In this document: one piece after another, positions 1-64,000 of the stretch
Numbering within the stretch: the stretch's first letter is position 1
Layout: the number at the start of each line of letters is the position of its first letter
Assembly: GCA_944326815.1 (NCBI GenBank)
Contig: CALVFI010000014.1
Coordinates: forward strand, 62,001-126,000
Direction of reading: 5' to 3'
DNA from: an uncultured Rikenellaceae bacterium
GTDB lineage: Bacteria > Bacteroidota > Bacteroidia > Bacteroidales > Rikenellaceae
DNA: 64,000 nucleotides
The notes under the pieces: generated by a model
Seen by the model: only the letters and a program-made list of their open reading frames with translations
What the model was told of the DNA's origin: nothing
Databases searched by the model: none
Made by a program: the position numbers and the translations under genes

Positions 1-1184
1 AGATTGAACTGACCGGCGTCCGGATTGATACGGGTATTCTGGTACAGTACGGTGCCGAGTTGTCCAAACAACTGGAGTCGCTCGAGGAGAGAATTCGCAT
101 CGCAGCGGATGAACCGACCCTGAACATCAACTCTTCGCGCCAGTTGGGAGAGACCCTTTTTGCCAAACTTCGAATCGATCCGAAACCGAAGATGACCAAG
201 ACCAAACAGTTCCGTACGGATGAGGAGTATCTGCAGTCGCTGGCTGGCAGAAATCCCATCATCGGATTGATTCTCGAATACCGGGGAGTCAAGAAGTTGC
301 TTTCGACCTACGTCGAAGCGTTGCCGCAATTGGTAAACCGGAAAACGGGTCGGGTGCATACATCGTTCAATCAAACGGTGACTGCGACGGGACGTCTGAG
401 CTCCTCGAACCCCAATCTGCAGAATATTCCGGTGCGGGAAGAGCAGGGGCGAGAAATTCGTAAAGCGTTTATCCCTACGAACGAGGACTATCTGCTGCTT
501 TCATGCGATTATTCACAGGTGGAGTTGCGTCTGATGGCTCACCTGAGCGGAGATCCTGCCCTGATCGATGCATTTAAGCATGAAGAAGATGTTCATGCTG
601 CCACAGCAGCGCACATTTTTGGGGTTCCGATTGGCGAGGTGACACCCGAGCAGCGTCGTAAGGCCAAAACAGCCAATTTCGGAATTATCTACGGGATCTC
701 GGCGTTCGGTCTCGGACAGCGGTTGGGTATCCCTCGCACGGAGGCAAAGGAGATTATCGATGGTTATTTTGCCTCTTACAGCGGTGTGCGGGAGTATATG
801 GAGAGAGTGGCCGAGGAGGCACGCGAGAAAGGATATATATCGACAATCTTCGGCCGTAAACGTTTCCTGAACGACATCCGCTCGGCCAATGCCATAGCAC
901 GTGGGCTGGCGGAGCGAAATGCCATCAATGCTCCGATTCAAGGCAGTGCGGCAGACATCATGAAGTTGGCCATGATTGAGGTTTATCGTCAGTTTAAGGC
1001 GCGGAATCTGCGTTCGAAGGTGATTCTGCAGGTACACGACGAATTGGTGGTGGATATGTATAAACCCGAGCAGGAGGTGGTGATCGATATCGTGGTAAAA
1101 GCCATGGAAGGCGCCGCCCCGCAACTGGCTGTTCCTCTCACGGTCGATTATGGAGTCGGGGCCAACTGGATTGAGGCCCATTAG
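1..1184 (+). CDS. polA: DNA polymerase I, C-terminal part (5' end outside window)
   Basis: Template-directed DNA synthesis for Okazaki fragment maturation and repair. The frame is open from base 3, so the gene enters from the left and only about 393 C-terminal residues, the palm/fingers/thumb polymerase domain, are visible. Family A motifs appear in order: TGRLSSSNPNLQNIP, motif A (DYSQVELRLMAHLSGD), motif B (RRKAKTANFGIIYG) and motif C (QVHDELV) before a normal C-terminus. The 5'-nuclease and exonuclease-like domains must lie upstream of the window. The next gene, dtd, is convergent 27 nt away. Identification is secure. Confidence 0.97.
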   Translation, partial: IELTGVRIDTGILVQYGAELSKQLESLEERIRIAADEPTLNINSSRQLGETLFAKLRIDPKPKMTKTKQFRTDEEYLQSLAGRNPIIGLILEYRGVKKLLSTYVEALPQLVNRKTGRVHTSFNQTVTATGRLSSSNPNLQNIPVREEQGREIRKAFIPTNEDYLLLSCDYSQVELRLMAHLSGDPALIDAFKHEEDVHAATAAHIFGVPIGEVTPEQRRKAKTANFGIIYGISAFGLGQRLGIPRTEAKEIIDGYFASYSGVREYMERVAEEAREKGYISTIFGRKRFLNDIRSANAIARGLAERNAINAPIQGSAADIMKLAMIEVYRQFKARNLRSKVILQVHDELVVDMYKPEQEVVIDIVVKAMEGAAPQLAVPLTVDYGVGANWIEAH

Positions 1185-1211
1185 GATTTGTGTGAGTGGC
1201 TTGTGAATAAG

Positions 1212-1664
1212 CTATTCCCGTCGTTTGGAGTCAATCCAGATGGTAACGGGACCGTCATTCACCAGCGCGACCTGCATGTCTGCGCCGAAGACGCCCGTTG
1301 CGACCGGACGCCCGAGTGTCTCCGAAAGTCGTGTGCAGAATGATTCATAGAGAGGGACGGCGATGGTCTCGCCGGCCGCATGGATGTATGAAGGACGATT
1401 GCCCTTTTTGGTCGAGGCCATCAGGGTGAATTGACTGACTACGAGTATCTCTCCGCCGGTTTCCCGGACGTCCAGATTCATTACGCCGTCGGCATCATCG
1501 AAAATGCGAAGTTGGGAGACCTTTTTAATCAGCCAGTCGATATCCTCGAAGGTATCGTCATGAGTAATGCCTACCAAAACGAGAAGTCCGCCATCGATTG
1601 AAGCGTGTAATTCCTCTCCGATCGTGACGGACGCCTGTTTCACCCGTTGGATAAGTACTCTCAT
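1212..1664 (-). CDS. dtd: D-aminoacyl-tRNA deacylase
   Basis: Hydrolyses D-amino acids (and mischarged glycine) from tRNA, a cytosolic proofreading step. At 150 residues it has the normal family length. Both signature stretches are present: SQFTLMA near residue 77 and NDGPVTIW near the C-terminus, which form the cross-dimer active site. The start MRVLIQRV is the canonical N-terminus. It lies 17 nt downstream of the metallopeptidase gene on the same strand and may be co-transcribed with it. Confidence 0.95.
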   Translation of the reverse strand: MRVLIQRVKQASVTIGEELHASIDGGLLVLVGITHDDTFEDIDWLIKKVSQLRIFDDADGVMNLDVRETGGEILVVSQFTLMASTKKGNRPSYIHAAGETIAVPLYESFCTRLSETLGRPVATGVFGADMQVALVNDGPVTIWIDSKRRE

Positions 1665-1681
1665 GACCCGGGTTTGTATCG

Positions 1682-2374
1682 TTATTCGCGGCGTGCGAAA
1701 CTCAGGTAGTAAAGCAGCGTAGCAATGGCACTCAATGCAGCCACCAGATAGGTGCGTGCAGCCCAGGAGAGGGCGATTTTAGCCTGGCCCAGTTGGTCGC
1801 CTTGGAGCGTGCGGCTGGTTTTGAGCCACTCCATCGCGCGGGCCGAGGCATTATATTCCACCGGCAGCGTAATCAGTGAGAAGAGCGCCGAGAGGGCAAT
1901 CATCAGAATACCGATCCAGAAGAGCGCCGGGAAAGTATGAATCAACAAGATGCCGGCGATGATGACCCAGGTGGACCACATCGACGCGAAACTGATCAAA
2001 GGAACCAGAGCCGAACGCAGTTCCAGCGGGGCATAGGCACGGGCATGCTGTACGGCGTGACCGCACTCATGAGCAGCGACGGCAGCAGCGGCTACCGAAT
2101 TGCTGGCATAGACGCTTTCACTCAGATTTACCGTTTTCGTCTTGGGATTGTAATGGTCGGTGAGATGTCCCGGTGTGGAGACAACCTGTACGTCATAGAT
2201 CCCGTTGTCGCGCAACATCTTCTCGGCGACATCCTTTCCGGTCAGCCCTCCCGGGAACATAACCGCCGAGTATTTTTTGAAGACAGACTGCAGACGCATC
2301 TGCACGATCAGACCGATGATTCCGATTACAATAATAAGGACCCACTCTACATTGATTCCGAATATAGGAAACAT
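1682..2374 (-). CDS. YugP-type zinc metallopeptidase, membrane bound
   Basis: A 230-residue membrane protein of the neutral zinc metallopeptidase family typified by Bacillus YugP. An N-terminal helix (about residues 8-27) is followed by a soluble segment with the zinc site HECGH at residues 102-106. Hydrophobic helices follow at about 125-170 and near the C-terminus. HExxH-type metal binding is seen; proteolysis and substrate are inferred from the family. Probably in an operon with dtd. The divergent SDR/permease pair lies beyond the SDR gene upstream. Confidence 0.88.
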   Translation of the reverse strand: MFPIFGINVEWVLIIVIGIIGLIVQMRLQSVFKKYSAVMFPGGLTGKDVAEKMLRDNGIYDVQVVSTPGHLTDHYNPKTKTVNLSESVYASNSVAAAAVAAHECGHAVQHARAYAPLELRSALVPLISFASMWSTWVIIAGILLIHTFPALFWIGILMIALSALFSLITLPVEYNASARAMEWLKTSRTLQGDQLGQAKIALSWAARTYLVAALSAIATLLYYLSFARRE

Positions 2375-2473
2375 AATTTTCTCGTTTTTTAAGTTTTACA
2401 GATAAACGGGCCACGACCTCCGGTTATTGTGCGGCACAGTGATGGACCCTGTTTTTCGCCTACAAATATAAAG

Positions 2474-3259
2474 TTATTTTTCGTTTTTCTGCATATCTGT
2501 CGGCTTGCGGCAAGTATAATAAGCATTGGCTTGCTGTGTGGGCATGATGACGATTTCGTTGATATTGACGTGAGCGGGTTGTCCGGCTGCCCAGAGGATC
2601 GCTTCGGCGATGTCATCTCCCGTAAGGGGCGTAACCCCTTTGTAGACGTTATCGGCCCGTTCCTGATCACCATGGAATCGCACCAGAGAGAACTCAGTCT
2701 CGACCATACCGGGGCGGATCTCCGTCACCCGAATACCATAACTCAGCAGGTCGATTCGCATGGCCTGGCTCAAGGCATGCACAGCATGCTTTGAGGCACA
2801 GTAGACGCTCCCGCTCTCATAGGGTTGTGTACCGGCAATCGAGCCGATATTGATGATGTGGCCGCTGCCTTGGAGCACCATCCGTTCTGCCACAAGTCGG
2901 GTGATGTAGAGCAATCCTTTGATATTGGTGTCGATCATCGCCTCCCAGTCATTGGTGTCGCCTTCGTCGATATGCTCCAGCCCGGCTGCCAACCCGGCAT
3001 TGTTTACCAGAATGTCGATGTGTCGAAAAGCTTCAGGTAACGACTCGACAGCGGCTTCGCATTGGTGCTTGTCGCGTATATCGAATCCCAGGGGGACTAC
3101 CTCGACTTCGTATTCCGCTTCGATCTCTTTTTTAAGCTCCCGAAGCCGTTCGTAACGACGCCCGGTGATGATGACATTGCATCCTTCGTCGGCAAAGGCG
3201 CGTGCCGTGGCCTCTCCGATGCCTGAAGTCGCCCCAGTGATGAAAACCGTCTTTTTCAT
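2474..3259 (-). CDS. Short-chain dehydrogenase/reductase (YdfG-like)
   Basis: NAD(P)-dependent oxidoreductase of the classical SDR family, 261 residues. The Rossmann dinucleotide motif TGATSGIG is at residues 8-15, NNAG at about 86-89, and the catalytic Ser140, Tyr153 and Lys157 lie in NIGSIAG and YCASK. The overall pattern (VNNAGLAAG, YCASKHAVHALSQAMR, RPGMVETEFS) matches the YdfG/3-hydroxy acid dehydrogenase group, so serine, allothreonine or 3-hydroxypropionate are plausible substrates, but this is not determined. Transcribed divergently from the permease gene at 3365. Confidence 0.9.
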   Translation of the reverse strand: MKKTVFITGATSGIGEATARAFADEGCNVIITGRRYERLRELKKEIEAEYEVEVVPLGFDIRDKHQCEAAVESLPEAFRHIDILVNNAGLAAGLEHIDEGDTNDWEAMIDTNIKGLLYITRLVAERMVLQGSGHIINIGSIAGTQPYESGSVYCASKHAVHALSQAMRIDLLSYGIRVTEIRPGMVETEFSLVRFHGDQERADNVYKGVTPLTGDDIAEAILWAAGQPAHVNINEIVIMPTQQANAYYTCRKPTDMQKNEK

Positions 3260-3364
3260 ACTATTTCATATTTTTGGTAAATGTAGGAAAAAATGGCGGA
3301 TTTTAAAATAAAACGTATCTTTGTCCGATGCGGTTCGATGATTGTCCGCAAATGTCCCTGAACA

Positions 3365-4621
3365 ATGGCTAAAATCGATACAGAATTTTTTTTGGCGCGT
3401 CGGATTGCGGCGCGAGGTGGAAAGGAGAATCGCAATGTCATGGTGCGGATCGCTACGTTGACCGTAGCGATCGGATTGGCTGTGATGATCGTGTCGTTGG
3501 CGGTCATTTCCGGTTTTCGGCATGAACTTTCGGCAAAGGTGTCTGGCTTCGGAGCCCATGTGCAGGTGGTGCATATGGATGGAAATGAATCGTTCGAGAC
3601 GACGCCTATCCGTCGCGATTCGGTGCTTGAAACAGCTTTACGGGCAGTTCCGGGCTTCCGTTCGATGGATGCCTATGCGGTTAAAGGGGGGATTATCAAG
3701 ACCGAAGAGGCGATGCAGGGCATCATGCTCAAAGGCGTAGGAGCTGAATACGACTGGTCATTCTTTGCAGATCATCTCGTTGAAGGGCGTCTGCCCGTGG
3801 TGGGAGACTCGGTGCGTACGAAAGATATTCTGATTTCACGCTCATTGTCTCAACTGATGAAGATCGGGACCGACGACCGAATCGAGATGCTGTTCATCCA
3901 GGAAGATCGCCCGCCTCGGCGTGACCGCTTCAAAGTCACAGGAATTTACGACTCGGGATTCGAAGAGCTGGACAAACTTGTGATTCCTACGGATATACGC
4001 AATGTGCAGCGGCTCAACAACTGGGATTCGGAAGAGATTACCGGTTATGAAATTATCTCGGAGGATTTGGATCAGGTGGCCTCTTTCCGTGAGGAGATCT
4101 ACCGTACGCTTGTGCGAATGCAATCGGAAGAGAGTGAACCTCTGATGGCCGTGGATATTACCCAGCGTTATCCGAATCTGTTCGATTGGTTGAAGGCGCA
4201 TAATGTGAACGCGGTAGTCATTATCACGATCATGCTGCTCGTAGCCCTGATGAATATGGTTTCGGCGCTGCTCATCATTCTGTTGGAACGAACTTCGATG
4301 ATCGGGGTGCTCAAGGCACTCGGCATGACCAACGGCGCATTGCAGAAGATGTTTGTCATCCGCTCCGGGTTCATCATTGCGCGGGGAATGTTGTGGGGGA
4401 ATGTGGTCGGCATCGGATTGTGCCTGCTGCAAAAGTATACGCATCTGTTCAAACTCGATCAGAGCGGTTATTTTCTTTCGGAGGTACCGGTGCGTTTCGA
4501 CTGGACCTGGCTGTTGGGGCTCAATCTCGGCACGTTCGGATTGATTCTCGCCCTGTTGACCGTCCCGACCCTCATCGTTTCCTATATCAAACCCGATAAA
4601 ACCATCCGTTATCAGTCATGA
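3365..4621 (+). CDS. LolC/LolE-type ABC transporter permease
   Basis: Inner-membrane permease of the lipoprotein-releasing (LolCE)/MacB-FtsX family, 418 residues. One membrane helix at about 22-45 is followed by a large periplasmic domain (about 50-270) and three C-terminal helices within about 273-410, the standard architecture. The usual role is extracting lipoproteins for transfer to LolA, together with an ATPase (LolD) that is not in the window. A -7 element TATCTTTG lies at 3316-3323. Its stop codon overlaps the menG start (ATGA), suggesting translational coupling. Confidence 0.9.
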   Translation: MAKIDTEFFLARRIAARGGKENRNVMVRIATLTVAIGLAVMIVSLAVISGFRHELSAKVSGFGAHVQVVHMDGNESFETTPIRRDSVLETALRAVPGFRSMDAYAVKGGIIKTEEAMQGIMLKGVGAEYDWSFFADHLVEGRLPVVGDSVRTKDILISRSLSQLMKIGTDDRIEMLFIQEDRPPRRDRFKVTGIYDSGFEELDKLVIPTDIRNVQRLNNWDSEEITGYEIISEDLDQVASFREEIYRTLVRMQSEESEPLMAVDITQRYPNLFDWLKAHNVNAVVIITIMLLVALMNMVSALLIILLERTSMIGVLKALGMTNGALQKMFVIRSGFIIARGMLWGNVVGIGLCLLQKYTHLFKLDQSGYFLSEVPVRFDWTWLLGLNLGTFGLILALLTVPTLIVSYIKPDKTIRYQS

Positions 4622-5340
4622 AACCCTATAATCAGGAGCAGCCCAAACGCGATCAGATCCGGACGATGTTTGACCGCATTGCACCCAGCTACGATTTGTT
4701 GAATCATCTATTGTCATTCGGAATCGATTGCAGTTGGCGTCGGCGTGTGGTGAAATTGGTGCAGCGTGAACATCCGCGGCAGATTCTCGACCTGGCTACC
4801 GGTACGGGCGATATGGCGATTGCTCTGGCCCGAGGCGTGCCGGAGGCTCGGGTGACAGGAGCAGATCTTTCGCCGCAGATGCTCGAAGTGGCTCGTGTGA
4901 AGGTGGCAGAAAAAGGGTTGACGGAGCGCATTGACCTATGTATAGCTGAAGCGGAGCAGTTGTCGGAATGGCCTGAAGGGAAATTTGATGCGGCCACCGT
5001 TGCTTTCGGAGTACGGAATTTCCATGACATTGCTGCGGGGTTAAGAGAAATTGCACGGGTGCTCTCTCCGGGAGGGAAACTCTATGTATTGGAGTTCTCG
5101 ACACCTGAGAATAAAATATTCGGAGCGCTTTACCGTTTCTATTTTCATCGGGTTCTGCCCGTGATAGGAGGCTGGATATCGAAAGATAAGAGGGCTTATC
5201 GCTATCTGCCCGATTCGGTGGATGAGTTCCCGACGTGGGAACGCTTTATGGAGATGATGGCTGGGTGCGGATTCGGGAATTGCCGTTGCGTAGCGTTGAT
5301 GACGGGAGTGGCCCGTATATATATAGGTGAGAAGTTATGA
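4618..5340 (+). CDS. menG: Demethylmenaquinone methyltransferase
   Basis: SAM-dependent C-methylation of demethylmenaquinone, the last step of menaquinone synthesis (UbiE/MenG family), 240 residues. MFDRIAPSYDLLNHLLSFGID is the family N-terminal signature; motif I is LDLATGTGDMA, and VAFGVRNF and VLEFSTPEN follow. An anaerobe of this type uses menaquinone, so the menG role is preferred over ubiE. It overlaps both neighbours by 4 nt in a four-gene run (permease-menG-lipoprotein-SPOR-like). Confidence 0.95.
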   Translation: MKPYNQEQPKRDQIRTMFDRIAPSYDLLNHLLSFGIDCSWRRRVVKLVQREHPRQILDLATGTGDMAIALARGVPEARVTGADLSPQMLEVARVKVAEKGLTERIDLCIAEAEQLSEWPEGKFDAATVAFGVRNFHDIAAGLREIARVLSPGGKLYVLEFSTPENKIFGALYRFYFHRVLPVIGGWISKDKRAYRYLPDSVDEFPTWERFMEMMAGCGFGNCRCVALMTGVARIYIGEKL

Positions 5341-5828
5341 AAAGAGGATGGTTGGCGATTGTGCCGTTGTTGATAGTCTTTACGTTGGGCTCCTGCGTGA
5401 GACCGGACGATATCTCTGTGAGAGATATTGAAAAGGTTGAGATGCACGGCTTCAGCGGAGCAGATGTTACCCTTGCGGTGGAGAATCGTTCTGGGAGCAA
5501 TGTCCGTTTGCAAGAGGCCAAACTGACACTTTACGACGGAGGCAATCGTGTGCTCGACGTATTGCTGATGGAGGAGGTGCGGGTTTTACGCAAATCGTTA
5601 GGAAGTGTGACCTTGCCGTTGCGTATGAAAATTTCCGATCCGATGGCCGCCTTGGCATTGGTCGGGCGGCTGAAGCAATCTCCGGAGCGCTTCACGGTCT
5701 CGGGGGAGGCGGTGGCCAAAGCGGGCTGGGGGCGTAAAAAAATTACTTTCTCACGTGTACCATTGGAAGAAATTCTTCGTATTTTTGAAGCTGGAGAAGA
5801 AAATCTATTGAAATCGTTCGGATTATGA
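5337..5828 (+). CDS. Putative lipoprotein, LEA-type-2-like
   Basis: 163-residue predicted lipoprotein: a hydrophobic signal ends in the lipobox LGSC with Cys20. The remainder (VTLAVENRSGSNVRLQEAKLTLYDGGNRVLD and onward) has the alternating beta pattern of a small Ig-like/LEA-14 (WHy) fold. No catalytic residues are apparent. Starts and ends overlap the neighbouring genes by 4 nt, so it is co-translated with menG and the next protein. Function unknown. Confidence 0.7.
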   Translation: MKRGWLAIVPLLIVFTLGSCVRPDDISVRDIEKVEMHGFSGADVTLAVENRSGSNVRLQEAKLTLYDGGNRVLDVLLMEEVRVLRKSLGSVTLPLRMKISDPMAALALVGRLKQSPERFTVSGEAVAKAGWGRKKITFSRVPLEEILRIFEAGEENLLKSFGL

Positions 5829-6280
5829 GAACAATAGGTATAATACTCGTGGCATTATTGCTATGTTGTGCAGGATCGGTGTCTGCACAGCAGACTGGGA
5901 TGTTCCGAGAGCAGTTGGCACGTCCTGATTCTTTGCATGGTTCCCGGGTTATTGTCACCGAAGTAGGTGATGCGGCTGCTATCGTGAAGATGCTTCAGTC
6001 TTCGCGCCATGACAATAAAGTGAACGGTTACCGTGTGCGTATATTCTTTGATAACAGTCAGAATGCGCGTAGTAATGCACAGGCTACGCAGGAACGCTTC
6101 AGGGAACTTTTCCCCGAGGTGCCTGTCTATATGAACTATGAAAATCCCTACTTCAAAGTGACAGTTGGCAACTGCTTGACGATAGAAGAAGCTATTATTC
6201 TCTGGGGTAGAGTGAAAGGAGATTTTGATCGTGCCTTTGTTATCCGTGAAGAGATACCGGTTTCTGTGTTGGCAGAATAA
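5825..6280 (+). CDS. Exported SPOR-like domain protein
   Basis: 151-residue exported protein. The signal sequence ends near Ala-Gln-Gln at residues 21-23. The body contains a SPOR-like repeat pattern (GYRVRIFFDNSQNARSNA, then VPVYMNYENPYFKVTVGNC), as in septal peptidoglycan-binding SPOR domains. Cell-envelope localisation is inferred from this. It is the last gene of the permease-menG operon. Confidence 0.72.
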   Translation: MRTIGIILVALLLCCAGSVSAQQTGMFREQLARPDSLHGSRVIVTEVGDAAAIVKMLQSSRHDNKVNGYRVRIFFDNSQNARSNAQATQERFRELFPEVPVYMNYENPYFKVTVGNCLTIEEAIILWGRVKGDFDRAFVIREEIPVSVLAE

Positions 6281-6311
6281 TAATGAAATTTTTCGGATAT
6301 ATACATTTTTT

Positions 6312-6343
6312 TTTGGAGAATTCAAAGGAATATTATACTTTTG
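6312..6343 (+). promoter_or_regulatory. Bacteroidetes-type promoter of the small acidic lipoprotein gene
   Basis: TTTG at 6312-6315, 20 nt, then TACTTTTG at 6336-6343: a perfect match to the phylum's -33/-7 consensus TTTG-N19/20-TAnnTTTG, 34 nt before the start codon. The gene therefore has its own transcript with the terminator at 6592. Confidence 0.8.
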
Positions 6344-6377
6344 AACCGATTTTAACAAACCAAAAACCCTTTACATT

Positions 6378-6563
6378 ATGAAAGCTTTAGTCTCTATTTT
6401 TGTTGTAGCTGCTGCCGCTCTCGCTATGTCTTGCGCCGGTAACGCTAACAAAGCTGCTGAAACCGCTGCTGATTCTGTAGAAGTTGTTGCCACTGAGACT
6501 GTCAGTGTTGACACTGTTGCCTGTGACTCTACTGCTAGCGATTCTACTGTTGTAGCTGAGTAA
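6378..6563 (+). CDS. Small acidic Thr/Ser/Val-rich lipoprotein
   Basis: A 61-residue lipoprotein precursor: signal with lipobox AMSC (Cys19), then a mature chain of about 43 residues made almost entirely of Ala, Val, Thr, Ser, Asp and Glu. It contains repeats of the type SVDTVA/DSTASDST. It is predicted to be unstructured and strongly negative. A perfect promoter and a strong terminator frame it as a single-gene transcription unit, consistent with an abundant small envelope protein. No family is recognised. Confidence 0.75.
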   Translation: MKALVSIFVVAAAALAMSCAGNANKAAETAADSVEVVATETVSVDTVACDSTASDSTVVAE

Positions 6564-6591
6564 TTCAGTCGGTATCAGTCAAAGGACTACA

Positions 6592-6626
6592 GCCGGGCCC
6601 CAAAAGGGAGTCCGGTTGCTTTTTTT
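6592..6626 (+). terminator. Rho-independent terminator after the small lipoprotein gene
   Basis: A CCGG..CCC / GGG..CCGG stem with an AAAA loop is followed by six T residues (6621-6626). Confidence 0.7.
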
Positions 6627-6714
6627 ATATAGAGTCGATGAGATGAGAAAGGAAGTTGTCTTAATTTTGGATGAATGAGGCGATGGGATTCAACTCCTCA
6701 ACAGACGTTATGTA

Positions 6715-6975
6715 TTATGGAACGGGATCGTAACCACTTCCACCCCATGGATGACAGCGTAACAGCCGTCGTAACGCAAGCCATAACCCTTTAAAAGGTC
6801 CGTATTTGCGCAATGCCTCTAATGCATATTGAGAGCAGGTCGGGGTAAACCGACAAGTGGGTGGTTTGAGAGGAGAAATGCACACCTGGTAGAAACGGAC
6901 AAGCAATAATAGCGGAAACACGCCCACTTTTTTACAAATGCTCTTGAATCGTTTCCAGGATTTTCCGAACGGCAT
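6715..6975 (-). CDS. yidD: Membrane protein insertion efficiency factor YidD
   Basis: 86-residue peripheral membrane protein that assists YidC-dependent insertion. The diagnostic run [15 protein letters not shown] followed by [19 protein letters not shown] is present, after an amphipathic N-terminus. Its first 44 nt overlap the 3' end of rnpA, the usual rnpA-yidD arrangement. Confidence 0.95.
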
Positions 6976-7312
6976 TTTCGATCGTGTTATAATTCAGTAT
7001 CTCTTTTGTGCTGTAAATCAAGGCTAAATCAATACCTGACGACTCTTTCGTCAATATGGATTTGAGATCGCTGTTGTTCATGCGAAAAGCTTCACGGGTT
7101 CTGCGTTTGAGTAAATTACGTTTATTCGCACGCTTATGGTAGCGTTTCGATACAGATATTAATAAGGCAGCTTCTCTTTGTGACGTATCTCTTAAGAAGA
7201 CATATCGATATGGATAGACAAACCCGCTCTCTCCCTCCTCGAAAAGTCGACTGATACGTTTCTGTCCGCACAGCCGTTCCGTTTTGGATAGAGTATGTTC
7301 ACAAGTCTCCAT
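6932..7312 (-). CDS. rnpA: Ribonuclease P protein component
   Basis: Protein subunit of RNase P, which matures tRNA 5' ends. 126 residues, basic, with the RNA-binding signature [14 protein letters not shown] at about residues 68-81. An N-terminal [18 protein letters not shown] motif also matches the family. Lies between hemD (20 nt upstream) and yidD (overlapping), as in other Bacteroidetes. Confidence 0.95.
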
Positions 7313-7332
7313 AGGCCGATAATGACCGGGGC

Positions 7333-8334
7333 TTATTTAGCTGAGGGTTTGGCTACCGACTTGATGGTGGACTTGCCGGCAACTGCAATAGACTTAGATA
7401 CAGGTGTTGCGGCTTTTTTTGTTGTCGGTTTTGCCGTCGATTTCCTGACAGTTGATTTCGGTTTTGCGGATTTCTTGCTCTGGATATCTGTCTTTTTCAG
7501 AGACCGCGTTTTACGCGATGGCTTGGCCTCTTGAGCCTTGATAAATTCGTCCGCTTGTCGATTGTCTCCGAGAGCAACAGGAGGAATCTCTTCTCCTGTT
7601 TCGAGTTTGCGCAGAAAGATATCAATGGCTTTAGTCATCGAGGGGGCTTCGGGAGTGGGTGCCATAGCATTGACTGTCAGCCCTGCGGCAATAGCAGCTC
7701 GTGTTGTTCCCTCCCCGAAAGTGGTAATTAACGGCAAATTCTCCGTGCCGAATTTTGTGATTAATGTATTGATCTCTGCAGGACTGTAAAATGCCAACAG
7801 GTCGTATTTCTGAAGATCAAGGTCAGAGAGATCGGAACTAACCGTACGTGACAGAATGATTTTATGGAAATTGAGCTTGAGCTTTTCCATGGTCAACGGA
7901 AGCTCGGGCTTATGAGGCTCAGACAGGATCAGCAATAGCTTCTCGTCTTTATGTTTGAGGATCAGTTCCATGAAACTGGGAAATGTTCCATTGGCAAACG
8001 ATATCTTACGCTTGCGATAAACGATATATTTTTGAAGATAAAGCGCTACTGCCTCTGTATTACAAAGGTATTTCATCGTCTCCGGGACAGTGATGCGAGC
8101 CTCTTCGCAGATGCGGAAAAAGTGGTCTACCGTCGTACGACTACTGAAAATAACAGCCGTGTGGTCGAGTATTTCAGTCCGTTGGCTGCGATACTCTTTC
8201 AGACTCACTCCCTCTACTCGAATGAACGGGCGATAGGTGATCTGAGCATGATATTTGGTTGTTATTTCGTGAAAGGGTGATTTCTCAAGAACGGCCGGTG
8301 CAGGTTGTGATACCAGTATGCTTTTGACTTTCAA
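7333..8334 (-). CDS. hemD: Uroporphyrinogen-III synthase-like protein with Lys-rich tail
   Basis: 333 residues. Residues 1 to about 255 show the bilobal uroporphyrinogen-III synthase (HemD) pattern, including FSSRTTVDHFF, LAFYSPAEINTL and TFGEGTTRAAIAAGL, which would cyclise hydroxymethylbilane in tetrapyrrole synthesis. After about residue 265 the sequence becomes a roughly 68-residue tail of Lys, Ser, Thr, Ala and Pro (repeats of the KSTVRKSTAKPTTKK kind) resembling histone H1/H1-like proteins. Usual HemD length is about 250, so the tail is an addition. HemD is poorly conserved, and some Bacteroidetes with this gene lack full haem synthesis, so the enzymatic role is inferred. Confidence 0.8.
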   Translation of the reverse strand: MKVKSILVSQPAPAVLEKSPFHEITTKYHAQITYRPFIRVEGVSLKEYRSQRTEILDHTAVIFSSRTTVDHFFRICEEARITVPETMKYLCNTEAVALYLQKYIVYRKRKISFANGTFPSFMELILKHKDEKLLLILSEPHKPELPLTMEKLKLNFHKIILSRTVSSDLSDLDLQKYDLLAFYSPAEINTLITKFGTENLPLITTFGEGTTRAAIAAGLTVNAMAPTPEAPSMTKAIDIFLRKLETGEEIPPVALGDNRQADEFIKAQEAKPSRKTRSLKKTDIQSKKSAKPKSTVRKSTAKPTTKKAATPVSKSIAVAGKSTIKSVAKPSAK

Positions 8335-8365
8335 GGCTTTTGCTTTTTGGTTAACTCTTTATCGT

Positions 8366-9283
8366 TTACCAATTTTTCGATAAAACAACGACGAGGAAGC
8401 TTATCGGAAAAATTTCGACGGCACAAAGGTACAAAATCCATTGCAAAATTGAAATATTTTGCTCAATAAACAACCTCCATGTCTGGTAAAGGAGCAGAAG
8501 GACGACTCCGATGATTTCTCCGCCCAGGATGTATCCGAGAGCAATTCCTGCCGATCCAGGGGTCAGCGCAAAGAGTAAAATAGTGGGAGCCAGCAGGAGT
8601 GTGGCGATCGAAAAAAGGAGCTGCTTAAGCTGAAGTAAGCGATTGGTAAAGTCGCTGGAGAGAGTCACATTTCCGCATAATTTCAATAGCCCATAATGGA
8701 ATAGAGCCACAAGGCAAGCAAGACACCACAGGATTATGCTTGCGCTATAAATGACACCGGGAGGAAGTGTTGCAGCTATTGCCTGACCCGCAAATAAATC
8801 GGCAAATCGTATGACTGTAATACTGCACAACAGTAATCCGCAGATGGTGGTCGTACGCAGAAACAGATCGAATAGATAACTCTGTTCGTCGAGTAATTTC
8901 TCGACGTAGAGTTTACTGCGGAATAAATTGAATAACGTGTGGAAATAGGGACGAAAGTAATATACCAACAAGCAGAGTCCAATAAAACAGCCCAAGACAA
9001 CCGATTTATAAAATAGATTGTTGGTGAGATAAAGGGCAGTATCAGAAAAAGTATCGACCTGTGAGATTTCAGGTAGCCGTTGTGATGCATTGCCGAATAT
9101 CTCGGCAGCAGATGATGCATGGGAAAGAGAGTCGGAGGTCGGAACGGTACGTGTCGCCCATATCAGCGGGTCGGTGAGCGAAGGGATTCCTGTGGCTCCA
9201 TATGTGACTGCTGATTGCGGTAACTGCAGGCTGTCGGTATAATTCGCGAGCATTGAGAGAGAATCCGTTGTCATGGTATTCAA
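8366..9283 (-). CDS. DUF4271 integral membrane protein
   Basis: 305 residues with a polar N-terminus of about 90 residues and then six or seven hydrophobic helices (about 93-112, 140-162, 172-200, 222-245, 250-270, 280-303). The DUF4271 family sits next to hemD-rnpA-yidD in many Bacteroidetes and has no established function. Same strand as hemD, 31 nt apart. Confidence 0.8.
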   Translation of the reverse strand: MNTMTTDSLSMLANYTDSLQLPQSAVTYGATGIPSLTDPLIWATRTVPTSDSLSHASSAAEIFGNASQRLPEISQVDTFSDTALYLTNNLFYKSVVLGCFIGLCLLVYYFRPYFHTLFNLFRSKLYVEKLLDEQSYLFDLFLRTTTICGLLLCSITVIRFADLFAGQAIAATLPPGVIYSASIILWCLACLVALFHYGLLKLCGNVTLSSDFTNRLLQLKQLLFSIATLLLAPTILLFALTPGSAGIALGYILGGEIIGVVLLLLYQTWRLFIEQNISILQWILYLCAVEIFPISFLVVVLSKNW

Positions 9284-9308
9284 AACTGAATGATATCCGA
9301 CTTTTTTC

Positions 9309-10484
9309 TCAATCGTATGATTTTTTGAGCGAAATGCGGATGGTACTCCCCTTACCTACCTCAGAATCGATGACTCCGATACGTCCTTTGTGGTAGGTCT
9401 CGATGATTCGTTTGCTCAATGACAATCCCAGACCCCAGCCGCGTGTCTTGGTGGTAAAGCCGGGCTCGAAGATACGCTTCCAGTTGGCTTTCGGAATACC
9501 TTTTCCTGTATCGGAAACATCGACATGCACCCAGTTTTCGTCCGACGAGATTTTGACATCGATCATCCCTTTGCCCTGCAAGGCATCCAGTGCATTCTTG
9601 AGCAGATTCTCGACCACCCACTCGAACAATGCGTTGTTGATTTTCGCCTGCACCGGGGCGATAGCCAATCCATTATAGTTGAGCGTTACGTTACGTGGAA
9701 TACGTGTTCGGAAATAGAGCACGCTATTACCCACCACTTCATTGATATTGGCTGTGGAGAGGATCGTCTCCGACCCGATTTTGGAAAAGCGGTCAACCAC
9801 CTTCATCAGTCGGGTGAGATCTTTGCTCATCTCGTCTACGGCCGTTTGATCCACAGGCTGAGTACGCAGATACTCAATCCAACCTAATAACGAAGAGGTC
9901 GGCGTACCGAGTTGGTGTGCCGTCTCCTTAGCCAGTCCGATCCAGACCCGATTCTGTTCGTTCTGTTTCGAGGAGCGGAACGTAATGTAGCCGAAAGCAA
10001 TGAAAATGAAAATGACAAGCAGCTGAATCAGCGGAAAATAGACGAGCATCTTGAGCAACTGGGATTCACCATAAAACAGATAATAGGTGTCGTTGCTGAA
10101 TGGGGTCCGGATTTCGATCGGTTTGTTTGTCGAAGATAGCTTGTCCAGTTCCTCCCGCAAGAGATCTGGATGGGAGAGAATCTTGTCCGGGATTTGGGCC
10201 GCGGCGATTTTATTCAGATTGCCGTCTGTGATGATGAAGGGAATGTTGTTGTTTCGGTTGAAGATGATATGCTCTACGAGCGGATCGTGGACATTCATCT
10301 CTCCGGCCCGTTCCATGGCATAGGACCAGAGGGTTACTTCGTGTTGCTCCTTGTCGCGCAGTAGTCTGGCCATATGGTTGGTGAACAACAGCGAGGTCGT
10401 TCCGATTGCCAAGCCGAGTACGATGATGATGACCCTGCGCTGGAATGTGAATTTCGATTGTCCGAAACGAAATTTGATCTTCAT
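9309..10484 (-). CDS. Membrane sensor histidine kinase
   Basis: 391 residues: helix at about 18-38, extracytoplasmic sensor segment to about 143, second helix at about 145-168, then the kinase core. The H-box is KETAHQLGTPTSSLLGW with the likely phospho-acceptor His190. The ATPase domain shows ENLLKNALDAL (N box), DTGKGIPK (G1) and GWGLGLSLSKRII (G2). No partner response regulator is adjacent, so it is an orphan here. It is 3 nt downstream of the S41 protease gene and shares its transcript. Confidence 0.93.
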   Translation of the reverse strand: MKIKFRFGQSKFTFQRRVIIIVLGLAIGTTSLLFTNHMARLLRDKEQHEVTLWSYAMERAGEMNVHDPLVEHIIFNRNNNIPFIITDGNLNKIAAAQIPDKILSHPDLLREELDKLSSTNKPIEIRTPFSNDTYYLFYGESQLLKMLVYFPLIQLLVIFIFIAFGYITFRSSKQNEQNRVWIGLAKETAHQLGTPTSSLLGWIEYLRTQPVDQTAVDEMSKDLTRLMKVVDRFSKIGSETILSTANINEVVGNSVLYFRTRIPRNVTLNYNGLAIAPVQAKINNALFEWVVENLLKNALDALQGKGMIDVKISSDENWVHVDVSDTGKGIPKANWKRIFEPGFTTKTRGWGLGLSLSKRIIETYHKGRIGVIDSEVGKGSTIRISLKKSYD

Positions 10485-10487
10485 GGT

Positions 10488-12161
10488 TTATTTGCGATCA
10501 GTGTCCTGCGATGAAATGATCTGTTGGTAGCGGGCCTTGTCTCCCAGCAGTTTGACGGCTTCGGCCACCTCTTGGTCCTGCTGCAACTTGTGGGCTGTGA
10601 CGCCTTGCTGATAGTGGTAACGAAGGATGATATTATCCTCGATCAGCCGACTTAATTCATCGCGATAGAGTTTCAGATTGCTCTCTTTATCGTCCTGCAA
10701 CCCTTTTTCGATCTCTTTCAGTTGAGTGTCGATTCGGTCGATGTAACGTTCCCGCATAGCTTTTTCACGAAGAGTCTGTAGGGCTGCTTTCGTGTCGGAT
10801 TCAAAGTCCACATCTTTGTCGGCCATGAAATCGACAAATTCGGCATATCCTGCGTCGTCCAGTTGGAAGTTATAAACATCGACAGGCTCTGGATGTCGTT
10901 TGCAATACTGGTCGCCGAAATCGTCGATATAGCCCTTGGCATAGGTGATTAACGCAAAGCGGCTGGCATACTCGGCCGGGAGTTTGACGTCAGGCATGAT
11001 GCCTCCGCCGTCGTAGACCTTGCGTCCGTTGCGGGTAGTGAATTCACGAATCAACGAATCGGGAACGAATGAGACACTGCCGTCCTCGTTGCGGTGAGCA
11101 TAGTCGATGGCCTGGATGCAGCGCCCGCTGGGGATGTAATATTTCGCAGTTGTGATCTTTAGGTAGGAGTTATAGCCCACCGGGCGCGTCGACTGTACCA
11201 ACCCCTTCCCGAAAGTGCGCTGACCGAGAAGCACCGCCCGGTCGAGATCCTGCAACGAGCCGGAGACAATCTCTGCCGCAGAGGCCGAGCCGCTGTTGGT
11301 CAGTACGACGATTGGCAGTTCCGTATCTACAGGGGCGGTCTCGGTCCGGAATGTGGCGTCCATCTCTTTTCGTTTCCCTTTCATACTGACCACCTCCGTG
11401 CCTTTGGGAACGAACAGCGAAAGGATCTTCACGGCCTCCTGAAGAATACCGCCTCCATTGTCCCGGTAATCGAGAATCAACCCTTTCAGCTTTCCCTCTT
11501 TTTTCAGTTCCATGAGGGCACGACGCATATCCGTGCTGCAATCTTCGGTGAAGTCGCTGTGTTGGATATAGCCGATGCTGTCGTTGACGAAGCCATAATA
11601 AGGGACACCCGAGATGACGATGCGTTCGCGTTTGAGCGTCACATCCTCCAGTTGGCCGGTAAAGAATTTCTCCACTTTGAGCCGGACGTTGGTGCCAGGG
11701 TCACCTTTGAGCAGCAGGCTGACCGTATCGGGAGTATAACCTTTAGCGCTCTTGCCGTTGATCTCGACAATCTTGTCGCCGATCTGTAGGCCTGCGCGGT
11801 CGGCCGGGAAGCCCTTGTAAGGTTGTGCGATCAAGACGTAATCGCCCTTCTTGCGGATGAGCGACCCGATACCCCCGTATTTACCCGTAGTCATGATCTC
11901 GAAGTTGTCCATCTCTTTCTCCGGAATGTATTCCGTATAGGGGTCGAGATTGAGGGTCATTCCCGCAGCGGCATTTTGCAGCAATTCGTCGGGATCTACC
12001 TTGTCCACGTAAAAGAGGTTGATGTCGCGGAACAAGTTGAGCAGAATCTCGGCATTACGTCCGATGGGGAAATCGGGATTTTTGGCCGCCACGAAGAAGA
12101 GGGAGGCAACGGCGCAGAGCAGCGTGACAAGCGCGTATTTTTTCTTTCTTGCAGTGTTCAT
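10488..12161 (-). CDS. C-terminal processing peptidase, S41 family
   Basis: 557-residue exported or membrane-anchored protease (hydrophobic segment at about 9-26). A PDZ domain at about 90-170 (GGIGSLI, GLQIGDKIVEING) precedes the S41 catalytic core, with the nucleophile in NSGSASAAE at about residues 289-297 and the general-base Lys in TFGKG at about 319. It would degrade periplasmic proteins from their C-termini. A long helical C-terminal region follows. The linked histidine kinase might respond to envelope stress; that is inference. Confidence 0.93.
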   Translation of the reverse strand: MNTARKKKYALVTLLCAVASLFFVAAKNPDFPIGRNAEILLNLFRDINLFYVDKVDPDELLQNAAAGMTLNLDPYTEYIPEKEMDNFEIMTTGKYGGIGSLIRKKGDYVLIAQPYKGFPADRAGLQIGDKIVEINGKSAKGYTPDTVSLLLKGDPGTNVRLKVEKFFTGQLEDVTLKRERIVISGVPYYGFVNDSIGYIQHSDFTEDCSTDMRRALMELKKEGKLKGLILDYRDNGGGILQEAVKILSLFVPKGTEVVSMKGKRKEMDATFRTETAPVDTELPIVVLTNSGSASAAEIVSGSLQDLDRAVLLGQRTFGKGLVQSTRPVGYNSYLKITTAKYYIPSGRCIQAIDYAHRNEDGSVSFVPDSLIREFTTRNGRKVYDGGGIMPDVKLPAEYASRFALITYAKGYIDDFGDQYCKRHPEPVDVYNFQLDDAGYAEFVDFMADKDVDFESDTKAALQTLREKAMRERYIDRIDTQLKEIEKGLQDDKESNLKLYRDELSRLIEDNIILRYHYQQGVTAHKLQQDQEVAEAVKLLGDKARYQQIISSQDTDRK

Positions 12162-12169
12162 TTCCGTAA

Positions 12170-12631
12170 TTATCGTCCTAAAAATGCGTTCAGTCTCGGT
12201 TCGATTCGATAAAGTTCCTTTTTCAGCCCTTCGAGGGTGATGAAACGTCCGTCGCTTGTGATGGTGATGGCATCGTCGTATTGAAGCAGGAGTCTTTTGA
12301 TCGGTTTGGCAGCCCGGAATACCATGCAGGCGTCACTCTCCTTTGTCGGAATATATCCATAACTGGCAAAGGCATTGACGAGTGCCTCCCGGTCGGCCTT
12401 CAGATCGGCTCGAAGATCGATCCGCGTAAAGGAGAGTCTCGGATAGATGGCGGCCAGAGCCAGCAGCAACCCTACGAGGATCAGGCCTCGCCGGGAGAGG
12501 AACAACGCCTCCAGTAGTTGTCCGCTTTTGACGTTGAGCGTATTGGTCAGGGACATCAGCGCAAAAACCACGCTCAAGATGATGATCATGCGCAGCAGGT
12601 ATCGCGCCGAACGTATCAGGTAGATTTTCAT
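12170..12631 (-). CDS. Small membrane protein of unknown function
   Basis: Starting at MKIYLIRSARYLL (ATG at 12631) gives 153 residues; an earlier in-frame ATG at 12667 would add 12 polar residues that look non-coding. Two hydrophobic helices (about 12-30 and 45-65) are followed by a soluble domain of about 85 residues. No family recognised. It sits 8 nt upstream of the S41 protease gene, so it probably belongs to the same operon. Confidence 0.65.
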   Translation of the reverse strand: MKIYLIRSARYLLRMIIILSVVFALMSLTNTLNVKSGQLLEALFLSRRGLILVGLLLALAAIYPRLSFTRIDLRADLKADREALVNAFASYGYIPTKESDACMVFRAAKPIKRLLLQYDDAITITSDGRFITLEGLKKELYRIEPRLNAFLGR

Positions 12632-12881
12632 GTGTCTATGTTTAGATTCGTTTGTGCATTGTTTCAAGTTGTCTGTAACTTTTGCCAGGCTCCATCACCC
12701 CCCCTCCGCATTGAACTTTGTCATACTATCAGGATAAACGGTATCGAGGCGTAAATCCGTATCTATCCCGTGAGAAATCTTTCATATGGATGCGGCCGGA
12801 TTCCGGAATGATCAGTTAAAACCCGATTTGTCGTGGTAGTTTTTCCTGAATTCAGCTGTAAAGATACGAATTTTTCGACGT

Positions 12882-13760
12882 TTATTCCACGGCCCGGCCC
12901 TCCGATATGGATTTTATCGCTTCGGCCACCCGTTCCATGAGCCATTTCGGGGTAGAAGTGGCTCCGCAGATTCCAACGTGTTGCGCCTGTTGGAACCACT
13001 CCGGACGAAGTTCCTCCTCCTCTTCGATGCAGTAGCAACGGGGATTGGCACTGCGGCATACTTCGAAGAGAACCTTGCCGTTGGAACTTTTGCGGCCACA
13101 GACAAAGATAACCACGTCGAAACGTGCGGCAAATTCACGCAGATGAGGCTCTCGATTGGCCACCTGACGGCAGATGGTATCGTGGACCGATACGGTGGAG
13201 GGGTCCGCGGCCCGACGCAGAATCTCCTGTTTGATGAGCTCGAACAGTGTAAGGCTTTGAGTCGTTTGCGACAGCAGGTAGATGGGCCGTGAAAAATCGA
13301 GCAGCTCGAGATCTTCCATCCCCTCGATGACGATCGCGTCGCCTCCGACCTGTCCGGTAAGGCCGACCACCTCGGCGTGCCCGCGTTTGCCGAGAATCAC
13401 GACCTGGCCCTGCACGGGCTGCATCTGTTTGTAGGCATCGATCACTCGTTTCTGGAGTTTGGCAACTACCGGACAAGTGGCATCGATCAGTCGGAGATGG
13501 TTGAGTTGCGCCTGACGATAGGTAGCAGGAGGCTCTCCGTGAGCTCGAATCAATACCGTAGCGTTGCGAAGATTGTGGAGCGCTTCGTGGCGGATGGTCT
13601 GCAAACCGAGGCTTTCGAGCCGCTGCATCTCGATACGGTTATGGACGATATCTCCCAGCGAATAGACCTCTTCGCCTTGGGAGAGAGATGTCTCGGCTTT
13701 CGAAATGGCAGTCACTACGCCGAAGCAGAAGCCCGATTTGTCGTCGATTTCGATTTGCAT
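12882..13760 (-). CDS. ispH: 4-hydroxy-3-methylbut-2-enyl diphosphate reductase
   Basis: Final MEP-pathway enzyme, making IPP and DMAPP, with a [4Fe-4S] cluster. 292 residues. Cluster cysteines are in GFCFGV (Cys12), DATCPVV and DTICRQV. Substrate-binding His residues lie in VHNRIE, RAHGEPP and RGHAEVVG. The C-terminal ICGATSTP matches the family. Pairs functionally with ispG at 45668. Followed upstream by cmk (37 nt), as in many bacteria. Confidence 0.96.
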   Translation of the reverse strand: MQIEIDDKSGFCFGVVTAISKAETSLSQGEEVYSLGDIVHNRIEMQRLESLGLQTIRHEALHNLRNATVLIRAHGEPPATYRQAQLNHLRLIDATCPVVAKLQKRVIDAYKQMQPVQGQVVILGKRGHAEVVGLTGQVGGDAIVIEGMEDLELLDFSRPIYLLSQTTQSLTLFELIKQEILRRAADPSTVSVHDTICRQVANREPHLREFAARFDVVIFVCGRKSSNGKVLFEVCRSANPRCYCIEEEEELRPEWFQQAQHVGICGATSTPKWLMERVAEAIKSISEGRAVE

Positions 13761-13797
13761 GGTCGGTGATGTCTGAAAGTCCGGATAGAAATAGGGA

Positions 13798-14505
13798 TCA
13801 GCCGATCAGCGGACGGAGTTTCTCTGCGATCCACTCCATCTGGTCCTGAACGGTCATGTGGCTGTTGTCGAGCACGACAGCATCGTCCGCCTTGCGTAAT
13901 GGTGAGATGGCGCGGTTCTGATCGGCAATATCCCGGTTGCGGATATTCTCTTCGATCTCTTGCAGCGAGACCTCCTGACCTTTGGCGCGGAGTTCGTCGT
14001 AACGCCGTTGTGCCCGTACGGCCGGATCGGCGGTCATGAAAATCTTGAGCTCGGCATCCGGAAAGACAACGGTGCCGATGTCGCGGCCGTCCATGACAAT
14101 GCCCTTGCTACGCCCCATCTCCTGTTGCATGGCGACCAGTTTCCGCCGTACCTCGGCAATGCTGCTTACCGCACTGACACAGTTGCTCACTTCGATCGTG
14201 CGAATCTTTCCCTCTACGCGCTCGCCGTTCACATAAATGTCGCTGGCTCCCCGTTCCGGGTTGAAACGGAAAGCGATGTGGATGTCGCCGAGCATGGCGA
14301 TGAGCTTGTCTGCATCGAGAATGCCGTTGCGGATCGCTCCGTGCTCCAGTGCGTAGAGCGTCACGGCACGGTACATGGCCCCGGTATCGATAAAGATGTA
14401 GCCGAGGCGTGCGGCAATCTCCCGAGCAAAGGTGCTCTTGCCGCAGGAGGAGAAACCGTCCACTGCGATGGTAATCTTTTTGCGGTTTTTATTTGATGAT
14501 TCCAT
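13798..14505 (-). CDS. cmk: Cytidylate kinase
   Basis: Phosphorylates CMP/dCMP in the cytosol. 235 residues with a P-loop GFSSCGKSTFA at about 18-28, IDTGAMYRAVTLYAL and MDGRDIGTVVFPDAELKIF, all diagnostic. The start overlaps the 3' end of the LysE-type gene by 17 nt, suggesting coupling. Confidence 0.96.
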   Translation of the reverse strand: MESSNKNRKKITIAVDGFSSCGKSTFAREIAARLGYIFIDTGAMYRAVTLYALEHGAIRNGILDADKLIAMLGDIHIAFRFNPERGASDIYVNGERVEGKIRTIEVSNCVSAVSSIAEVRRKLVAMQQEMGRSKGIVMDGRDIGTVVFPDAELKIFMTADPAVRAQRRYDELRAKGQEVSLQEIEENIRNRDIADQNRAISPLRKADDAVVLDNSHMTVQDQMEWIAEKLRPLIG

Positions 14506-15139
14506 TGATGGGGGTATTTACAAACATGAGTAGGACCGTCGCTGCACCGAGCAGTACGATGATGGCTCCCGAGATACGGTTGATCCATAACAGATGGCGC
14601 GGCCGGAACTTTTTACGGAAAAGATTGACAATGAACGTAAGCAGAAACCACCATAACGTGGCCCCGCAAAAGACACCGGCAATCATAAATGTGCCCCGGA
14701 AAAGTCCTATGGTATGAATGCTGACTCCGAAAGCGGCAAAAAGCGCTACGAAGATGAGTATGAAGGCCGGATTGGCCAGCGTAAGAAAAAAAACCGAGAT
14801 GTAATCCTGCCAGAGGTTGGTTTTGCCGGCCCGGTTGCGGCGGATCTGCACGACGGGATTGCTCAGGAATATGTTGACGCCGACAATCACCACGCAGAGC
14901 CCGCCGATCACCTTGATCAGCGTCATGTTGTGTTCGATGAACGACATGACTACGGCCAGCGAAAAGAAGGCTACGGCCGAAAAGATCGTATCGGCGCTCG
15001 CCGCACCCAGCCCCGAGATGAATCCTGCTTTATGGTTACGGCTCAGGGTGCGCTGAATGCACAACACACCGATGGGCCCCAGTGGAATGGAGGCCATCAG
15101 TCCGATGAGTATGCCGCGAGCGAAGATGCTGAACCACAT
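14489..15139 (-). CDS. LysE/RhtB-family amino-acid exporter
   Basis: 216 residues when started at MWFSIFARG (ATG at 15139). A longer frame to 15202 would add residues overlapping the lnt promoter and is not favoured. Six hydrophobic helices and the LysE N-terminal signature GLMASIPLGPIGVLCIQRTL support export of an amino acid or related solute; the substrate is unknown. First gene of the LysE-cmk-ispH run. Confidence 0.85.
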   Translation of the reverse strand: MWFSIFARGILIGLMASIPLGPIGVLCIQRTLSRNHKAGFISGLGAASADTIFSAVAFFSLAVVMSFIEHNMTLIKVIGGLCVVIVGVNIFLSNPVVQIRRNRAGKTNLWQDYISVFFLTLANPAFILIFVALFAAFGVSIHTIGLFRGTFMIAGVFCGATLWWFLLTFIVNLFRKKFRPRHLLWINRISGAIIVLLGAATVLLMFVNTPINGIIK

Positions 15140-15214
15140 AAGGCGAAATATGTGAAATTGCAGAACGCAAAAATAATAAATATAATCTATCTTTGCAGAC
15201 AAAACCTTCCAAAA

Positions 15215-16798
15215 ATGAGAAACGCCCTATTGTTGTCTCTCGCGAGTGCCGTGCTGCTGAGCGCAGGATGGTTGGGTATGAGCGGCTTGCCCTTGTTGGT
15301 CGCGCTGGTCCCCTTGCTGGTGTTGAGTGGACGGTACGACGCAAGCCGTCGTGCTTTCTGGAAAATGGCTGGGTGGACTGCATTAGCTTTGGGCTTATGG
15401 AGTGGTGCCACTACGTGGTGGATTTGGTATGCGGCGCCTATCGGAGCGATCCTTTCGGTGCTGATTACTGTTGTTCTCTTTGGCGGAATGTTCATGCTCT
15501 ATCATTATGTGGACAAACGGGCAACCAAAGCTCTTTCGTATACATTGCTGATTGCCGGCTGGATTGCGTGCGAGTATCTGTATACGGTGGGAGAGGTCTC
15601 CTTTCCGTGGCTGACGTTGGGCAACGGATTTGCCAATGATGTGAAAGCCGTGCAGTGGTATGACGCAACGGGTGTCTTCGGGGGATCGCTCTGGGTGTTG
15701 CTTTGCAATGTACTGGTCTACCGGGCGGTTGTCGCACGACGTGCGACAACGTGGATCGCTCCGGCGTTGGTGGCAGCCCTCCCGCTGATCTTCTCTTTGG
15801 TGCGCTATTACAACTATGAAGAAGATGGGAAAGAGTTGCGGATAGAGATCGTACAACCCAATGTAGATCCTTATGGGGAGAAATTTACCGGAAATCCTTC
15901 CGATCAGACCGGGCGACTGATCGCCCTGGCTGAGCAGGCTCCGGCGGAGGTGGATTATATCGTGATGCCCGAGACGGCGGTTAACGATTATTTGTGGGAG
16001 GGGGAGTTTGAGTATAGTGCGAGTCTGCGGCGGCTGCAGCAGATGGTCCGGGAGCGCTACCCCGAAGCACAGGTGGTCGTGGGGGCAACCACTTTCCGAC
16101 GTTATGGTCCGGGAGAGGCTGTTTCGCCGACTGCGCGGACACGGCCTGATATCGATTATTTCTTCGACGTTTACAATAGTGCGTTGGCTGTGGATTCTTC
16201 GTCGACTGCCGATGTACGCCATAAATCAATGCTCGTGGTAGGTGTCGAGAAGATTCCCTACTACGGTTTGTTCAAACATCTGGAGTTTTTGATTGTGGAT
16301 CTGGGCGGTATTACGGGACAACTCGGAACGGACTCCGTTTGTCGTGTATTCCGGCATCCGGCTGGTGCAGCCTCGGGAACGGGGTCGGGCGCGGCAATTT
16401 GTTACGAATCGGTTTACGGCAGCTATTTTTCACAATTTGCTCGCGGCGGAGCACAGGTGATGTTCGTCATTACGAACGACGGCTGGTGGCGTGACACACC
16501 AGGGTATCGGCAACATTTTTCCTTCTCGCGTCTGCGGGCCATCGAGAGCCGTCGCAGCATCGCCCGCAGCGCCAATACAGGTATTTCGGGCTTTATCAAC
16601 CAGCGTGGCGACGTGCTTCAACAATTGGGCTGGGACGAACTCGGGGTATTGAACGGAACCTTGAAAACCAACGACCATATTACGTTTTATGCACTTTATG
16701 GAGATTATATCGGTCGGCTTTGCTCGTATGTATTCGGACTCTGTCTGCTCTATTTTGTGGCATACCGGGTACGCCGCCGCAGCCATTTAGTGGATTGA
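15215..16798 (+). CDS. lnt: Apolipoprotein N-acyltransferase
   Basis: N-acylates the lipoprotein Cys at the inner membrane. 527 residues: a multi-helix N-terminal membrane domain (about 5-205), then a nitrilase domain with the triad Glu in MPETAVND, Lys in KSMLVVGVE and Cys in AICYESVYG. The start at MRNALLLSL is chosen because the frame remains open 500 bases further upstream only as antisense to the LysE-type gene. A -7 element TATCTTTG is at 15188-15195. Confidence 0.94.
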   Translation: MRNALLLSLASAVLLSAGWLGMSGLPLLVALVPLLVLSGRYDASRRAFWKMAGWTALALGLWSGATTWWIWYAAPIGAILSVLITVVLFGGMFMLYHYVDKRATKALSYTLLIAGWIACEYLYTVGEVSFPWLTLGNGFANDVKAVQWYDATGVFGGSLWVLLCNVLVYRAVVARRATTWIAPALVAALPLIFSLVRYYNYEEDGKELRIEIVQPNVDPYGEKFTGNPSDQTGRLIALAEQAPAEVDYIVMPETAVNDYLWEGEFEYSASLRRLQQMVRERYPEAQVVVGATTFRRYGPGEAVSPTARTRPDIDYFFDVYNSALAVDSSSTADVRHKSMLVVGVEKIPYYGLFKHLEFLIVDLGGITGQLGTDSVCRVFRHPAGAASGTGSGAAICYESVYGSYFSQFARGGAQVMFVITNDGWWRDTPGYRQHFSFSRLRAIESRRSIARSANTGISGFINQRGDVLQQLGWDELGVLNGTLKTNDHITFYALYGDYIGRLCSYVFGLCLLYFVAYRVRRRSHLVD

Positions 16799-16808
16799 TT
16801 GCTCGGAT

Positions 16809-18095
16809 ATGAACTACGCAGAGACACTCGAATTTCTTTTTTCATCGCTGCCCGATTTTCAGAATGAGGGCAGTTCTGCCTATAAGCCCGGACTTGATCG
16901 GACATTAGCCTTCAACCGTTATCTGGGAAATCCGGACGAGAATTTTTTTGTCGTACATGTTGCCGGGACGAATGGCAAGGGTTCCGTAGCACACATCATC
17001 GCATCGGTTCTGCAGCAGGCAGGTTTTTGTGTGGGGTTATACACCTCTCCCCATTTGAAAGACTTCCGGGAGCGGATTCGGGTAAACGGCGTCCCCATAT
17101 CGGAGCTGGAGGTGATTCGATTCACGGAGAGGCACCGTCAACGCATGACCTCCCTGGGACTCTCCTTCTTCGAAATGACGACAGGGATGGCATTCGACCA
17201 TTTTGCACGGCATGAGGTGGAGGTTGCCGTTATCGAGACAGGGCTCGGAGGGCGGCTCGACTCGACCAACATCGTGCATCCGTTGTTGAGTATTATTACG
17301 AACATCGGCATGGATCATATGGCCCTATTGGGGGATACTTTGGCGAAAATCGCTTCGGAAAAGGCGGGAATCATCAAGCCCGGGGTGCCGGCAGTCATCG
17401 GAGAGAGCGGCGCCGAAAGCGATCCGGTATTTGAAGCTAAAGCGATCGAGACAGGCTCGAAATTGATCTTTGCCGACCGTCAGTATCGTTGTCTGGGAGC
17501 AGAACCGGCCAGCGTAGGGCAGATTCTTCACGTGGAGCGGGTGAACGATGGCCGGCGTTTCGATATCGAGTTGGATCTCTTGGGGGATTATCAGCAGAAG
17601 AACATTCTGACAGCCGTGGCGGCGTTGGACTATCTCGATAAACGTACCCGTATCAGCATCAGCAAACGGGCGTTCTACAGCGGATGCCGGACGGCGGCGG
17701 CTTCGACGGGTCTCAGAGGCCGATGGGAGGTGCTCGGACACAGGCCTCTGGTCGTATGCGACACAGGGCATAATGCCCACGGATTGCGGTTTGTGACAGC
17801 TCAAATCGCCCGGCAACGGTATGAGAAATTGTATATGGTGCTGGGAGTGGTAAATGATAAGGATCTCTCAGCGATTTTATCCCTTTTGCCCCGTACGGCT
17901 TATTACATTTTTACGCAGGCATCGGTGCATCGCGCACTGCCGGCAGAGGAGTTGGCGGCTCAGGCAGAACGATTCGGCCTGCAGGGCGAAACGGTTCCGG
18001 GTGTGCCTGCTGCAGTAGCCCGAGCCCGGGAACTGGCTGGTTCGGATGATATGATATTTATCGGTGGAAGTACTTTTACTGTGGCGGATATTTAG
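16809..18095 (+). CDS. folC: Folylpolyglutamate synthase/dihydrofolate synthase
   Basis: Adds glutamate to dihydropteroate and to reduced folates. 428 residues with the Mur-ligase P-loop GTNGKGSVAHI, TSPHLKDFRERI, and ETGLGGRLDSTNI, all typical. The C-terminal domain contains CDTGHNAHG. Ten nt downstream of lnt, same operon. Confidence 0.95.
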   Translation: MNYAETLEFLFSSLPDFQNEGSSAYKPGLDRTLAFNRYLGNPDENFFVVHVAGTNGKGSVAHIIASVLQQAGFCVGLYTSPHLKDFRERIRVNGVPISELEVIRFTERHRQRMTSLGLSFFEMTTGMAFDHFARHEVEVAVIETGLGGRLDSTNIVHPLLSIITNIGMDHMALLGDTLAKIASEKAGIIKPGVPAVIGESGAESDPVFEAKAIETGSKLIFADRQYRCLGAEPASVGQILHVERVNDGRRFDIELDLLGDYQQKNILTAVAALDYLDKRTRISISKRAFYSGCRTAAASTGLRGRWEVLGHRPLVVCDTGHNAHGLRFVTAQIARQRYEKLYMVLGVVNDKDLSAILSLLPRTAYYIFTQASVHRALPAEELAAQAERFGLQGETVPGVPAAVARARELAGSDDMIFIGGSTFTVADI

Positions 18096-18108
18096 CTGTT
18101 GGTTCTCT

Positions 18109-18140
18109 TTTGGGGGATTGATTGAAAACGTCTATCTTTG
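18109..18140 (+). promoter_or_regulatory. Bacteroidetes-type promoter of the outer-membrane barrel gene
   Basis: TTTG at 18109-18112, 20 nt, TATCTTTG at 18133-18140: exact match to the phylum consensus, 20 nt before the start codon of the barrel gene. Confidence 0.75.
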
Positions 18141-18159
18141 TAGTTAGAACGTTCATCCG

Positions 18160-21000
18160 ATGAAATGGCTCTTTTCGATAGGAATGGTCCTTCTGTTTGT
18201 CAATTTTTCCTCTGCACAGACCACGGTGGTCGGTCGGGTGTTCTCGGGAGCCGATTCGTCGGCTCTTGCAGGGGCGGCAGTATATGTGACAGGCGGGAAA
18301 CCCAATGCCATATGCGGAGCGGATGGCTCTTTCGTACTGTCGGGGGTAACAAGAGGGAAAACCGATATTGAAGTCAATTTTCTGGGGTTTGCGCCATGGA
18401 AAATGCAAATCGAAGCCACCGTAGAGCGTATGGATATCGGAACCATTTATTTGGAGCAGTTGGATAATGAGATTGATGCTGTGGTGGTGAGTGGAGAGGC
18501 GCCGATGGCGGTACAAAAGGGAGATACCACGCAGTTCAATGCGGAGGCGTTCAAAACCAATCCCGATGCCGATGCCGATGAGTTGTTGATGAAGATGCCG
18601 GGAGTGGTGATCCAGAATGGGCGTATCGAGGCACAGGGGGAGCCGATTCGCCGGATTTACGTGGATGGGCAGCTCTTTTTTGGAACTGATCCCATGGCGG
18701 CACTCAAAAATTTGCCGGCAGATGCCATCGAAAGCATCCAGCTGTTCGACGAGTTGAGCGAGCAGTCGCGTATAACCGGTTTCGAGGACGGCGAGACGCA
18801 AAAAGCCATCAATATCGTCACCAAGGCCAAAAGCAAAACTACAACCATGTTTAGAGCAGAAGCTTCGGGGGGAACGGACATCGATGTCCCTCGCGAAGGC
18901 CGCTACCTTGCAGGTGGAAATTTTTCACACTTTACCCCTACGCAACGGATTACATTGACAGGGCTGGCTAATAATGTGAATACGATGCGTTTCGGCCAGA
19001 ATGACATGGCAAGCGGTTCGGGAATCGACGACAACGGTAATCTGCGCAATCAACCGGCGGGTATCCGCACGATTTATGGAGCGGGACTGAACTACTCTTT
19101 TAAGACCAAAAGTGTCGAGTTTTCGGGCGATTACTTTTTCGATCAAAACGCCAATCAAACGGAGCGGTATAGCGATACGCGTTATTTCCCGAGTCCCCCT
19201 GAATTTGACAGCAAAGAGATCTCTCGCGTGAATATCAGTGACAATACCGTAACGAACCATCGGCTCAATTTGCGACTGGAGTGGAAGGTGAATCCGAACA
19301 ATACGATTCTGATTGCTCCCCATATCCGGTTCCAGCGGGACGATCTGTATAATGACAATGCGGCCTTGACCATTCAGGACGGTGATTCGTTGAACCGAAA
19401 CCGTACGTTGTCTCCTACGGATAATTTTCGTTATGCAATTACCGGGGAGGCGATGTGGGCCCACCGGTTCGAGAAAAAGGGGCGCAGCTTGTCGGCAAAC
19501 CTCTCCTACAATATCAATCATTTCGATGGAGCGCGTTATCAAAACTTCCTCTATCGAGACAATTATATTACCGATTCGGAGGAAAATTCGTATTGGAGGC
19601 CCGTGAATTCCGTAGATCGTTTTTTTGATCAGCTGACCACGGGAAATATGTTGCGTTTGAAGGTGACTTGGGCAGAACCGCTGGGGCTGGGGCATCGTCT
19701 GGTGGTAAATTACATCATGGGAAAGGAGTGGGGAGAGAATGACAAGCAGAATCTGCGGTTCGACGAGCGTACAGACGACTATACCAACAAAGATGAAAAA
19801 CGCAGCAATCGATTCGAACGCGATTACAAATCGATAGGCGGCGGGATTGGGTATGCTTACGGAGACAAGTATATCCGATTCAGTGCAGGTCTGAACTATC
19901 TCCATCTGGATCAGACACGCGAGGAGTTTGAACCTTATGAAGTGGTTACGGGTCACGGATTCGAGGATCTGCGGCCATCATTGATGTTTCGTTATTCCCT
20001 GGGAAAGAGTAAATATCTCCGGTTCAGGTATCAGGGTCGTACGGTATTGCCGCGTATCGAGGATATGCAGAGTGTGCTGGACGACAGCTCACCGGCCAAT
20101 CTGCGGATGGGCAATCCGGATCTGAAGCAGGGCTATCAGCATAATGTCACGTTATTTTACAATGCGGCCAATGTGGTACGTTCGACCAATTTCACCTTTA
20201 CGCTCGATTTCCGGACCGTATCGGATTATGTCACCTCCAGTACGGAGATATTGCCCGAAGATACGGTGCTGATGGTAGGCGGAGAGGCGTATCGTCCGCA
20301 GGATAAAGGGGCTTTTTTGGTCAAACGGATTAATATGGATGGATATGTGTCGGGGCGAATGGGAATCGGGTACAGTTTTGCATGGAAACTGATACGCAGC
20401 AACGTGAATCTTTCGGCAAATTACGGATATGTGCAGATGCCTTCGGTCTACCACGTCACCAACTATGCCGAGACACATTCGGGAGGATTCCGTGCGGGAA
20501 TCACGAGTAACATTTCACCCAACGTGGATTTCAATTTCTACTCCAACACCGTGTTCAACTATACGGGGAATTCCGCTCGGGAGAATACCTCGTACATCAA
20601 TCAAAATCTTTACTACTCGATCAATGTGATTTTCTGGAAAGATTTCGTGTTCAATGCGCTCTTCACGTGGCGTTATTACACCAGTACCGGGGCGGCGGAT
20701 TTCTCTGATTCATACTATCTGTTGAATGTAGGTCTTGGTAAGAAGATATTCCGGAATCGAAATGGAGAGTTCCGTGTAACGGCTTACGATTTGTTGAATC
20801 AGAATCGCAATCTGCTTCACAATGTGCGAACCAATGCAATCGAAGATGCCCGAACGAATACGCTGGGACGTTATGTTCTGGCTCGCTTTCTCTATCGCTT
20901 CAATTCGCTGACGCACGGCAGAGCGGCTGCAGCACGGCGTGTGGCTGGAGATGATTATAAAAACATCAGTATAAAACAGTTGAAGAAAATGGTCAAATAG
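18160..21000 (+). CDS. Outer-membrane beta-barrel protein, TonB-receptor-like
   Basis: 946 residues with a signal peptide (cleavage near residue 19). A carboxypeptidase-regulatory-like Ig domain (about 21-100, VVGRVFSGADSSALAGAAVYV) is followed by a plug-like segment (about 110-225) and a large barrel rich in alternating aromatic strands, as in the OMP_b-brl_3 group. No SusD partner follows, so it is not a classical polysaccharide-utilisation pair; the cargo is unknown. ruvB starts 6 nt after its stop. Confidence 0.85.
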   Translation: MKWLFSIGMVLLFVNFSSAQTTVVGRVFSGADSSALAGAAVYVTGGKPNAICGADGSFVLSGVTRGKTDIEVNFLGFAPWKMQIEATVERMDIGTIYLEQLDNEIDAVVVSGEAPMAVQKGDTTQFNAEAFKTNPDADADELLMKMPGVVIQNGRIEAQGEPIRRIYVDGQLFFGTDPMAALKNLPADAIESIQLFDELSEQSRITGFEDGETQKAINIVTKAKSKTTTMFRAEASGGTDIDVPREGRYLAGGNFSHFTPTQRITLTGLANNVNTMRFGQNDMASGSGIDDNGNLRNQPAGIRTIYGAGLNYSFKTKSVEFSGDYFFDQNANQTERYSDTRYFPSPPEFDSKEISRVNISDNTVTNHRLNLRLEWKVNPNNTILIAPHIRFQRDDLYNDNAALTIQDGDSLNRNRTLSPTDNFRYAITGEAMWAHRFEKKGRSLSANLSYNINHFDGARYQNFLYRDNYITDSEENSYWRPVNSVDRFFDQLTTGNMLRLKVTWAEPLGLGHRLVVNYIMGKEWGENDKQNLRFDERTDDYTNKDEKRSNRFERDYKSIGGGIGYAYGDKYIRFSAGLNYLHLDQTREEFEPYEVVTGHGFEDLRPSLMFRYSLGKSKYLRFRYQGRTVLPRIEDMQSVLDDSSPANLRMGNPDLKQGYQHNVTLFYNAANVVRSTNFTFTLDFRTVSDYVTSSTEILPEDTVLMVGGEAYRPQDKGAFLVKRINMDGYVSGRMGIGYSFAWKLIRSNVNLSANYGYVQMPSVYHVTNYAETHSGGFRAGITSNISPNVDFNFYSNTVFNYTGNSARENTSYINQNLYYSINVIFWKDFVFNALFTWRYYTSTGAADFSDSYYLLNVGLGKKIFRNRNGEFRVTAYDLLNQNRNLLHNVRTNAIEDARTNTLGRYVLARFLYRFNSLTHGRAAAARRVAGDDYKNISIKQLKKMVK

Positions 21001-21006
21001 AATATT

Positions 21007-22023
21007 ATGGCATCAGACAACAATCATTTCCGCGGATTGGGCAGCGATCTCGAATTTGAAAATAAGATTCGCCCGCAGGAGCTCGAGAGTTTTAGCGGAC
21101 AGGAGAAGATCGTCGAGAATCTGCGGGTTTTTATCAAGGCGGCACTCATGCGTGGAGAGTCGCTCGACCATGTGTTGCTGCATGGACCTCCCGGATTGGG
21201 AAAGACGACCCTTGCGGGTATTATCAGCCATGAGATGGGAACCTCTCTCAAGGTCTCCTCGGGTCCTGTCCTTGACAAACCGGGAGACCTGGCCGGGTTG
21301 CTCACCAATCTGGAACCTGGCGACGTGCTGTTTATCGATGAGATACACCGCTTGAGCCCGGTGGTGGAGGAGTATCTTTATTCAGCCATGGAGGATTATA
21401 AGATCGACATCGTTCTGGATAAGGGGCCTTCCGCCCGTTCGATTCAGATCGAACTCAACCCGTTTACGCTTATTGGTGCTACGACACGCAGCGGTTTACT
21501 GACCAGTCCTTTGCGGGCTCGATTCGGCATCCAGTGCCATTTGGAGTATTACGACGCCAAGGTCCTGGCGGGAATTGTACGTCGTTCAGCGGGGATTCTC
21601 GGGATTACGATCGATGATGACGCGACGATGGAGGTAGCACTCCGTAGTCGGGGTACACCCCGTATTGCCAATGCCCTGTTGCGTCGAGTCCGCGATTTCG
21701 CCATGGTCAAAGGGGGCGGGCATATCGATCTGGCCATTACGAAAGTGGCCCTTGCGGCGCTCAATATTGATGCTCGCGGCCTCGATCAGATGGACAACCG
21801 AATCCTGACCACCATCATCGGCAAATTTGGAGGAGGTCCCGTAGGAATCAATACGATTGCTACCGCCGTGGGTGAAGATGCCGGTACGATCGAAGAGGTG
21901 TATGAGCCGTTTCTTATCAAAGAGGGATTTCTTAAACGTACGCCTCGGGGCCGGGAAGTGACGGAGTTGGCCTATACGCATCTCGGAATCGCCCGACTCG
22001 GTGCTGAAAATACTCTATTTTAA
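21007..22023 (+). CDS. ruvB: Holliday junction branch migration ATPase RuvB
   Basis: 338-residue AAA+ motor that drives RuvA-bound Holliday junctions. Walker [12 protein letters not shown], Walker B FIDEIHR, sensor GATTRSGLL, and the C-terminal winged-helix region ([26 protein letters not shown]) are all present. Its stop codon is inside the left arm of the shared terminator at 22022. Confidence 0.97.
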
Positions 22024-22065
22024 TAAGAGAGAGAGACAAACTTTGGTTTGTCTCTCTCTCTTATT
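22022..22065. terminator. Bidirectional terminator containing both stop codons
   Basis: Perfect 20-bp inverted repeat (22022-22041 and 22046-22065) with a 4-nt TTTG loop, rich in alternating GA/TC. ruvB's TAA (22021-22023) overlaps the left arm and the TAA of dnaX (22061-22063, minus strand) lies within the right arm. No long T tract follows on either strand, so the stem itself must do most of the work. Confidence 0.8.
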
Positions 22066-23872
22066 CCACATCGAGTTCCAACTTTTGTCGAAGAAGGGTG
22101 AGTGTGGGATTCTGTTCGGTTAGATAGCGGAGCTTGTCTTCCACTTTGATTGGTTTGTGGACTGAGGTATTCTCTTTGACGGTGATATTGAGTTCAATCA
22201 ATCCCGTGACGCCTGCAGTATGGCTCAATAGCGATAGAATCTCTGTCTGATTGCGCATAATCTCTTCGTAAAGAGTTTCTGTAGGTACTGTCAGAGAAAT
22301 ATGATTCCCGGTGACTTGCATATCATGGAATGCCATGGCGATGCGAGGACGCTCTTTATTAAGATTGAGAAGAAATGTTTTCTGGGCGTTTCGTATCTTC
22401 TCTTCGCTTTTGGGGTCTATGGTGTCGGCAGGTTTTACATACGGCTCGTTATCGGTTTCTCCAACCTCATTATTTTCCGAAGGATTCAGCAACGAGGAGA
22501 TCGGGGCTCCGGAGATGGTATGGGGCAAAGTATGAATATATGCCCGCGTTTGACGAGGCTCCTCTTTGCGAGAAGGACTCTGTGCCGTTTGTTGGACTGT
22601 TGTTGCCGAAGCCCGTTCCGCAACTGGCGCCCCTGATGAAGCAGGCTCTGTTGCCGCCATTTTTGCAGCGGGTTTGTCGACAGGCTGAACGGTTCCCCGG
22701 CCGATTTCTTCCTGCACCATTCGAGGTCGGTCGATCGGGGGCAATTCACAAGGGGTTACAGCGTCGACGGGGTTATTTTTTTTTTGCCCGAGCCCGGAGA
22801 GTTTCATCAGTCCCAGTTCGATATTCAATCTTTGGTTGGTGGCGGTCCGGAGTGATCCGTCTAACTCGGTGAGTAAAGCAATAGCCCGGAACAGAAATCC
22901 TACATCGCAGTCGGCTCCCTGTTGTTTGTACCGGTCGAGCAGTGTTCCGGTCACCTCTAACAACGCGATGGTTTGAGGATCCTTGCACATGAGAATGTCG
23001 CGCAGATGGCTGTTCAGCCCCGCGATGAAAGTTTGTCCCGAGAAACCCTTGCGCAATACCTCGTCAAAAAGCGTAAGGGCCGCAGGATAGTTCCCCTCTA
23101 GCAACAGCGATGTCACGTTGAAATAGGTGTCGTAGTCCAGAACATTGAGTGTCTGGGCCACCTCCTTGAAATTCAAATTGTTGCCGCAAAAAGAAACTGC
23201 TTTGTCGAACATCGACAGCGCATCGCGCATACCTCCGTCCGCCTTTTGGGCGATCAGATGAAGCGACTCGTCGTCGTAGGTGATTCCTTCCTGGCCGGCT
23301 ATGTATTTCAAATATCCGACGCTATCCTCCACCCGGATGCGGTTAAAATCATAGATCTGGCATCGCGAAAGAATGGTTGGTAGAATCTTATGCTTTTCCG
23401 TGGTGGCGAGAATAAAGATGGCATGGGCTGGCGGTTCCTCAAGGGTCTTCAGAAAAGCATTGAACGCCGCGGCAGAAAGCATGTGCACCTCGTCGATGAT
23501 ATAGACGCTGTAATGGCCGATTTGAGGCGGAATACGCACCTGTTCGGTAAGCGAGCGGATGTCGTCCACGGAGTTGTTCGATGCCGCATCAAGCTCATGG
23601 ATATTGAAACTGCGCCCTTCGTTGAAACTTCGACACGACTCGCATTCGTTGCAGGCTTCGCTATCAATCGGATGAAGACAGTTGATTGCTTTGGCAAAGA
23701 TGCGTGCGCAGGTGGTCTTTCCGACGCCGCGCGGTCCGCAGAACAGATAGGCGTGAGCCAACTGATTTCGGCTGATGGCATTCTTGAGCGTCGAGGTGAT
23801 ATGTTGTTGCCCGACAACCGATGCAAAGGTCGCAGGGCGGTATTTGCGCGCACTGACAACGAAATTTTCCAT
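22061..23872 (-). CDS. dnaX: DNA polymerase III subunit tau (possible gamma by slippage)
   Basis: Clamp-loader ATPase, 603 residues. Walker A GPRGVGKTTC at about 45-54, zinc-binding Cys set (CLHPIDSEACNECESC), Walker B and box IV DEVHMLS, sensor LATTEKHKILPTILSRC. Domain III ends near residue 360. Just beyond it, codons 363-366 contain a run of ten A (22776-22785 on this strand), where slippage would give an immediate TAA and a gamma-like product. The remaining C-terminal half is the tau-specific linker and polymerase-binding domain. Confidence 0.95.
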   Translation of the reverse strand: MENFVVSARKYRPATFASVVGQQHITSTLKNAISRNQLAHAYLFCGPRGVGKTTCARIFAKAINCLHPIDSEACNECESCRSFNEGRSFNIHELDAASNNSVDDIRSLTEQVRIPPQIGHYSVYIIDEVHMLSAAAFNAFLKTLEEPPAHAIFILATTEKHKILPTILSRCQIYDFNRIRVEDSVGYLKYIAGQEGITYDDESLHLIAQKADGGMRDALSMFDKAVSFCGNNLNFKEVAQTLNVLDYDTYFNVTSLLLEGNYPAALTLFDEVLRKGFSGQTFIAGLNSHLRDILMCKDPQTIALLEVTGTLLDRYKQQGADCDVGFLFRAIALLTELDGSLRTATNQRLNIELGLMKLSGLGQKKNNPVDAVTPCELPPIDRPRMVQEEIGRGTVQPVDKPAAKMAATEPASSGAPVAERASATTVQQTAQSPSRKEEPRQTRAYIHTLPHTISGAPISSLLNPSENNEVGETDNEPYVKPADTIDPKSEEKIRNAQKTFLLNLNKERPRIAMAFHDMQVTGNHISLTVPTETLYEEIMRNQTEILSLLSHTAGVTGLIELNITVKENTSVHKPIKVEDKLRYLTEQNPTLTLLRQKLELDVE

Positions 23873-24080
23873 ACGACAAATATAACCTTTTTCCGGTAAA
23901 CGGGGAAGGTCGGGCGGACTTTTTCGTCGCTTTCACGACAATTTGTCCCGGTGTGTCGGAGTGCCGATGACAAAAGAGGACAAAACGGAAACAAAAAACG
24001 ACAACACGTCAGCAGAAGTGTCTTGGCAGGTATTTTGCGGGAAGACAAAAGAAAAGAAAATAAAGAAAGGAGAAAAAGAT

Positions 24081-26684
24081 ATGAACATTAATTCACTTAC
24101 GATTAAGGCGCAGGAGGCATTGCAACAGGCGATGCAGATTGCCGCGTCGCGGTCGCAACAATCCGTGGAGCCGGTACATATATTGGCTGCCATTATCGAG
24201 GACGATGACTCCCTCGGTACGTTTTTGTTGGGACGTGTAGGGGTCAATGTCCGCGGGTTGCGTGGCGAGGTGGACAGTGCGCTGAATGCATTGCCTACGG
24301 TGAGTGGCGGTAACGGCGAGACCTTTTTTGCACAGGCTTCGTCGCGTGTTATCCAAAAAGCGGTCGATTTTACCCGGGAGTTCGGCGATAAGTATGCTTC
24401 GGTCGAACATCTTTTGCTGGGACTGGTAGCCGACGGCGGATCGGTTTCCAAGTTGTTGAAGCAGGCCGGGGCCTCTGAAAAGGAGTTGATAACGGCGATT
24501 AAGGAGTTTCGTAAAGGGTCGAAGGTGGACAGCCAGACGGCCGATCAGACTTTCGATGCTTTGGGCAAATATGCCATCAACCTGAATCAGCAGGCGCGGG
24601 ACGGAAAACTCGATCCTGTAATCGGACGAGACGAAGAGATTCGACGGGTGCTGCAGATTCTGTCGCGGCGGACGAAGAACAACCCGATACTGGTCGGAGA
24701 ACCGGGGGTGGGTAAAACAGCCATTGCCGAGGGAATCGCCCACAGGATTGTGGATGGCGATGTGCCGGAGAACCTGAAGTCGAAACAGATTTATTCGCTC
24801 GATATGGGAGCGTTGGTCGCCGGCGCCAAGTACAAAGGCGAATTCGAAGAGCGTCTGAAAGCCGTAGTGAAAGAGGTTGTGGCGAGCGAAGGCGAGATAC
24901 TGTTGTTTATCGATGAGATTCATACACTGGTTGGCGCTGGCAAAAGCGATGGAGCAATGGACGCTGCCAATATTCTGAAACCGGCACTGGCACGTGGAGA
25001 GCTTCGGACGATCGGTGCTACGACACTCGATGAGTTTCAGAAATATTTCGAGCAAGACAAGGCACTCGAACGTCGTTTCCAGAAGGTAATGGTCGATGAG
25101 CCTTCGATGGTCGATGCTATTTCGATCCTGCGTGGGCTGAAGGAGCGTTATGAGAATCATCATAAGGTGCGGATCAAAGACGAGGCGATCGTCTCGGCCG
25201 TAGAGCTCTCGACGCGGTATATTACCTCTCGTTATTTGCCAGATAAGGCGATCGACCCGATCGATGAAGCCGCAGCCAAGTTGAGGTTGGAGATGAACTC
25301 CATGCCGGAAGAGATCGACCAACTCGACCGTAAGGTGCGTCAGTTGGAGATCGAACGCGAAGCGATCCGCCGGGAGAATGATCAGCGTCGGATCGACGAA
25401 CTGAGCAAGGAGATTGACGAATTGAATGCCCAACGTTCTGAACTGCGTGCCAAATGGCAGAGCGAGCGTGACATCCTGGAGAAGATTCAGAAGAACAAGG
25501 AGGCGATCGACCAGTACAAGATTCAGGCAGCAGAGGCGGAACGTAACGGCGATTACGGTCTGGTGGCAGAACTCCGCTATGGTAAGATTCAAGAGGCGGA
25601 AAAAGCCATCGAAGAGGCGAAAAAGGAGCTTCAGCAGAAGAGTCAGGACCACGAGCCGATGATCAAAGAGGAGGTCGATTCGGAGGATATTGCCGAGGTA
25701 GTTTCCCGCTGGACCGGTATTCCGGTGAAAAGAATGCTGGCGAGCGAGCGTGAGAAACTCCTCCACATGGAAAACGAACTGCATAAGCGTGTGGTAGGTC
25801 AGGATGCGGCCATTACGGCCATCGCCGATGCGGTGCGCCGGAGCCGGGCCGGGCTGCAGGATGCTCGCCGACCGATCGGATCGTTTATCTTCCTCGGTAC
25901 GACAGGTGTCGGCAAGACTGAATTGGCCAAGGCGTTGGCCGAGTTCCTGTTCAACGACGAGAATATGTTGACGCGTATCGATATGAGTGAATACCAGGAA
26001 CGTCACTCCGTGTCGCGTCTGATCGGAGCGCCTCCGGGATACGTCGGATACGACGAAGGAGGTCAACTGACAGAGGCCGTGCGACGGAAACCCTATTCGG
26101 TCGTATTGCTCGACGAGATAGAGAAGGCTCATCCGGATGTCTTCAATATTCTGCTTCAGGTGTTGGACGATGGTCGTCTGACCGATAACAAGGGGCGGAC
26201 GGTAGATTTCCGCAATACGATCATCATCATGACTTCGAACCTCGGCTCGCATTTGATCATGGACAATTTTGCGGAGGCCTACAAAGGGGCACCGGTCTCT
26301 CCCGAATTGGTCGAAAAGACGCGGCTCGAGGTGATTGAAATGATGAAACAGACCCTTAAGCCGGAGTTCCTGAATCGTATTGACGAGATAGTCATGTTTA
26401 CGCCGTTGACGAAAGAGGATGTCCTGCGTATTGTGGATATTCAGTTGCGGATTATCGGACGGTTGTTGCAGGAGAATGGGATTACGCTCGATGTGACCGA
26501 GAAGGCCAAACAGTGGTTGGCGGCCGAAGGGTACGATCCGATGTTTGGCGCTCGTCCTGTAAAACGGACCATTCAACGGTACGTCGTGAACGATCTGTCG
26601 AAACAGATCCTGGCAGACAAGGTGAACCGGGACAAGCCGATTGTTATCGACGCAGAACCGAGCGGATTAATATTTAGAAATTAA
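24081..26684 (+). CDS. clpB: ATP-dependent disaggregase ClpB
   Basis: Hsp100 chaperone acting with DnaK on aggregates; 867 residues from [14 protein letters not shown], preceded by AGGAGAAAAAG. Order: Clp N-domain (about 1-145), first AAA+ (GEPGVGKTA), coiled-coil M-domain (about 400-525, [19 protein letters not shown]), second AAA+ (GTTGVGKTE), C-terminal D2 small domain. In the D1 small domain the usual DKAIDLIDEA reads [10 protein letters not shown], a Leu-to-Pro change. The open frame upstream of this ATG is not family sequence. Converges with murA. Confidence 0.96.
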
Positions 26685-26719
26685 TCATACGGTTCGTCCC
26701 CGGACAACTATGGACAAAC

Positions 26720-26746
26720 ACCCATTCCTCACAAAGAGGAATGGGT
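26720..26746 (+). terminator. First hairpin after clpB
   Basis: 11-bp perfect stem (26720-26730 with 26736-26746) and a 5-nt loop ACAAA, no T tract directly after; it precedes a second, stronger hairpin by 3 nt. Confidence 0.55.
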
Positions 26747-26749
26747 CAT

Positions 26750-26791
26750 AAAAAAGACAACAGTTTGCTTCTTCAAACTGTTGTCTTTTTT
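26750..26791. terminator. Bidirectional terminator between clpB and murA
   Basis: 18-bp perfect stem (26750-26767 with 26774-26791) with loop CTTCTT. A-run on the left and T-run on the right give a U tract in both directions, so it can serve clpB and the convergent murA. Confidence 0.9.
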
Positions 26792-26851
26792 ATTATAAAA
26801 CGGAATAAGACAAGCCCTATTCTTACTGCTGTAATTCAATAAAAACACATC

Positions 26852-28165
26852 TTAAATATTATCCAGTCGTGTGATCCGGGCACCGAGGGCATTCAGCCGA
26901 CCATCGATATTCTGATATCCCCGGTCAATCTGCTCCACATTCTGAATCACACTACGACCCTCGGCCGACATGGCAGCGATCAGCAACGCCACTCCGGCCC
27001 GAATATCGGGCGAGGTCATGCGCGTCGCACGCAGGCGCATCTGATGGTCGTGGCCGATCACCGTAGCCCGATGCGGATCACACAAGATGATCTGAGCGCC
27101 CATATCGATCAACTTATCGACGAAAAACAGACGACTCTCGAACATCTTCTGATGGATCAATACCGCCCCCTTGGCCTGTGTCGCCACCACAAGGAAGACC
27201 GACAACAGGTCGGGCGTAAGACCCGGCCACGGAGCATCGGCAATGGTCATGATCGAACCGTCGATGAAACTCTCAATCTGATAATGCTCCTGACGCGGAA
27301 TATGAATGTCATCGCCACGTTGTTCGAATTCGATACCCATACGAGCGAACTGTGCCGGGATGATCCCCAGATCATTGTACGAGACATCCTTGATCGTAAT
27401 CTCCGATTGCGTCATGGCTGCCAGTCCGATGAAACTCCCCACCTCGATCATATCCGGAAGAAGCGTATGTTCCGTGCCTCCCAATTGCGAAACCCCCTCG
27501 ATGATCAGCAAATTCGAAGCGATACCACTGATGCGGGCTCCCATCCGGTTGAGCATCCGGCAAAGCTGCTGCACGTAAGGCTCACAAGCAGCGTTATAGA
27601 TCGTCGTGGTACCCTGAGCCATCACGGCTGCCATGATGATATTGGCTGTACCCGTAACGGAAGCCTCGTCCAACAACATATAGCACCCTTTCAGGTTTCG
27701 TCCCTCAACAGCAAAGAAACCCTCTCCCGCATCGAAGTTAAATGATGCCCCGAGTTTCTGGAAACCGATGAAATGGGTATCGAGCCGACGACGGCCGATC
27801 TTATCGCCTCCCGGTTTGGGCAGATAACCCACCCCGAAACGGGCCAACAGGGGACCGATAATCATCACCGAGCCACGCAAGCGGGCTGCACGTTTGCGAT
27901 AATCCTCCGTCTTGAGATACTCCAGGTCAACATCGGCAGCACGGAACGTATAACTCCCCGGGGCGAGCTTCTTTACCTCGACCCCCATCTGCTTCAACAG
28001 TTCGATCAACTGCAGCACATCCACGATTTCGGGGACATTCCGTACAGTAACCTCCTCCGAAGTCAACAAAGTAGCGCAAAGAATTTGCAATGCTTCATTT
28101 TTAGCCCCTTGGGGAGTGATCTCGCCGCTCAGGCGATACCCGCCTTGTACTTCAAATACAGCCAT
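26852..28165 (-). CDS. murA: UDP-N-acetylglucosamine 1-carboxyvinyltransferase (Asp-type)
   Basis: First committed step of peptidoglycan synthesis, transferring enolpyruvate from PEP. 437 residues with the EPT fold repeats and GAKNEALQIL, the catalytic Lys region. In the active-site loop the usual Cys (Cys115 of E. coli) is Asp: PKPGGDKIGRRRLD with Asp121. Asp at this position is known in naturally fosfomycin-insensitive MurA (Mycobacterium, Chlamydia), since the drug alkylates the Cys. Intrinsic resistance is therefore inferred. Confidence 0.95.
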   Translation of the reverse strand: MAVFEVQGGYRLSGEITPQGAKNEALQILCATLLTSEEVTVRNVPEIVDVLQLIELLKQMGVEVKKLAPGSYTFRAADVDLEYLKTEDYRKRAARLRGSVMIIGPLLARFGVGYLPKPGGDKIGRRRLDTHFIGFQKLGASFNFDAGEGFFAVEGRNLKGCYMLLDEASVTGTANIIMAAVMAQGTTTIYNAACEPYVQQLCRMLNRMGARISGIASNLLIIEGVSQLGGTEHTLLPDMIEVGSFIGLAAMTQSEITIKDVSYNDLGIIPAQFARMGIEFEQRGDDIHIPRQEHYQIESFIDGSIMTIADAPWPGLTPDLLSVFLVVATQAKGAVLIHQKMFESRLFFVDKLIDMGAQIILCDPHRATVIGHDHQMRLRATRMTSPDIRAGVALLIAAMSAEGRSVIQNVEQIDRGYQNIDGRLNALGARITRLDNI

Positions 28166-28258
28166 ACAAATGATGATTTCCGAATAATTTTACCCGAAAA
28201 TAATCATTTTTTTCTTCCTGCGAAATACCCTGCACTTTTTTTCAAACCGAGGAATGAC

Positions 28259-29440
28259 TCAAATCACTCCCATGGCATAAGTCCTAACATCTTCTGAAGT
28301 GATGCAGTCTCCGCTGAGAATAATGAGCCGTTCGATTACATTACGCAGCTCGCGGATATTGCCGCTCCAGGGCATTGTCTTGAGTTCGGCAATCGCATCG
28401 GAATCTACCTGTTTGGGAGGAATGTGATACTCGGCCGAGATTTTCTCCACAAAATAATCCACCAACAGCGGAATGTCATCGAGGCGCTCCGCCAGTGGAG
28501 GAACGGAAATGACAATAACGCTCAAACGATGGTAGAGGTCTTCCCGAAAGTTCCCTTTGCGAATCTCCTCCTGGAGGTTCTTATTGGTTGCAGCTACTAC
28601 ACGCACATCCACCTCCACATCCTTGTCGCTCCCTACACGGCTGATACGGTTCTCCTGCAAGGTCCGCAGCACCTTGGCCTGTGCCGAAAGACTCATATCC
28701 CCGATTTCATCCATAAACAGCGTACCTCCATTGGCCTGTTCGAATTTCCCCTTACGTTGCTTGATGGCCGAGGTGAAAGCTCCCTTCTCATGTCCGAACA
28801 ATTCGCTTTCGATCAATTCGGAGGGAATAGCGGCACAATTCACCTCCACGAACGGCGCATCGCACCGGGAGCTCTTCTCATGGAGCCAGCGAGCCACAAG
28901 TTCCTTTCCCGTACCGTTAGCCCCCACAATCAGTACACGAGCTTCAGACGGCGCCACCTTATCAATCAACCGTTTTACATGGACGATCTGGCGCGAATCG
29001 CCAATGATCTCCTCCACCTTCGCGGTCTTATGATATTTAGGCCGCGACGGCAGAACCGTCGCAAGACGTACAGGCACTCCCTCTTCGCGTTCACGACAGG
29101 CTTCGCGAATCGTTGCCAGCAGGTGATTCATATCGACCGGTTTGGCAGCAAAGTCATAAGCGCCGTTCCGTACGGCATGCACGGCAGCATCGATCGAGGG
29201 TTGAGCCGACAGGACAATCACTGCTGCCGCACCTGTAAAATGTTCGATCGGCTCGGCCGCCGTAGACTCTTTAAATGTCTCTTCATCAAGGATCATGATG
29301 TCGAACGGAATCTGTGCGGCAAGGGCTCGAGCCTCCTGCAGATTCTCGGCAGAATCGGCCGTATAACCTTCAAACTCCAACCGTTCTTTCAAAATGTTAC
29401 GGACACTCCGCTGAGGGTCGACAATCAAAATTTTCACCAT
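28259..29440 (-). CDS. Sigma-54-type response regulator lacking a DNA-binding domain
   Basis: 393 residues: receiver domain (about 1-120, with phospho-acceptor Asp at about residue 52 in ILDEETF) and an AAA+ sigma-54 interaction domain (about 145-375; GANGTGKELVARWLH, GGTLFMDEIGD, NIRELRNVIERL). The sigma-54 contact loop, normally GAFTGA, reads GAFTSA. The protein ends about 15 residues after the AAA+ domain, so the usual Fis-type helix-turn-helix is missing. The receiver has one Asp (VDPQ) where two acidic residues are usual. How it finds promoters is unclear. Confidence 0.88.
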   Translation of the reverse strand: MVKILIVDPQRSVRNILKERLEFEGYTADSAENLQEARALAAQIPFDIMILDEETFKESTAAEPIEHFTGAAAVIVLSAQPSIDAAVHAVRNGAYDFAAKPVDMNHLLATIREACREREEGVPVRLATVLPSRPKYHKTAKVEEIIGDSRQIVHVKRLIDKVAPSEARVLIVGANGTGKELVARWLHEKSSRCDAPFVEVNCAAIPSELIESELFGHEKGAFTSAIKQRKGKFEQANGGTLFMDEIGDMSLSAQAKVLRTLQENRISRVGSDKDVEVDVRVVAATNKNLQEEIRKGNFREDLYHRLSVIVISVPPLAERLDDIPLLVDYFVEKISAEYHIPPKQVDSDAIAELKTMPWSGNIRELRNVIERLIILSGDCITSEDVRTYAMGVI

Positions 29441-29484
29441 AATATTTACTTAAATAGTATATTGGATAATAGTTTTGTACGCAT

Positions 29485-29515
29485 TTTGTTTTTTCAATAT
29501 TTCAGCGTAGATTTG
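29485..29515 (+). promoter_or_regulatory. Bacteroidetes-type promoter upstream of the DUF4290 gene
   Basis: TTTG at 29485-29488, 19 nt, TAGATTTG at 29508-29515: full consensus match. The start codon is 182 nt further on, leaving a long 5' leader. Confidence 0.7.
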
Positions 29516-29697
29516 TACCAAAATTAATCATTACCCAGTTATCTCGGATCGTAATGTACGCGGCCGGTACAGATGGCCCGCTTCACTATTCCGGACGATT
29601 TTCAGCTATTCGGAAAACCTTTTCTTACCAATGCACAACCCGGGAACGAGGTTGTTCGACAGACAGGAGTCCGAATCCGGCCCGAAAATTTCATTGT

Positions 29698-30390
29698 ATG
29701 AAAAAAAACTATAATTACGAGCGTAAAAAGCTCCTGTTGCCCGAATACGGACGGCACATTCACGAGATGATCGACTATCTGCGTACGATCGAAGACCGCC
29801 AGTTGCGCAATCAGCAGGCCCAGGCGGTGATTGCGGTGATGGGCAATCTGTTTCCGCTGCTGCGCGATACGGCAGACTATACGCATAAACTTTGGGATCA
29901 TCTGTTCATCATGGCGGGATTCGACCTGGACGTGGATTCGCCTTATCCGATCCCGACGGCAGCAACGCTCGCTCCCCAGCCCCAGAAGTTGCCCTATCCG
30001 ACAAAACGCATCGTTAAAAAACAATACGGCAAGAACATAGAGACAATTATCCAGTCGCTCAAAGGGGTAGAAGACAAAGAGGCGGTCGAGGAGGTGATCG
30101 GCAATTTGGCCCGTTACATGCGTACAAAAAGCTACGAATACAATCAGGAGCACCCCAATAATGAAGCGATCATAAAAGATATAAAACGGATGTCGGATAA
30201 TATGATCGAAGTGGACGAAGTCGCCTTAAATAACCTCAAAAGCGACTACAAACAACACTTTACAGCGCATCCGCAGAAGAACGGTTTCAAGAACAATCGC
30301 GCCGGGAAACAGGGAAAAAACAACAAAAACCAGTCCGGCAACAACAAAACGAAGAATTATCGTAACCGGAACAAGATGCAACAGGTCTAA
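29698..30390 (+). CDS. DUF4290 domain protein with Asn/Lys-rich tail
   Basis: 230 residues from MKKNYNYERKKLLLPEYG, the conserved family start; the frame is open further upstream but that part is promoter and leader. Residues 1 to about 170 are mostly helical, with the family pattern EYGRHIHEMIDYL and LWDHLFIMAGFDLDVDSPYP. The last about 45 residues are Asn, Lys and Gln rich and basic, likely disordered and possibly RNA/DNA binding. Function unknown; restricted to Bacteroidetes as far as I know. Confidence 0.85.
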   Translation: MKKNYNYERKKLLLPEYGRHIHEMIDYLRTIEDRQLRNQQAQAVIAVMGNLFPLLRDTADYTHKLWDHLFIMAGFDLDVDSPYPIPTAATLAPQPQKLPYPTKRIVKKQYGKNIETIIQSLKGVEDKEAVEEVIGNLARYMRTKSYEYNQEHPNNEAIIKDIKRMSDNMIEVDEVALNNLKSDYKQHFTAHPQKNGFKNNRAGKQGKNNKNQSGNNKTKNYRNRNKMQQV

Positions 30391-30541
30391 TGCAACAACG
30401 GAGAGGGAAGAAAAGCAAAAGCGTTGCCAGATCAGCCATCAAATCCTGAAATTCAATCAAAGAGCAGCAAAATAATCATCCGAAACTTCGGGGAAGACAT
30501 TATCACATAACTGCAACAAGAAAGAACTCTTACTATCAAAG

Positions 30542-31969
30542 TTATAGCAACAGATCGCGTTCTCCGTTCCGAATACGCGAAAGCATATCCAGCACAGTAT
30601 CGCGCAATGTGCGATCTTCTATCTCCGCACATTTTCGCGTAATCATGGCACGTCCCCGCTCCCGGGATGCCTCGGAGGCATAATCCTCCAGATATTCAGC
30701 GAAAGTCAGCAGAGCATTGGGCGTACAGAATCGCTTGATGAAACCCTTCGTGGAGAACTCCATGAAATGCTCGCCCGTGCGTCCCTTGCGATAGCAGGCC
30801 GTGCAAAACGAAGGAATCTGCCCCTGTTCTACAAGTTCATCCACCGCCTGTGCCAACGTCCGCGTATCCATCAACTCAAACTGCTCCTTGTCCAGATCCT
30901 GAATGTCACGTTTCTCAGAATAGCCGCCGATCTCCAGATTCGTTCCGGCATCGATCTGCGACACCCCGTAATCAATCAGCCGATTACGCAACTCCTTCGA
31001 CTCCCGAGCCGTAAGGATCAACCCCGTATAGGGCACAGCCAACCGCAACACCGCCACCAGCTTCTCGAAATCGGCATCGGAAATGAGATTCAGCGAGGCT
31101 CGATTCAGATTCGAGGCATTCTGAATACGGGGGAACGAAATCGTATGAGGTCCTACACCGAAGCAGGCCTCCAGATGATTGGTATGACGCACAAGCGCCA
31201 ACACCTCGAACCTCCAGTCGCCCAAGCCGAACAATACACCCAATCCCACGTCGTCGATCCCTGCCTCCATCGCACGATCCATCGAAGTCAGTCGCCACGC
31301 ATAATCCGCCTTACGCCCCGAAGGGTGAAAACGACGATAGATCTCCGGATGATAGGTTTCCTGAAAAATCTGATAGGTTCCGATTCCCGCCTCCTTAATC
31401 GTGCGGAATCCCTCCACATCGAAAGGCGCCGCATTGATATTCACCCGATTGATGCGGTCTTTGTCATCGCGCGTAGCATAAACCAACCGGACCGTATGGG
31501 CAATATATTCCGCATCATAGGCCGGATGCTCCCCGTAAACGAGTATGGAGCGTTTCTGCCCCTGAGCCTCCATCGCCCGGACCTCCGCCACAATCTCCTC
31601 ATCGGTGAGCGTACGCCGCACGGCCGCACTGTTCGAAGCTCGGAATCCGCAGTAGGCACAGTTGTTGATACACCGATTGCCGATATACAAGGGAGCGAAG
31701 ATGACGATACGCTCACCATAGACCTCACGTTTCAACCTGCGTGCAGCTTCGAAAATCAACCTTCGGTTCTCCTCCCCCTCTGCACAAAGCAACACGGCCG
31801 TCTGCTCCATGGAGAGCCGACGGCGGGAGAGTGCGACCTCCAAGACCTCCCTTACCTGATCGGAGGAGGGATTTTGAGAGTTACGAAGTATCGCTTCAAT
31901 CTCTTCGGGACTTATAAAAGGTTGGAATTTTTCGTCTTTCAGCTTACAAATCTGCGGATGGAACAACAT
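30542..31969 (-). CDS. hydG: [FeFe] hydrogenase H-cluster maturase HydG
   Basis: Radical SAM enzyme that splits tyrosine to give the CO and CN ligands of the [FeFe] H-cluster. 475 residues. The SAM-cluster motif CINNCAYC is Cx3Cx2C. The C-terminal auxiliary-cluster motif Cx2Cx22C is exact (CTAC ... C), and this separates HydG from the related tyrosine lyase ThiH, which lacks it. hydE, hydF and the hydrogenase are not in the window. Transcribed divergently from the NSS transporter. Confidence 0.92.
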   Translation of the reverse strand: MLFHPQICKLKDEKFQPFISPEEIEAILRNSQNPSSDQVREVLEVALSRRRLSMEQTAVLLCAEGEENRRLIFEAARRLKREVYGERIVIFAPLYIGNRCINNCAYCGFRASNSAAVRRTLTDEEIVAEVRAMEAQGQKRSILVYGEHPAYDAEYIAHTVRLVYATRDDKDRINRVNINAAPFDVEGFRTIKEAGIGTYQIFQETYHPEIYRRFHPSGRKADYAWRLTSMDRAMEAGIDDVGLGVLFGLGDWRFEVLALVRHTNHLEACFGVGPHTISFPRIQNASNLNRASLNLISDADFEKLVAVLRLAVPYTGLILTARESKELRNRLIDYGVSQIDAGTNLEIGGYSEKRDIQDLDKEQFELMDTRTLAQAVDELVEQGQIPSFCTACYRKGRTGEHFMEFSTKGFIKRFCTPNALLTFAEYLEDYASEASRERGRAMITRKCAEIEDRTLRDTVLDMLSRIRNGERDLLL

Positions 31970-32034
31970 ATCGAAAAAATTTGCTCCAAAGTTAATGCAA
32001 AAAAACGTACCTTAGGGCAACAAAAAACGGTTTT

Positions 32035-33378
32035 ATGGGAAAACGCAGCACATTCGGAAGTCGCTTCGGGACAATCGCTGTCGTAGGAGGCTCCGTCATA
32101 GGATTGGGCAACATCTGGCGCTTCCCCTATATGGCGGGAGAGAACGGAGGTGCCGCTTTCATTCTAATATATATTACGGTAAGTTTGTTGATCTCGGTGC
32201 CGATCATGCTGTCGGAATTTGTGGTAGGACGTACCACCAAACGCAACGCCATGCGGGCCTTCAAGAAGTTATCGGGGAGCCCTGCGTGGTCGATGGTCGG
32301 GTATCTCGGCATTCTCACGGCTTTCATCATCCTGTCGTTCTACTGCGTGATCGCCGGCTGGGCCACCGAATTCATCCGCGAGTCGGTCGCCGGGAGTTTC
32401 ATGCATCTGAACGCTACGGAGATCGGAGAGAGTTTCAACAACTTCGTAGCCAGCGGATGGCGTCCGGTGATTTGGACACTCATATTCATCCTGTTCACCT
32501 CCCTGATCGTCTCATTCGGCATCGAAAAAGGAATCGAGCGTTTCAATAAATATGTGATGCCGCTCATGCTGCTGATACTGATTGGAATGTGTATCCACTC
32601 GTTTTTCATGAGTGGCTTCCGCGAAGCCGCCAGTTTTTTGCTCCGCCCGGATTTCAGCAAGGTCAGCCTCGGCACCGTACTTCAAGCCGCCGGGCAGTCG
32701 TTCTTTTCGCTGAGCGTCGGCATGGGTATCATGATTACGTACGGTTCCTATCTGAAAAAAGGGGAGAACATGTTCCGGGTAGCCGGGACGGTAGCCGTGA
32801 CCGATGTCGGCATCGCCATCCTCTCCGGACTGGCCATCTTCCCCGCGGTATTTTCTTATGGAATCAGCCCCACATCGGGCCCCGAGTTGGTGTTTCTCAC
32901 GCTACCGGCCATCTTCTCGCAGATGCCGGGAGGACAATTCATCGCAATCCTTTTTTTCTTCCTGCTCTTCTCGGCAGCCATCACCTCCTCCATATCGCTC
33001 ATGGAGGTGGCCGTAGCTTACGTGACGGAGGAGTTCCGCATGCGGCGACGCCCGGCCACGCTAATCATCACCGGCCTGCTGGCAATCACCTCGACACTCT
33101 GTGCCCTGTCGCAAATGCCGAGTTCGACACTGCGCGTAGCCGGCATGAATCTTTTCGATCTATTCGACCGCGTCACCTCTACCTATATGCTGCCATTGGG
33201 AGGTCTGCTGATTGTCCTCTTTGCAGGATGGGCCCTCAACGAGAAATTATTCCGGCACGAACTGACCACAGATGGATTGCACGGCGTACATCTCTATCGT
33301 CCGGTACGGTTCATGGTACGGTTCGTGATTCCTGTCGTCATTGTGATTCTGTTCTTCAGTCAGTTGGGATTATTGTAG
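32035..33378 (+). CDS. Neurotransmitter:sodium symporter family transporter
   Basis: 447-residue sodium-coupled transporter with 11-12 hydrophobic helices. The family start SRFGTIAVVGGSVIGLGNIWRFPY, with the unwound helix-1 Na+ site, and GENGGAAFILIY are diagnostic. Bacterial members carry amino acids (LeuT, TnaT, MhsT); the substrate is not predictable here. Converges with the glycosyltransferase gene, 15 nt away. Confidence 0.93.
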   Translation: MGKRSTFGSRFGTIAVVGGSVIGLGNIWRFPYMAGENGGAAFILIYITVSLLISVPIMLSEFVVGRTTKRNAMRAFKKLSGSPAWSMVGYLGILTAFIILSFYCVIAGWATEFIRESVAGSFMHLNATEIGESFNNFVASGWRPVIWTLIFILFTSLIVSFGIEKGIERFNKYVMPLMLLILIGMCIHSFFMSGFREAASFLLRPDFSKVSLGTVLQAAGQSFFSLSVGMGIMITYGSYLKKGENMFRVAGTVAVTDVGIAILSGLAIFPAVFSYGISPTSGPELVFLTLPAIFSQMPGGQFIAILFFFLLFSAAITSSISLMEVAVAYVTEEFRMRRRPATLIITGLLAITSTLCALSQMPSSTLRVAGMNLFDLFDRVTSTYMLPLGGLLIVLFAGWALNEKLFRHELTTDGLHGVHLYRPVRFMVRFVIPVVIVILFFSQLGLL

Positions 33379-33393
33379 ACCGTCAGGCCTGCA

Positions 33394-34317
33394 TCACTTT
33401 TCCCGAGTGCGCAGAATATACCACATACCCGAAAGACGGTTGCACATATATTGCCATGGAGAGGCATTCTCTTGCCGGATACGCCCCGCATACCTAATGG
33501 CAAACCACAAGGTCTTGGCTACAGCGACCGCCATGCCGCGTATACGCATATCGACCGCTCCCAATACTCGAATACGACGAGCATCGTAAGGGCTCAACTG
33601 CTTTATGGTATTTTCACAGTGCATCCGGACAATATACTGCGGAGAAAACCACACCCGAATTCCGGCCTTCAGACAGTCACTCACAAAAACGGTCTCTTCT
33701 CCAAAAGGAATAAAACCCGAACCGGCTCCGAATCGGGTATCAAACCGGACCCCCGCATGCCGTATCACCTGAGGGCGGAACGACATTTCGGCCGAAGCGA
33801 TACGTGCCAGATAGGGATTCTCAATCCGCGTCAATTCTGTAGGATAATAGGGACTATAAGGACGCTCTCCGGGGAAGGTCTCGATCATCATACCCGCCAA
33901 GTCGATCTCAGGATGTTGTGCATAGAATTGTTTTAGATCGTCAATGTAATGGCGTTCATATACCCCGTCGTCGTCGGCAAAAAGGGCGATCTCCGCATCC
34001 AGCGGACAAAGATCGAGAGCATGATTACGACTACGTGCCACCCCTCGTCCAGCAATGTGCGACACCCGGACATCCGGACGCTCCAGCCCCGCAGGCGTAC
34101 GATGAAACGCCTCCGAGGTATATTGGTGCGAAACGACATAGCGTATGTCTTCCGCCTCCGGCAATAACATATCGACAAGGCGGTCAATCCCCCCATCAAT
34201 AGTGCTGATCAAGACTACGACACCACCGGTGCGCACAAAAGAGGTACTTTCCCCAACAACATTCCCCTCGAGAGAGTCATCACTCCCCGTACAATTCATC
34301 TGTTCCTTCTCTGCCAT
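33394..34317 (-). CDS. Family 2 glycosyltransferase
   Basis: 307 residues. The N-terminus (VVVLISTIDGGIDRL) enters a GT-A fold with the metal-binding DDD-type motif in LFADDDGVYERHY and later GFIPFGEETVFVSDCL. No membrane helix is evident beyond a weak C-terminal hydrophobic patch. Acceptor and donor sugars unknown. Its start shares a base with the DUF721 stop (TAATG), so it is translationally coupled to the DUF721-recF pair. Confidence 0.82.
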   Translation of the reverse strand: MAEKEQMNCTGSDDSLEGNVVGESTSFVRTGGVVVLISTIDGGIDRLVDMLLPEAEDIRYVVSHQYTSEAFHRTPAGLERPDVRVSHIAGRGVARSRNHALDLCPLDAEIALFADDDGVYERHYIDDLKQFYAQHPEIDLAGMMIETFPGERPYSPYYPTELTRIENPYLARIASAEMSFRPQVIRHAGVRFDTRFGAGSGFIPFGEETVFVSDCLKAGIRVWFSPQYIVRMHCENTIKQLSPYDARRIRVLGAVDMRIRGMAVAVAKTLWFAIRYAGRIRQENASPWQYMCNRLSGMWYILRTREK

Positions 34318-34610
34318 TATTTCACAATGATTGCATGAACCACATCGGCCCCTAAGGCGGCATTGATCGCATCACGCAGAGTGTCGCGCCGCATGAAAAG
34401 TTCATTACGCACCACCGAAGAGCTCATCTTCACATACAAAATTCCCCGCTCTATCTCGAGTGACAGGGTATATCCGGCCACAGCAGCTCCCACCACCTGT
34501 GGCCAGAGACTAGGAATCTTAGCCTCCGCAATCTTCCGGGCAATTCCCGGGCAGCAGCTCAACCATTCATCGAGCACTTCTCCGACCCGTACCGGCTCCG
34601 TCCGTCTCAT
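34317..34610 (-). CDS. DUF721 (DciA-like) protein
   Basis: 97 residues of the DUF721 family, to which the helicase loader DciA belongs: GEVLDEWLSCCPGIARKIAEAKIPSLWPQVVG is the family N-terminus, followed by VKMSSSVVRNELFMRR. In many bacteria lacking DnaC/DnaI it loads DnaB. It overlaps recF by 4 nt, the usual recF-DUF721 neighbourhood in Bacteroidetes. Confidence 0.85.
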   Translation of the reverse strand: MRRTEPVRVGEVLDEWLSCCPGIARKIAEAKIPSLWPQVVGAAVAGYTLSLEIERGILYVKMSSSVVRNELFMRRDTLRDAINAALGADVVHAIIVK

Positions 34611-35707
34611 ACCGCACGCACCTCCCCGTTTTCGACCGCAAACAGAGCATAATCCTGTCCGCTGCGTTCGAGTATCCCCTCCAAACGCAACTTATTGCAG
34701 TCGGTAATAAAAATCTGCCCGAAATCCTCTTGCGATACCAATCCTATTAGCTTCTCGACACGTTGCAGATCGAGCTTGTCGAACAGATCGTCAAGCAACA
34801 GAATCGGCTTTTCCCCCTTCTCTTCAGCCACAATGGTATACTGAGCCAATTTCAAAGCGATGAGAAAGGATTTCTGCTGCCCCTGCGAGCCATACTTGCG
34901 AAGAGGATAGCCCCCGATTTTCATCTTCATGTCGTCGCGATGCACACCGCTGGTGGTGAATTGATTGATCCGATCCTTTTCACGTGCAGCTTCGAGCACC
35001 TCCGCGAAAGAACGTCCCGTCACCTCCGACTGATATTGCAGGCTGATCTGCTCCCGGTCGTCCGACAACACCCGGTAATATTCGGCCACCAACGGGGCCA
35101 ACCGCTCGATCAGTGCCGCCCGTTTCCGATGGACCGTCTCGCCGAAAGAGCAAAGCTGCATGTCGAGGACCTCCATCAAATCGACCGACGGCAACCCTTC
35201 CGAACTTTTCAGCAGACGATTGCGCTCGCCCAAGACATGATTATAGCGCATGATGGCACTCAGATACTCCTTATCGAGTTGCGACAAGAAGGCATTCAGA
35301 TAACGCCTCCGCTCATCCGCCGCATCCGACACCAGAAACGAATCGGAAGGAGAGACGATTACGATGGGAATCAGTCCGATATGATCGGAAAGTTTGTCAT
35401 ACTCTTTTCCATTCCGACGCAATGTCTTGCCCGACCCGCGCTTGAAAGAGCATACGATACCCTCCTTGCGTCCTGCAGAGGAGAGGTATTCGCCATCGAG
35501 CACGAAAAACTCATCGCCATGGCGAATGCTCTGGCTGTCGGTCATGGTCATGGCACTCTTGCACATCGACAGATAATGAACGGCATCCACCACATTGGTC
35601 TTCCCCGCACCGTTATCTCCCACAAAACAGTTGATCCGTGAGGAGAATTCCATCGCAGCCTGACCGATATTTTTGAACCCGATGACCGATAATTTCTTTA
35701 GAAACAT
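34607..35707 (-). CDS. recF: DNA replication and repair protein RecF
   Basis: SMC-like ATPase that helps load RecA at gaps. 366 residues when started at MFLKKLSVIGFKNI (ATG at 35707); an ATG 21 nt earlier would add seven residues not seen in the family. Walker A GDNGAGKTN, signature SQGQQKSFLIALKLA, Walker B ILLLDDLFDKLD. Confidence 0.95.
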   Translation of the reverse strand: MFLKKLSVIGFKNIGQAAMEFSSRINCFVGDNGAGKTNVVDAVHYLSMCKSAMTMTDSQSIRHGDEFFVLDGEYLSSAGRKEGIVCSFKRGSGKTLRRNGKEYDKLSDHIGLIPIVIVSPSDSFLVSDAADERRRYLNAFLSQLDKEYLSAIMRYNHVLGERNRLLKSSEGLPSVDLMEVLDMQLCSFGETVHRKRAALIERLAPLVAEYYRVLSDDREQISLQYQSEVTGRSFAEVLEAAREKDRINQFTTSGVHRDDMKMKIGGYPLRKYGSQGQQKSFLIALKLAQYTIVAEEKGEKPILLLDDLFDKLDLQRVEKLIGLVSQEDFGQIFITDCNKLRLEGILERSGQDYALFAVENGEVRAV

Positions 35708-35840
35708 AACCTGCGGAATAGTCCTCAAAGGTATGAAAAAACACCAAAATATAAAATATCTGCCCGGGCTTGCATCAATTTAGCCAAAAAGATGTATTTT
35801 TGTCCCTTAAACGGAAAACAACCATTTCAAAAAGTTAAAC

Positions 35841-36530
35841 ATGGCAACAAAGAACACCAATCAGGATCCCGAAGTAGCTATTGAAGCCGCACTCGGCAAA
35901 ACCGAGATCTTCTTGCAGAAAAACGGCCGTATGCTGCTGATCGTGCTGGGGATCATCGTCATCGTAATCGGCGGTTATTTCGGATATAAATACCTTTATG
36001 TGGCACACCGTGCAGAGAAGGCAGGAAGCATGATGTTCGTCGCAGAACAACAATTCGCAATCGACTCGTTCGCCCTCGCACTCAACGGCGACGGCAACAA
36101 CGCCGGATTCCTCGACGTTATTGCAAAATACGGTTCGACACCTCAAGGTAACATTGCCTCTCACTATGCCGGCATCTGCTACCTGCAGTTGGGCGAGTTG
36201 GACAATGCACTCAAATACCTCAGCCGCTACAAGACAACCAGCGGAGCCCCCAACACGATTATCAACGCACAAAACTATGGATTGCAAGGTGATATTTTCG
36301 TTCAGAAAGGGGAGTACGATAAGGCTATCGAAAAATATACGAAAGCTATTGAGGTCGGAGACAACTCTTTCTCCGCGCCCTACTATCTGAAAAAACTGGC
36401 TATTGTCTATCACGAAACGGGCAAAAACAAAGAAGCCGTTGCTGCGCTTCAGCGTATTGCTGATGAATATGCATCGAGCATGGAGGCCCGCGATGTAGAG
36501 AAATATATCGGAGAGTACGAACAACAGTAG
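35841..36530 (+). CDS. Membrane-anchored tetratricopeptide repeat protein
   Basis: 229 residues: cytoplasmic N-terminus, one helix at about 33-53 (MLLIVLGIIVIVIGGYFGYKY), then an exported region with three or four TPR units (GNIASHYAGICYLQLGELDNALKYL; GLQGDIFVQKGEYDKAIEKYTKAI). The layout resembles YfgM/SecYEG-associated TPR proteins; partner unknown. A -7 element TATTTTTG is at 35795-35802. Confidence 0.82.
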   Translation: MATKNTNQDPEVAIEAALGKTEIFLQKNGRMLLIVLGIIVIVIGGYFGYKYLYVAHRAEKAGSMMFVAEQQFAIDSFALALNGDGNNAGFLDVIAKYGSTPQGNIASHYAGICYLQLGELDNALKYLSRYKTTSGAPNTIINAQNYGLQGDIFVQKGEYDKAIEKYTKAIEVGDNSFSAPYYLKKLAIVYHETGKNKEAVAALQRIADEYASSMEARDVEKYIGEYEQQ

Positions 36531-36564
36531 TACGCCGGTCAGAAACACATTGAATAATATATGT

Positions 36565-36606
36565 GAAGGTTGCCCGGACGTTAGCTCGAGCAACCTTCTC
36601 TTTTTT
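36565..36606 (+). terminator. Hairpin between TPR gene and ribH
   Basis: 9-bp stem GAAGGTTGC / GCAACCTTC (36565-36573, 36590-36598), 16-nt loop, then TCTTTTTT. Likely terminator of the TPR gene; it could instead attenuate ribH, which starts 30 nt later. Confidence 0.65.
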
Positions 36607-36635
36607 CAAACAACTGCATAAATCAGATCGATACC

Positions 36636-37160
36636 ATGGCAACGAAAAACCATAATCTTTCCACATTCGATTCTCCCGTTCCTTCGGCTGAAGAGATGAA
36701 GTTCGGCATCGTCGTCTCCGAATGGAACAGCCAAATCACCGAAGGCCTGCTCCGCGGTGCTGTCCGGACACTCCGCGAAGCCGGATGTCCGGACCACAAC
36801 ATCCAGATCAAATACGTCCCGGGGACTTTCGAACTGGCACTCGGAGCACAATTCTTCGCCGAATATACCGATGTAGACGCCGTGATAGCACTCGGATGCG
36901 TGATTCAAGGCGATACGCGCCATTTCGATTTCGTATGCCAGGGAGCCACCCAAGGTATTACCCAGCTGATGATCAATTGGAATATGCCGATCGCCTTCGG
37001 TGTACTCACAACCAACGATATGCAGCAGGCAATCGATCGCTCGGGAGGCAAACTCGGCAACAAAGGCGACGAAGCGGCCGCGACAGCCATAAAGATGGTC
37101 AAACTCCAGAACGACATGGAGGCAGCAGCAGACAAGACCAATCCCAAAGAGGTAAACTAA
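36636..37160 (+). CDS. ribH: 6,7-dimethyl-8-ribityllumazine synthase
   Basis: Penultimate riboflavin step, condensing the pyrimidine intermediate with dihydroxybutanone phosphate in an icosahedral or pentameric assembly. 174 residues; [44 protein letters not shown] and [12 protein letters not shown] are the family motifs. Confidence 0.96.
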
Positions 37161-37183
37161 GCTTACCAGCAAAGCATCTCACC

Positions 37184-37846
37184 ATGGAGGTAAAGATCTC
37201 TCCCGACTGGAAAGCGATTCTCGATCGGGAGTTCGACAAATCATACTTCGCAGAGTTGGCCGAATTCGTCCGCAAGGAGTATCTGCGGGCTCGAGTCTAT
37301 CCTCGCGGCAAGGATATCTTCCGGGCATTCGACAAATGTCCGTTCGATGCGCTGAAGGTAGTCATTATCGGACAGGATCCGTACCACGAAGAGGGTCAAG
37401 CCAATGGGCTATGCTTTTCGGTAAGCGACGGCGTACCCTTTCCCCCCTCGTTACAAAACATCTTCAAAGAGGTACATGATGACACGGGAGCCGTGATTCC
37501 ACAAAGCGGCAATCTCGACCGATGGGCCGAACAGGGGGTGCTGATGCTCAATGCCGTACTGACCGTCCGAGCGCACGAGGCCGCATCGCATGCCAATATG
37601 GGATGGGAACGCTTCACGGATGCCGTGGTACAGGCCATCGCCGAACGTAAAACGGGAGTCGTCTATATGTTGTGGGGTTCGTACGCCCAACGGAAGGGAG
37701 CCATCGTAAACCCCGCCACCAATTGCATTCTCAAATGCGCTCACCCCTCACCGCTCTCCGCCTACCGGGGATTTTTCGGTTGCCGTCACTTTTCACAAGC
37801 CAATGCCTATCTGACCTCTATCGGGAAAACCCCAATCGTCTGGTAG
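37184..37846 (+). CDS. ung: Uracil-DNA glycosylase
   Basis: Removes uracil from DNA. 220 residues from MEVKISPDWKAIL; the open frame continues upstream only as an alternative frame of ribH. Active site: GQDPYHEEGQANGLCFSV (catalytic Asp and His) and HPSPLSAYRGFFGCRHFSQAN (DNA intercalation loop). 23 nt after ribH. Confidence 0.96.
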   Translation: MEVKISPDWKAILDREFDKSYFAELAEFVRKEYLRARVYPRGKDIFRAFDKCPFDALKVVIIGQDPYHEEGQANGLCFSVSDGVPFPPSLQNIFKEVHDDTGAVIPQSGNLDRWAEQGVLMLNAVLTVRAHEAASHANMGWERFTDAVVQAIAERKTGVVYMLWGSYAQRKGAIVNPATNCILKCAHPSPLSAYRGFFGCRHFSQANAYLTSIGKTPIVW

Positions 37847-37922
37847 CCTTCCGGCGAAATATTATCGGAAACAGAATCCTCTCCCGAACCGAACCTGTTG
37901 CCAGAAAATCTTCCGAATAAAA

Positions 37923-37945
37923 AAGCCCCGACATTGTCGGGGCTT
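37923..37945. terminator. Terminator between ung and efp
   Basis: 10-bp perfect stem AAGCCCCGAC / GTCGGGGCTT with a 3-nt loop between convergent genes; A-run on the left side gives a U tract for the efp direction. Confidence 0.75.
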
Positions 37946-37967
37946 CTCATATCTTATCTGAATCTCA

Positions 37968-38534
37968 CTATTTAATCCGCTCGTAATATTCACGGGTACG
38001 GGTATCGACACGAATCTTCTCGCCCGTATTGATAAAAAGCGGCACACGAATCGTTGCCCCGGTATTGACCGTAGCAGGTTTGAGCGAGTTGGTAGAAGCC
38101 GTATCGCCTTTAATGCCCGGCTCGGTATAAATCACCTCCATATCCACAATCGGAGGCAACTCGGCCGACAAGGCCACCTCTTTATCGGTATGGAACATCA
38201 CCTCTACGATCTGTCCGTCAGCCATCAGATCAGCATTATTGATCATCTCCTTCGGAATGGTAATCTCCTCAAAAGTCTCGGTATGCATGAAATGCGCACC
38301 CAAATCATCCTCATAGGTAAACTGATAGGGACGACGCTCCACACGCACGGGTTCGATACGCTCACCCGCCGTGAAAGTCTTGTCAAGAATACGTCCATTC
38401 TCCAGATTACGCAATTTGGTACGAACGAAAGCCGGGCCTTTCCCCGGTTTCACATGCTGGAAATCAACGATACTGAACGTCTTGCCGTCCATCTCGATGC
38501 ACATGCCGATTTTGATATCTGCTGTAGTAGCCAT
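37968..38534 (-). CDS. efp: Elongation factor P
   Basis: Relieves ribosome stalling at polyproline. 188 residues with three beta-barrel domains. The modifiable loop is [12 protein letters not shown] with Lys32 at the tip, so this is a Lys-type rather than Arg (EarP)-type EF-P. C-terminal signature [19 protein letters not shown] is intact. Single-gene unit by position. Confidence 0.96.
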
Positions 38535-38695
38535 ATGGTCTATGTAATTTTAATTAGGTTGCAAAAGTAAGAAGAAAATCCGTAAAAAACAATCCTACGG
38601 GCCGTTTTTACGCCCTTCGTTCCCCGCAGTGCCACGGGACCTATCTCTTTGCGAGATAAAAATCCGTTTCGCAGCGCCATAAAAATCGCCCGGGA

Positions 38696-39304
38696 CTAAA
38701 GATCGATCGAGGAACACTTCAGGCCCATTCCATCGATGTACTCGAGTACACGAGGCAAGGCATAACGCAAATTGCGACTGGCTTTGCGCGAATCATGAAA
38801 CACCACGATCGAACCGGCCTGTACATATTTGGTGACATTGCGCACGCACTTGCGGGGAGAGATGAACTGACTGTAATCCTGACTCAGTACGTCCCACATC
38901 ACAAGGTTGTAACGCTCGCTTAACACGCGAGCCTGAGACGGTTTGATCCGTCCATAAGGAGGACGGAAAAGATTGGTGTGCAGAATCTGATTGGCAAAAT
39001 CGACATCCTCCACATATCGCTCCAGGCTCATCTCCCAACCCTTCTGATGGCTATACGTATGATTCCCGACCTTATGACCGGCCGCCAATATCCTCCGAAA
39101 CGAATCAGGATGCTGTTCGGCATTCTTGCCGAGGCAGAAAAAAGTAGCCTTCGCGTTATGCTTTTCAAGTTGCTCGAGAATCCATTCCGTATTGCCCGGA
39201 GTAGGCCCGTCGTCGAAAGTAAGGAAGACATCCTCTTCCCCCTCCATATTCCAAATCAAGGAGGGCATCAAACGTTTCAGAAATTTGGGAGGCCTGAATA
39301 ACAT
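38696..39304 (-). CDS. NodB-type polysaccharide deacetylase
   Basis: 202 residues of carbohydrate esterase family 4. Metal and catalytic residues: TFDDGP (Asp31, Asp32), HTYSH (His82, His86), RPPYG, WDVLSQDY and VFHDS. It removes acetyl groups from an N-acetylated glycan, perhaps peptidoglycan or a surface polymer. No clear signal peptide, so location is uncertain. Confidence 0.9.
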   Translation of the reverse strand: MLFRPPKFLKRLMPSLIWNMEGEEDVFLTFDDGPTPGNTEWILEQLEKHNAKATFFCLGKNAEQHPDSFRRILAAGHKVGNHTYSHQKGWEMSLERYVEDVDFANQILHTNLFRPPYGRIKPSQARVLSERYNLVMWDVLSQDYSQFISPRKCVRNVTKYVQAGSIVVFHDSRKASRNLRYALPRVLEYIDGMGLKCSSIDL

Positions 39305-39421
39305 CGCCGTACGGATTTTACATCATTAAAACAAAGGGCAAAGTTAAAATCATTTCCCGCATCCTGCAAGATATTCGACAAATAGAGATATATTTGCAGA
39401 AATAATCACCATTTTCTGACC

Positions 39422-40429
39422 ATGAAAATCCTTTCTTATCTATTGACAACCGCCTTCGCGGTGTGTCTATTGCTATCTTGCAATGGAAACCAGGATACCA
39501 TCAAAGCCGATGCCCAGGGAACCCCTTACGAAGTACTCGTCGTCTGCTCTCAGGAGAAATGGGATGGGGCAGTGGGCGACACACTGCGCAGCATTCTGCT
39601 CGAACCGGTTCCCGTATTGAACCAAAAAGAACCGCGTCTCAACGTGCTCCGCATCCAGCCCCAAGGATTTAAGGATCTGCTCGCCAAACACCGCAACGCA
39701 CTTGTAGTCAATACCGGAAAGCAGTATGCCGAGCCGTCCATGACCGCACAATACGACGTATACGCCTCTCCCCAGCTATTGGTTTCACTGACAGGGCCCA
39801 ACGATAGTTCGATTATCAATTATATGAGCACTCACCGCGCCGAGCTGGTCTCCATTTACGAGATAGCGGAGCGTGACCGTGCCATCCTGCTCAATAAAAA
39901 ATACCATTCCCAAGAGATCGAAGAAACAATCGCCCAGAAGTTCGGATTTCAGATGGATCTGCCCCGAGGCTATAAAATCCGTAATAACCAGCCGAAAGAC
40001 TTCATGTGGCTCTCCTTCGAATATCCGTTGGCCAGCCAGGGAATCGTCATATACAGTTACCCCTACACCGGGAAAGATGACTTCACGGCTGAGGCACTTA
40101 CCGCACGCCGGAATCAATTCACAAGTCTCATTCCGGGTCCCTCCGACAACTCCTACATGACCACCTACATGGGATTCATGCCCGAAATCAGCTATCGCAA
40201 AATCAACGGACGCCAATGGGCTGAGATGCGGGGTTTCTGGGACGTAGCGGGCGACTACATGGGAGGTCCGTTCGTAAGTTACTCGACCCTCGATGCCGAG
40301 ACACAACGCGTGGTGACACTCGACTTTTACGTCTTCTCGCCCAAATACCCCAAACGCAACTACCTGCGCGGCCTGGAGAACCTCATCTATTCCGTCTCTT
40401 TCCCCTCTGATGCCCCATCAGAAGAATAA
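39422..40429 (+). CDS. DUF4837 lipoprotein
   Basis: 335-residue lipoprotein precursor with lipobox LLSC (Cys20). The rest matches the Bacteroidetes DUF4837 family (PYEVLVVCSQEKWDGAVGDTLRSIL, RIQPQGFKDLL). Function unknown. A -7 element TATATTTG is at 39389-39396. Confidence 0.82.
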   Translation: MKILSYLLTTAFAVCLLLSCNGNQDTIKADAQGTPYEVLVVCSQEKWDGAVGDTLRSILLEPVPVLNQKEPRLNVLRIQPQGFKDLLAKHRNALVVNTGKQYAEPSMTAQYDVYASPQLLVSLTGPNDSSIINYMSTHRAELVSIYEIAERDRAILLNKKYHSQEIEETIAQKFGFQMDLPRGYKIRNNQPKDFMWLSFEYPLASQGIVIYSYPYTGKDDFTAEALTARRNQFTSLIPGPSDNSYMTTYMGFMPEISYRKINGRQWAEMRGFWDVAGDYMGGPFVSYSTLDAETQRVVTLDFYVFSPKYPKRNYLRGLENLIYSVSFPSDAPSEE

Positions 40430-40439
40430 AAAATAACTT

Positions 40440-40470
40440 TTTGTTAAATTATCCGATTTTATTACCTTTA
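40440..40470 (+). promoter_or_regulatory. Promoter of asd
   Basis: TTTG at 40440-40443, 19 nt, TACCTTTA at 40463-40470 (one mismatch in the last base of TAnnTTTG), 61 nt before the asd start. Confidence 0.6.
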
Positions 40471-40531
40471 CGCCGAAAACCGGATAATTGCCGGAAAATA
40501 AATCGAATAACCCTATTAATAGACTGAAAAC

Positions 40532-41539
40532 ATGAAAGTGGCGATTGTCGGCGCAAGCGGTGCAGTAGGACAAGAGTTCCTGCGCGTACTGGCAGAGAGA
40601 ATGTTCCCGTTGGATGAACTGGTACTGTTCGGTTCGGAACGAAGCGCCGGAAGCAAATACAAGTTCGGGCACAAGGAGTTGACCGTGAGGCTGCTCCAAC
40701 ATAACGACGATTTCAAGGGGATCGACCTGGCATTCGTTTCGGCCGGAGCCGGCACCTCGAAAGAGTTCGAAAAGACCATCACCAAACACGGAACGCTGAT
40801 GATCGACAACTCGAGTGCTTTCCGTATGGAAGAGGACGTGCCGCTGGTGGTTCCGGAGGTAAACCCACGCGATGCAATCAATCCACCGCGACGCGTAATC
40901 GCCAATCCGAACTGCACGACGATCCAGATGGTCGTCGCGCTGCAGGCCATCGAGAAGCTGTCACATATTACAAAAGTTCACGTATCGACCTATCAGGCAG
41001 CCAGTGGAGCAGGGGCTGCAGCCATGGCGGAACTGGAGACTCAATACCGGGAGATTCAGGAAGGAAAGGAGCCGACGGTCAAGAAATTCGTTTACCAACT
41101 CGCCTATAACGTCATCCCGCAGGTGGATATCTTCACCGAAAACGGCTACACGAAAGAGGAGATGAAGATGTATAACGAAACGCGTAAAATCATGCACTCG
41201 GACATCGCTGTCAGCGCAACCTGCGTACGTGTTCCTGTCATGCGGGCACACTCGGAGAGCATCTGGTTGGAGACCGAAAAGCCTGTCAGCATCGAAGAGG
41301 CCCGTAAAGCCTTCTCCCGGGCAGACGGAGTGGTGTTGATGGATGATCCCGAGCAGAAGAAATACCCGATGCCGCTCATGTTGGCGGGGTGCGATCCGGT
41401 CTACGTGGGTCGTATCCGGAAAGATCTGGCCAATCCGAACGGACTGTCGTTCTGGTGCGTAAGCGATCAGATCCGCAAGGGTGCGGCACTCAATGCCGTA
41501 CAGATTGCGGAGTATCTCATCGAGAACGGACATCTGTAA
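40532..41539 (+). CDS. asd: Aspartate-semialdehyde dehydrogenase
   Basis: Makes aspartate semialdehyde for lysine/diaminopimelate, threonine and methionine. 335 residues; NADP-binding [14 protein letters not shown], catalytic Cys in NPNCTTIQM, and active-site His in VPVMRAHSE. Single gene with its own promoter and terminator. Confidence 0.96.
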
Positions 41540-41560
41540 GTAAACCAACGACTATTATAA

Positions 41561-41596
41561 AAAGAATCCCCGCCTGGAACCAAGCGGGGATTCTTT
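41561..41596 (+). terminator. Terminator after asd
   Basis: 13-bp perfect stem (41561-41573 with 41584-41596), 10-nt loop, ending in TTCTTT. Confidence 0.8.
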
Positions 41597-41671
41597 ATGA
41601 TCAATCAACAACATCCATAACGGGGATGATCGGCCACAGCCTCCTCCAAGAGAAAACGCAACGGCCGTTCA

Positions 41672-42565
41672 CTACCTCAACAGCACTTCGGTATTACCAA
41701 TCAGATAGCCATCCATATAGACCGATATCTCGTATTTGCCGGCAGTAATACCACCCCCGTTATAAAACAGACGCACATCGAGATCCTGATTCTGATAGTC
41801 TATATCACGTTTGGCGGAATAGGTCTTCTTGTCGCCCTCGAAATCGAATACGGCATTGGAAGCATTCGCCATCACATAACCGTCCGGCCCAATGATCTGG
41901 GCATAGACGGTACGCTCGCCGGGCGTCGCCAACTCATTGGCCGTAAGGACAAAATCCACACGCAGTCGTGCGGCACGGCTGGCACGTGTCACCTCGCGGT
42001 CACTGCTGCTTAATGCAGCGATCGAAATATCCCGCGCACGAATCACAGAGCCTTTCCTTATCTTGACATCCAACTCCTGTGCCTTCTCTTCGGCCATGTC
42101 GGCACGCAACCGTTCGGTATTGACCCGCTGGCGATAGTCGGCATTCTCCGTAATCAGATGTTTGTTGAGCGTATTGAGCGAATCGATTTGATGGACATAC
42201 ACACGCATCACGCTGCGGAGCGTTCCAACCTCCTTCTGATACTTCCGAATCGTAGCACGACTATACGAACGCTCCTGCAACAAAGTCTCGAGCAACGAAT
42301 CCGCCTTCTGGCGCTCGATGCTCAAATTGCGGGCAATCGTATCGTTCTCCGTTCGTAAATTATCGAAATCCCCACGTAGTGTCAACAACTGATTGGTCAA
42401 CGTATCGCGTTCAATGGCAAAATCCTTCTTCAGGCTCCTCATCTGCATGAAATAAAGACCCGACAGAGCAGCCAGAATGACTGCCAGCACAAGAATGATG
42501 ATTTTATATCCCTGGATCGACTTCTGCGGCACGGAATTCTCCTCTCCGTATTCGTAATCTTCCAT
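41672..42565 (-). CDS. Membrane-anchored coiled-coil protein
   Basis: 297 residues: acidic cytoplasmic N-terminus, one helix at about 20-40 (KIIILVLAVILAALSGLYFM), a long coiled coil (about 43-165, heptads of Leu/Ile with many Glu, Arg and Asp), then a beta-rich C-terminal domain (RLRVDFVLTANELATPGERTVY to the end). The C-terminal domain is similar in style to Ig-like folds. No known family; perhaps an envelope spacer. 38 nt downstream of the DUF3108 gene. Confidence 0.72.
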   Translation of the reverse strand: MEDYEYGEENSVPQKSIQGYKIIILVLAVILAALSGLYFMQMRSLKKDFAIERDTLTNQLLTLRGDFDNLRTENDTIARNLSIERQKADSLLETLLQERSYSRATIRKYQKEVGTLRSVMRVYVHQIDSLNTLNKHLITENADYRQRVNTERLRADMAEEKAQELDVKIRKGSVIRARDISIAALSSSDREVTRASRAARLRVDFVLTANELATPGERTVYAQIIGPDGYVMANASNAVFDFEGDKKTYSAKRDIDYQNQDLDVRLFYNGGGITAGKYEISVYMDGYLIGNTEVLLR

Positions 42566-42603
42566 ACTCGTTTCGTTAGGTTATAGATACAAAGATAGCG
42601 AAA

Positions 42604-43422
42604 TTAGTTGATTTTACTACTCAGTTTATACTTCAGCCCCTCATAACGCTCCAGTTTCCCTCGGATGCTGCCCACACGGATCGGGGATTCGATATAAAGC
42701 GGGATTTTGTTTTCATCATCCGAAATCCAAAGAAAGAATTCCGAACCGTCCTCGAAACTCTCGCCGGAAGAGGTAGCCAACTGGCAGGAGAATTTAAGCG
42801 TACGGAAAGTTCCCAAACCGGCAATTTTCCGGGTTTCGCGTCCCAAGAACTTATACTCGATCCGGCGAATCGTATCGTCCAGTACCATTTCCAACGTCCG
42901 GCCGACTCCGGGTTGAAACGTAGAAGCATCCGTCGAGCGCAGATTGTAGAACAGCGCCAATGCATCGAAACTCACCGGAGAGAGCGGCATCGTCTTGTAG
43001 CGGTCGGCCGGCCAACGCAACTTGCGATAAGTCGTATTGACCACCATCTTATCCCAGTCATACTGGTAAGAGCTATAATAGCGGTATTTATTCTCCCGAA
43101 TGTCATTGGCAAACTTCACAGGGCGAAGTGTCTCTACATCGAGCCAGGTCTCGTAGGTATCGTCCAAGGTAAAAAACCATTTGAAGAAGGCAAAAGTCTT
43201 CGCATTGGCGTAAATACGATAAGTCGGAACCCCCTCTACCCGTGCCCGCGAGGTTTTGAAGACCACCTCCGCCACCTCGGTATTGGGAATCAATGCAGCT
43301 TTGTAACTCACCACATAGGTCAATTTCTCTCCATCAGCAAAAGCTGTTTCACGCGGTTGTGCCTCCGAAAAGGAGATGAAACCCGAAACAAGGAGGAATA
43401 TCATGAAGAACATCGCTTTCAT
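42604..43422 (-). CDS. DUF3108 exported protein
   Basis: 272 residues when started at MKAMFFMIFLLVSGF (ATG at 43422), which places a clean signal peptide at the N-terminus (cleavage near SEAQ). The body matches the DUF3108 beta-barrel-like family (FADGEKLTYVVSYKAALI, TYETWLDVETLRPVKF). Function unknown. Lies between recG and the coiled-coil gene on the same strand. Confidence 0.8.
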   Translation of the reverse strand: MKAMFFMIFLLVSGFISFSEAQPRETAFADGEKLTYVVSYKAALIPNTEVAEVVFKTSRARVEGVPTYRIYANAKTFAFFKWFFTLDDTYETWLDVETLRPVKFANDIRENKYRYYSSYQYDWDKMVVNTTYRKLRWPADRYKTMPLSPVSFDALALFYNLRSTDASTFQPGVGRTLEMVLDDTIRRIEYKFLGRETRKIAGLGTFRTLKFSCQLATSSGESFEDGSEFFLWISDDENKIPLYIESPIRVGSIRGKLERYEGLKYKLSSKIN

Positions 43423-43452
43423 ATTCTTTAAACGTATCATGTAGCCGCAAAA

Positions 43453-45561
43453 TTATGAAATCATACTGAAATCCATCTCTCTTTTCGAAGAATATCTCTC
43501 TTTTAGAGTTGCGAGCAAAGCATTTTTCGGCTGACGGAGCAGAGGATCTTCCTCCAGGATCTGTTGTGCCGTTTCACGAGCCACTTCGATAATCTGCGTA
43601 TCTTTCCCCAAATTAGCGATCTTCAATTCGAATGCCAGACCACTCTGCTGCGTACCGTTCAGATCGCCCGCTCCGCGCAGCTTCAGATCGAGTTCCGAAA
43701 GTTCGAAACCGTCGTTCGTGGCCACCATGGCATTCAAACGCGCCTTGGCTTCCCGCGAAAGTTTATCTCCGCTCATCAGGATACAGTAGGACTGATCCGC
43801 TCCCCGTCCCACACGTCCACGCAACTGATGCAACTGCGACAGTCCGAATCGCTCGGCACTTTCGATCACCATCACCGAAGCATTGGGAACATCCACCCCC
43901 ACCTCGATCACCGAAGTTGCCACCATGATGTGGGCAATCCCCTCCTTGAACAACTTCATGTTGGCCTCCTTATCGGCGGGCTTCATCTTACCGTGCACCA
44001 CCGTCGTGACATATTCCGGCAAGGGGAACTGGCGGCTGATTGCCTCGAACCCATCCTGCAGATCCTTATAATCCATCTTTTCCGACTCCTGAATGAGCGG
44101 GTAGACCACATACACCTGCCGTCCCTTGCGGATCTCATCGGCCATGAACCCGAAGACACGTAACCGTTGCGAGTCCCGCATATGGACAGTCTTGATCGGC
44201 TTACGCCCCGGAGGCATCTCGTCAATCACCGAGACGTCGAGGTCTCCATAGAGCGTCATCGCCAGCGTCCGAGGAATCGGAGTAGCCGTCATCACCAGAA
44301 CGTGAGGAGGCTGCTGGTTCTTGGTCCACAGCCGGGCCCGCTGCTCCACGCCGAAGCGATGCTGTTCGTCGATCACCACAAACCCCAAATTGGCAAACCG
44401 CACCGTATCCTCGATCAACGCATGCGTACCCACCAGAATATCGATCTCCCCAGCTTCCAAAGCAGGTAATAAGGCTTTACGCTCCTTAGCCGTAGAGGAG
44501 CCCGTCAGGATTCCCACCCGCACGGACATGTCGCCCAACATCCGGACCAGCGTGGCATAATGCTGCCGGGCCAGGATCTCGGTAGGGGCCATCATACAGG
44601 ACTGGAAGCCGTTGTCGGCAGCCAACAACATGCTCATCAAGGCCACAAGCGTCTTGCCACTACCCACATCGCCCTGCAACAAACGATTCATCTGATGTCC
44701 GGTCACCGTATCGGCACGTATCTCCTTGATGACCCGTTTTTGTGCTCCCGTAAGAGGAAACGGAAGACGCGAGTTGTAAAACTCATTGAAAGCCGGACCT
44801 ACGCGACTGAACAAAAATCCGTTGTTTTTCGAAGTACGTCCGGCACGTTGCGAGAGGATACTCAACTGAATCCCCAGCAGTTCCTCGAATTTCAACCGAT
44901 ACTCGGCCTTGCGGAGCACCTCGGGATTTTGCGGGAAATGGATGTTGTACAGCGCCTCTTTGAGCGGTATCAGGCCATGCGCCCGAAGAATCTCCGGCGG
45001 CAACGTCTCCACGATATGCGACTCGGCCACCTGCCAAAGGTTGCACTCCAGGTTGTAGATTCCTTTCGTGCCCAACTGATTCGACGAGAGATTCTCCGTC
45101 GTGCCATACACGCCCTGCATGCCCGAGGGTCGTGTCAGTGCCGCCGTGACCGGCTCCATCTCGGGATGAACCAGCGAAAGCTCCTCCCGATAGAAATTCG
45201 GGCGCCCGAAAATCACATACTCCCGACCCGCCTCGAGCCGTTTCTCGATCCATTTGATTCCAGAGAACCACACCAGTTCGGCCGTCCCCGTCCCGTCAGA
45301 CACCACGGCGACCAGACGTTTACGACCGCCCCCGCCCTGCAGGGAAACCCCCTCAATCCTGGCCCTCAATTGAATATAGGTCTGCCCGTCATCTCGTACT
45401 TCAGAGATCTTATAAATTTTCGTCCGGTCGATATAACGAAACGGGAAATAATAGAGCAAATCGCGCAACGTACTGATTCCAAGCTCCTTCCCAAGCAAAA
45501 TCGCACGGCGTTCGCCCACGCCATGCAGAAACTTGATATCATTATCGAGGAAAGAGGCCAT
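43453..45561 (-). CDS. recG: ATP-dependent DNA helicase RecG
   Basis: Branch-migration helicase for stalled forks and junctions, about 702 residues. Wedge/OB domain in the N-terminal third (LHGVGERRAILLGKELGI), Walker A GDVGSGKT, DEQH box (IDEQHRFGVEQRARLW), TATPIPRTLAMTLYGDLDVS, and the C-terminal RGRVGRG and GDLNGTQQSG motifs. Start MASFLDNDI is used; ATG two codons earlier is also possible. Confidence 0.95.
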   Translation of the reverse strand: MASFLDNDIKFLHGVGERRAILLGKELGISTLRDLLYYFPFRYIDRTKIYKISEVRDDGQTYIQLRARIEGVSLQGGGGRKRLVAVVSDGTGTAELVWFSGIKWIEKRLEAGREYVIFGRPNFYREELSLVHPEMEPVTAALTRPSGMQGVYGTTENLSSNQLGTKGIYNLECNLWQVAESHIVETLPPEILRAHGLIPLKEALYNIHFPQNPEVLRKAEYRLKFEELLGIQLSILSQRAGRTSKNNGFLFSRVGPAFNEFYNSRLPFPLTGAQKRVIKEIRADTVTGHQMNRLLQGDVGSGKTLVALMSMLLAADNGFQSCMMAPTEILARQHYATLVRMLGDMSVRVGILTGSSTAKERKALLPALEAGEIDILVGTHALIEDTVRFANLGFVVIDEQHRFGVEQRARLWTKNQQPPHVLVMTATPIPRTLAMTLYGDLDVSVIDEMPPGRKPIKTVHMRDSQRLRVFGFMADEIRKGRQVYVVYPLIQESEKMDYKDLQDGFEAISRQFPLPEYVTTVVHGKMKPADKEANMKLFKEGIAHIMVATSVIEVGVDVPNASVMVIESAERFGLSQLHQLRGRVGRGADQSYCILMSGDKLSREAKARLNAMVATNDGFELSELDLKLRGAGDLNGTQQSGLAFELKIANLGKDTQIIEVARETAQQILEEDPLLRQPKNALLATLKERYSSKREMDFSMIS

Positions 45562-45667
45562 ACACACCGTACTTTATGCCAAAGATAACGATTTTTACAC
45601 AATCCGGAGTTTTTCGTTAAATTTGCGGAGAAACAGCATGCTTCGAGCCGCTCATAATACCTTTATC

Positions 45668-47329
45668 ATGAAAAAATTCACCCCGTCACTCACACGGTTC
45701 TCCCGTCGCAAAGCCCACGAAGTCCGCATCGGAAGCATCAGCATCGGAAGCAATCACCCGATAGCCGTCCAGTCGATGGCCAATTGCAGCACGATGGATA
45801 CCGACGCCTGTGTGGAACAGATTCGGGCGGTACGCGATGCCGGTTGTCGCATCATGCGATTCACCGCCCCCGGGAAACGCGAAGGAGAGAATCTGCGCGA
45901 AATTGCTGCAGCCGCCCGCGAAGCCGGCCTCAACGATGTAGCCCTGGTGGCCGATATTCATTTCACCCCCGACGTGGCAGAGATCGCCGCTCAATATGTG
46001 GATAAGGTGCGGATCAACCCCGGCAATTACGGTCGGATGGAAGATCGTCTACCCGCCCTGCTGGCCCGTTGTCGGGAACGTGGAGTGGCTCTGCGTATCG
46101 GAGTGAATCATGGCTCCCTGGCCGCACACATGGTCGACCGTTGGGGCGACACGCCGCGCGGCATGGTCGAATCGGCAATGGAGTTCCTGCGCGGATGTCG
46201 GGCCGAGGGATTTGACCAAGTGGTGGTTTCGATGAAATCGAGCAACGTACGCGTCATGGTGCATGCCTATCGTCTGCTCGCAGCCACGATGGCCGCCGAA
46301 GGGATGGACTATCCGCTCCACCTCGGCGTCACGGAGGCAGGCGACGGTTCGGATGCACGCATCAAGTCGGCCGTAGGTATCGGAGCACTATTGGCTGACG
46401 GCATCGGCGACACGATCCGCGTATCGCTCACCGAACCGCCCCAAAACGAGATTCCCGTAGCCCAGGCATTGGCAGACTACTTCGCCGAACGTACCGGGGA
46501 GGAACCCATCGAAGAGATTCGGAACGAATCGCTATACAGCCCTTATGAATATCGTCGCCGCACCTCCAACGCCATCGGAAATATCGGCGGCGGACAGCTG
46601 CCGCTCCTTTGGGAGGAGCTGAACGATACGGCCCAGGAGGGCGTGAGAGGAGGAGAGGTGGCGCTACTCGAAGCAGTCACCGGCAATCCCGTCGCCGAAT
46701 GGCGGGCCCGTATCCTCAACATGGAGGCCGAGGGCGATTATCGCCCTGTGATTCTCGCACGATGCTACCACGAAACCTCGTTGACCACTCTGCAACTCAA
46801 AGCGGCCGCCGATTTCGGACCGTTATTGTTGGACGGCCTTGCGGACGGGATTCGCATCCAAAATGAGACCTCCTCTCCGCTGTCGGAGCATGACTACCCC
46901 GCAGGCTCTTCGGACTCCATCACTCCCGAAAGGCTTGCCTCCACGGGTCTGTCGATTTTCCAGGCAGCACGCGTCCGGATGAGCAAAACGGAATATATCG
47001 CCTGTCCGGGTTGCGGTCGTACCCTGTACGACCTGCAACATACGTTGGCTGCCATCCGTGCCCGCACATCCCATCTCAAGGGTCTAAAAATCGGCGTAAT
47101 GGGATGTATCGTGAACGGCCCGGGCGAGATGGCAGACGCCGATTACGGTTACGTGGGAGCAGGCCGTGGATTGGTGACGCTTTACAAAGGGAGAGAGGTC
47201 GTACGTCGTGCCATTCCGCAAGAGGAGGCGATCGATGCCCTCGTTGCCCTCATCCAGGAGTATGGAGATTGGGTCGAACCAAATCATACAGCTACCGGTG
47301 ACACAAACCTTTCCAACCTCTTAAGCTAA
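45668..47329 (+). CDS. ispG: 4-hydroxy-3-methylbut-2-enyl diphosphate synthase (IspG), large form
   Basis: MEP-pathway [4Fe-4S] enzyme, 553 residues from MKKFTPSLTRFSRRKAHEV. The N-terminal TIM barrel (VQSMANCSTMDTDA, LVADIHFTP, RINPGNYG) is followed by an extra domain of about 200 residues, found in Bacteroidetes, Chlamydia and plants. The cluster domain follows (ACPGCGRT, MGCIVNGPGEMADADYG). Earlier in-frame ATGs overlap the recG start region and are less likely. Followed 16 nt later by wbqC. Confidence 0.94.
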   Translation: MKKFTPSLTRFSRRKAHEVRIGSISIGSNHPIAVQSMANCSTMDTDACVEQIRAVRDAGCRIMRFTAPGKREGENLREIAAAAREAGLNDVALVADIHFTPDVAEIAAQYVDKVRINPGNYGRMEDRLPALLARCRERGVALRIGVNHGSLAAHMVDRWGDTPRGMVESAMEFLRGCRAEGFDQVVVSMKSSNVRVMVHAYRLLAATMAAEGMDYPLHLGVTEAGDGSDARIKSAVGIGALLADGIGDTIRVSLTEPPQNEIPVAQALADYFAERTGEEPIEEIRNESLYSPYEYRRRTSNAIGNIGGGQLPLLWEELNDTAQEGVRGGEVALLEAVTGNPVAEWRARILNMEAEGDYRPVILARCYHETSLTTLQLKAAADFGPLLLDGLADGIRIQNETSSPLSEHDYPAGSSDSITPERLASTGLSIFQAARVRMSKTEYIACPGCGRTLYDLQHTLAAIRARTSHLKGLKIGVMGCIVNGPGEMADADYGYVGAGRGLVTLYKGREVVRRAIPQEEAIDALVALIQEYGDWVEPNHTATGDTNLSNLLS

Positions 47330-47345
47330 ATCACCGACACATCCC

Positions 47346-47984
47346 ATGGAACTCCTCTCGCTGACTTATCTGGGTAATATCCAATGGTACTCGAAACTTT
47401 GCTTCGAGGAATGTCTTATCGATATTCACGAACACTATGTAAAACAGAGCTATCGAACGCGGTGCGATATTCTCGGGGCCAACGGCCCGGCCTCACTGGT
47501 CGTGCAGACTGTCAAAGGGAGCAACTTCAACAAGGTGACCACAAAAGACACACGCATCGACTACTCCAAACGGTGGCAACATCAACATTGGGTATCGCTG
47601 CTATCGGCATACAAAAATTCGCCCTACTTCGACCACTACGAGAGTCTCTTCGCTCCTTTCTATACCAAACGATACGACTTCCTGCTCGATTACGATCTGG
47701 AACTGACGGAGACCGTTCTGCGGTTGCTGGGCAGCACGGCGACCCTCCGGTTGACCGACCGATACATCGACCCGGAGGAGATGGACCCCACCTGGCACGA
47801 CTGGAGAAACGCAATGTCTCCCAAGCCCCGTTTGTCACGACCCGACCCCGCTTTTGTCCCCGAACCTTACTATCAGGTCTTTGCAGAGAAGATGCCCTTC
47901 GTGCCGAATCTTTCGATTATCGATCTGCTGATGTGCGAAGGCCCCGAGGCCCTGACGGTTATCCAGCACTCGCACAGACCCTAA
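47346..47984 (+). CDS. WbqC family protein
   Basis: 212 residues of the WbqC-like family (LTYLGNIQWYSKL, HEHYVKQSYRTRCDILGANGP). Members occur near polysaccharide and glycolipid biosynthesis genes but the reaction is unproven. Probably co-transcribed with ispG. Confidence 0.85.
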   Translation: MELLSLTYLGNIQWYSKLCFEECLIDIHEHYVKQSYRTRCDILGANGPASLVVQTVKGSNFNKVTTKDTRIDYSKRWQHQHWVSLLSAYKNSPYFDHYESLFAPFYTKRYDFLLDYDLELTETVLRLLGSTATLRLTDRYIDPEEMDPTWHDWRNAMSPKPRLSRPDPAFVPEPYYQVFAEKMPFVPNLSIIDLLMCEGPEALTVIQHSHRP

Positions 47985-48106
47985 AAAGACAGAAAAACAG
48001 CAAAATAAGTATAAATACTTACCAAAAATAGGTGTTAGGACTGCTTTTTCCCCTCTGCCGCAGAGATAATTTTGCAATGTAAAAAGTAGTGCTGACAGGT
48101 AACACA

Positions 48107-48805
48107 ATGGGTAAGTATTTCGATATGCTGATGGAAGACGTGCGGATGAGAGAAGGTCTCTCCTCCTGCATGAACTGCGGCGTCTGTACAGGTGTCTGTC
48201 CCGCCGCCGAATTCTACTGCTATGATCCGCGGCAAATCGTCAACATCGTCCAAACGAAAGACGACGAGGCCATCGAACGCCTGATGAAAAGCGATACCAT
48301 CTGGTACTGCGGAGAGTGCATGTCCTGTCGTCCGCGCTGTCCACGTGGCAATACCCCCGGATACGTTATCCAGGCCTTACGGACACTCTCTCAGAAGCTG
48401 GGTTTTTTCGTAGAATCGGAAAAAGGACGGCAACAGTTGGCCCTCAAACGCACCATAGGAGAGAGCATCCTCCGCACGGGATTCTGCCTCTATCCCAAAC
48501 TGGTCGACCCGGAACGCCATCCCGAACAGGGCCCCGTCTGGAAATGGATCTTCGACCACGACCAGCAGGTCTACGAGCAATTCACCCCGGTATACCGGAA
48601 AGAGGGTTGTGGAGCACTGCGCAAAGTGGACGAACAGACCATGGAGGAGTTGCACCGCATCTTCGAAGTGAGCGGCGGCCAAGCCTTCTTTGACAACATC
48701 GAGGCATGCTCCGAACGAAAAGCCCGCGAAATGGGTTACGACGGTGCCAACGAGGCGTATTTCAACGACGTCTACACCACCAATAACGGGGAGCACTCCA
48801 ACTAA
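48107..48805 (+). CDS. Heterodisulfide reductase subunit C-like ferredoxin
   Basis: 232 residues from MGKYFDMLMEDVRM. Two [4Fe-4S] motifs: CMNCGVCTGVCP and CGECMSCRPRCP, each Cx2Cx2Cx3CP, as in HdrC, followed by a long helical C-terminal extension with no obvious family. It would pass electrons between HdrA and the HdrB-type subunit encoded next. A -7 element TAATTTTG is at 48067-48074. First gene of a five-gene operon. Confidence 0.88.
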   Translation: MGKYFDMLMEDVRMREGLSSCMNCGVCTGVCPAAEFYCYDPRQIVNIVQTKDDEAIERLMKSDTIWYCGECMSCRPRCPRGNTPGYVIQALRTLSQKLGFFVESEKGRQQLALKRTIGESILRTGFCLYPKLVDPERHPEQGPVWKWIFDHDQQVYEQFTPVYRKEGCGALRKVDEQTMEELHRIFEVSGGQAFFDNIEACSERKAREMGYDGANEAYFNDVYTTNNGEHSN

Positions 48806-48817
48806 CACTACGGAACA

Positions 48818-49903
48818 ATGAAAAGAAACAGTTGGCAGGAATACCAGAAAGAGATTGCGGACGACCATTATTTCTATGTCCGCAGTTGTATCCGGCAGAA
48901 TTTCTTCCCGGGGTCGGAGGCAGCATTTCTCAACATTCTGCGGAACGATCTGGGCCGCGATGTGGGGGAAGAGGCCCGACACACCTCCTGCACAGGCATC
49001 GGCTATCACTCGGATATCGTACCGTTGGAGACCATCATGACGGTCGTAGCCCGACAGTTCGCCATGATGACAGAGGCCGGATACGAACACTTCACCAGCT
49101 CATGCATCACCTCGTTCGGCATCTACTCTGAAATCCTCGAGACCTGGAAAGAGTTTCCCGAAACCGAAGAACGGACACGCGAATATCTCTATAAAGCTAC
49201 CGGACGTGAATTCAAAAAGCCCAAAAGTTTGGCCCACACCTCCGATATCATATTCCACCACCGGGAACAAATCGGCAAGCAAGCCGTACGTCCGCTGGTG
49301 AACGTCGAAACGGGAGAACCACTCAAAGTGGTCGAACATATCGGTTGCCACTATGCCAAACTCTTCCCCAAGAGCGGCATCGGAGGATCGGAATTTCCCT
49401 ATGTATTGGCCGGCATGATCGAATCATGGGGAGGCGAGGTGGTGGACTATCCCGAACGCCGGCACTGCTGCGGTTTCGGGTTCCGCAACTATCTTGTCCA
49501 GGCGAACCGGGGCTATTCGATCGCCAACTCCCAAAAGAAACTGGAATCTATGGCTCCCTATAAGCCCGATTTCATCGTTGCCAACTGCCCGGGATGTACC
49601 ATGTTCCTCGATAAGTGGCAATATGCCATCGCCGAAATGGAAGGGACGACCTATGGGCCGGACGGACAGGGAATACCCGTACTGTCCTATGAAGAGATGG
49701 CGGGGCTCGTGTTGGGTTACGACCCGTGGGAACTGGGCATGCAGATGCACCAAGTGGCTGTGGAGCCCCTTCTGGACAAGATGGGTGTCCGTTATGATCC
49801 GGCAGCCAAATACCTTGCCCGTAACGGCAAATATATCGGCCAACCCGAGGAGGCAGCCGTCAATCTCCGCTGCACCTCGCAACCAATTATCCGCAAGTTA
49901 TGA
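48818..49903 (+). CDS. Heterodisulfide reductase subunit B-like CCG protein, degenerate first domain
   Basis: 361 residues. The C-terminal CCG domain is complete (IGCHYAKL; RRHCCGFGF; VANCPGCTMF) and could bind one non-cubane [4Fe-4S] cluster, the site that reduces a disulfide in HdrB. The N-terminal copy is degenerate: RSCI, TSCTG and SSCITSF keep single Cys where HdrB has CC and CxxC. Only one catalytic cluster is therefore expected. Stop overlaps the next start by 4 nt. Confidence 0.85.
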   Translation: MKRNSWQEYQKEIADDHYFYVRSCIRQNFFPGSEAAFLNILRNDLGRDVGEEARHTSCTGIGYHSDIVPLETIMTVVARQFAMMTEAGYEHFTSSCITSFGIYSEILETWKEFPETEERTREYLYKATGREFKKPKSLAHTSDIIFHHREQIGKQAVRPLVNVETGEPLKVVEHIGCHYAKLFPKSGIGGSEFPYVLAGMIESWGGEVVDYPERRHCCGFGFRNYLVQANRGYSIANSQKKLESMAPYKPDFIVANCPGCTMFLDKWQYAIAEMEGTTYGPDGQGIPVLSYEEMAGLVLGYDPWELGMQMHQVAVEPLLDKMGVRYDPAAKYLARNGKYIGQPEEAAVNLRCTSQPIIRKL

Positions 49904-50901
49904 GTAAAAGAGTAATCGTCATAGGCGGCGGTGTAGCCGGCATGCAAACGGCAGCAACGCTCGCCGGACTGGGCATCCATCCCGTCATTATTGAAAAAGG
50001 GGATCGACTGGGCGGCAAGCTGCTGAACTGGCATAAACTTTTTCCCACGTTTACCCCTGCGGGAGAGGTGCTCGACACACTCCGTCGTCAGTTGAAAGAT
50101 GTGGAGATAATGACCAATACGGAGGTCAAAAGAATCGAGCAGAGCGGTGTAGTATTGAATGACGGACGTTTGCTGGTCTCAGATGCTGTAGTGGTTTGCT
50201 CCGGATTCGACATATTCCGCGCCGAAATCAAGGAGGAATACGGCTACGGTATTTACGACAATGTATACACAACGGTAGACATCGAACGGATGCTCAACGA
50301 AGGCAAAGTCCATACCGCAGATGGACACATCCCCGAACGCATCGCATTTTTGCACTGCGTAGGTTCTCGCGATGAAAAGGTGGGACAGAAACACTGCTCC
50401 CGAGTCTGCTGCATCACAGGTGTCAAACAGGCGATGGAATTGAAAGAGTTATTTCCACAGAGCGAAATCTATAACTTTTACATGGATATCCGAATGTTTG
50501 GTCCGGGCTACGAAGAGATGTATCGTCAGGCGCAAGAGGAGTTCAATATTCATTTCATCCGGGGGCGCATCTCAGAAGCCAGCGAAACGATCGACAAAAG
50601 GGTGCAGATCAAAGCTGAAGACACGCTGATCGGACGTCCGCTCAAAATGACCGTCGACATGCTGATTCTGATTGTCGGCATGAAAGCCGGAGCAAGTAAC
50701 GATCGATTTGCCGAAAATCGCGGCATAGAACTCTATCCGAGCCACTTCATACGTCCCCGCAACCAGTTCGTCGACAACATCTGCTCGAGTGCAGGCAACA
50801 TTTTCTACGCCGGAACGGTCACAGCCCCCAAAAATGTAGGCGAAAGCCTCAACGAAGGGGTGGCTGCCGCACTCCGTGTTTCGAAATACCTCGAAGATTG
50901 A
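49900..50901 (+). CDS. Heterodisulfide reductase subunit A-like flavoprotein (short form)
   Basis: 333 residues. FAD Rossmann motif VIGGGVAGMQTA at the N-terminus, IIEKGDRLGGKL, then the HdrA cysteine set HCVGSRDE and CSRVCCITGVKQA for a [4Fe-4S] cluster, and a C-terminal FAD motif NIFYAGTVTAPKNVGESLNEG. The terminal ferredoxin domains of full-length (about 650-residue) HdrA are absent; the separate ferredoxin-type neighbours may supply them. Confidence 0.88.
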   Translation: MSKRVIVIGGGVAGMQTAATLAGLGIHPVIIEKGDRLGGKLLNWHKLFPTFTPAGEVLDTLRRQLKDVEIMTNTEVKRIEQSGVVLNDGRLLVSDAVVVCSGFDIFRAEIKEEYGYGIYDNVYTTVDIERMLNEGKVHTADGHIPERIAFLHCVGSRDEKVGQKHCSRVCCITGVKQAMELKELFPQSEIYNFYMDIRMFGPGYEEMYRQAQEEFNIHFIRGRISEASETIDKRVQIKAEDTLIGRPLKMTVDMLILIVGMKAGASNDRFAENRGIELYPSHFIRPRNQFVDNICSSAGNIFYAGTVTAPKNVGESLNEGVAAALRVSKYLED

Positions 50902-50903
50902 CC

Positions 50904-51236
50904 ATGGTACAGTTCGGATACAACATCAGCCAGCCCCGCGCGATCAACATGGATAAAAACGACATGATGATCTCGCAGAAAATTCTGCGCACGATGCCGG
51001 AACTGCAGACCTGCATCGCTTGTGGAAGTTGTACGGCCACCTGTACGGCAGGTGCGATCACCTCGTTCAACTTCCGTAAGGTACATACCCTCGTACGACG
51101 CGGTGAATACAAAGGAGCCTACGAGGAGATGAACAAATGCATGCTCTGCGGCAAATGCCGGTTGAGTTGTCCTCGCGGAATCAATACACGCGGCGTGGTC
51201 ATGCTTATAAAACAAGAATTGGGAGAGTACCGATGA
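50904..51236 (+). CDS. Second HdrC-like 2x[4Fe-4S] protein
   Basis: 110 residues from ATG at 50904, two nt after the HdrA-like stop. Two cluster motifs, CIACGSCTATCTAG and CMLCGKCRLSCPRG, with HdrC-type spacing and connecting helices. The first motif has Thr where Pro usually follows the fourth Cys. It likely links the flavoprotein to the membrane subunit. Stop overlaps the next start (ATGA). Confidence 0.87.
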   Translation: MVQFGYNISQPRAINMDKNDMMISQKILRTMPELQTCIACGSCTATCTAGAITSFNFRKVHTLVRRGEYKGAYEEMNKCMLCGKCRLSCPRGINTRGVVMLIKQELGEYR

Positions 51237-53032
51237 TGAACTATTACGACCATTTCATATTGCCGTTTGCCATAGGCGTCACCGTACTTTTCACGGTGAT
51301 ACTTTATAAATGGATCAGGTGGTTCGTCCGGATGCCCCAAGAGGATCGGCGACTCGTTCTCCGCGGAATTCCTACTCGACAAACCCTGGGAGCCATAGGG
51401 GAGGTCTTCATGGAATCGCTCCTGCATCGACGCATCTGGCGAGTCAACCCGTTGTTGGGCTATATGCACACGAGCCTGGCATTCGGTTGGTTCCTGCTCA
51501 TTGCCGTGGGTTGGGTCGAGGCTTCACTCCAACTGCCAGGTGAAATCATTCCGCTCCATGCGCACGTCTTCTTCAAATTTTTTGCCCCCGAGGTCGATTA
51601 CGGCATCACAGGCGGTCTGTTGGGGAACATCATGGACCTATTGCTGCTGTTCGTTCTCTCGGGGGTGGCACTGGCCTGGTTCAAACGGATGCGCTCGAAA
51701 GCCCTTGGCATGCAGCGCACCACGAAACACGTGCTCGGCGACCGAATCGCTCTCGCAGCCCTCTGGTTCATCTTCCCGGCACGTCTCGTGGCCGAAAGCG
51801 CCACAAGCGGTCTGAAACACAGCACCACATTCCTTACAGGGAACCTCGGAGAGTGGATGGTCAATACGTTCGGCACAGAAGCCATCATGCACTTCTCTGT
51901 CTACGCTTGGTGGTTCTATTCGATCGTACTCGGCATATTCTTCGTTGCGATGCCTTTCTCGCGGTATATGCATATCTTCACGGAAATTCCACTAATCTTC
52001 CTGCGCCGTTACAAAGTACACAGTTACGAGAAGGCCAAAAGTTTCGACCGATTCCAGATCGAGGCCTGCTCGCGATGCGGCATCTGCATCGACCCTTGCC
52101 AATTGCAGAAAGATGCAGGAATCACGAACGTACAGTCGGTCTATTTCCTGCGCGACCGCCGATACAATCGGCTGACCCAAGAGGTAGCCTATAACTGTCT
52201 GATGTGCGGTCGCTGCGAAACCCGATGCCCGGTCGGTATCGAACTCAATACCCTTCGTCTGAATAGCCGTGAGAAATTTGCCGCCATGCCGGCCGACAAC
52301 CGATACGCTTACCTCTCCTCTGCGGCCGACCGCTCATCAGGCACAAGCAAAGTGGGTTATTTCGCAGGATGCATGACCCTGCTGACACCAAAAATCCTGC
52401 GCGCCATGGATGCCATATTCAAAGCGGCAGGCGAAGAGGTATGGTATGCCGACAAGGATGGAGGGGTGTGTTGCGGCCGTCCGCTGAAGCTCTCCGGAGA
52501 GGTAGAGGCTGCCCGGCGCATTATGGACTTCAACCGCGACCTATTCCGCAAACATGGTATCACCACACTGGTCACCTCGTGTCCGATCTGTCTGAAGGTC
52601 TTCCGCGAAGACTATCATCTGAAAGGCATCGAAGTACTGCATCATTCGCAATATATCCTCCGACTGATCCAACAGGGGCGTATCTGCGTAGAACATGGTC
52701 ACAACTCCTTTACCTATCACGATCCCTGCGAACTGGGACGCGGAAGCGGCATCTACGAAGAACCACGCGAAGTGATCTCCCAGATAGGCAGCCTACTGGA
52801 GGTCGATGAAAATCGAGAAAATGCTCTTTGCTGCGGCAGTAGCCTGGCAAACATCGCCATCAACGATGCCCAACAGAATCGGATCAGTCAGGCTTTGGCT
52901 CACGAACTGGCCGACACGGGAGCCGACACGGTCGTCACGGCCTGTCCGCTCTGCAAAAAAGCAATCGCCCGAAACGCTTCACAAGAGGTGAAAGATCTCT
53001 CGGAGGTGGTTGCCGAAGCTCTCGGTCAGTAA
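51233..53032 (+). CDS. HdrE-HdrD-like fusion: membrane cytochrome-type domain plus CCG reductase
   Basis: 599 residues. The N-terminal about 290 residues hold five or six membrane helices with several His positions, like HdrE/NarI-type b-haem subunits. Next are two [4Fe-4S] motifs (CSRCGICIDPCQ; CLMCGRCETRCPVG), then two complete CCG domains (GYFAGCM, GGVCCGRP, TSCPICLK; and HDPCELG, NALCCGSS, TACPLCKK). It is predicted to connect the menaquinone pool to a thiol/disulfide couple. It is the final gene; no classical T-tract terminator follows, only a stem at 53139-53169. Confidence 0.88.
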   Translation: MMNYYDHFILPFAIGVTVLFTVILYKWIRWFVRMPQEDRRLVLRGIPTRQTLGAIGEVFMESLLHRRIWRVNPLLGYMHTSLAFGWFLLIAVGWVEASLQLPGEIIPLHAHVFFKFFAPEVDYGITGGLLGNIMDLLLLFVLSGVALAWFKRMRSKALGMQRTTKHVLGDRIALAALWFIFPARLVAESATSGLKHSTTFLTGNLGEWMVNTFGTEAIMHFSVYAWWFYSIVLGIFFVAMPFSRYMHIFTEIPLIFLRRYKVHSYEKAKSFDRFQIEACSRCGICIDPCQLQKDAGITNVQSVYFLRDRRYNRLTQEVAYNCLMCGRCETRCPVGIELNTLRLNSREKFAAMPADNRYAYLSSAADRSSGTSKVGYFAGCMTLLTPKILRAMDAIFKAAGEEVWYADKDGGVCCGRPLKLSGEVEAARRIMDFNRDLFRKHGITTLVTSCPICLKVFREDYHLKGIEVLHHSQYILRLIQQGRICVEHGHNSFTYHDPCELGRGSGIYEEPREVISQIGSLLEVDENRENALCCGSSLANIAINDAQQNRISQALAHELADTGADTVVTACPLCKKAIARNASQEVKDLSEVVAEALGQ

Positions 53033-53138
53033 GAATTTTTACAAAAAAATGCAATATTTTATCGACTGAAAAGTGACTCTTGGGAAAGTCTTCCGAGAGT
53101 TTCACAAAGCCTTTTATCTCTCTGTCCATTAATAATTT

Positions 53139-53169
53139 GTTCTGGAATGTCATCAATTATCTCCAGAAC
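53139..53169. other. Stem-loop after the Hdr-like operon
   Basis: 8-bp perfect inverted repeat GTTCTGGA / TCCAGAAC with a 15-nt loop, between the Hdr-like operon and the tRNA promoter. No U tract on the plus strand. The rest of 53033-53207 shows no gene. Confidence 0.4.
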
Positions 53170-53207
53170 CTGAAAAAAAGAAAGCCTCCACGAAATCCCC
53201 TAAAAAA

Positions 53208-53238
53208 TTTGCGGAGAGATGATTTTTTATTACCTTTG
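53208..53238 (+). promoter_or_regulatory. Promoter of the initiator tRNA gene
   Basis: TTTG at 53208-53211, 19 nt, TACCTTTG at 53231-53238: perfect consensus, 12 nt before the mature tRNA 5' end. Confidence 0.85.
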
Positions 53239-53250
53239 TGTCCACAATAC

Positions 53251-53323
53251 CGCGGGATGGAGCAGTTGGCAGCTCGTTGGGCTCATAACCCAAAGGTCGG
53301 AGGTTCGAGTCCTCCTCCCGCTA
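53251..53323 (+). tRNA. Initiator tRNA-fMet (CAU)
   Basis: 73 nt, cloverleaf folds fully, CCA not encoded. Initiator hallmarks: C1 opposite a non-pairing U72, A11:U24 in the D stem, and three consecutive G:C pairs (GGG/CCC) in the anticodon stem around CTCATAA. Anticodon CAU. The last three bases (C71, U72, A73) belong to the 33-bp direct repeat, so the integrated element reconstitutes this 3' end. Confidence 0.93.
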
Positions 53324-54881
53324 CTAAAGCGGACAATTCGAAAGAGTTGTCCGTTTTTTCTTTCCAAATATTTTTGTAATCGCCTGATATTGTGCGAAAT
53401 ATCTCGAATACTTTATTCTCTGAAATGGTTCGATAATTTCCTTTTTCTTTGTCCCATTCTATTCCTTGCGGATGCACCAGTTTTTGTATCTTTTGGCAAA
53501 GATCAAAATCGAACTTTCTCCACAAAGACCCTAATTCACAAGACATTGCAATAATAGACGAGGTATATTCTCCCAAGTTCGATAAATTTCCCTCGACCAT
53601 TTTCAGCTCTTTTTCCAAAGTCTTTTTTCGTTCCACCAGTTCCTCCAAAGCCACATCGAAAGTTTCCTTGTCAATATCATCAAAAGCAAACTTTTTACGT
53701 AGATTTCTAATTTTAGTATCTAGTACCTTAATTTGCTCACATAATTTTTCTTTGTCTCGATACGCATCCTCGTTTTTTTGCCTGAATTTGCGTTGGATAA
53801 CTTTTTGCAAAATATCTCTTAGTTCAACGGGAACAACATATTGCGATAATAAAGCTGCATATTTTTCATGCAGCTTATCGGCAAATACATTGGTCCCGCA
53901 TCCTTTGACATTACATTTATAATAACCTTTTTTAGTTTTGGATGCTGTATATCCGGTAAAAGGTTTATGATGATCCCTACACAAAACATGTCTTTTCAAG
54001 GGAAATTCAGGCGTCACCTGCCGCTGTTCGTAATGATCATGATTGCCAGCTAAATTTTCCTGTACCTTGTCAAAGATAGCCTGAGAAACCAGCTTCTCCT
54101 GCTTTCCGTCAATGATCCGATCCCCTAAAAGTTGATGCTGAATCTTTCCACAATAAAAAACATTACGAAATATCTCTGTCAATCGTTGTTTACATATTTT
54201 TAATCCACGAGCTTCCAATCTACGCTGTATCTCCACGTTGGATAAATTTTCATTGGCTTTCCATAAGAAAGCCTGTCTCAACAATTTTCCCGTAGCATTG
54301 ACCGTAATAACATGATTCTTTCCCTCTTTGCGAGTATCGTAGCCCATAGGAGGCTTACTGAACCATTCGCCACGTTCGAGACAGGCACGCATTCCCTCTC
54401 CACATTTATGGCGCCGCATGGCATTGTCAATATCAGCAAGAATGATTAAGATATTTTCTATAGCATCCGCTAAAAAATTATTTTGGTCAATCGGTTGATT
54501 AATGGACGACACGATAATGCCGCTCTTTTTCAATTTCGCTTTTGTCGTGATACCCGCAACGGAATTACGACTAAAACGGTCAAAATCATAAACAACGACA
54601 CGATTGATTTCAGGGTCTAATAAAATATCCGCAATCATACTTAGGAACAATTCACCTTCAACTTTCGCACTCTCATTTTTTGCTCCGTAATCATCTTTCT
54701 TGATTCGGATATTGTTACGTTGGCAAAATTCAATACATGCCTTACGCTGATTCTCCACAGAATAGTTCTTATTGTATTGTTCTGCCGTTGAAACCCTCGT
54801 CCATATAACCGCAACTTGTTCTTTCTGTGCAAGTCGCTTCTTAATTATTTCATCTTCTTTTATCTTTTTCTTTTTTATCAT
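53283..54881 (-). CDS. Large serine recombinase (3' end altered by integration)
   Basis: 532 residues. Resolvase catalytic domain (about 22-165) with the nucleophile Ser31 in TRVSTAEQ and DRFSRN. Recombinase domain (about 170-270, MGYDTRKEG). Zinc-ribbon-like part (LCRDHH ... YYKCNVKGC). Coiled coil (about 370-450, KLCEQIKVLDTKIRNLRKK). The final residues AGGGLEPPTFGL are antisense to the tRNA, so the present stop codon is chromosomal. The element's own tail probably lies at 62369-62445. Likely integrase/excisionase. Its start overlaps the stop of a 49-residue frame (ATGA). Confidence 0.9.
   Translation of the reverse strand: MIKKKKIKEDEIIKKRLAQKEQVAVIWTRVSTAEQYNKNYSVENQRKACIEFCQRNNIRIKKDDYGAKNESAKVEGELFLSMIADILLDPEINRVVVYDFDRFSRNSVAGITTKAKLKKSGIIVSSINQPIDQNNFLADAIENILIILADIDNAMRRHKCGEGMRACLERGEWFSKPPMGYDTRKEGKNHVITVNATGKLLRQAFLWKANENLSNVEIQRRLEARGLKICKQRLTEIFRNVFYCGKIQHQLLGDRIIDGKQEKLVSQAIFDKVQENLAGNHDHYEQRQVTPEFPLKRHVLCRDHHKPFTGYTASKTKKGYYKCNVKGCGTNVFADKLHEKYAALLSQYVVPVELRDILQKVIQRKFRQKNEDAYRDKEKLCEQIKVLDTKIRNLRKKFAFDDIDKETFDVALEELVERKKTLEKELKMVEGNLSNLGEYTSSIIAMSCELGSLWRKFDFDLCQKIQKLVHPQGIEWDKEKGNYRTISENKVFEIFRTISGDYKNIWKEKTDNSFELSALVAGGGLEPPTFGL
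53321..53353 (+). repeat. Left direct repeat (attachment site) of integrated element
   Basis: 33-bp segment identical to 62446-62478. It starts at C71 of the tRNA and covers most of its terminator hairpin. The base before (G versus T) and the bases after (T versus C) differ between copies, which fixes the limits. Confidence 0.9.
53330..53359 (+). terminator. tRNA terminator, element-supplied copy
   Basis: Stem CGGACAATTC / GAGTTGTCCG capped by a GAAA tetraloop, followed by six T. The distal copy at 62451 is longer by AAAG/CTTT pairs because one C is missing here after the repeat. Confidence 0.8.
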
Positions 54882-55027
54882 AATATTATATTTTTAACAT
54901 ACGCCTCATGCCCGATATCGGCTATAGTATCCAAATAATTAAGGACAGACAGCATATCCGCCTCATCCATTATTCCTAAATCATTAAAGTCTTTTTTATA
55001 TTCATCTAATTCAGTTACTTCGAACAT
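54878..55027 (-). CDS. Short acidic protein translationally coupled to the recombinase
   Basis: 49 codons: starts MFEVTELDEYKKDFNDLG and ends EAYVKNIIL, acidic and helical in character. Its TGA overlaps the recombinase ATG in ATGA, a typical coupling arrangement. No family recognised; a small recombination directionality factor or leader peptide is possible, but that is only inference from position. Confidence 0.5.
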   Translation of the reverse strand: MFEVTELDEYKKDFNDLGIMDEADMLSVLNYLDTIADIGHEAYVKNIIL

Positions 55028-55265
55028 TAGATTTACACTCACATACGGCAATATTTCTACTACCGCTTATTTTCGGACTCATTGGTACACTGACCAAAGT
55101 TTTCTGTTCGTCCTCATAGGCTTTGCCCGGATCTATTTCATTGTTATGGACTCATATTTCATAGTGCGTGAGGATTTGATTAGCCCCATCCAAACAAATA
55201 TATCTCCTTTTTCCCAAATTTTCGGGAAACGATTCTTTCGCTATATGACCGGCATCATTCCTCTT
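55011..55265 (-). pseudogene. Possible gene remnant upstream of the recombinase
   Basis: One minus-strand frame reads as plausible protein (GHIAKESFPENLGKRRYICL ... EIDPGKAYEDEQKT ... ECKSNVRSN) across about 84 codons but is broken by one TGA at 55152-55154 and has no ATG start. A -7-like TATCTTTG (minus strand, 55272-55279) lies just upstream. Perhaps a decayed regulator. Evidence is weak. Confidence 0.3.
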
Positions 55266-55497
55266 TTAAGGCAAAGATAATTATAATTTATAATTATTGC
55301 ATATATTTAATATATGTTTTAATAGGCATTTGTTGCAATATTTTTTCGCTCGCTTCTCTTGAAAAATAAATTAACTGAACTATGTATTTAGAGAAAGGTA
55401 GCCAGTATAGGTGAAGTAGTCGATAACGTATCACTGTCCAAAAGCCGACTTTTTGGGTACGCTTCCTTTCTCGAATAACATATTTAATAACTTATAA
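55266..55497. other. A+T-rich intergenic region with palindrome
   Basis: No gene seen. Contains the palindrome AATTATAA-T-TTATAATT at 55279-55295, overlapping the minus-strand -7 element at 55272-55279, so it could be an operator for the recombinase operon. The rest leads to the start of the replication-type gene at 55498. Confidence 0.4.
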
Positions 55498-56481
55498 ATG
55501 CTGCATTATGATAGAATCAAACTCAAAACAGACTCTCGCTATTTATTAAAGACAGGTTCTTTGTTTAAGGAAGTAACAAAAAATGGCTATTTGGAAAAAC
55601 TCCAATTCGATATGAAATCCCCTATCAGCTTGTATATAATGGTCGATATTAAAAAAGGAGAACTAATCATAGAATTCACAGGAAAGATATTATTGAAGAA
55701 CTACCACCGGCTTATTTCCTTTGATACAGTCAAAGAATGCTTAATCAACATTGAAAAGATGGCCGGATGTAAATTGGATATTGATGGTATATTAAAACAT
55801 TCAGAGGTACTCTCTGTTGATGTTTCAAAAGATATATCTATTCCTGAATTTCTGTTCAATGATAAAATCAAAGGCATGTTTACTTATTTGAATCAGAACA
55901 GTAGACAATGGAATATTGAGCGATACAATCGACAAGGAGTAGTCTTTTCTAAACGCGTAAAATCCTCTGAACTGAAAAATAGGATGATTATCTATGATAA
56001 ATATGCAGAACTTAGGAAATCAGAAAATAAGCCTTTTTTAGGTTATTTGTCTTATGATGATAGGAATACTCTATTGGCATACTTCAAAGGTAAAATCCGA
56101 GCAGAAATCAATATCAATAGCTTCAAACAGATACGCGAATTATTGCATATACAACATCTTTCCCTTGCCAATGTTTTAAATGCAAACAGTAATCCTTTTG
56201 AACAACTGATGCGCCAGATCATTAATATGGAATTATTATCATCTGATGAATTGAAAATCTATTCGATGTCGCTGAAAGAATATACCCAATACCTGATTTT
56301 GCAAAATTGTCAATGGGACATAGAGAAGGTTAGAACCCTGCTTAAAACGAAGTATGCGCAGAACACCAATATGCGAAGAATCCTTTTGCCCTATAAAAAA
56401 CTATTACTGCAAAAACAGCATTTCGAGGATAAGGACAGGATGTATTTTCAGGAATTGATAGATAAGATTGTTGAGGCATAG
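55498..56481 (+). CDS. Putative phage/plasmid replication protein, II/X-like
   Basis: 327 residues. The pattern resembles the gene II/X replication initiator group (TIGR01629-like): VDIKKGELIIEFTGKILLKNY, then KNRMIIYDKYAEL, the YDK motif common in these Rep proteins, and a helical C-terminus. Such proteins nick one strand to start rolling-circle synthesis. No classic HUH motif was located, so assignment is by overall resemblance. Downstream lies a hairpin-rich region that could be its origin. Confidence 0.5.
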   Translation: MLHYDRIKLKTDSRYLLKTGSLFKEVTKNGYLEKLQFDMKSPISLYIMVDIKKGELIIEFTGKILLKNYHRLISFDTVKECLINIEKMAGCKLDIDGILKHSEVLSVDVSKDISIPEFLFNDKIKGMFTYLNQNSRQWNIERYNRQGVVFSKRVKSSELKNRMIIYDKYAELRKSENKPFLGYLSYDDRNTLLAYFKGKIRAEININSFKQIRELLHIQHLSLANVLNANSNPFEQLMRQIINMELLSSDELKIYSMSLKEYTQYLILQNCQWDIEKVRTLLKTKYAQNTNMRRILLPYKKLLLQKQHFEDKDRMYFQELIDKIVEA

Positions 56482-56763
56482 CCATTAATTTACTAATCAC
56501 GCTCTCATATAGCGTTATATGGCACTATTGCTGAAAATCAATGAATTATGCCATATCAAACAGAGCGGCGTGTGAATTGTTGGGATTTTTATCCTTCTCC
56601 CTGTGCAGAGGAGTAGAGCATCAGCACCGTAAACCGCTATATGAATGCCTAATTTAGACTGAACCTAACTGAACCATCCGTTGGCCAAGTAAATTTTCCC
56701 CCATTTTTTTCGATTTTCCCGAATCGACTTTGCAGATTGTGAACTATTTATATAAAACAGATT
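56482..56763. other. Hairpin-rich intergenic region, candidate replication origin
   Basis: Several inverted repeats in 280 nt without a gene: CATATAGCG (56506-56514) with CGCTATATG (56635-56643), and ATATGGCA (56517-56524) with TGCCATAT (56549-56556). A CTCC/GGAG stem also lies near 56600. Position directly after the replication-type gene suggests a single- or double-strand origin. Inference only. Confidence 0.35.
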
Positions 56764-56943
56764 ATGAAGCGAAAATACAGAAGATTAACTCCGTCCACTC
56801 GGGCAAAGATCAGCGCCTCCATGTTGGGAAGCAAAAATCCCATGTGGGGCAAATCTCATCTCCAGGCAACTAAAGAAAAAATCTCTAAATCAATGGTCGA
56901 ATATTGGAGACAAATTAAAAAATATCCGGACAATGACAGATAG
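56764..56943 (+). CDS. NUMOD3-like mini DNA-binding protein
   Basis: 59 residues, basic. The segment AKISASMLGSKNPMWGKSH followed by KEKISKSMVEYW matches the NUMOD3 module (two half-copies), a DNA-binding unit usually attached to GIY-YIG or HNH homing endonucleases. No nuclease is encoded next to it, so this is a free-standing module. A terminator follows directly. Possible roles: origin binding or regulation. Confidence 0.6.
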   Translation: MKRKYRRLTPSTRAKISASMLGSKNPMWGKSHLQATKEKISKSMVEYWRQIKKYPDNDR

Positions 56944-56967
56944 TTTTTCATAACAGCATTTCACAGC

Positions 56968-56997
56968 AAGGCCGCACCAGTTCGGGCGGCCTTTTTT
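56968..56997. terminator. Terminator after the NUMOD3-like gene
   Basis: 8-bp stem AAGGCCGC / GCGGCCTT (56968-56975, 56986-56993) with extra CC/GG pairing in the loop, then a T run to 56997. Confidence 0.85.
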
Positions 56998-57007
56998 GAT
57001 AGTCGCA

Positions 57008-57247
57008 TTATTCGCTTTCTGATATACCTTTTTTAGGAATGGTCAGCAAAATCCCCTTACGGATGATGACTTTGTTATTTTTATAGGGCTTGTCACTCGA
57101 CAGACCATAGTTGCGTAAGCTGCCATAGGAAATACCTATATCTTGCTTGTCGAACATTTCATAGATAGCCGCCAGCGAACCGAAGTAATAATGTTTACCC
57201 GATTTCTCAACATGAACGACCGTCCGTTCTTTCTTTTCTGCATTCAT
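57008..57247 (-). CDS. Small basic protein, possible DNA-binding regulator
   Basis: 79 residues from MNAEKKERTVVHVEKSG (ATG at 57247; an ATG 12 codons earlier is less likely). Central stretch YFGSLAAIYEMFDKQDIGISYGSLRNYGL looks like helix-turn-helix, with charged flanks. No family recognised. Converges on the NUMOD3 terminator. Confidence 0.5.
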   Translation of the reverse strand: MNAEKKERTVVHVEKSGKHYYFGSLAAIYEMFDKQDIGISYGSLRNYGLSSDKPYKNNKVIIRKGILLTIPKKGISESE

Positions 57248-57381
57248 TTTACGATAAAAATAATTTGCACTAAAATAAATCAAGATGACAAATATTCAAA
57301 ATCAGCAGGTGACTATTTTCCATAAATGGTAATGTATTCAAAATACAAAGCCTAATTAGATGGTGTTGTTTAGAATAGAAA

Positions 57382-57407
57382 AAACCGCCTCCATTTGGAC
57401 GCGGTTT
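57382..57407. terminator. Hairpin between small element genes
   Basis: AAACCGC / GCGGTTT plus inner TCC/GGA with one C:C mismatch and a 4-nt loop; A-run on the left acts as U tract for the minus-strand gene at 57429. Confidence 0.65.
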
Positions 57408-57428
57408 CTATTGACGTTAAAAGGCTGA

Positions 57429-57578
57429 TTATTTATTCAGCTCTATCTTTATTTCTATTTCTTCACCCGCAAATTCTTTGGTGATTTCTTCTTTGAGTTT
57501 TTTCCAATCAGGGGATAATATAATTGACTCAGGAATATAAAGTGTTATTACTTGGCGTGTTAAATGTTTAGTGTTCAT
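57429..57578 (-). CDS. Small protein of unknown function
   Basis: 49 residues from MNTKHLTRQVITLYIPES (ATG at 57578, chosen because the longer frame to 57659 starts in non-coding-like sequence). Contains IILSPDWKKLKEEITKEF and ends EIEIKIELNK. No family known. Followed by a terminator hairpin. Confidence 0.45.
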   Translation of the reverse strand: MNTKHLTRQVITLYIPESIILSPDWKKLKEEITKEFAGEEIEIKIELNK

Positions 57579-57795
57579 AACTTTCGGTTTGTTAATACAA
57601 CGTTTTGTATTTATGATTATTCCTTGTTTTAATAGCAAAATATATGGATTCAATTCCATAGATTGCCATACAATATCACTGTATTCGATCGAACAGAACA
57701 GTATAAGAAGCGTTCAGAAAAATTTTACTGCGTTTCTCCATAAGGTCGAATTTAGCTATACATAAATCGGGCGAAATTCCTATCTTCTTATAAGA

Positions 57796-58212
57796 TTAAT
57801 TCTGACTACATAAGTCACTCTCTATTTTGCCCTGTGTACTTTTTTTTACACATTGCTGTATGTAAAATTGCCAAAATTCGCACAATTTTTCATGCTGATT
57901 GGGTTTGCCTGCATAACCATCCTTGTATCCTTGTCGGAAATAATCTTCATTACCAAACGATACTGCCTGCTCGGTTGAATTCCTATATTCTTGCATGAAT
58001 CCGTCGGGATCACACGGATCGCCCATCATCTTCACCAGTTTCCCCAACTGATAACCGTTTTGATACGAGGCGTTGTTTTGAGTCATAGAGATGTCAGAAG
58101 AAGCCTTTTTGTTACCAGCGATTGGTTGGTATAATGCTAAAGATATTCCCCCGACAGCAACGACAAAAACGATAATTCTACAAATGGACCTGATAGTTTT
58201 TCCTGTTTTCAT
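57796..58212 (-). CDS. Exported or membrane-anchored small protein of the SPFH cargo operon
   Basis: 138 residues with an N-terminal helix at about 11-29 (CRIIVFVVAVGGISLALY) as signal or anchor. The outside part carries repeated Tyr-Gly patterns (YQNGYQLGK; RQGYKDGYAGK) and four Cys residues that could form disulfides (GDPCDP; KLCEF; QQCVK; DLC). Last gene of the cargo run. Not recognised. Confidence 0.6.
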   Translation of the reverse strand: MKTGKTIRSICRIIVFVVAVGGISLALYQPIAGNKKASSDISMTQNNASYQNGYQLGKLVKMMGDPCDPDGFMQEYRNSTEQAVSFGNEDYFRQGYKDGYAGKPNQHEKLCEFWQFYIQQCVKKSTQGKIESDLCSQN

Positions 58213-58277
58213 GATTTCGTGTTTTTAGTTTATGTTATAAATTTTATCATCTACCAGTATAGGAAATTGTTCGTGCG

Positions 58278-59126
58278 TCAAGATTTTTGTTTAAACATAA
58301 CTATTAAGAGTGAAGCGCCACACAAAACAATACATAATATCCCTAATATAACCTGCTCTCCATCCATTATCATCCATATACCGCCCAAAATACTTATAAT
58401 CAACAACCAATAAAGTTGCGATTGTTCTTTCTGTACTTTCTTTTGCAGAGTTCGATTGCTTTGCATGATCTCAGCATCGGTATTTATTTCACTATGATAA
58501 GATAAGGCACTATAATCATTTCCGGTTATGTTATATTGTGCTAATAGATATTGGGAAATAATCTTGGCTGCTCCTTCATAATCTTGACCAAAATCAATGA
58601 AATAAGAATATACTACACCACTTACAAGATTAGCGTCCGTTAATAAATTATCTTCCCTGACAGAAAATAGCGGAGCAATATCCATAGACAAGAATCGGTC
58701 TCGTTCTTCAGACATATCCCAAGATCTACCTAATCTTGTTGAAAATTTATAAAATCTAATACATAATGTAAGAGATAGAGCATTTATATTATTTATATCA
58801 AATGGATCAATATGATAATCATATCCTCCGATTTGAAAGTTAACGGGATTCTGAGTGGCTCGTGGGTTCATGACCTCCAATAACGTTGTATCTCCATATC
58901 GGATAAACGTATGGACATGGTTTTGCCCATTGGACTTTTGTTGCTCCTCCAGATTATTCCGAAGGGCTTCTTTTAGACCATTGAATGTAAAGGCGTCGTG
59001 TCCGTATCGAGTCAAATCCAGTGGAAGATGCTTATTTTCGAAACGAACCAGCAGGCTGCCGCAATATTCGCAATTCTGATAGTTTGTGGTATTCGCACCA
59101 CAATTGGGACATACAATAGTTTCCAT
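58278..59126 (-). CDS. Zinc-ribbon protein with C-terminal membrane helices
   Basis: 282 residues. N-terminal zinc ribbon CPNCG ... CEYCG (Cys6, 9, 19, 22), an alpha/beta middle region (about 35-225) and two closely spaced hydrophobic helices in the last 45 residues (LYWLLIISILGGIWMIM; ILGILCIVLCGASLLIVMF). The layout is like YdjG-type proteins that work with the SPFH protein YdjI in Bacillus. Start overlaps the preceding stop (TAATG). Confidence 0.7.
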   Translation of the reverse strand: METIVCPNCGANTTNYQNCEYCGSLLVRFENKHLPLDLTRYGHDAFTFNGLKEALRNNLEEQQKSNGQNHVHTFIRYGDTTLLEVMNPRATQNPVNFQIGGYDYHIDPFDINNINALSLTLCIRFYKFSTRLGRSWDMSEERDRFLSMDIAPLFSVREDNLLTDANLVSGVVYSYFIDFGQDYEGAAKIISQYLLAQYNITGNDYSALSYHSEINTDAEIMQSNRTLQKKVQKEQSQLYWLLIISILGGIWMIMDGEQVILGILCIVLCGASLLIVMFKQKS

Positions 59127-59479
59127 CAGTTTGTTTTTTTAGTTGAAGTATGGATCACGTAAGAGGTTGCAAGTAAGATTGCTTCAAAAGCAATAAGCAG
59201 GATTACCAGTAGCAGATACCAATTATTTTCGATTGAATCGGGAGCCAACAAACCCAATACGAATTCGACCACACCCAGACAGCCGAAGATGCCAGAGAGC
59301 GAAATGTAAAAAGCATCTCCTATATGGATGCATCGAAGCAGGTATAACAACAGTGTCGTCGCGGCAATTACTCCACAGTTAAGCAAAGCGTTGAATGTCG
59401 GATAAATGGTTAAAATGAATCCGAAGGATAAATTAGCAATGAATAATACCAAGCCGCTGATTAATATAATTTTTTTCAT
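59126..59479 (-). CDS. Four-helix membrane protein
   Basis: 117 residues, four hydrophobic helices (about 3-25, 30-50, 55-78, 88-108) and a short polar tail. No known family. Lies 4 nt after the SPFH gene and overlaps the zinc-ribbon gene, so all are one operon. Confidence 0.65.
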   Translation of the reverse strand: MKKIILISGLVLFIANLSFGFILTIYPTFNALLNCGVIAATTLLLYLLRCIHIGDAFYISLSGIFGCLGVVEFVLGLLAPDSIENNWYLLLVILLIAFEAILLATSYVIHTSTKKTN

Positions 59480-59483
59480 CTCA

Positions 59484-60599
59484 TCAAATTTGAATGGGTA
59501 TCGGAGGAGGTGTCGTCTGTGAATTGAACAGATGGGACAATTCGGGCAGTTGTACTATTTTTACCCATGTGGGAAGACCTGCTTTCCAAACCAGCGTATC
59601 ACGATTTACAACCCCTTGCCCAATAAACGCAGCGATATTTTGTTCGGTTTGACCGCCAAGTTGCTGTCCGTTGATATATATGTAATAAGTTGTGTTTTGA
59701 GGAAGGGGCGGAGGGGAGACAGGATCGGTATTGACCATTTGAGAGGTCATATTACCCATAACTGATCCTACACCCAAACCCATGCCCAAGCCGGCACCCA
59801 TCGACATAATTTGCCCGCCAGCCCCTTCGTTCTTTGCAGCTTTATCCAGCACGTCAAAACTGCGCTCCATCTGATATACATCTTTCCCTGTAATCTTCAA
59901 GCGGGCTGCCATATCTTTCGCCTCTTTCAATTTAACAAGGCTCGGATCATCGGGAGGAACATTGATAGACATCAACGAAAACTCGACGACTTCAATCCCG
60001 TACTTGTTGAAGATGATATTAAGTTGTTCATTGCAATAGGAGGACATATCCACCAAATAGGCATTTACGTCAAGGATCGAGGCATTGTCTTGTGCGATCT
60101 TTTGAGAGATAAGAGAATTGAGTTGTGCGATTACTTTCCCTTTAAAATACTGTTCGATTTTTTCAGCAGTAAAACTCGTCATGTTGCCTATAAGCGTTTC
60201 CAAGAACAGGCGAGGGTCAGATACTCGGATTCCGTATTGGCCGAATGCCCTGACAGGAACAATTATATTGTATTTCGGGTCTTCCAATTGAAGCGGATGG
60301 GGTGTACCCCATTTAATATCCAGCTTCGATATTTGATTGATAAACCATACTTCGGCTTTAAATGGCGTATTGCCTCCGAAGGGCAGATTAATCAATTTGT
60401 TCAAAAGAGGGATATTCTCTGTTTTAATGGTATGTGTCCCCGACGTAAATTCATCGCATACCTTACCCCCTTTTACGAAAAAAGCCGTTTGGGCAGGATA
60501 AACAACCAGTTGAGTTCCGATACGCAAATCTTCAGACGGAAATTTATAACAAAACTCCCGGTCGTTTACTTCGCATTTGACAACGTCAATTAAAGCCAT
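59484..60599 (-). CDS. SPFH-domain protein with C-terminal GYF_2 domain (YdjI-like)
   Basis: 371 residues. The SPFH/virion-core-like region covers about 20-240 (LVVYPAQTAFFVKGGKVCDEF; YGIRVSDPRLFLETLIG; GIEVVEFSLMSINVPPDD). A Gly/Met-rich linker (GAGLGMGLGVGSVMG) and a Pro-rich stretch follow, then a GYF_2 domain (YYIYINGQQLGGQTEQNIAAFIGQG). It ends in PPPIPIQI. SPFH proteins oligomerise on membranes; GYF_2 binds Pro-rich ligands, and this chain carries such motifs itself. It lacks a membrane helix, so its neighbours may anchor it. Confidence 0.85.
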   Translation of the reverse strand: MALIDVVKCEVNDREFCYKFPSEDLRIGTQLVVYPAQTAFFVKGGKVCDEFTSGTHTIKTENIPLLNKLINLPFGGNTPFKAEVWFINQISKLDIKWGTPHPLQLEDPKYNIIVPVRAFGQYGIRVSDPRLFLETLIGNMTSFTAEKIEQYFKGKVIAQLNSLISQKIAQDNASILDVNAYLVDMSSYCNEQLNIIFNKYGIEVVEFSLMSINVPPDDPSLVKLKEAKDMAARLKITGKDVYQMERSFDVLDKAAKNEGAGGQIMSMGAGLGMGLGVGSVMGNMTSQMVNTDPVSPPPLPQNTTYYIYINGQQLGGQTEQNIAAFIGQGVVNRDTLVWKAGLPTWVKIVQLPELSHLFNSQTTPPPIPIQI

Positions 60600-61021
60600 A
60601 AACCCTAATTGTCATTTGTCTCTCAACTCCTAAGAAACAGATTAATATAAAAAAGAAAGTGTGGAGCTGATTTCGTTTATCTAACGGAAGGTTGTGGCAA
60701 ACCCGAATCAAATAAACGACGCAATACCCCACACCATGAATAGATATAGGGTATAGGTACAAGATAGTACCCTCCTACTAATCTAAACAGGAATGAGTGT
60801 TGTTCGTTGTCCTTGATTCATTGAAAATTGCCACATTTTCCGTTAAGGACAGTTCGAAAACACTTTCTATATGTCTGCCACTTACGTGACGAAACAAAGG
60901 TAGAAAATAATTTTCACTTTTGAACAACACTCATAATCTTTATACCTGCAAATTTTGCAGTTTATTTACTGAAAATCAATATTGATAACCGAAAAAGACT
61001 TTTCTACATTGGGATACTATA
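60600..61021. other. Structured intergenic region with nested inverted repeats
   Basis: No gene seen. Nested stems, first block: GTGTGG/CCACAC (60659-60664, 60729-60734) enclosing TCGTTTAT/ATAAACGA (60673-60680, 60712-60719) enclosing GGTT/AACC. A smaller GGTAC/GTACC hairpin follows (60756-60771). Second block: 13-bp ATGAGTGTTGTTC/GAACAACACTCAT (60793-60805, 60922-60934) enclosing TGTCCTT/AAGGACA (60808-60814, 60845-60851) enclosing GAAAAT/ATTTTC. This could be a structured RNA, a recombination site or a single-strand origin. Confidence 0.5.
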
Positions 61022-61609
61022 TCAAAAAGATAAACTGTTGTATGCTTCCTGTATCTCCTCCTGCCGCAGGCCCAAGTACCGTCGGGTAATGGCGATCGAT
61101 GAATGCCCGAAAATTTCAGACAGTTTGATAAGAGCCATTTCACTGTTGCTACCAGCTAAACGAACCACTTGTCTGCCGAACGTTTTTCGAAGAGTATGCG
61201 TGGAAAAATGATTGATGTTCAATCGGTATTTGTGTCGAAGCTCCTTTAAAATCATGTTCAGTCGTTGCACGCTGTAAACTGTCCCCATACGTGAAACGAA
61301 ACAATAGCAATCCAATGACGAAGGACGGATATGTTTATGGCAGGCATCGATATGACGTCGGAGTGGCCTATTAATTGTGATGATACGGCATTTGCCCGTC
61401 TTCTGCTCAATCAGGGATAATGTATCCGTATCCATAATATCGCGCCAGGTTAAACGTCTGAGGTCGGAAATGCGAAGTCCCCAAAAACTTCCGCACGCCA
61501 GCAGTAAACTGATCGTATAATTTTCATCGTCGAACAGTTTTCGAATCAATCCTGTCATCTCCTCCCATGACAAATAATCCGCTGTTGTATTTGAAAATTT
61601 AAGGCTCAT
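61022..61609 (-). CDS. Catalytic-domain-only tyrosine recombinase
   Basis: 195 residues, about half of a standard integrase. Catalytic set: Arg46 (GLRISDL), Lys73 (TGK), His138 and Arg141 (HTLR), His169 (GHSS) and the nucleophile Tyr178 (RRYLGL). The N-terminal arm-binding and core-binding domains are absent. Such small enzymes occur in Bacteroidetes elements and invertases. Its target is unknown; the structured region beside it is a candidate. Confidence 0.85.
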   Translation of the reverse strand: MSLKFSNTTADYLSWEEMTGLIRKLFDDENYTISLLLACGSFWGLRISDLRRLTWRDIMDTDTLSLIEQKTGKCRIITINRPLRRHIDACHKHIRPSSLDCYCFVSRMGTVYSVQRLNMILKELRHKYRLNINHFSTHTLRKTFGRQVVRLAGSNSEMALIKLSEIFGHSSIAITRRYLGLRQEEIQEAYNSLSF

Positions 61610-61732
61610 AATCGTTCACTTTTATCGGTTTTAAACCTATTCTGAAACATTTTTGGGGGTTATTTTATGTATTCAACTATAAATCAGATATTAGACGCTT
61701 TCAGTAATTACAGAAGTGAAAGGAAGTAGCGG

Positions 61733-62068
61733 CTAATATACCGCTACCAGATTCTCCCATCGAAAACTCCTCCATGCCGATTTTTCAAGGTCAAAATAGG
61801 CTGTGGTGTAGAAATCCTCTCTTGATTCGCCCCAACCGCAGACTTGATCGGCGATAAACTCTTTGTTGGTAGTACCATAAGCGATTCGGATTTCTCCATT
61901 ACGTTTCATGTAGGCGAATTTTACAATCTGACCACTACGTAACTTATTTTTCAGTTGGTCGACCAGCAACGCTTTTGAAATACCATCAATCTCACGGCAT
62001 TTTGTGCGAAAGGTAATGACATTTGCCCGAACTGCTGTGTTGTGCTGAAGTACGATAATTTGATTCAT
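61733..62068 (-). CDS. SH3-like beta-barrel (DUF2693) protein
   Basis: 111 residues. IVKFAYMKRNGEIRIAYGTTNKEFI and ENLVAVY are typical of the DUF2693/WYL-like SH3 beta-barrel proteins common on Bacteroidetes mobile DNA. Function unknown; a nucleic-acid or ligand-binding role is likely from fold. Confidence 0.65.
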   Translation of the reverse strand: MNQIIVLQHNTAVRANVITFRTKCREIDGISKALLVDQLKNKLRSGQIVKFAYMKRNGEIRIAYGTTNKEFIADQVCGWGESREDFYTTAYFDLEKSAWRSFRWENLVAVY

Positions 62069-62087
62069 AATCTATGCAATATTAATA

Positions 62088-62246
62088 TTAATACCATCGT
62101 GCAGGTTTAGTCCAACCCTCTAACTCATACCATTTTTCTAAGGCGTCATAACGTGTGTAACAACTCATTACTTTATGCCCGTCGATTGTCCAGATACCCC
62201 AACCGCTACCACTTATTCCAATCTGATATTTCCGATTCCTTTTCAT
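62088..62246 (-). CDS. Small Trp-rich basic protein
   Basis: 52 residues from MKRNRKYQIGISGSGWG (ATG at 62246); five Trp and a basic N-terminus. It reads GIWTIDGHKVMSCYTRYDALEKWYE. Not recognised. Same strand as, and 19 nt upstream of, the SH3-like gene. Confidence 0.5.
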   Translation of the reverse strand: MKRNRKYQIGISGSGWGIWTIDGHKVMSCYTRYDALEKWYELEGWTKPARWY

Positions 62247-62368
62247 CGCTTTCTCTCTTTGTTTACGATACAAATATATGACATATAATTGATATATGCA
62301 AATAATTGGGCGTAAAAATATGACATATATAAAATATAAACAATAACAACAGTATTTCTATAAGACGA

Positions 62369-62445
62369 TTATTTTATCCATTTTAAACTTTCTACGATTT
62401 TCAGCCAATCCGAGATTAGTTCCATCGATAGATTCAGACGGACCT
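62369..62445 (-). other. Probable detached 3' coding end of the serine recombinase
   Basis: In a circle formed by recombining the two repeats, the recombinase frame would leave the repeat here. It would read 25 codons (beginning EVRLNLSMEL, then DWLKIVESLKWIK) to a TAA at 62369-62371. The frame is exact. The tail is amphipathic and protein-like, unlike the AGGGLEPPTFGL end in the integrated state. Inferred, not proven. Confidence 0.45.
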
Positions 62446-62478
62446 CTACTAAAGCGGACAATTCGAAAGAGTTGTCCG
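62446..62478 (+). repeat. Right direct repeat (attachment site)
   Basis: Identical to 53321-53353 over 33 bp. Followed by C and six T, which complete what is likely the original terminator of the tRNA gene. Confidence 0.9.
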
Positions 62479-62485
62479 CTTTTTT
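62451..62485 (+). terminator. Original tRNA terminator, displaced to the right end
   Basis: Stem AAAGCGGACAA / TTGTCCGCTTT with inner TTC/GAG pairs and a GAAA tetraloop, then T run. It now has no gene directly upstream on this strand. Confidence 0.8.
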
Positions 62486-62565
62486 GTCGTCATCATCCAC
62501 CAATGGTTTCAGAACATATTCCATGTCATCTCCCGTACCGTGCCAACCCTTATCGGAAAAATGAT

Positions 62566-63312
62566 TTAATTTTTGGTAATGAGGCGTATAAGTCCGAACA
62601 AATACCTGCGGAATCCAGGAACATATGCAAGAACCCGATCAAACCATTTGATGTGCTGATTGACAAATTTGACAACAAGTCCAACATATACCATTGCAAA
62701 CATGGTCCCTACGCCCACCACACTCCATACCCATTCCCCAAAAAACAAATAACAGGCACATACCGCAAGGATCACCAACGTTGTATCTATAATAATCTTT
62801 ACTTTGGGAAAAGGAAGTTTGCTGACTTGGCTGACAGCAATCGAAATGCCTTCACCAGGCATGGTCACAGACCCGCACTTGATTTCGAATGCAATGCCTA
62901 TCCCCATAACCGTACATCCAAGCAGTTGGATCACTGCCTGCATCGACAAAGTTTCGCATATCAGAAAATCTGTCAACCACATATTGAAATCAATCAACCA
63001 TCCGAAAACAAACCCTATGACCAGCTGAAAAAGTTGAATAAATTCAAATTTCTTCCGTAGAATAACAATCTGACACAAAACAAACACGAAATTCATGAGA
63101 ATCGTATAAGTTCCAATAGACCACTCCGGAATCGAACTGACTGGACCTGCCAACGACAGAACAAGAGGTAACGATGATATAACACTGCTGCCCAAATTTG
63201 AACGTACGCATAACGCTACTCCAAGCGTCATAAGGCCTAATGAAAGTAACAACAAAAAATGCTGCCAGAGAAACGATAATATTTTTTGTTTTTTTGTCTG
63301 TTGATTTATCAT
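62566..63312 (-). CDS. YczE/YitT-type membrane protein
   Basis: 248 residues, five or six hydrophobic helices, with the family patterns LGVALCVRSNLGSSVISSLP at the N-terminus and CGSVTMPGEGISIAVSQ in the middle. Proposed as transporters or membrane regulators; function unknown. Outside the element but still A+T-rich. Probably the original downstream neighbour of the tRNA gene. Confidence 0.82.
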   Translation of the reverse strand: MINQQTKKQKILSFLWQHFLLLLSLGLMTLGVALCVRSNLGSSVISSLPLVLSLAGPVSSIPEWSIGTYTILMNFVFVLCQIVILRKKFEFIQLFQLVIGFVFGWLIDFNMWLTDFLICETLSMQAVIQLLGCTVMGIGIAFEIKCGSVTMPGEGISIAVSQVSKLPFPKVKIIIDTTLVILAVCACYLFFGEWVWSVVGVGTMFAMVYVGLVVKFVNQHIKWFDRVLAYVPGFRRYLFGLIRLITKN

Positions 63313-63832
63313 CCTTGATTTTTATTGCGAGGCACAAATATACAATTTTCCCATCACACTTTCTCCGAGAAATGGGGCTGAATGTAAACTTGTAAACTCC
63401 ACCAACGGAAAATAAAGCGATATTTCATAACGGTTGTATCTCTATAAATGCGATCGAGCCTCAATGTGAAAGGGCGTTAACATCACTCTTCCACATGATT
63501 CCAATGGGAGGGGAAAGGTACAACCTGGCGTCAATTTCCAACAACAAGCAAACCCTTTCATAAAGAGAGACATACAATCAATAACACATATACATCCGCG
63601 TGCTAAAAATCAACAAAAACCTGTTTTCAGGATATTTTAATATCCACAGAGACTTTTTTTTGTTCTAATTTTTAAAGAACTTTGTTAACTCAGAACTAAG
63701 GCAAGCTGTTTGCAGAAAAAAATCATAGACCGAAAATCCGCAAAAGAGGACATTTCGCCCGTCAGAAAGGACAAAAAGCGACATACTTTTCTTGAACAGT
63801 TTACCGTTATTAACTGAAAAGCGACGACTTAT
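63313..63832. other. Long intergenic region before atpD
   Basis: 520 nt with no gene seen on either strand. Holds the interrupted palindrome GGATATT-TT-AATATCC at 63630-63645 and an A+T-rich promoter-like stretch, but no perfect TTTG/TAnnTTTG pair. Probably leader and promoter of the ATP synthase operon. Confidence 0.45.
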
Positions 63833-64000
63833 ATGACTGACAATAAAATGGAAACGGGTAAAACAGGATGGGTAACACAGGTGATCGGACCAGTGGTGGA
63901 CATACGATTCGATGAAATCGGAGACGGAAAATCACCCCTGCCGGCCATCTACGAAGCAATCCATATTCAAAGAAAAGATGGAAGACAGTTAATTCTTGAG
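63833..64000 (+). CDS. atpD: ATP synthase F1 subunit beta, N-terminal part (runs off window)
   Basis: First 56 codons: MTDNKMETGKTGWVTQVIG then PVVDIRFDEIGDGKSPLPAI, the beta-subunit N-terminal barrel. An ATG five codons later (63848) is an alternative start. The catalytic P-loop lies beyond the window. In Bacteroidetes atpD often opens the atp operon, which fits the long upstream gap. Confidence 0.9.
   Translation, partial: MTDNKMETGKTGWVTQVIGPVVDIRFDEIGDGKSPLPAIYEAIHIQRKDGRQLILE

Follow-up and report, generated by a model that had tools for sequence, protein, structure and literature searches.

A constrained three-cysteine N-terminal site in an HdrB-like subunit of a probably menaquinone-linked Hdr operon from Bacteroidales

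The HdrB-like protein encoded in a 64,000-nucleotide stretch of DNA from an uncultured Rikenellaceae bacterium (the window; contig CALVFI010000014.1) combines a complete C-terminal CCG cysteine set with an N-terminal set that keeps three of five cluster ligands. An earlier note on this DNA had called the N-terminal domain degraded. Our comparisons contradict that description: the N-site is constrained as strongly as the C-site, the pattern recurs in sHdrB1-type proteins of other phyla, and the N-domain is better conserved than the corresponding CCG part of the membrane fusion encoded in the same operon (median identity 60% vs 43% over 12 wide loci). Judged from alignment and tree, the altered N-site appears to be a fixed signature of a subfamily that includes proteins of sulfur-oxidation gene clusters, and the window protein is very probably a B1-type (sHdrB1-like) HdrB subunit. 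The membrane-linked Hdr complex of this gut bacterium is uncharacterised, and no published description of the Bacteroidales operon, or of a reduced N-set in HdrB1, was found in the open-licence literature.

According to the ORF list and Pfam matches, the HdrB-like gene comes second in a compact run of five + strand genes, and overlaps between operon genes, where present, are one to four bases long. The genes and the two cysteine sites lie as follows in the window.

48107..48805, + strand: HdrC-like subunit (C1 type) with two [4Fe-4S] motifs (ORF, profile matches, alignment)
48818..49903, + strand: HdrB-like subunit, probably B1-type, 361 aa, ATG start (ORF, Pfam, alignment, tree, fold)
48887..49117, + strand: DNA coding for the altered N-site, from codon 24 to codon 100 (translation, family alignment, entropy)
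49346..49597, + strand: DNA coding for the full C-terminal CCG set, from codon 177 to codon 260 (translation, Pfam, family alignment)
49900..50901, + strand: short HdrA-like flavoprotein, 333 aa, with an FAD domain (ORF, Pfam, PDB match)
50898..51236, + strand: HdrC-like 2x[4Fe-4S] ferredoxin (ORF, Pfam; listed with a TTG start, exact start unsure)
51236..53032, + strand: membrane fusion of NarI-like helices, two [4Fe-4S] motifs and two complete CCG sets (ORF, Pfam, structure comparison)

The HdrC-like reading frame opens at GTG 48089, with ATG 48107 as the likelier start, and its eight motif cysteines and C133 are kept in 131/131 aligned sequences. The HdrA-like flavoprotein matches PDB 6tjr, which we take to be Hyphomicrobium sHdrA, from end to end; its C153, C166, C170 and C171 are kept in 123/123 aligned sequences, and the eight cysteines of the 2x[4Fe-4S] ferredoxin in 118/118. 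The fusion begins at ATG 51233 or 51236, inside an ORF listed from 51137. A sigma-70 promoter scan gave no site, which is uninformative here because Bacteroidota promoters are of another type. A tRNA-Met (CAU) gene (53251-53324) lies directly downstream of the operon, and a convergent serine recombinase gene with Resolvase and Recombinase domains (53283-54881) overlaps it with its own 3' end; the arrangement resembles that of an element inserted at a tRNA gene.

Pfam recognises the CCG domain once in the HdrB-like protein, at residues 173-265, with no match in the N-terminal half. Aligned with M. thermolithotrophicus HdrB (5odc_B) and full-set homologues, C24, C58, T59, C96 and S99 correspond to Cys9, Cys41, Cys42, Cys78 and Cys81, so that three of the five N-terminal ligands are kept (C24, C58, C96) and Thr59 and Ser99 replace Cys42 and Cys81. 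The gap placement by phmmer near C58 is not unique, and the position is settled by the CCG/CTG register against full-set homologues. The peptides RSCI, TSCTG and SSCITSF are all present in the ORF, and the C-terminal set is complete (5/5: C177, C217-C218, C257xxC260). The reduced N-set and full C-set described earlier are thereby confirmed by ORF, Pfam and alignment, and the 133 relatives all share them; the alignment with HdrB that the earlier note proposed gave exactly two replaced N-ligands and an intact C-terminal five. With 3/5 and 5/5 cysteines, the protein departs from the two complete five-Cys CCG sets that define HdrB, and it misses the cut-offs of the curated HdrB equivalogs NF041780 (131.5 of 450 bits) and TIGR03288 (123.7 of 345.15). 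The predicted structure has the HdrB fold, superposing on 7bkb_B (Z 28.4, rmsd 2.7, 288 aligned residues), 5odc_B (Z 27.3, rmsd 2.9, 285 aligned) and EtfD 9ojn (Z 15.5, rmsd 3.1, 230 aligned), with a mean pLDDT of 74.7 and a pTM of 0.80, and with pLDDT below 50 at 178-195 and 217-233, around the C-site.

Conservation was assessed in 144 loci encoding 133 distinct Bacteroidales proteins, which are 56-93% identical to the window HdrB (lowest pair 52%). C24, C58 and C96 are cysteine in 133/133 of these proteins. The two replaced positions never carry cysteine: position 59 is Thr in 126, Ser in 5 and Gly in 2, and position 99 is Ser in 130 and Thr in 3. R22, R26, Q27, H64, T98 and G101 are also invariant. 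Mean entropy is 0.201 bit for the N-site motifs and 0.189 for the C-site motifs, against 0.992 for the remaining N-domain, and just 5/20000 random triples of N-domain blocks were as conserved as the N-site; this null draws random blocks, ignores the general conservation of active sites, and so speaks for constraint, not function. HdrB is also the most conserved subunit of the operon (median identity 61%, vs 46 for HdrC, 43 for HdrA and 42 each for ferredoxin and fusion; 12 wide loci that share one gene order).

The N-terminal pattern C, SC[T/G], CxTS is found outside this family as well: in the HdrB1 of a Picosynechococcus PCC 7003 plasmid (L175), in an Acidithiobacillus ferrooxidans plasmid protein (L176) near a GcvH-like gene, and in the type II sHdrB1 of two genomes of the same phylum as the window (L174, identical to L021, and L022). 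By comparison, 44/44 other HdrB homologues examined keep both full CCG sets; these comprise 27 from the phylum search, 16 chosen from Bacteroidota genomes and the cyanobacterial HdrB2 of L175. In a 49-row tree, one branch with 100/100 support splits 27 reduced from 22 full rows, although long branches meet in the tree, the root is a midpoint root and the cyanobacterial row is not securely placed (94/78). We introduce the name B1-type HdrB clade for proteins with the N-site C, SC[T/S/G], CxT[S/T] on the reduced side of this tree, and the window HdrB has both features. In the cyanobacterial plasmid, the operon at 8227-13967 of L175 reads HdrC1-B1-A-C2-B2 plus a type-III-SQR-like flavoprotein. 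The sHdrB1-like gene of Acidithiobacillus (L176, 787-4490), seen in three plasmid records, stands alone, with GcvH-like and hemerythrin genes close by. The SQR link hinted at by the cyanobacterial neighbour was dropped: the window genome gave no SQR match, and 19/61 relatives gave any, mostly weak.

The family is common in Bacteroidales. It matched in 36/61 relative genomes, and in the order as a whole 130/296 genomes had some HdrB match, 113 of them listed at E below 1e-100, with family fragments in two more. In the phylum sample, 81/296 genomes had an HdrB match, and besides the window genome none of the matches listed exceeded 31% identity, so that no close family member is apparent there. 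The best 80 of 565 loci are all titled Alistipes, Rikenellaceae or Bacteroidales. Two candidate stretches came from viral contigs, and neither was a relative. The five genes stand in the window order at 90/144 loci, and most of the others are loci of about 4 kb or at contig ends. One locus (L167, 5983-10866) holds all five genes reordered, as HdrC, ferredoxin, fusion, HdrB and HdrA, which shows that the gene set travels as a unit.

No sulfur gene, substrate gene or partner gene was seen adjoining the operon. Across 19 wide loci, no flanking family recurred outside the operon except DUF134 and a NifX-like protein at three paralogue loci (L163, L164 on the minus strand, and L166), where second HdrC-HdrB pairs at about 6.3-8.1 kb stand without HdrA, ferredoxin or fusion. 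These pairs adjoin DUF134 and a NifX-like FeMo-cofactor-domain protein (PF02579), and L166 also has ferredoxin-containing MinD-type ATPases; the pairs may be paralogues for metal-cofactor or Fe-S work. At another locus (L170, 4148-8108), a class-V aminotransferase resembling cysteine desulfurases and a Cys-rich protein are encoded upstream of an HdrC-HdrB pair.

The earlier note had also read both CCG sets of the HdrD-like fusion as intact, and this holds: the fusion ORF has two Pfam CCG matches, with the N-set cysteines kept in 87/87 aligned sequences and the C-set in 85/87, both misses being proteins that end at contig ends. The CCG part of the fusion model resembles HdrB (Z 20-21). Against EtfD 9ojn the whole model gives Z 24.9 over 477 aligned residues with an rmsd of 19.2, indicating that the domains are placed differently, and the membrane part matches NarI 1y5i_C with Z 8.3 and rmsd 5.3 over 179 residues, which is weak for a helical membrane part. 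Conserved His97, His111 and His279 (numbering of the 631-aa ORF) are our guess for heme ligands. The EtfD/NarI-like layout makes a menaquinone link likely, and the five-gene Hdr complex is probably menaquinone-linked on this ground. A second, classical two-cluster disulfide site within the fusion is possible, given its cysteines.

What the altered site might do can be framed by published work. In methanogen HdrB, according to PMC13083937, cleavage of the heterodisulfide is homolytic and involves two noncubane clusters; in each of them the movement of a bridging cysteine (81 or 234) liberates the iron that acts. The nearest solved case of a changed N-site is EtfD, described in the same paper, with Thr at the Cys42 equivalent and four remaining cysteines that form a linear [3Fe-4S] cluster; His583 of this N-loop is a ligand to the C-terminal cluster and renders it non-catalytic, and the enzyme passes electrons to menaquinone. 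The window HdrB retains just the second bridging cysteine (C260, corresponding to Cys234), and two-iron cleavage inside it is therefore unexpected. From the loss of Cys81 and this mechanism, it is plausible that its chemistry should differ from that of two-cluster HdrB, as the earlier note had proposed. We found no verified two-cluster enzyme with the same cysteine pattern; EtfD, which is verified as a two-cluster protein, shares the Cys-to-Thr change and keeps the last cysteine. As a caution, M. acetivorans HdrB2 is reported in PMC5296606 to have about 5 Fe per protein and yet to be oxidised by CoM-S-S-CoB, which speaks against a strict rule that one cluster means another chemistry. The linear [3Fe-4S] cluster of EtfD has a four-Cys N-site, and the family N-site has three cysteines. 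The window N-loop reads C96-I-T98-S99, with an invariant Thr at the His position. With Thr there and Ser/Thr at the fourth Cys position, the C-cluster may stay accessible to substrate, unlike that of EtfD.

By its ligand pattern, the C-site would hold a noncubane [4Fe-4S] cluster with all five ligands present, and the N-site is rebuilt on C24, C58 and C96 together with Thr98, Ser/Thr99, Arg22, Arg26 and His64. In the mechanism that we propose, a thiol, persulfide or disulfide sulfur would bind iron at the putative C-cluster, bridged by C260 (HdrB Cys234), while the N-site would no longer split a disulfide via a second catalytic iron. Its Arg, His and Thr residues could instead bind the second substrate half, or the site could carry a three-Cys cluster that relays electrons only, like the linear [3Fe-4S] cluster of EtfD. 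Electrons would pass from the sulfur substrate at HdrB1 to HdrC, to HdrA (FAD, [4Fe-4S]), to the ferredoxin and through the fusion, with its two cubanes and probable heme b, to menaquinone. The thiol-to-menaquinone role on its own we put a little short of even, and as the explanation of the whole we lean, by a modest margin of belief, towards a B1-type HdrB with a rebuilt N-site in a thiol-to-menaquinone complex.

Several other readings were weighed. That the N-domain decayed recently in the window genome alone is practically out of the question: the missing cysteines themselves suggest it, and nothing further was found to do so, while 133/133 relatives have the identical Cys pattern, the reading frame is intact and the N-domain is strongly conserved, and one-gene decay was rejected on the common pattern. 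The model of the earlier note in full, with the N-domain as dead weight, HdrB as a mere electron relay and the two-cluster pair of the fusion as the sole disulfide site, seems to us rather unlikely. It draws on the conservation of all ten fusion CCG cysteines (87/87 and 85/87), on the cyanobacterial operon, where a reduced HdrB1 is accompanied by an HdrB2 with full sets, and on EtfD, whose reduced N-site serves electron transfer only (PMC13083937). It sits poorly, however, with N-site motifs that match the intact site in conservation, with an HdrB more conserved than the CCG part of the fusion, with HdrC-HdrB pairs lacking a nearby fusion gene in 5/19 wide loci, and with sHdrB1, which has the same N-pattern and is termed the proposed catalytic subunit in PMC11582611. 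Because the HdrB site is better conserved and HdrC-HdrB pairs exist without a nearby fusion, we rate a disulfide site in the fusion second. Improbable, in our estimate, is an N-site that is empty or occupied by a structural metal (zinc) and just shapes the pocket: three cysteines with a hydroxyl or His suit zinc, and older EXAFS work reporting zinc in HdrB is described, and doubted, in PMC5861303, but the homologous sites of HdrB and EtfD hold Fe-S clusters and the HdrB structure is without zinc according to the same source.

A true sHdr system of the Hyphomicrobium or Acidithiobacillus kind, oxidising lipoate-bound cytoplasmic sulfane sulfur to sulfite, is more improbable still. The C1-B1-A order and the N-pattern are those of sHdrB1, and the match of the HdrA to PDB 6tjr is full-length, yet the partner genes do not fit. 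Type I and type II systems are defined by syntenic shdrC1B1AHC2B2 and by syntenic shdrC1B1AHB3 with etfAB, respectively, in PMC11582611. The window operon has C1, B1 and A, with a ferredoxin and a fusion in place of H, a separate C2 and B2, and it is without the etfAB and B3 that L174 has. ORFs and Pfam revealed no EtfAB genes or sHdr 'hyp' gene in the operon, which is also without the lipoate-binding protein LbpA. The window genome (83% complete) has no TusA match and one GCV_H match (8.5e-45), on another contig, that scores as ordinary GcvH, GcvH and LbpA being told apart here by score and genomic place alone; the HdrB-positive relative G040 (98% complete) has no GCV_H match. Among 31 relatives, TusA occurs in 7/18 HdrB-positive vs 6/13 HdrB-negative genomes and GCV_H in 17/18 vs 10/13 (one of the 18, G048, has an HdrB fragment only), so neither carrier tracks HdrB. 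We accordingly rejected sHdr proper, whose gene order and signature fit and whose partner genes do not. The same-phylum locus L174 (159-9595) carries genes for DsrE, a GcvH-like protein, C1, B1, A, an unassigned protein, an HdrD-like protein and ETF beta and alpha, and by its gene content fits the published type II definition; inspected by eye, its HdrD-like protein has no Cys in the first CCG region.

Returning to the B1-type HdrB with a rebuilt N-site, the membrane-anchored, sHdr-like complex of these gut Bacteroidales probably connects a sulfur or thiol substrate to the menaquinone pool, a link so far unrecognised, and it is common in the order (113/296 genomes). The shared signature suggests that the two-cluster mechanism of methanogen HdrB, though assumed for sHdrB1, is not the one by which this proposed catalytic subunit works. 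The fixed three-Cys site is a stringent test case for the amount of change that the CCG fold tolerates while still carrying out sulfur chemistry. A bolder version, which we hold to be doubtful, makes the N-site a cluster type new for CCG proteins, formed by three cysteines and Ser/Thr99, open or completed by substrate and facing the intact noncubane cluster, with persulfide or mixed-disulfide redox chemistry that delivers electrons to menaquinone and uses neither lipoate nor TusA as a carrier. If true, the sHdr-like systems would gain a third kind, anchored in the membrane and present in about 113/296 sampled Bacteroidales genomes.

Set against known systems, the window protein shares with methanogen HdrB (5odc_B, 7bkb_B) the fold and the complete C-terminal CCG set, and differs from it in the replacement of two of five N-ligands. 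The HdrB/SdhE-like proteins of Bacteroidota are likewise homologous two-domain CCG proteins, but have both sets full. Mycobacterial EtfD (9ojn) likewise carries Thr in place of Cys42, and its NarI-cubane-CCG layout is also that of the window fusion; however, it keeps a fourth N-site cysteine (584), whereas the window HdrB has three cysteines and Ser or Thr at 99, and its His583 falls, by motif, at Thr98. The Picosynechococcus PCC 7003 HdrB1 is 41% identical over 90% of the query and has the reduced N-set, the full C-set and the C1-B1-A order, yet where the window has the membrane fusion, its operon encodes a type-III-SQR-like flavoprotein and, as a protein of its own, an HdrB2 with both sets full. 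With sHdrB1 the window HdrB has in common the C1-B1-A order, the N-site C, SC[T], CxTS and the same side of the tree, at 27-31% identity; the three sHdrB1-type sequences compared carry Asp at 257 and a C-set of 4/5 Cys, unlike the window family, and the window operon differs from sHdr in having no hyp, LbpA, B2 or B3, or EtfAB genes.
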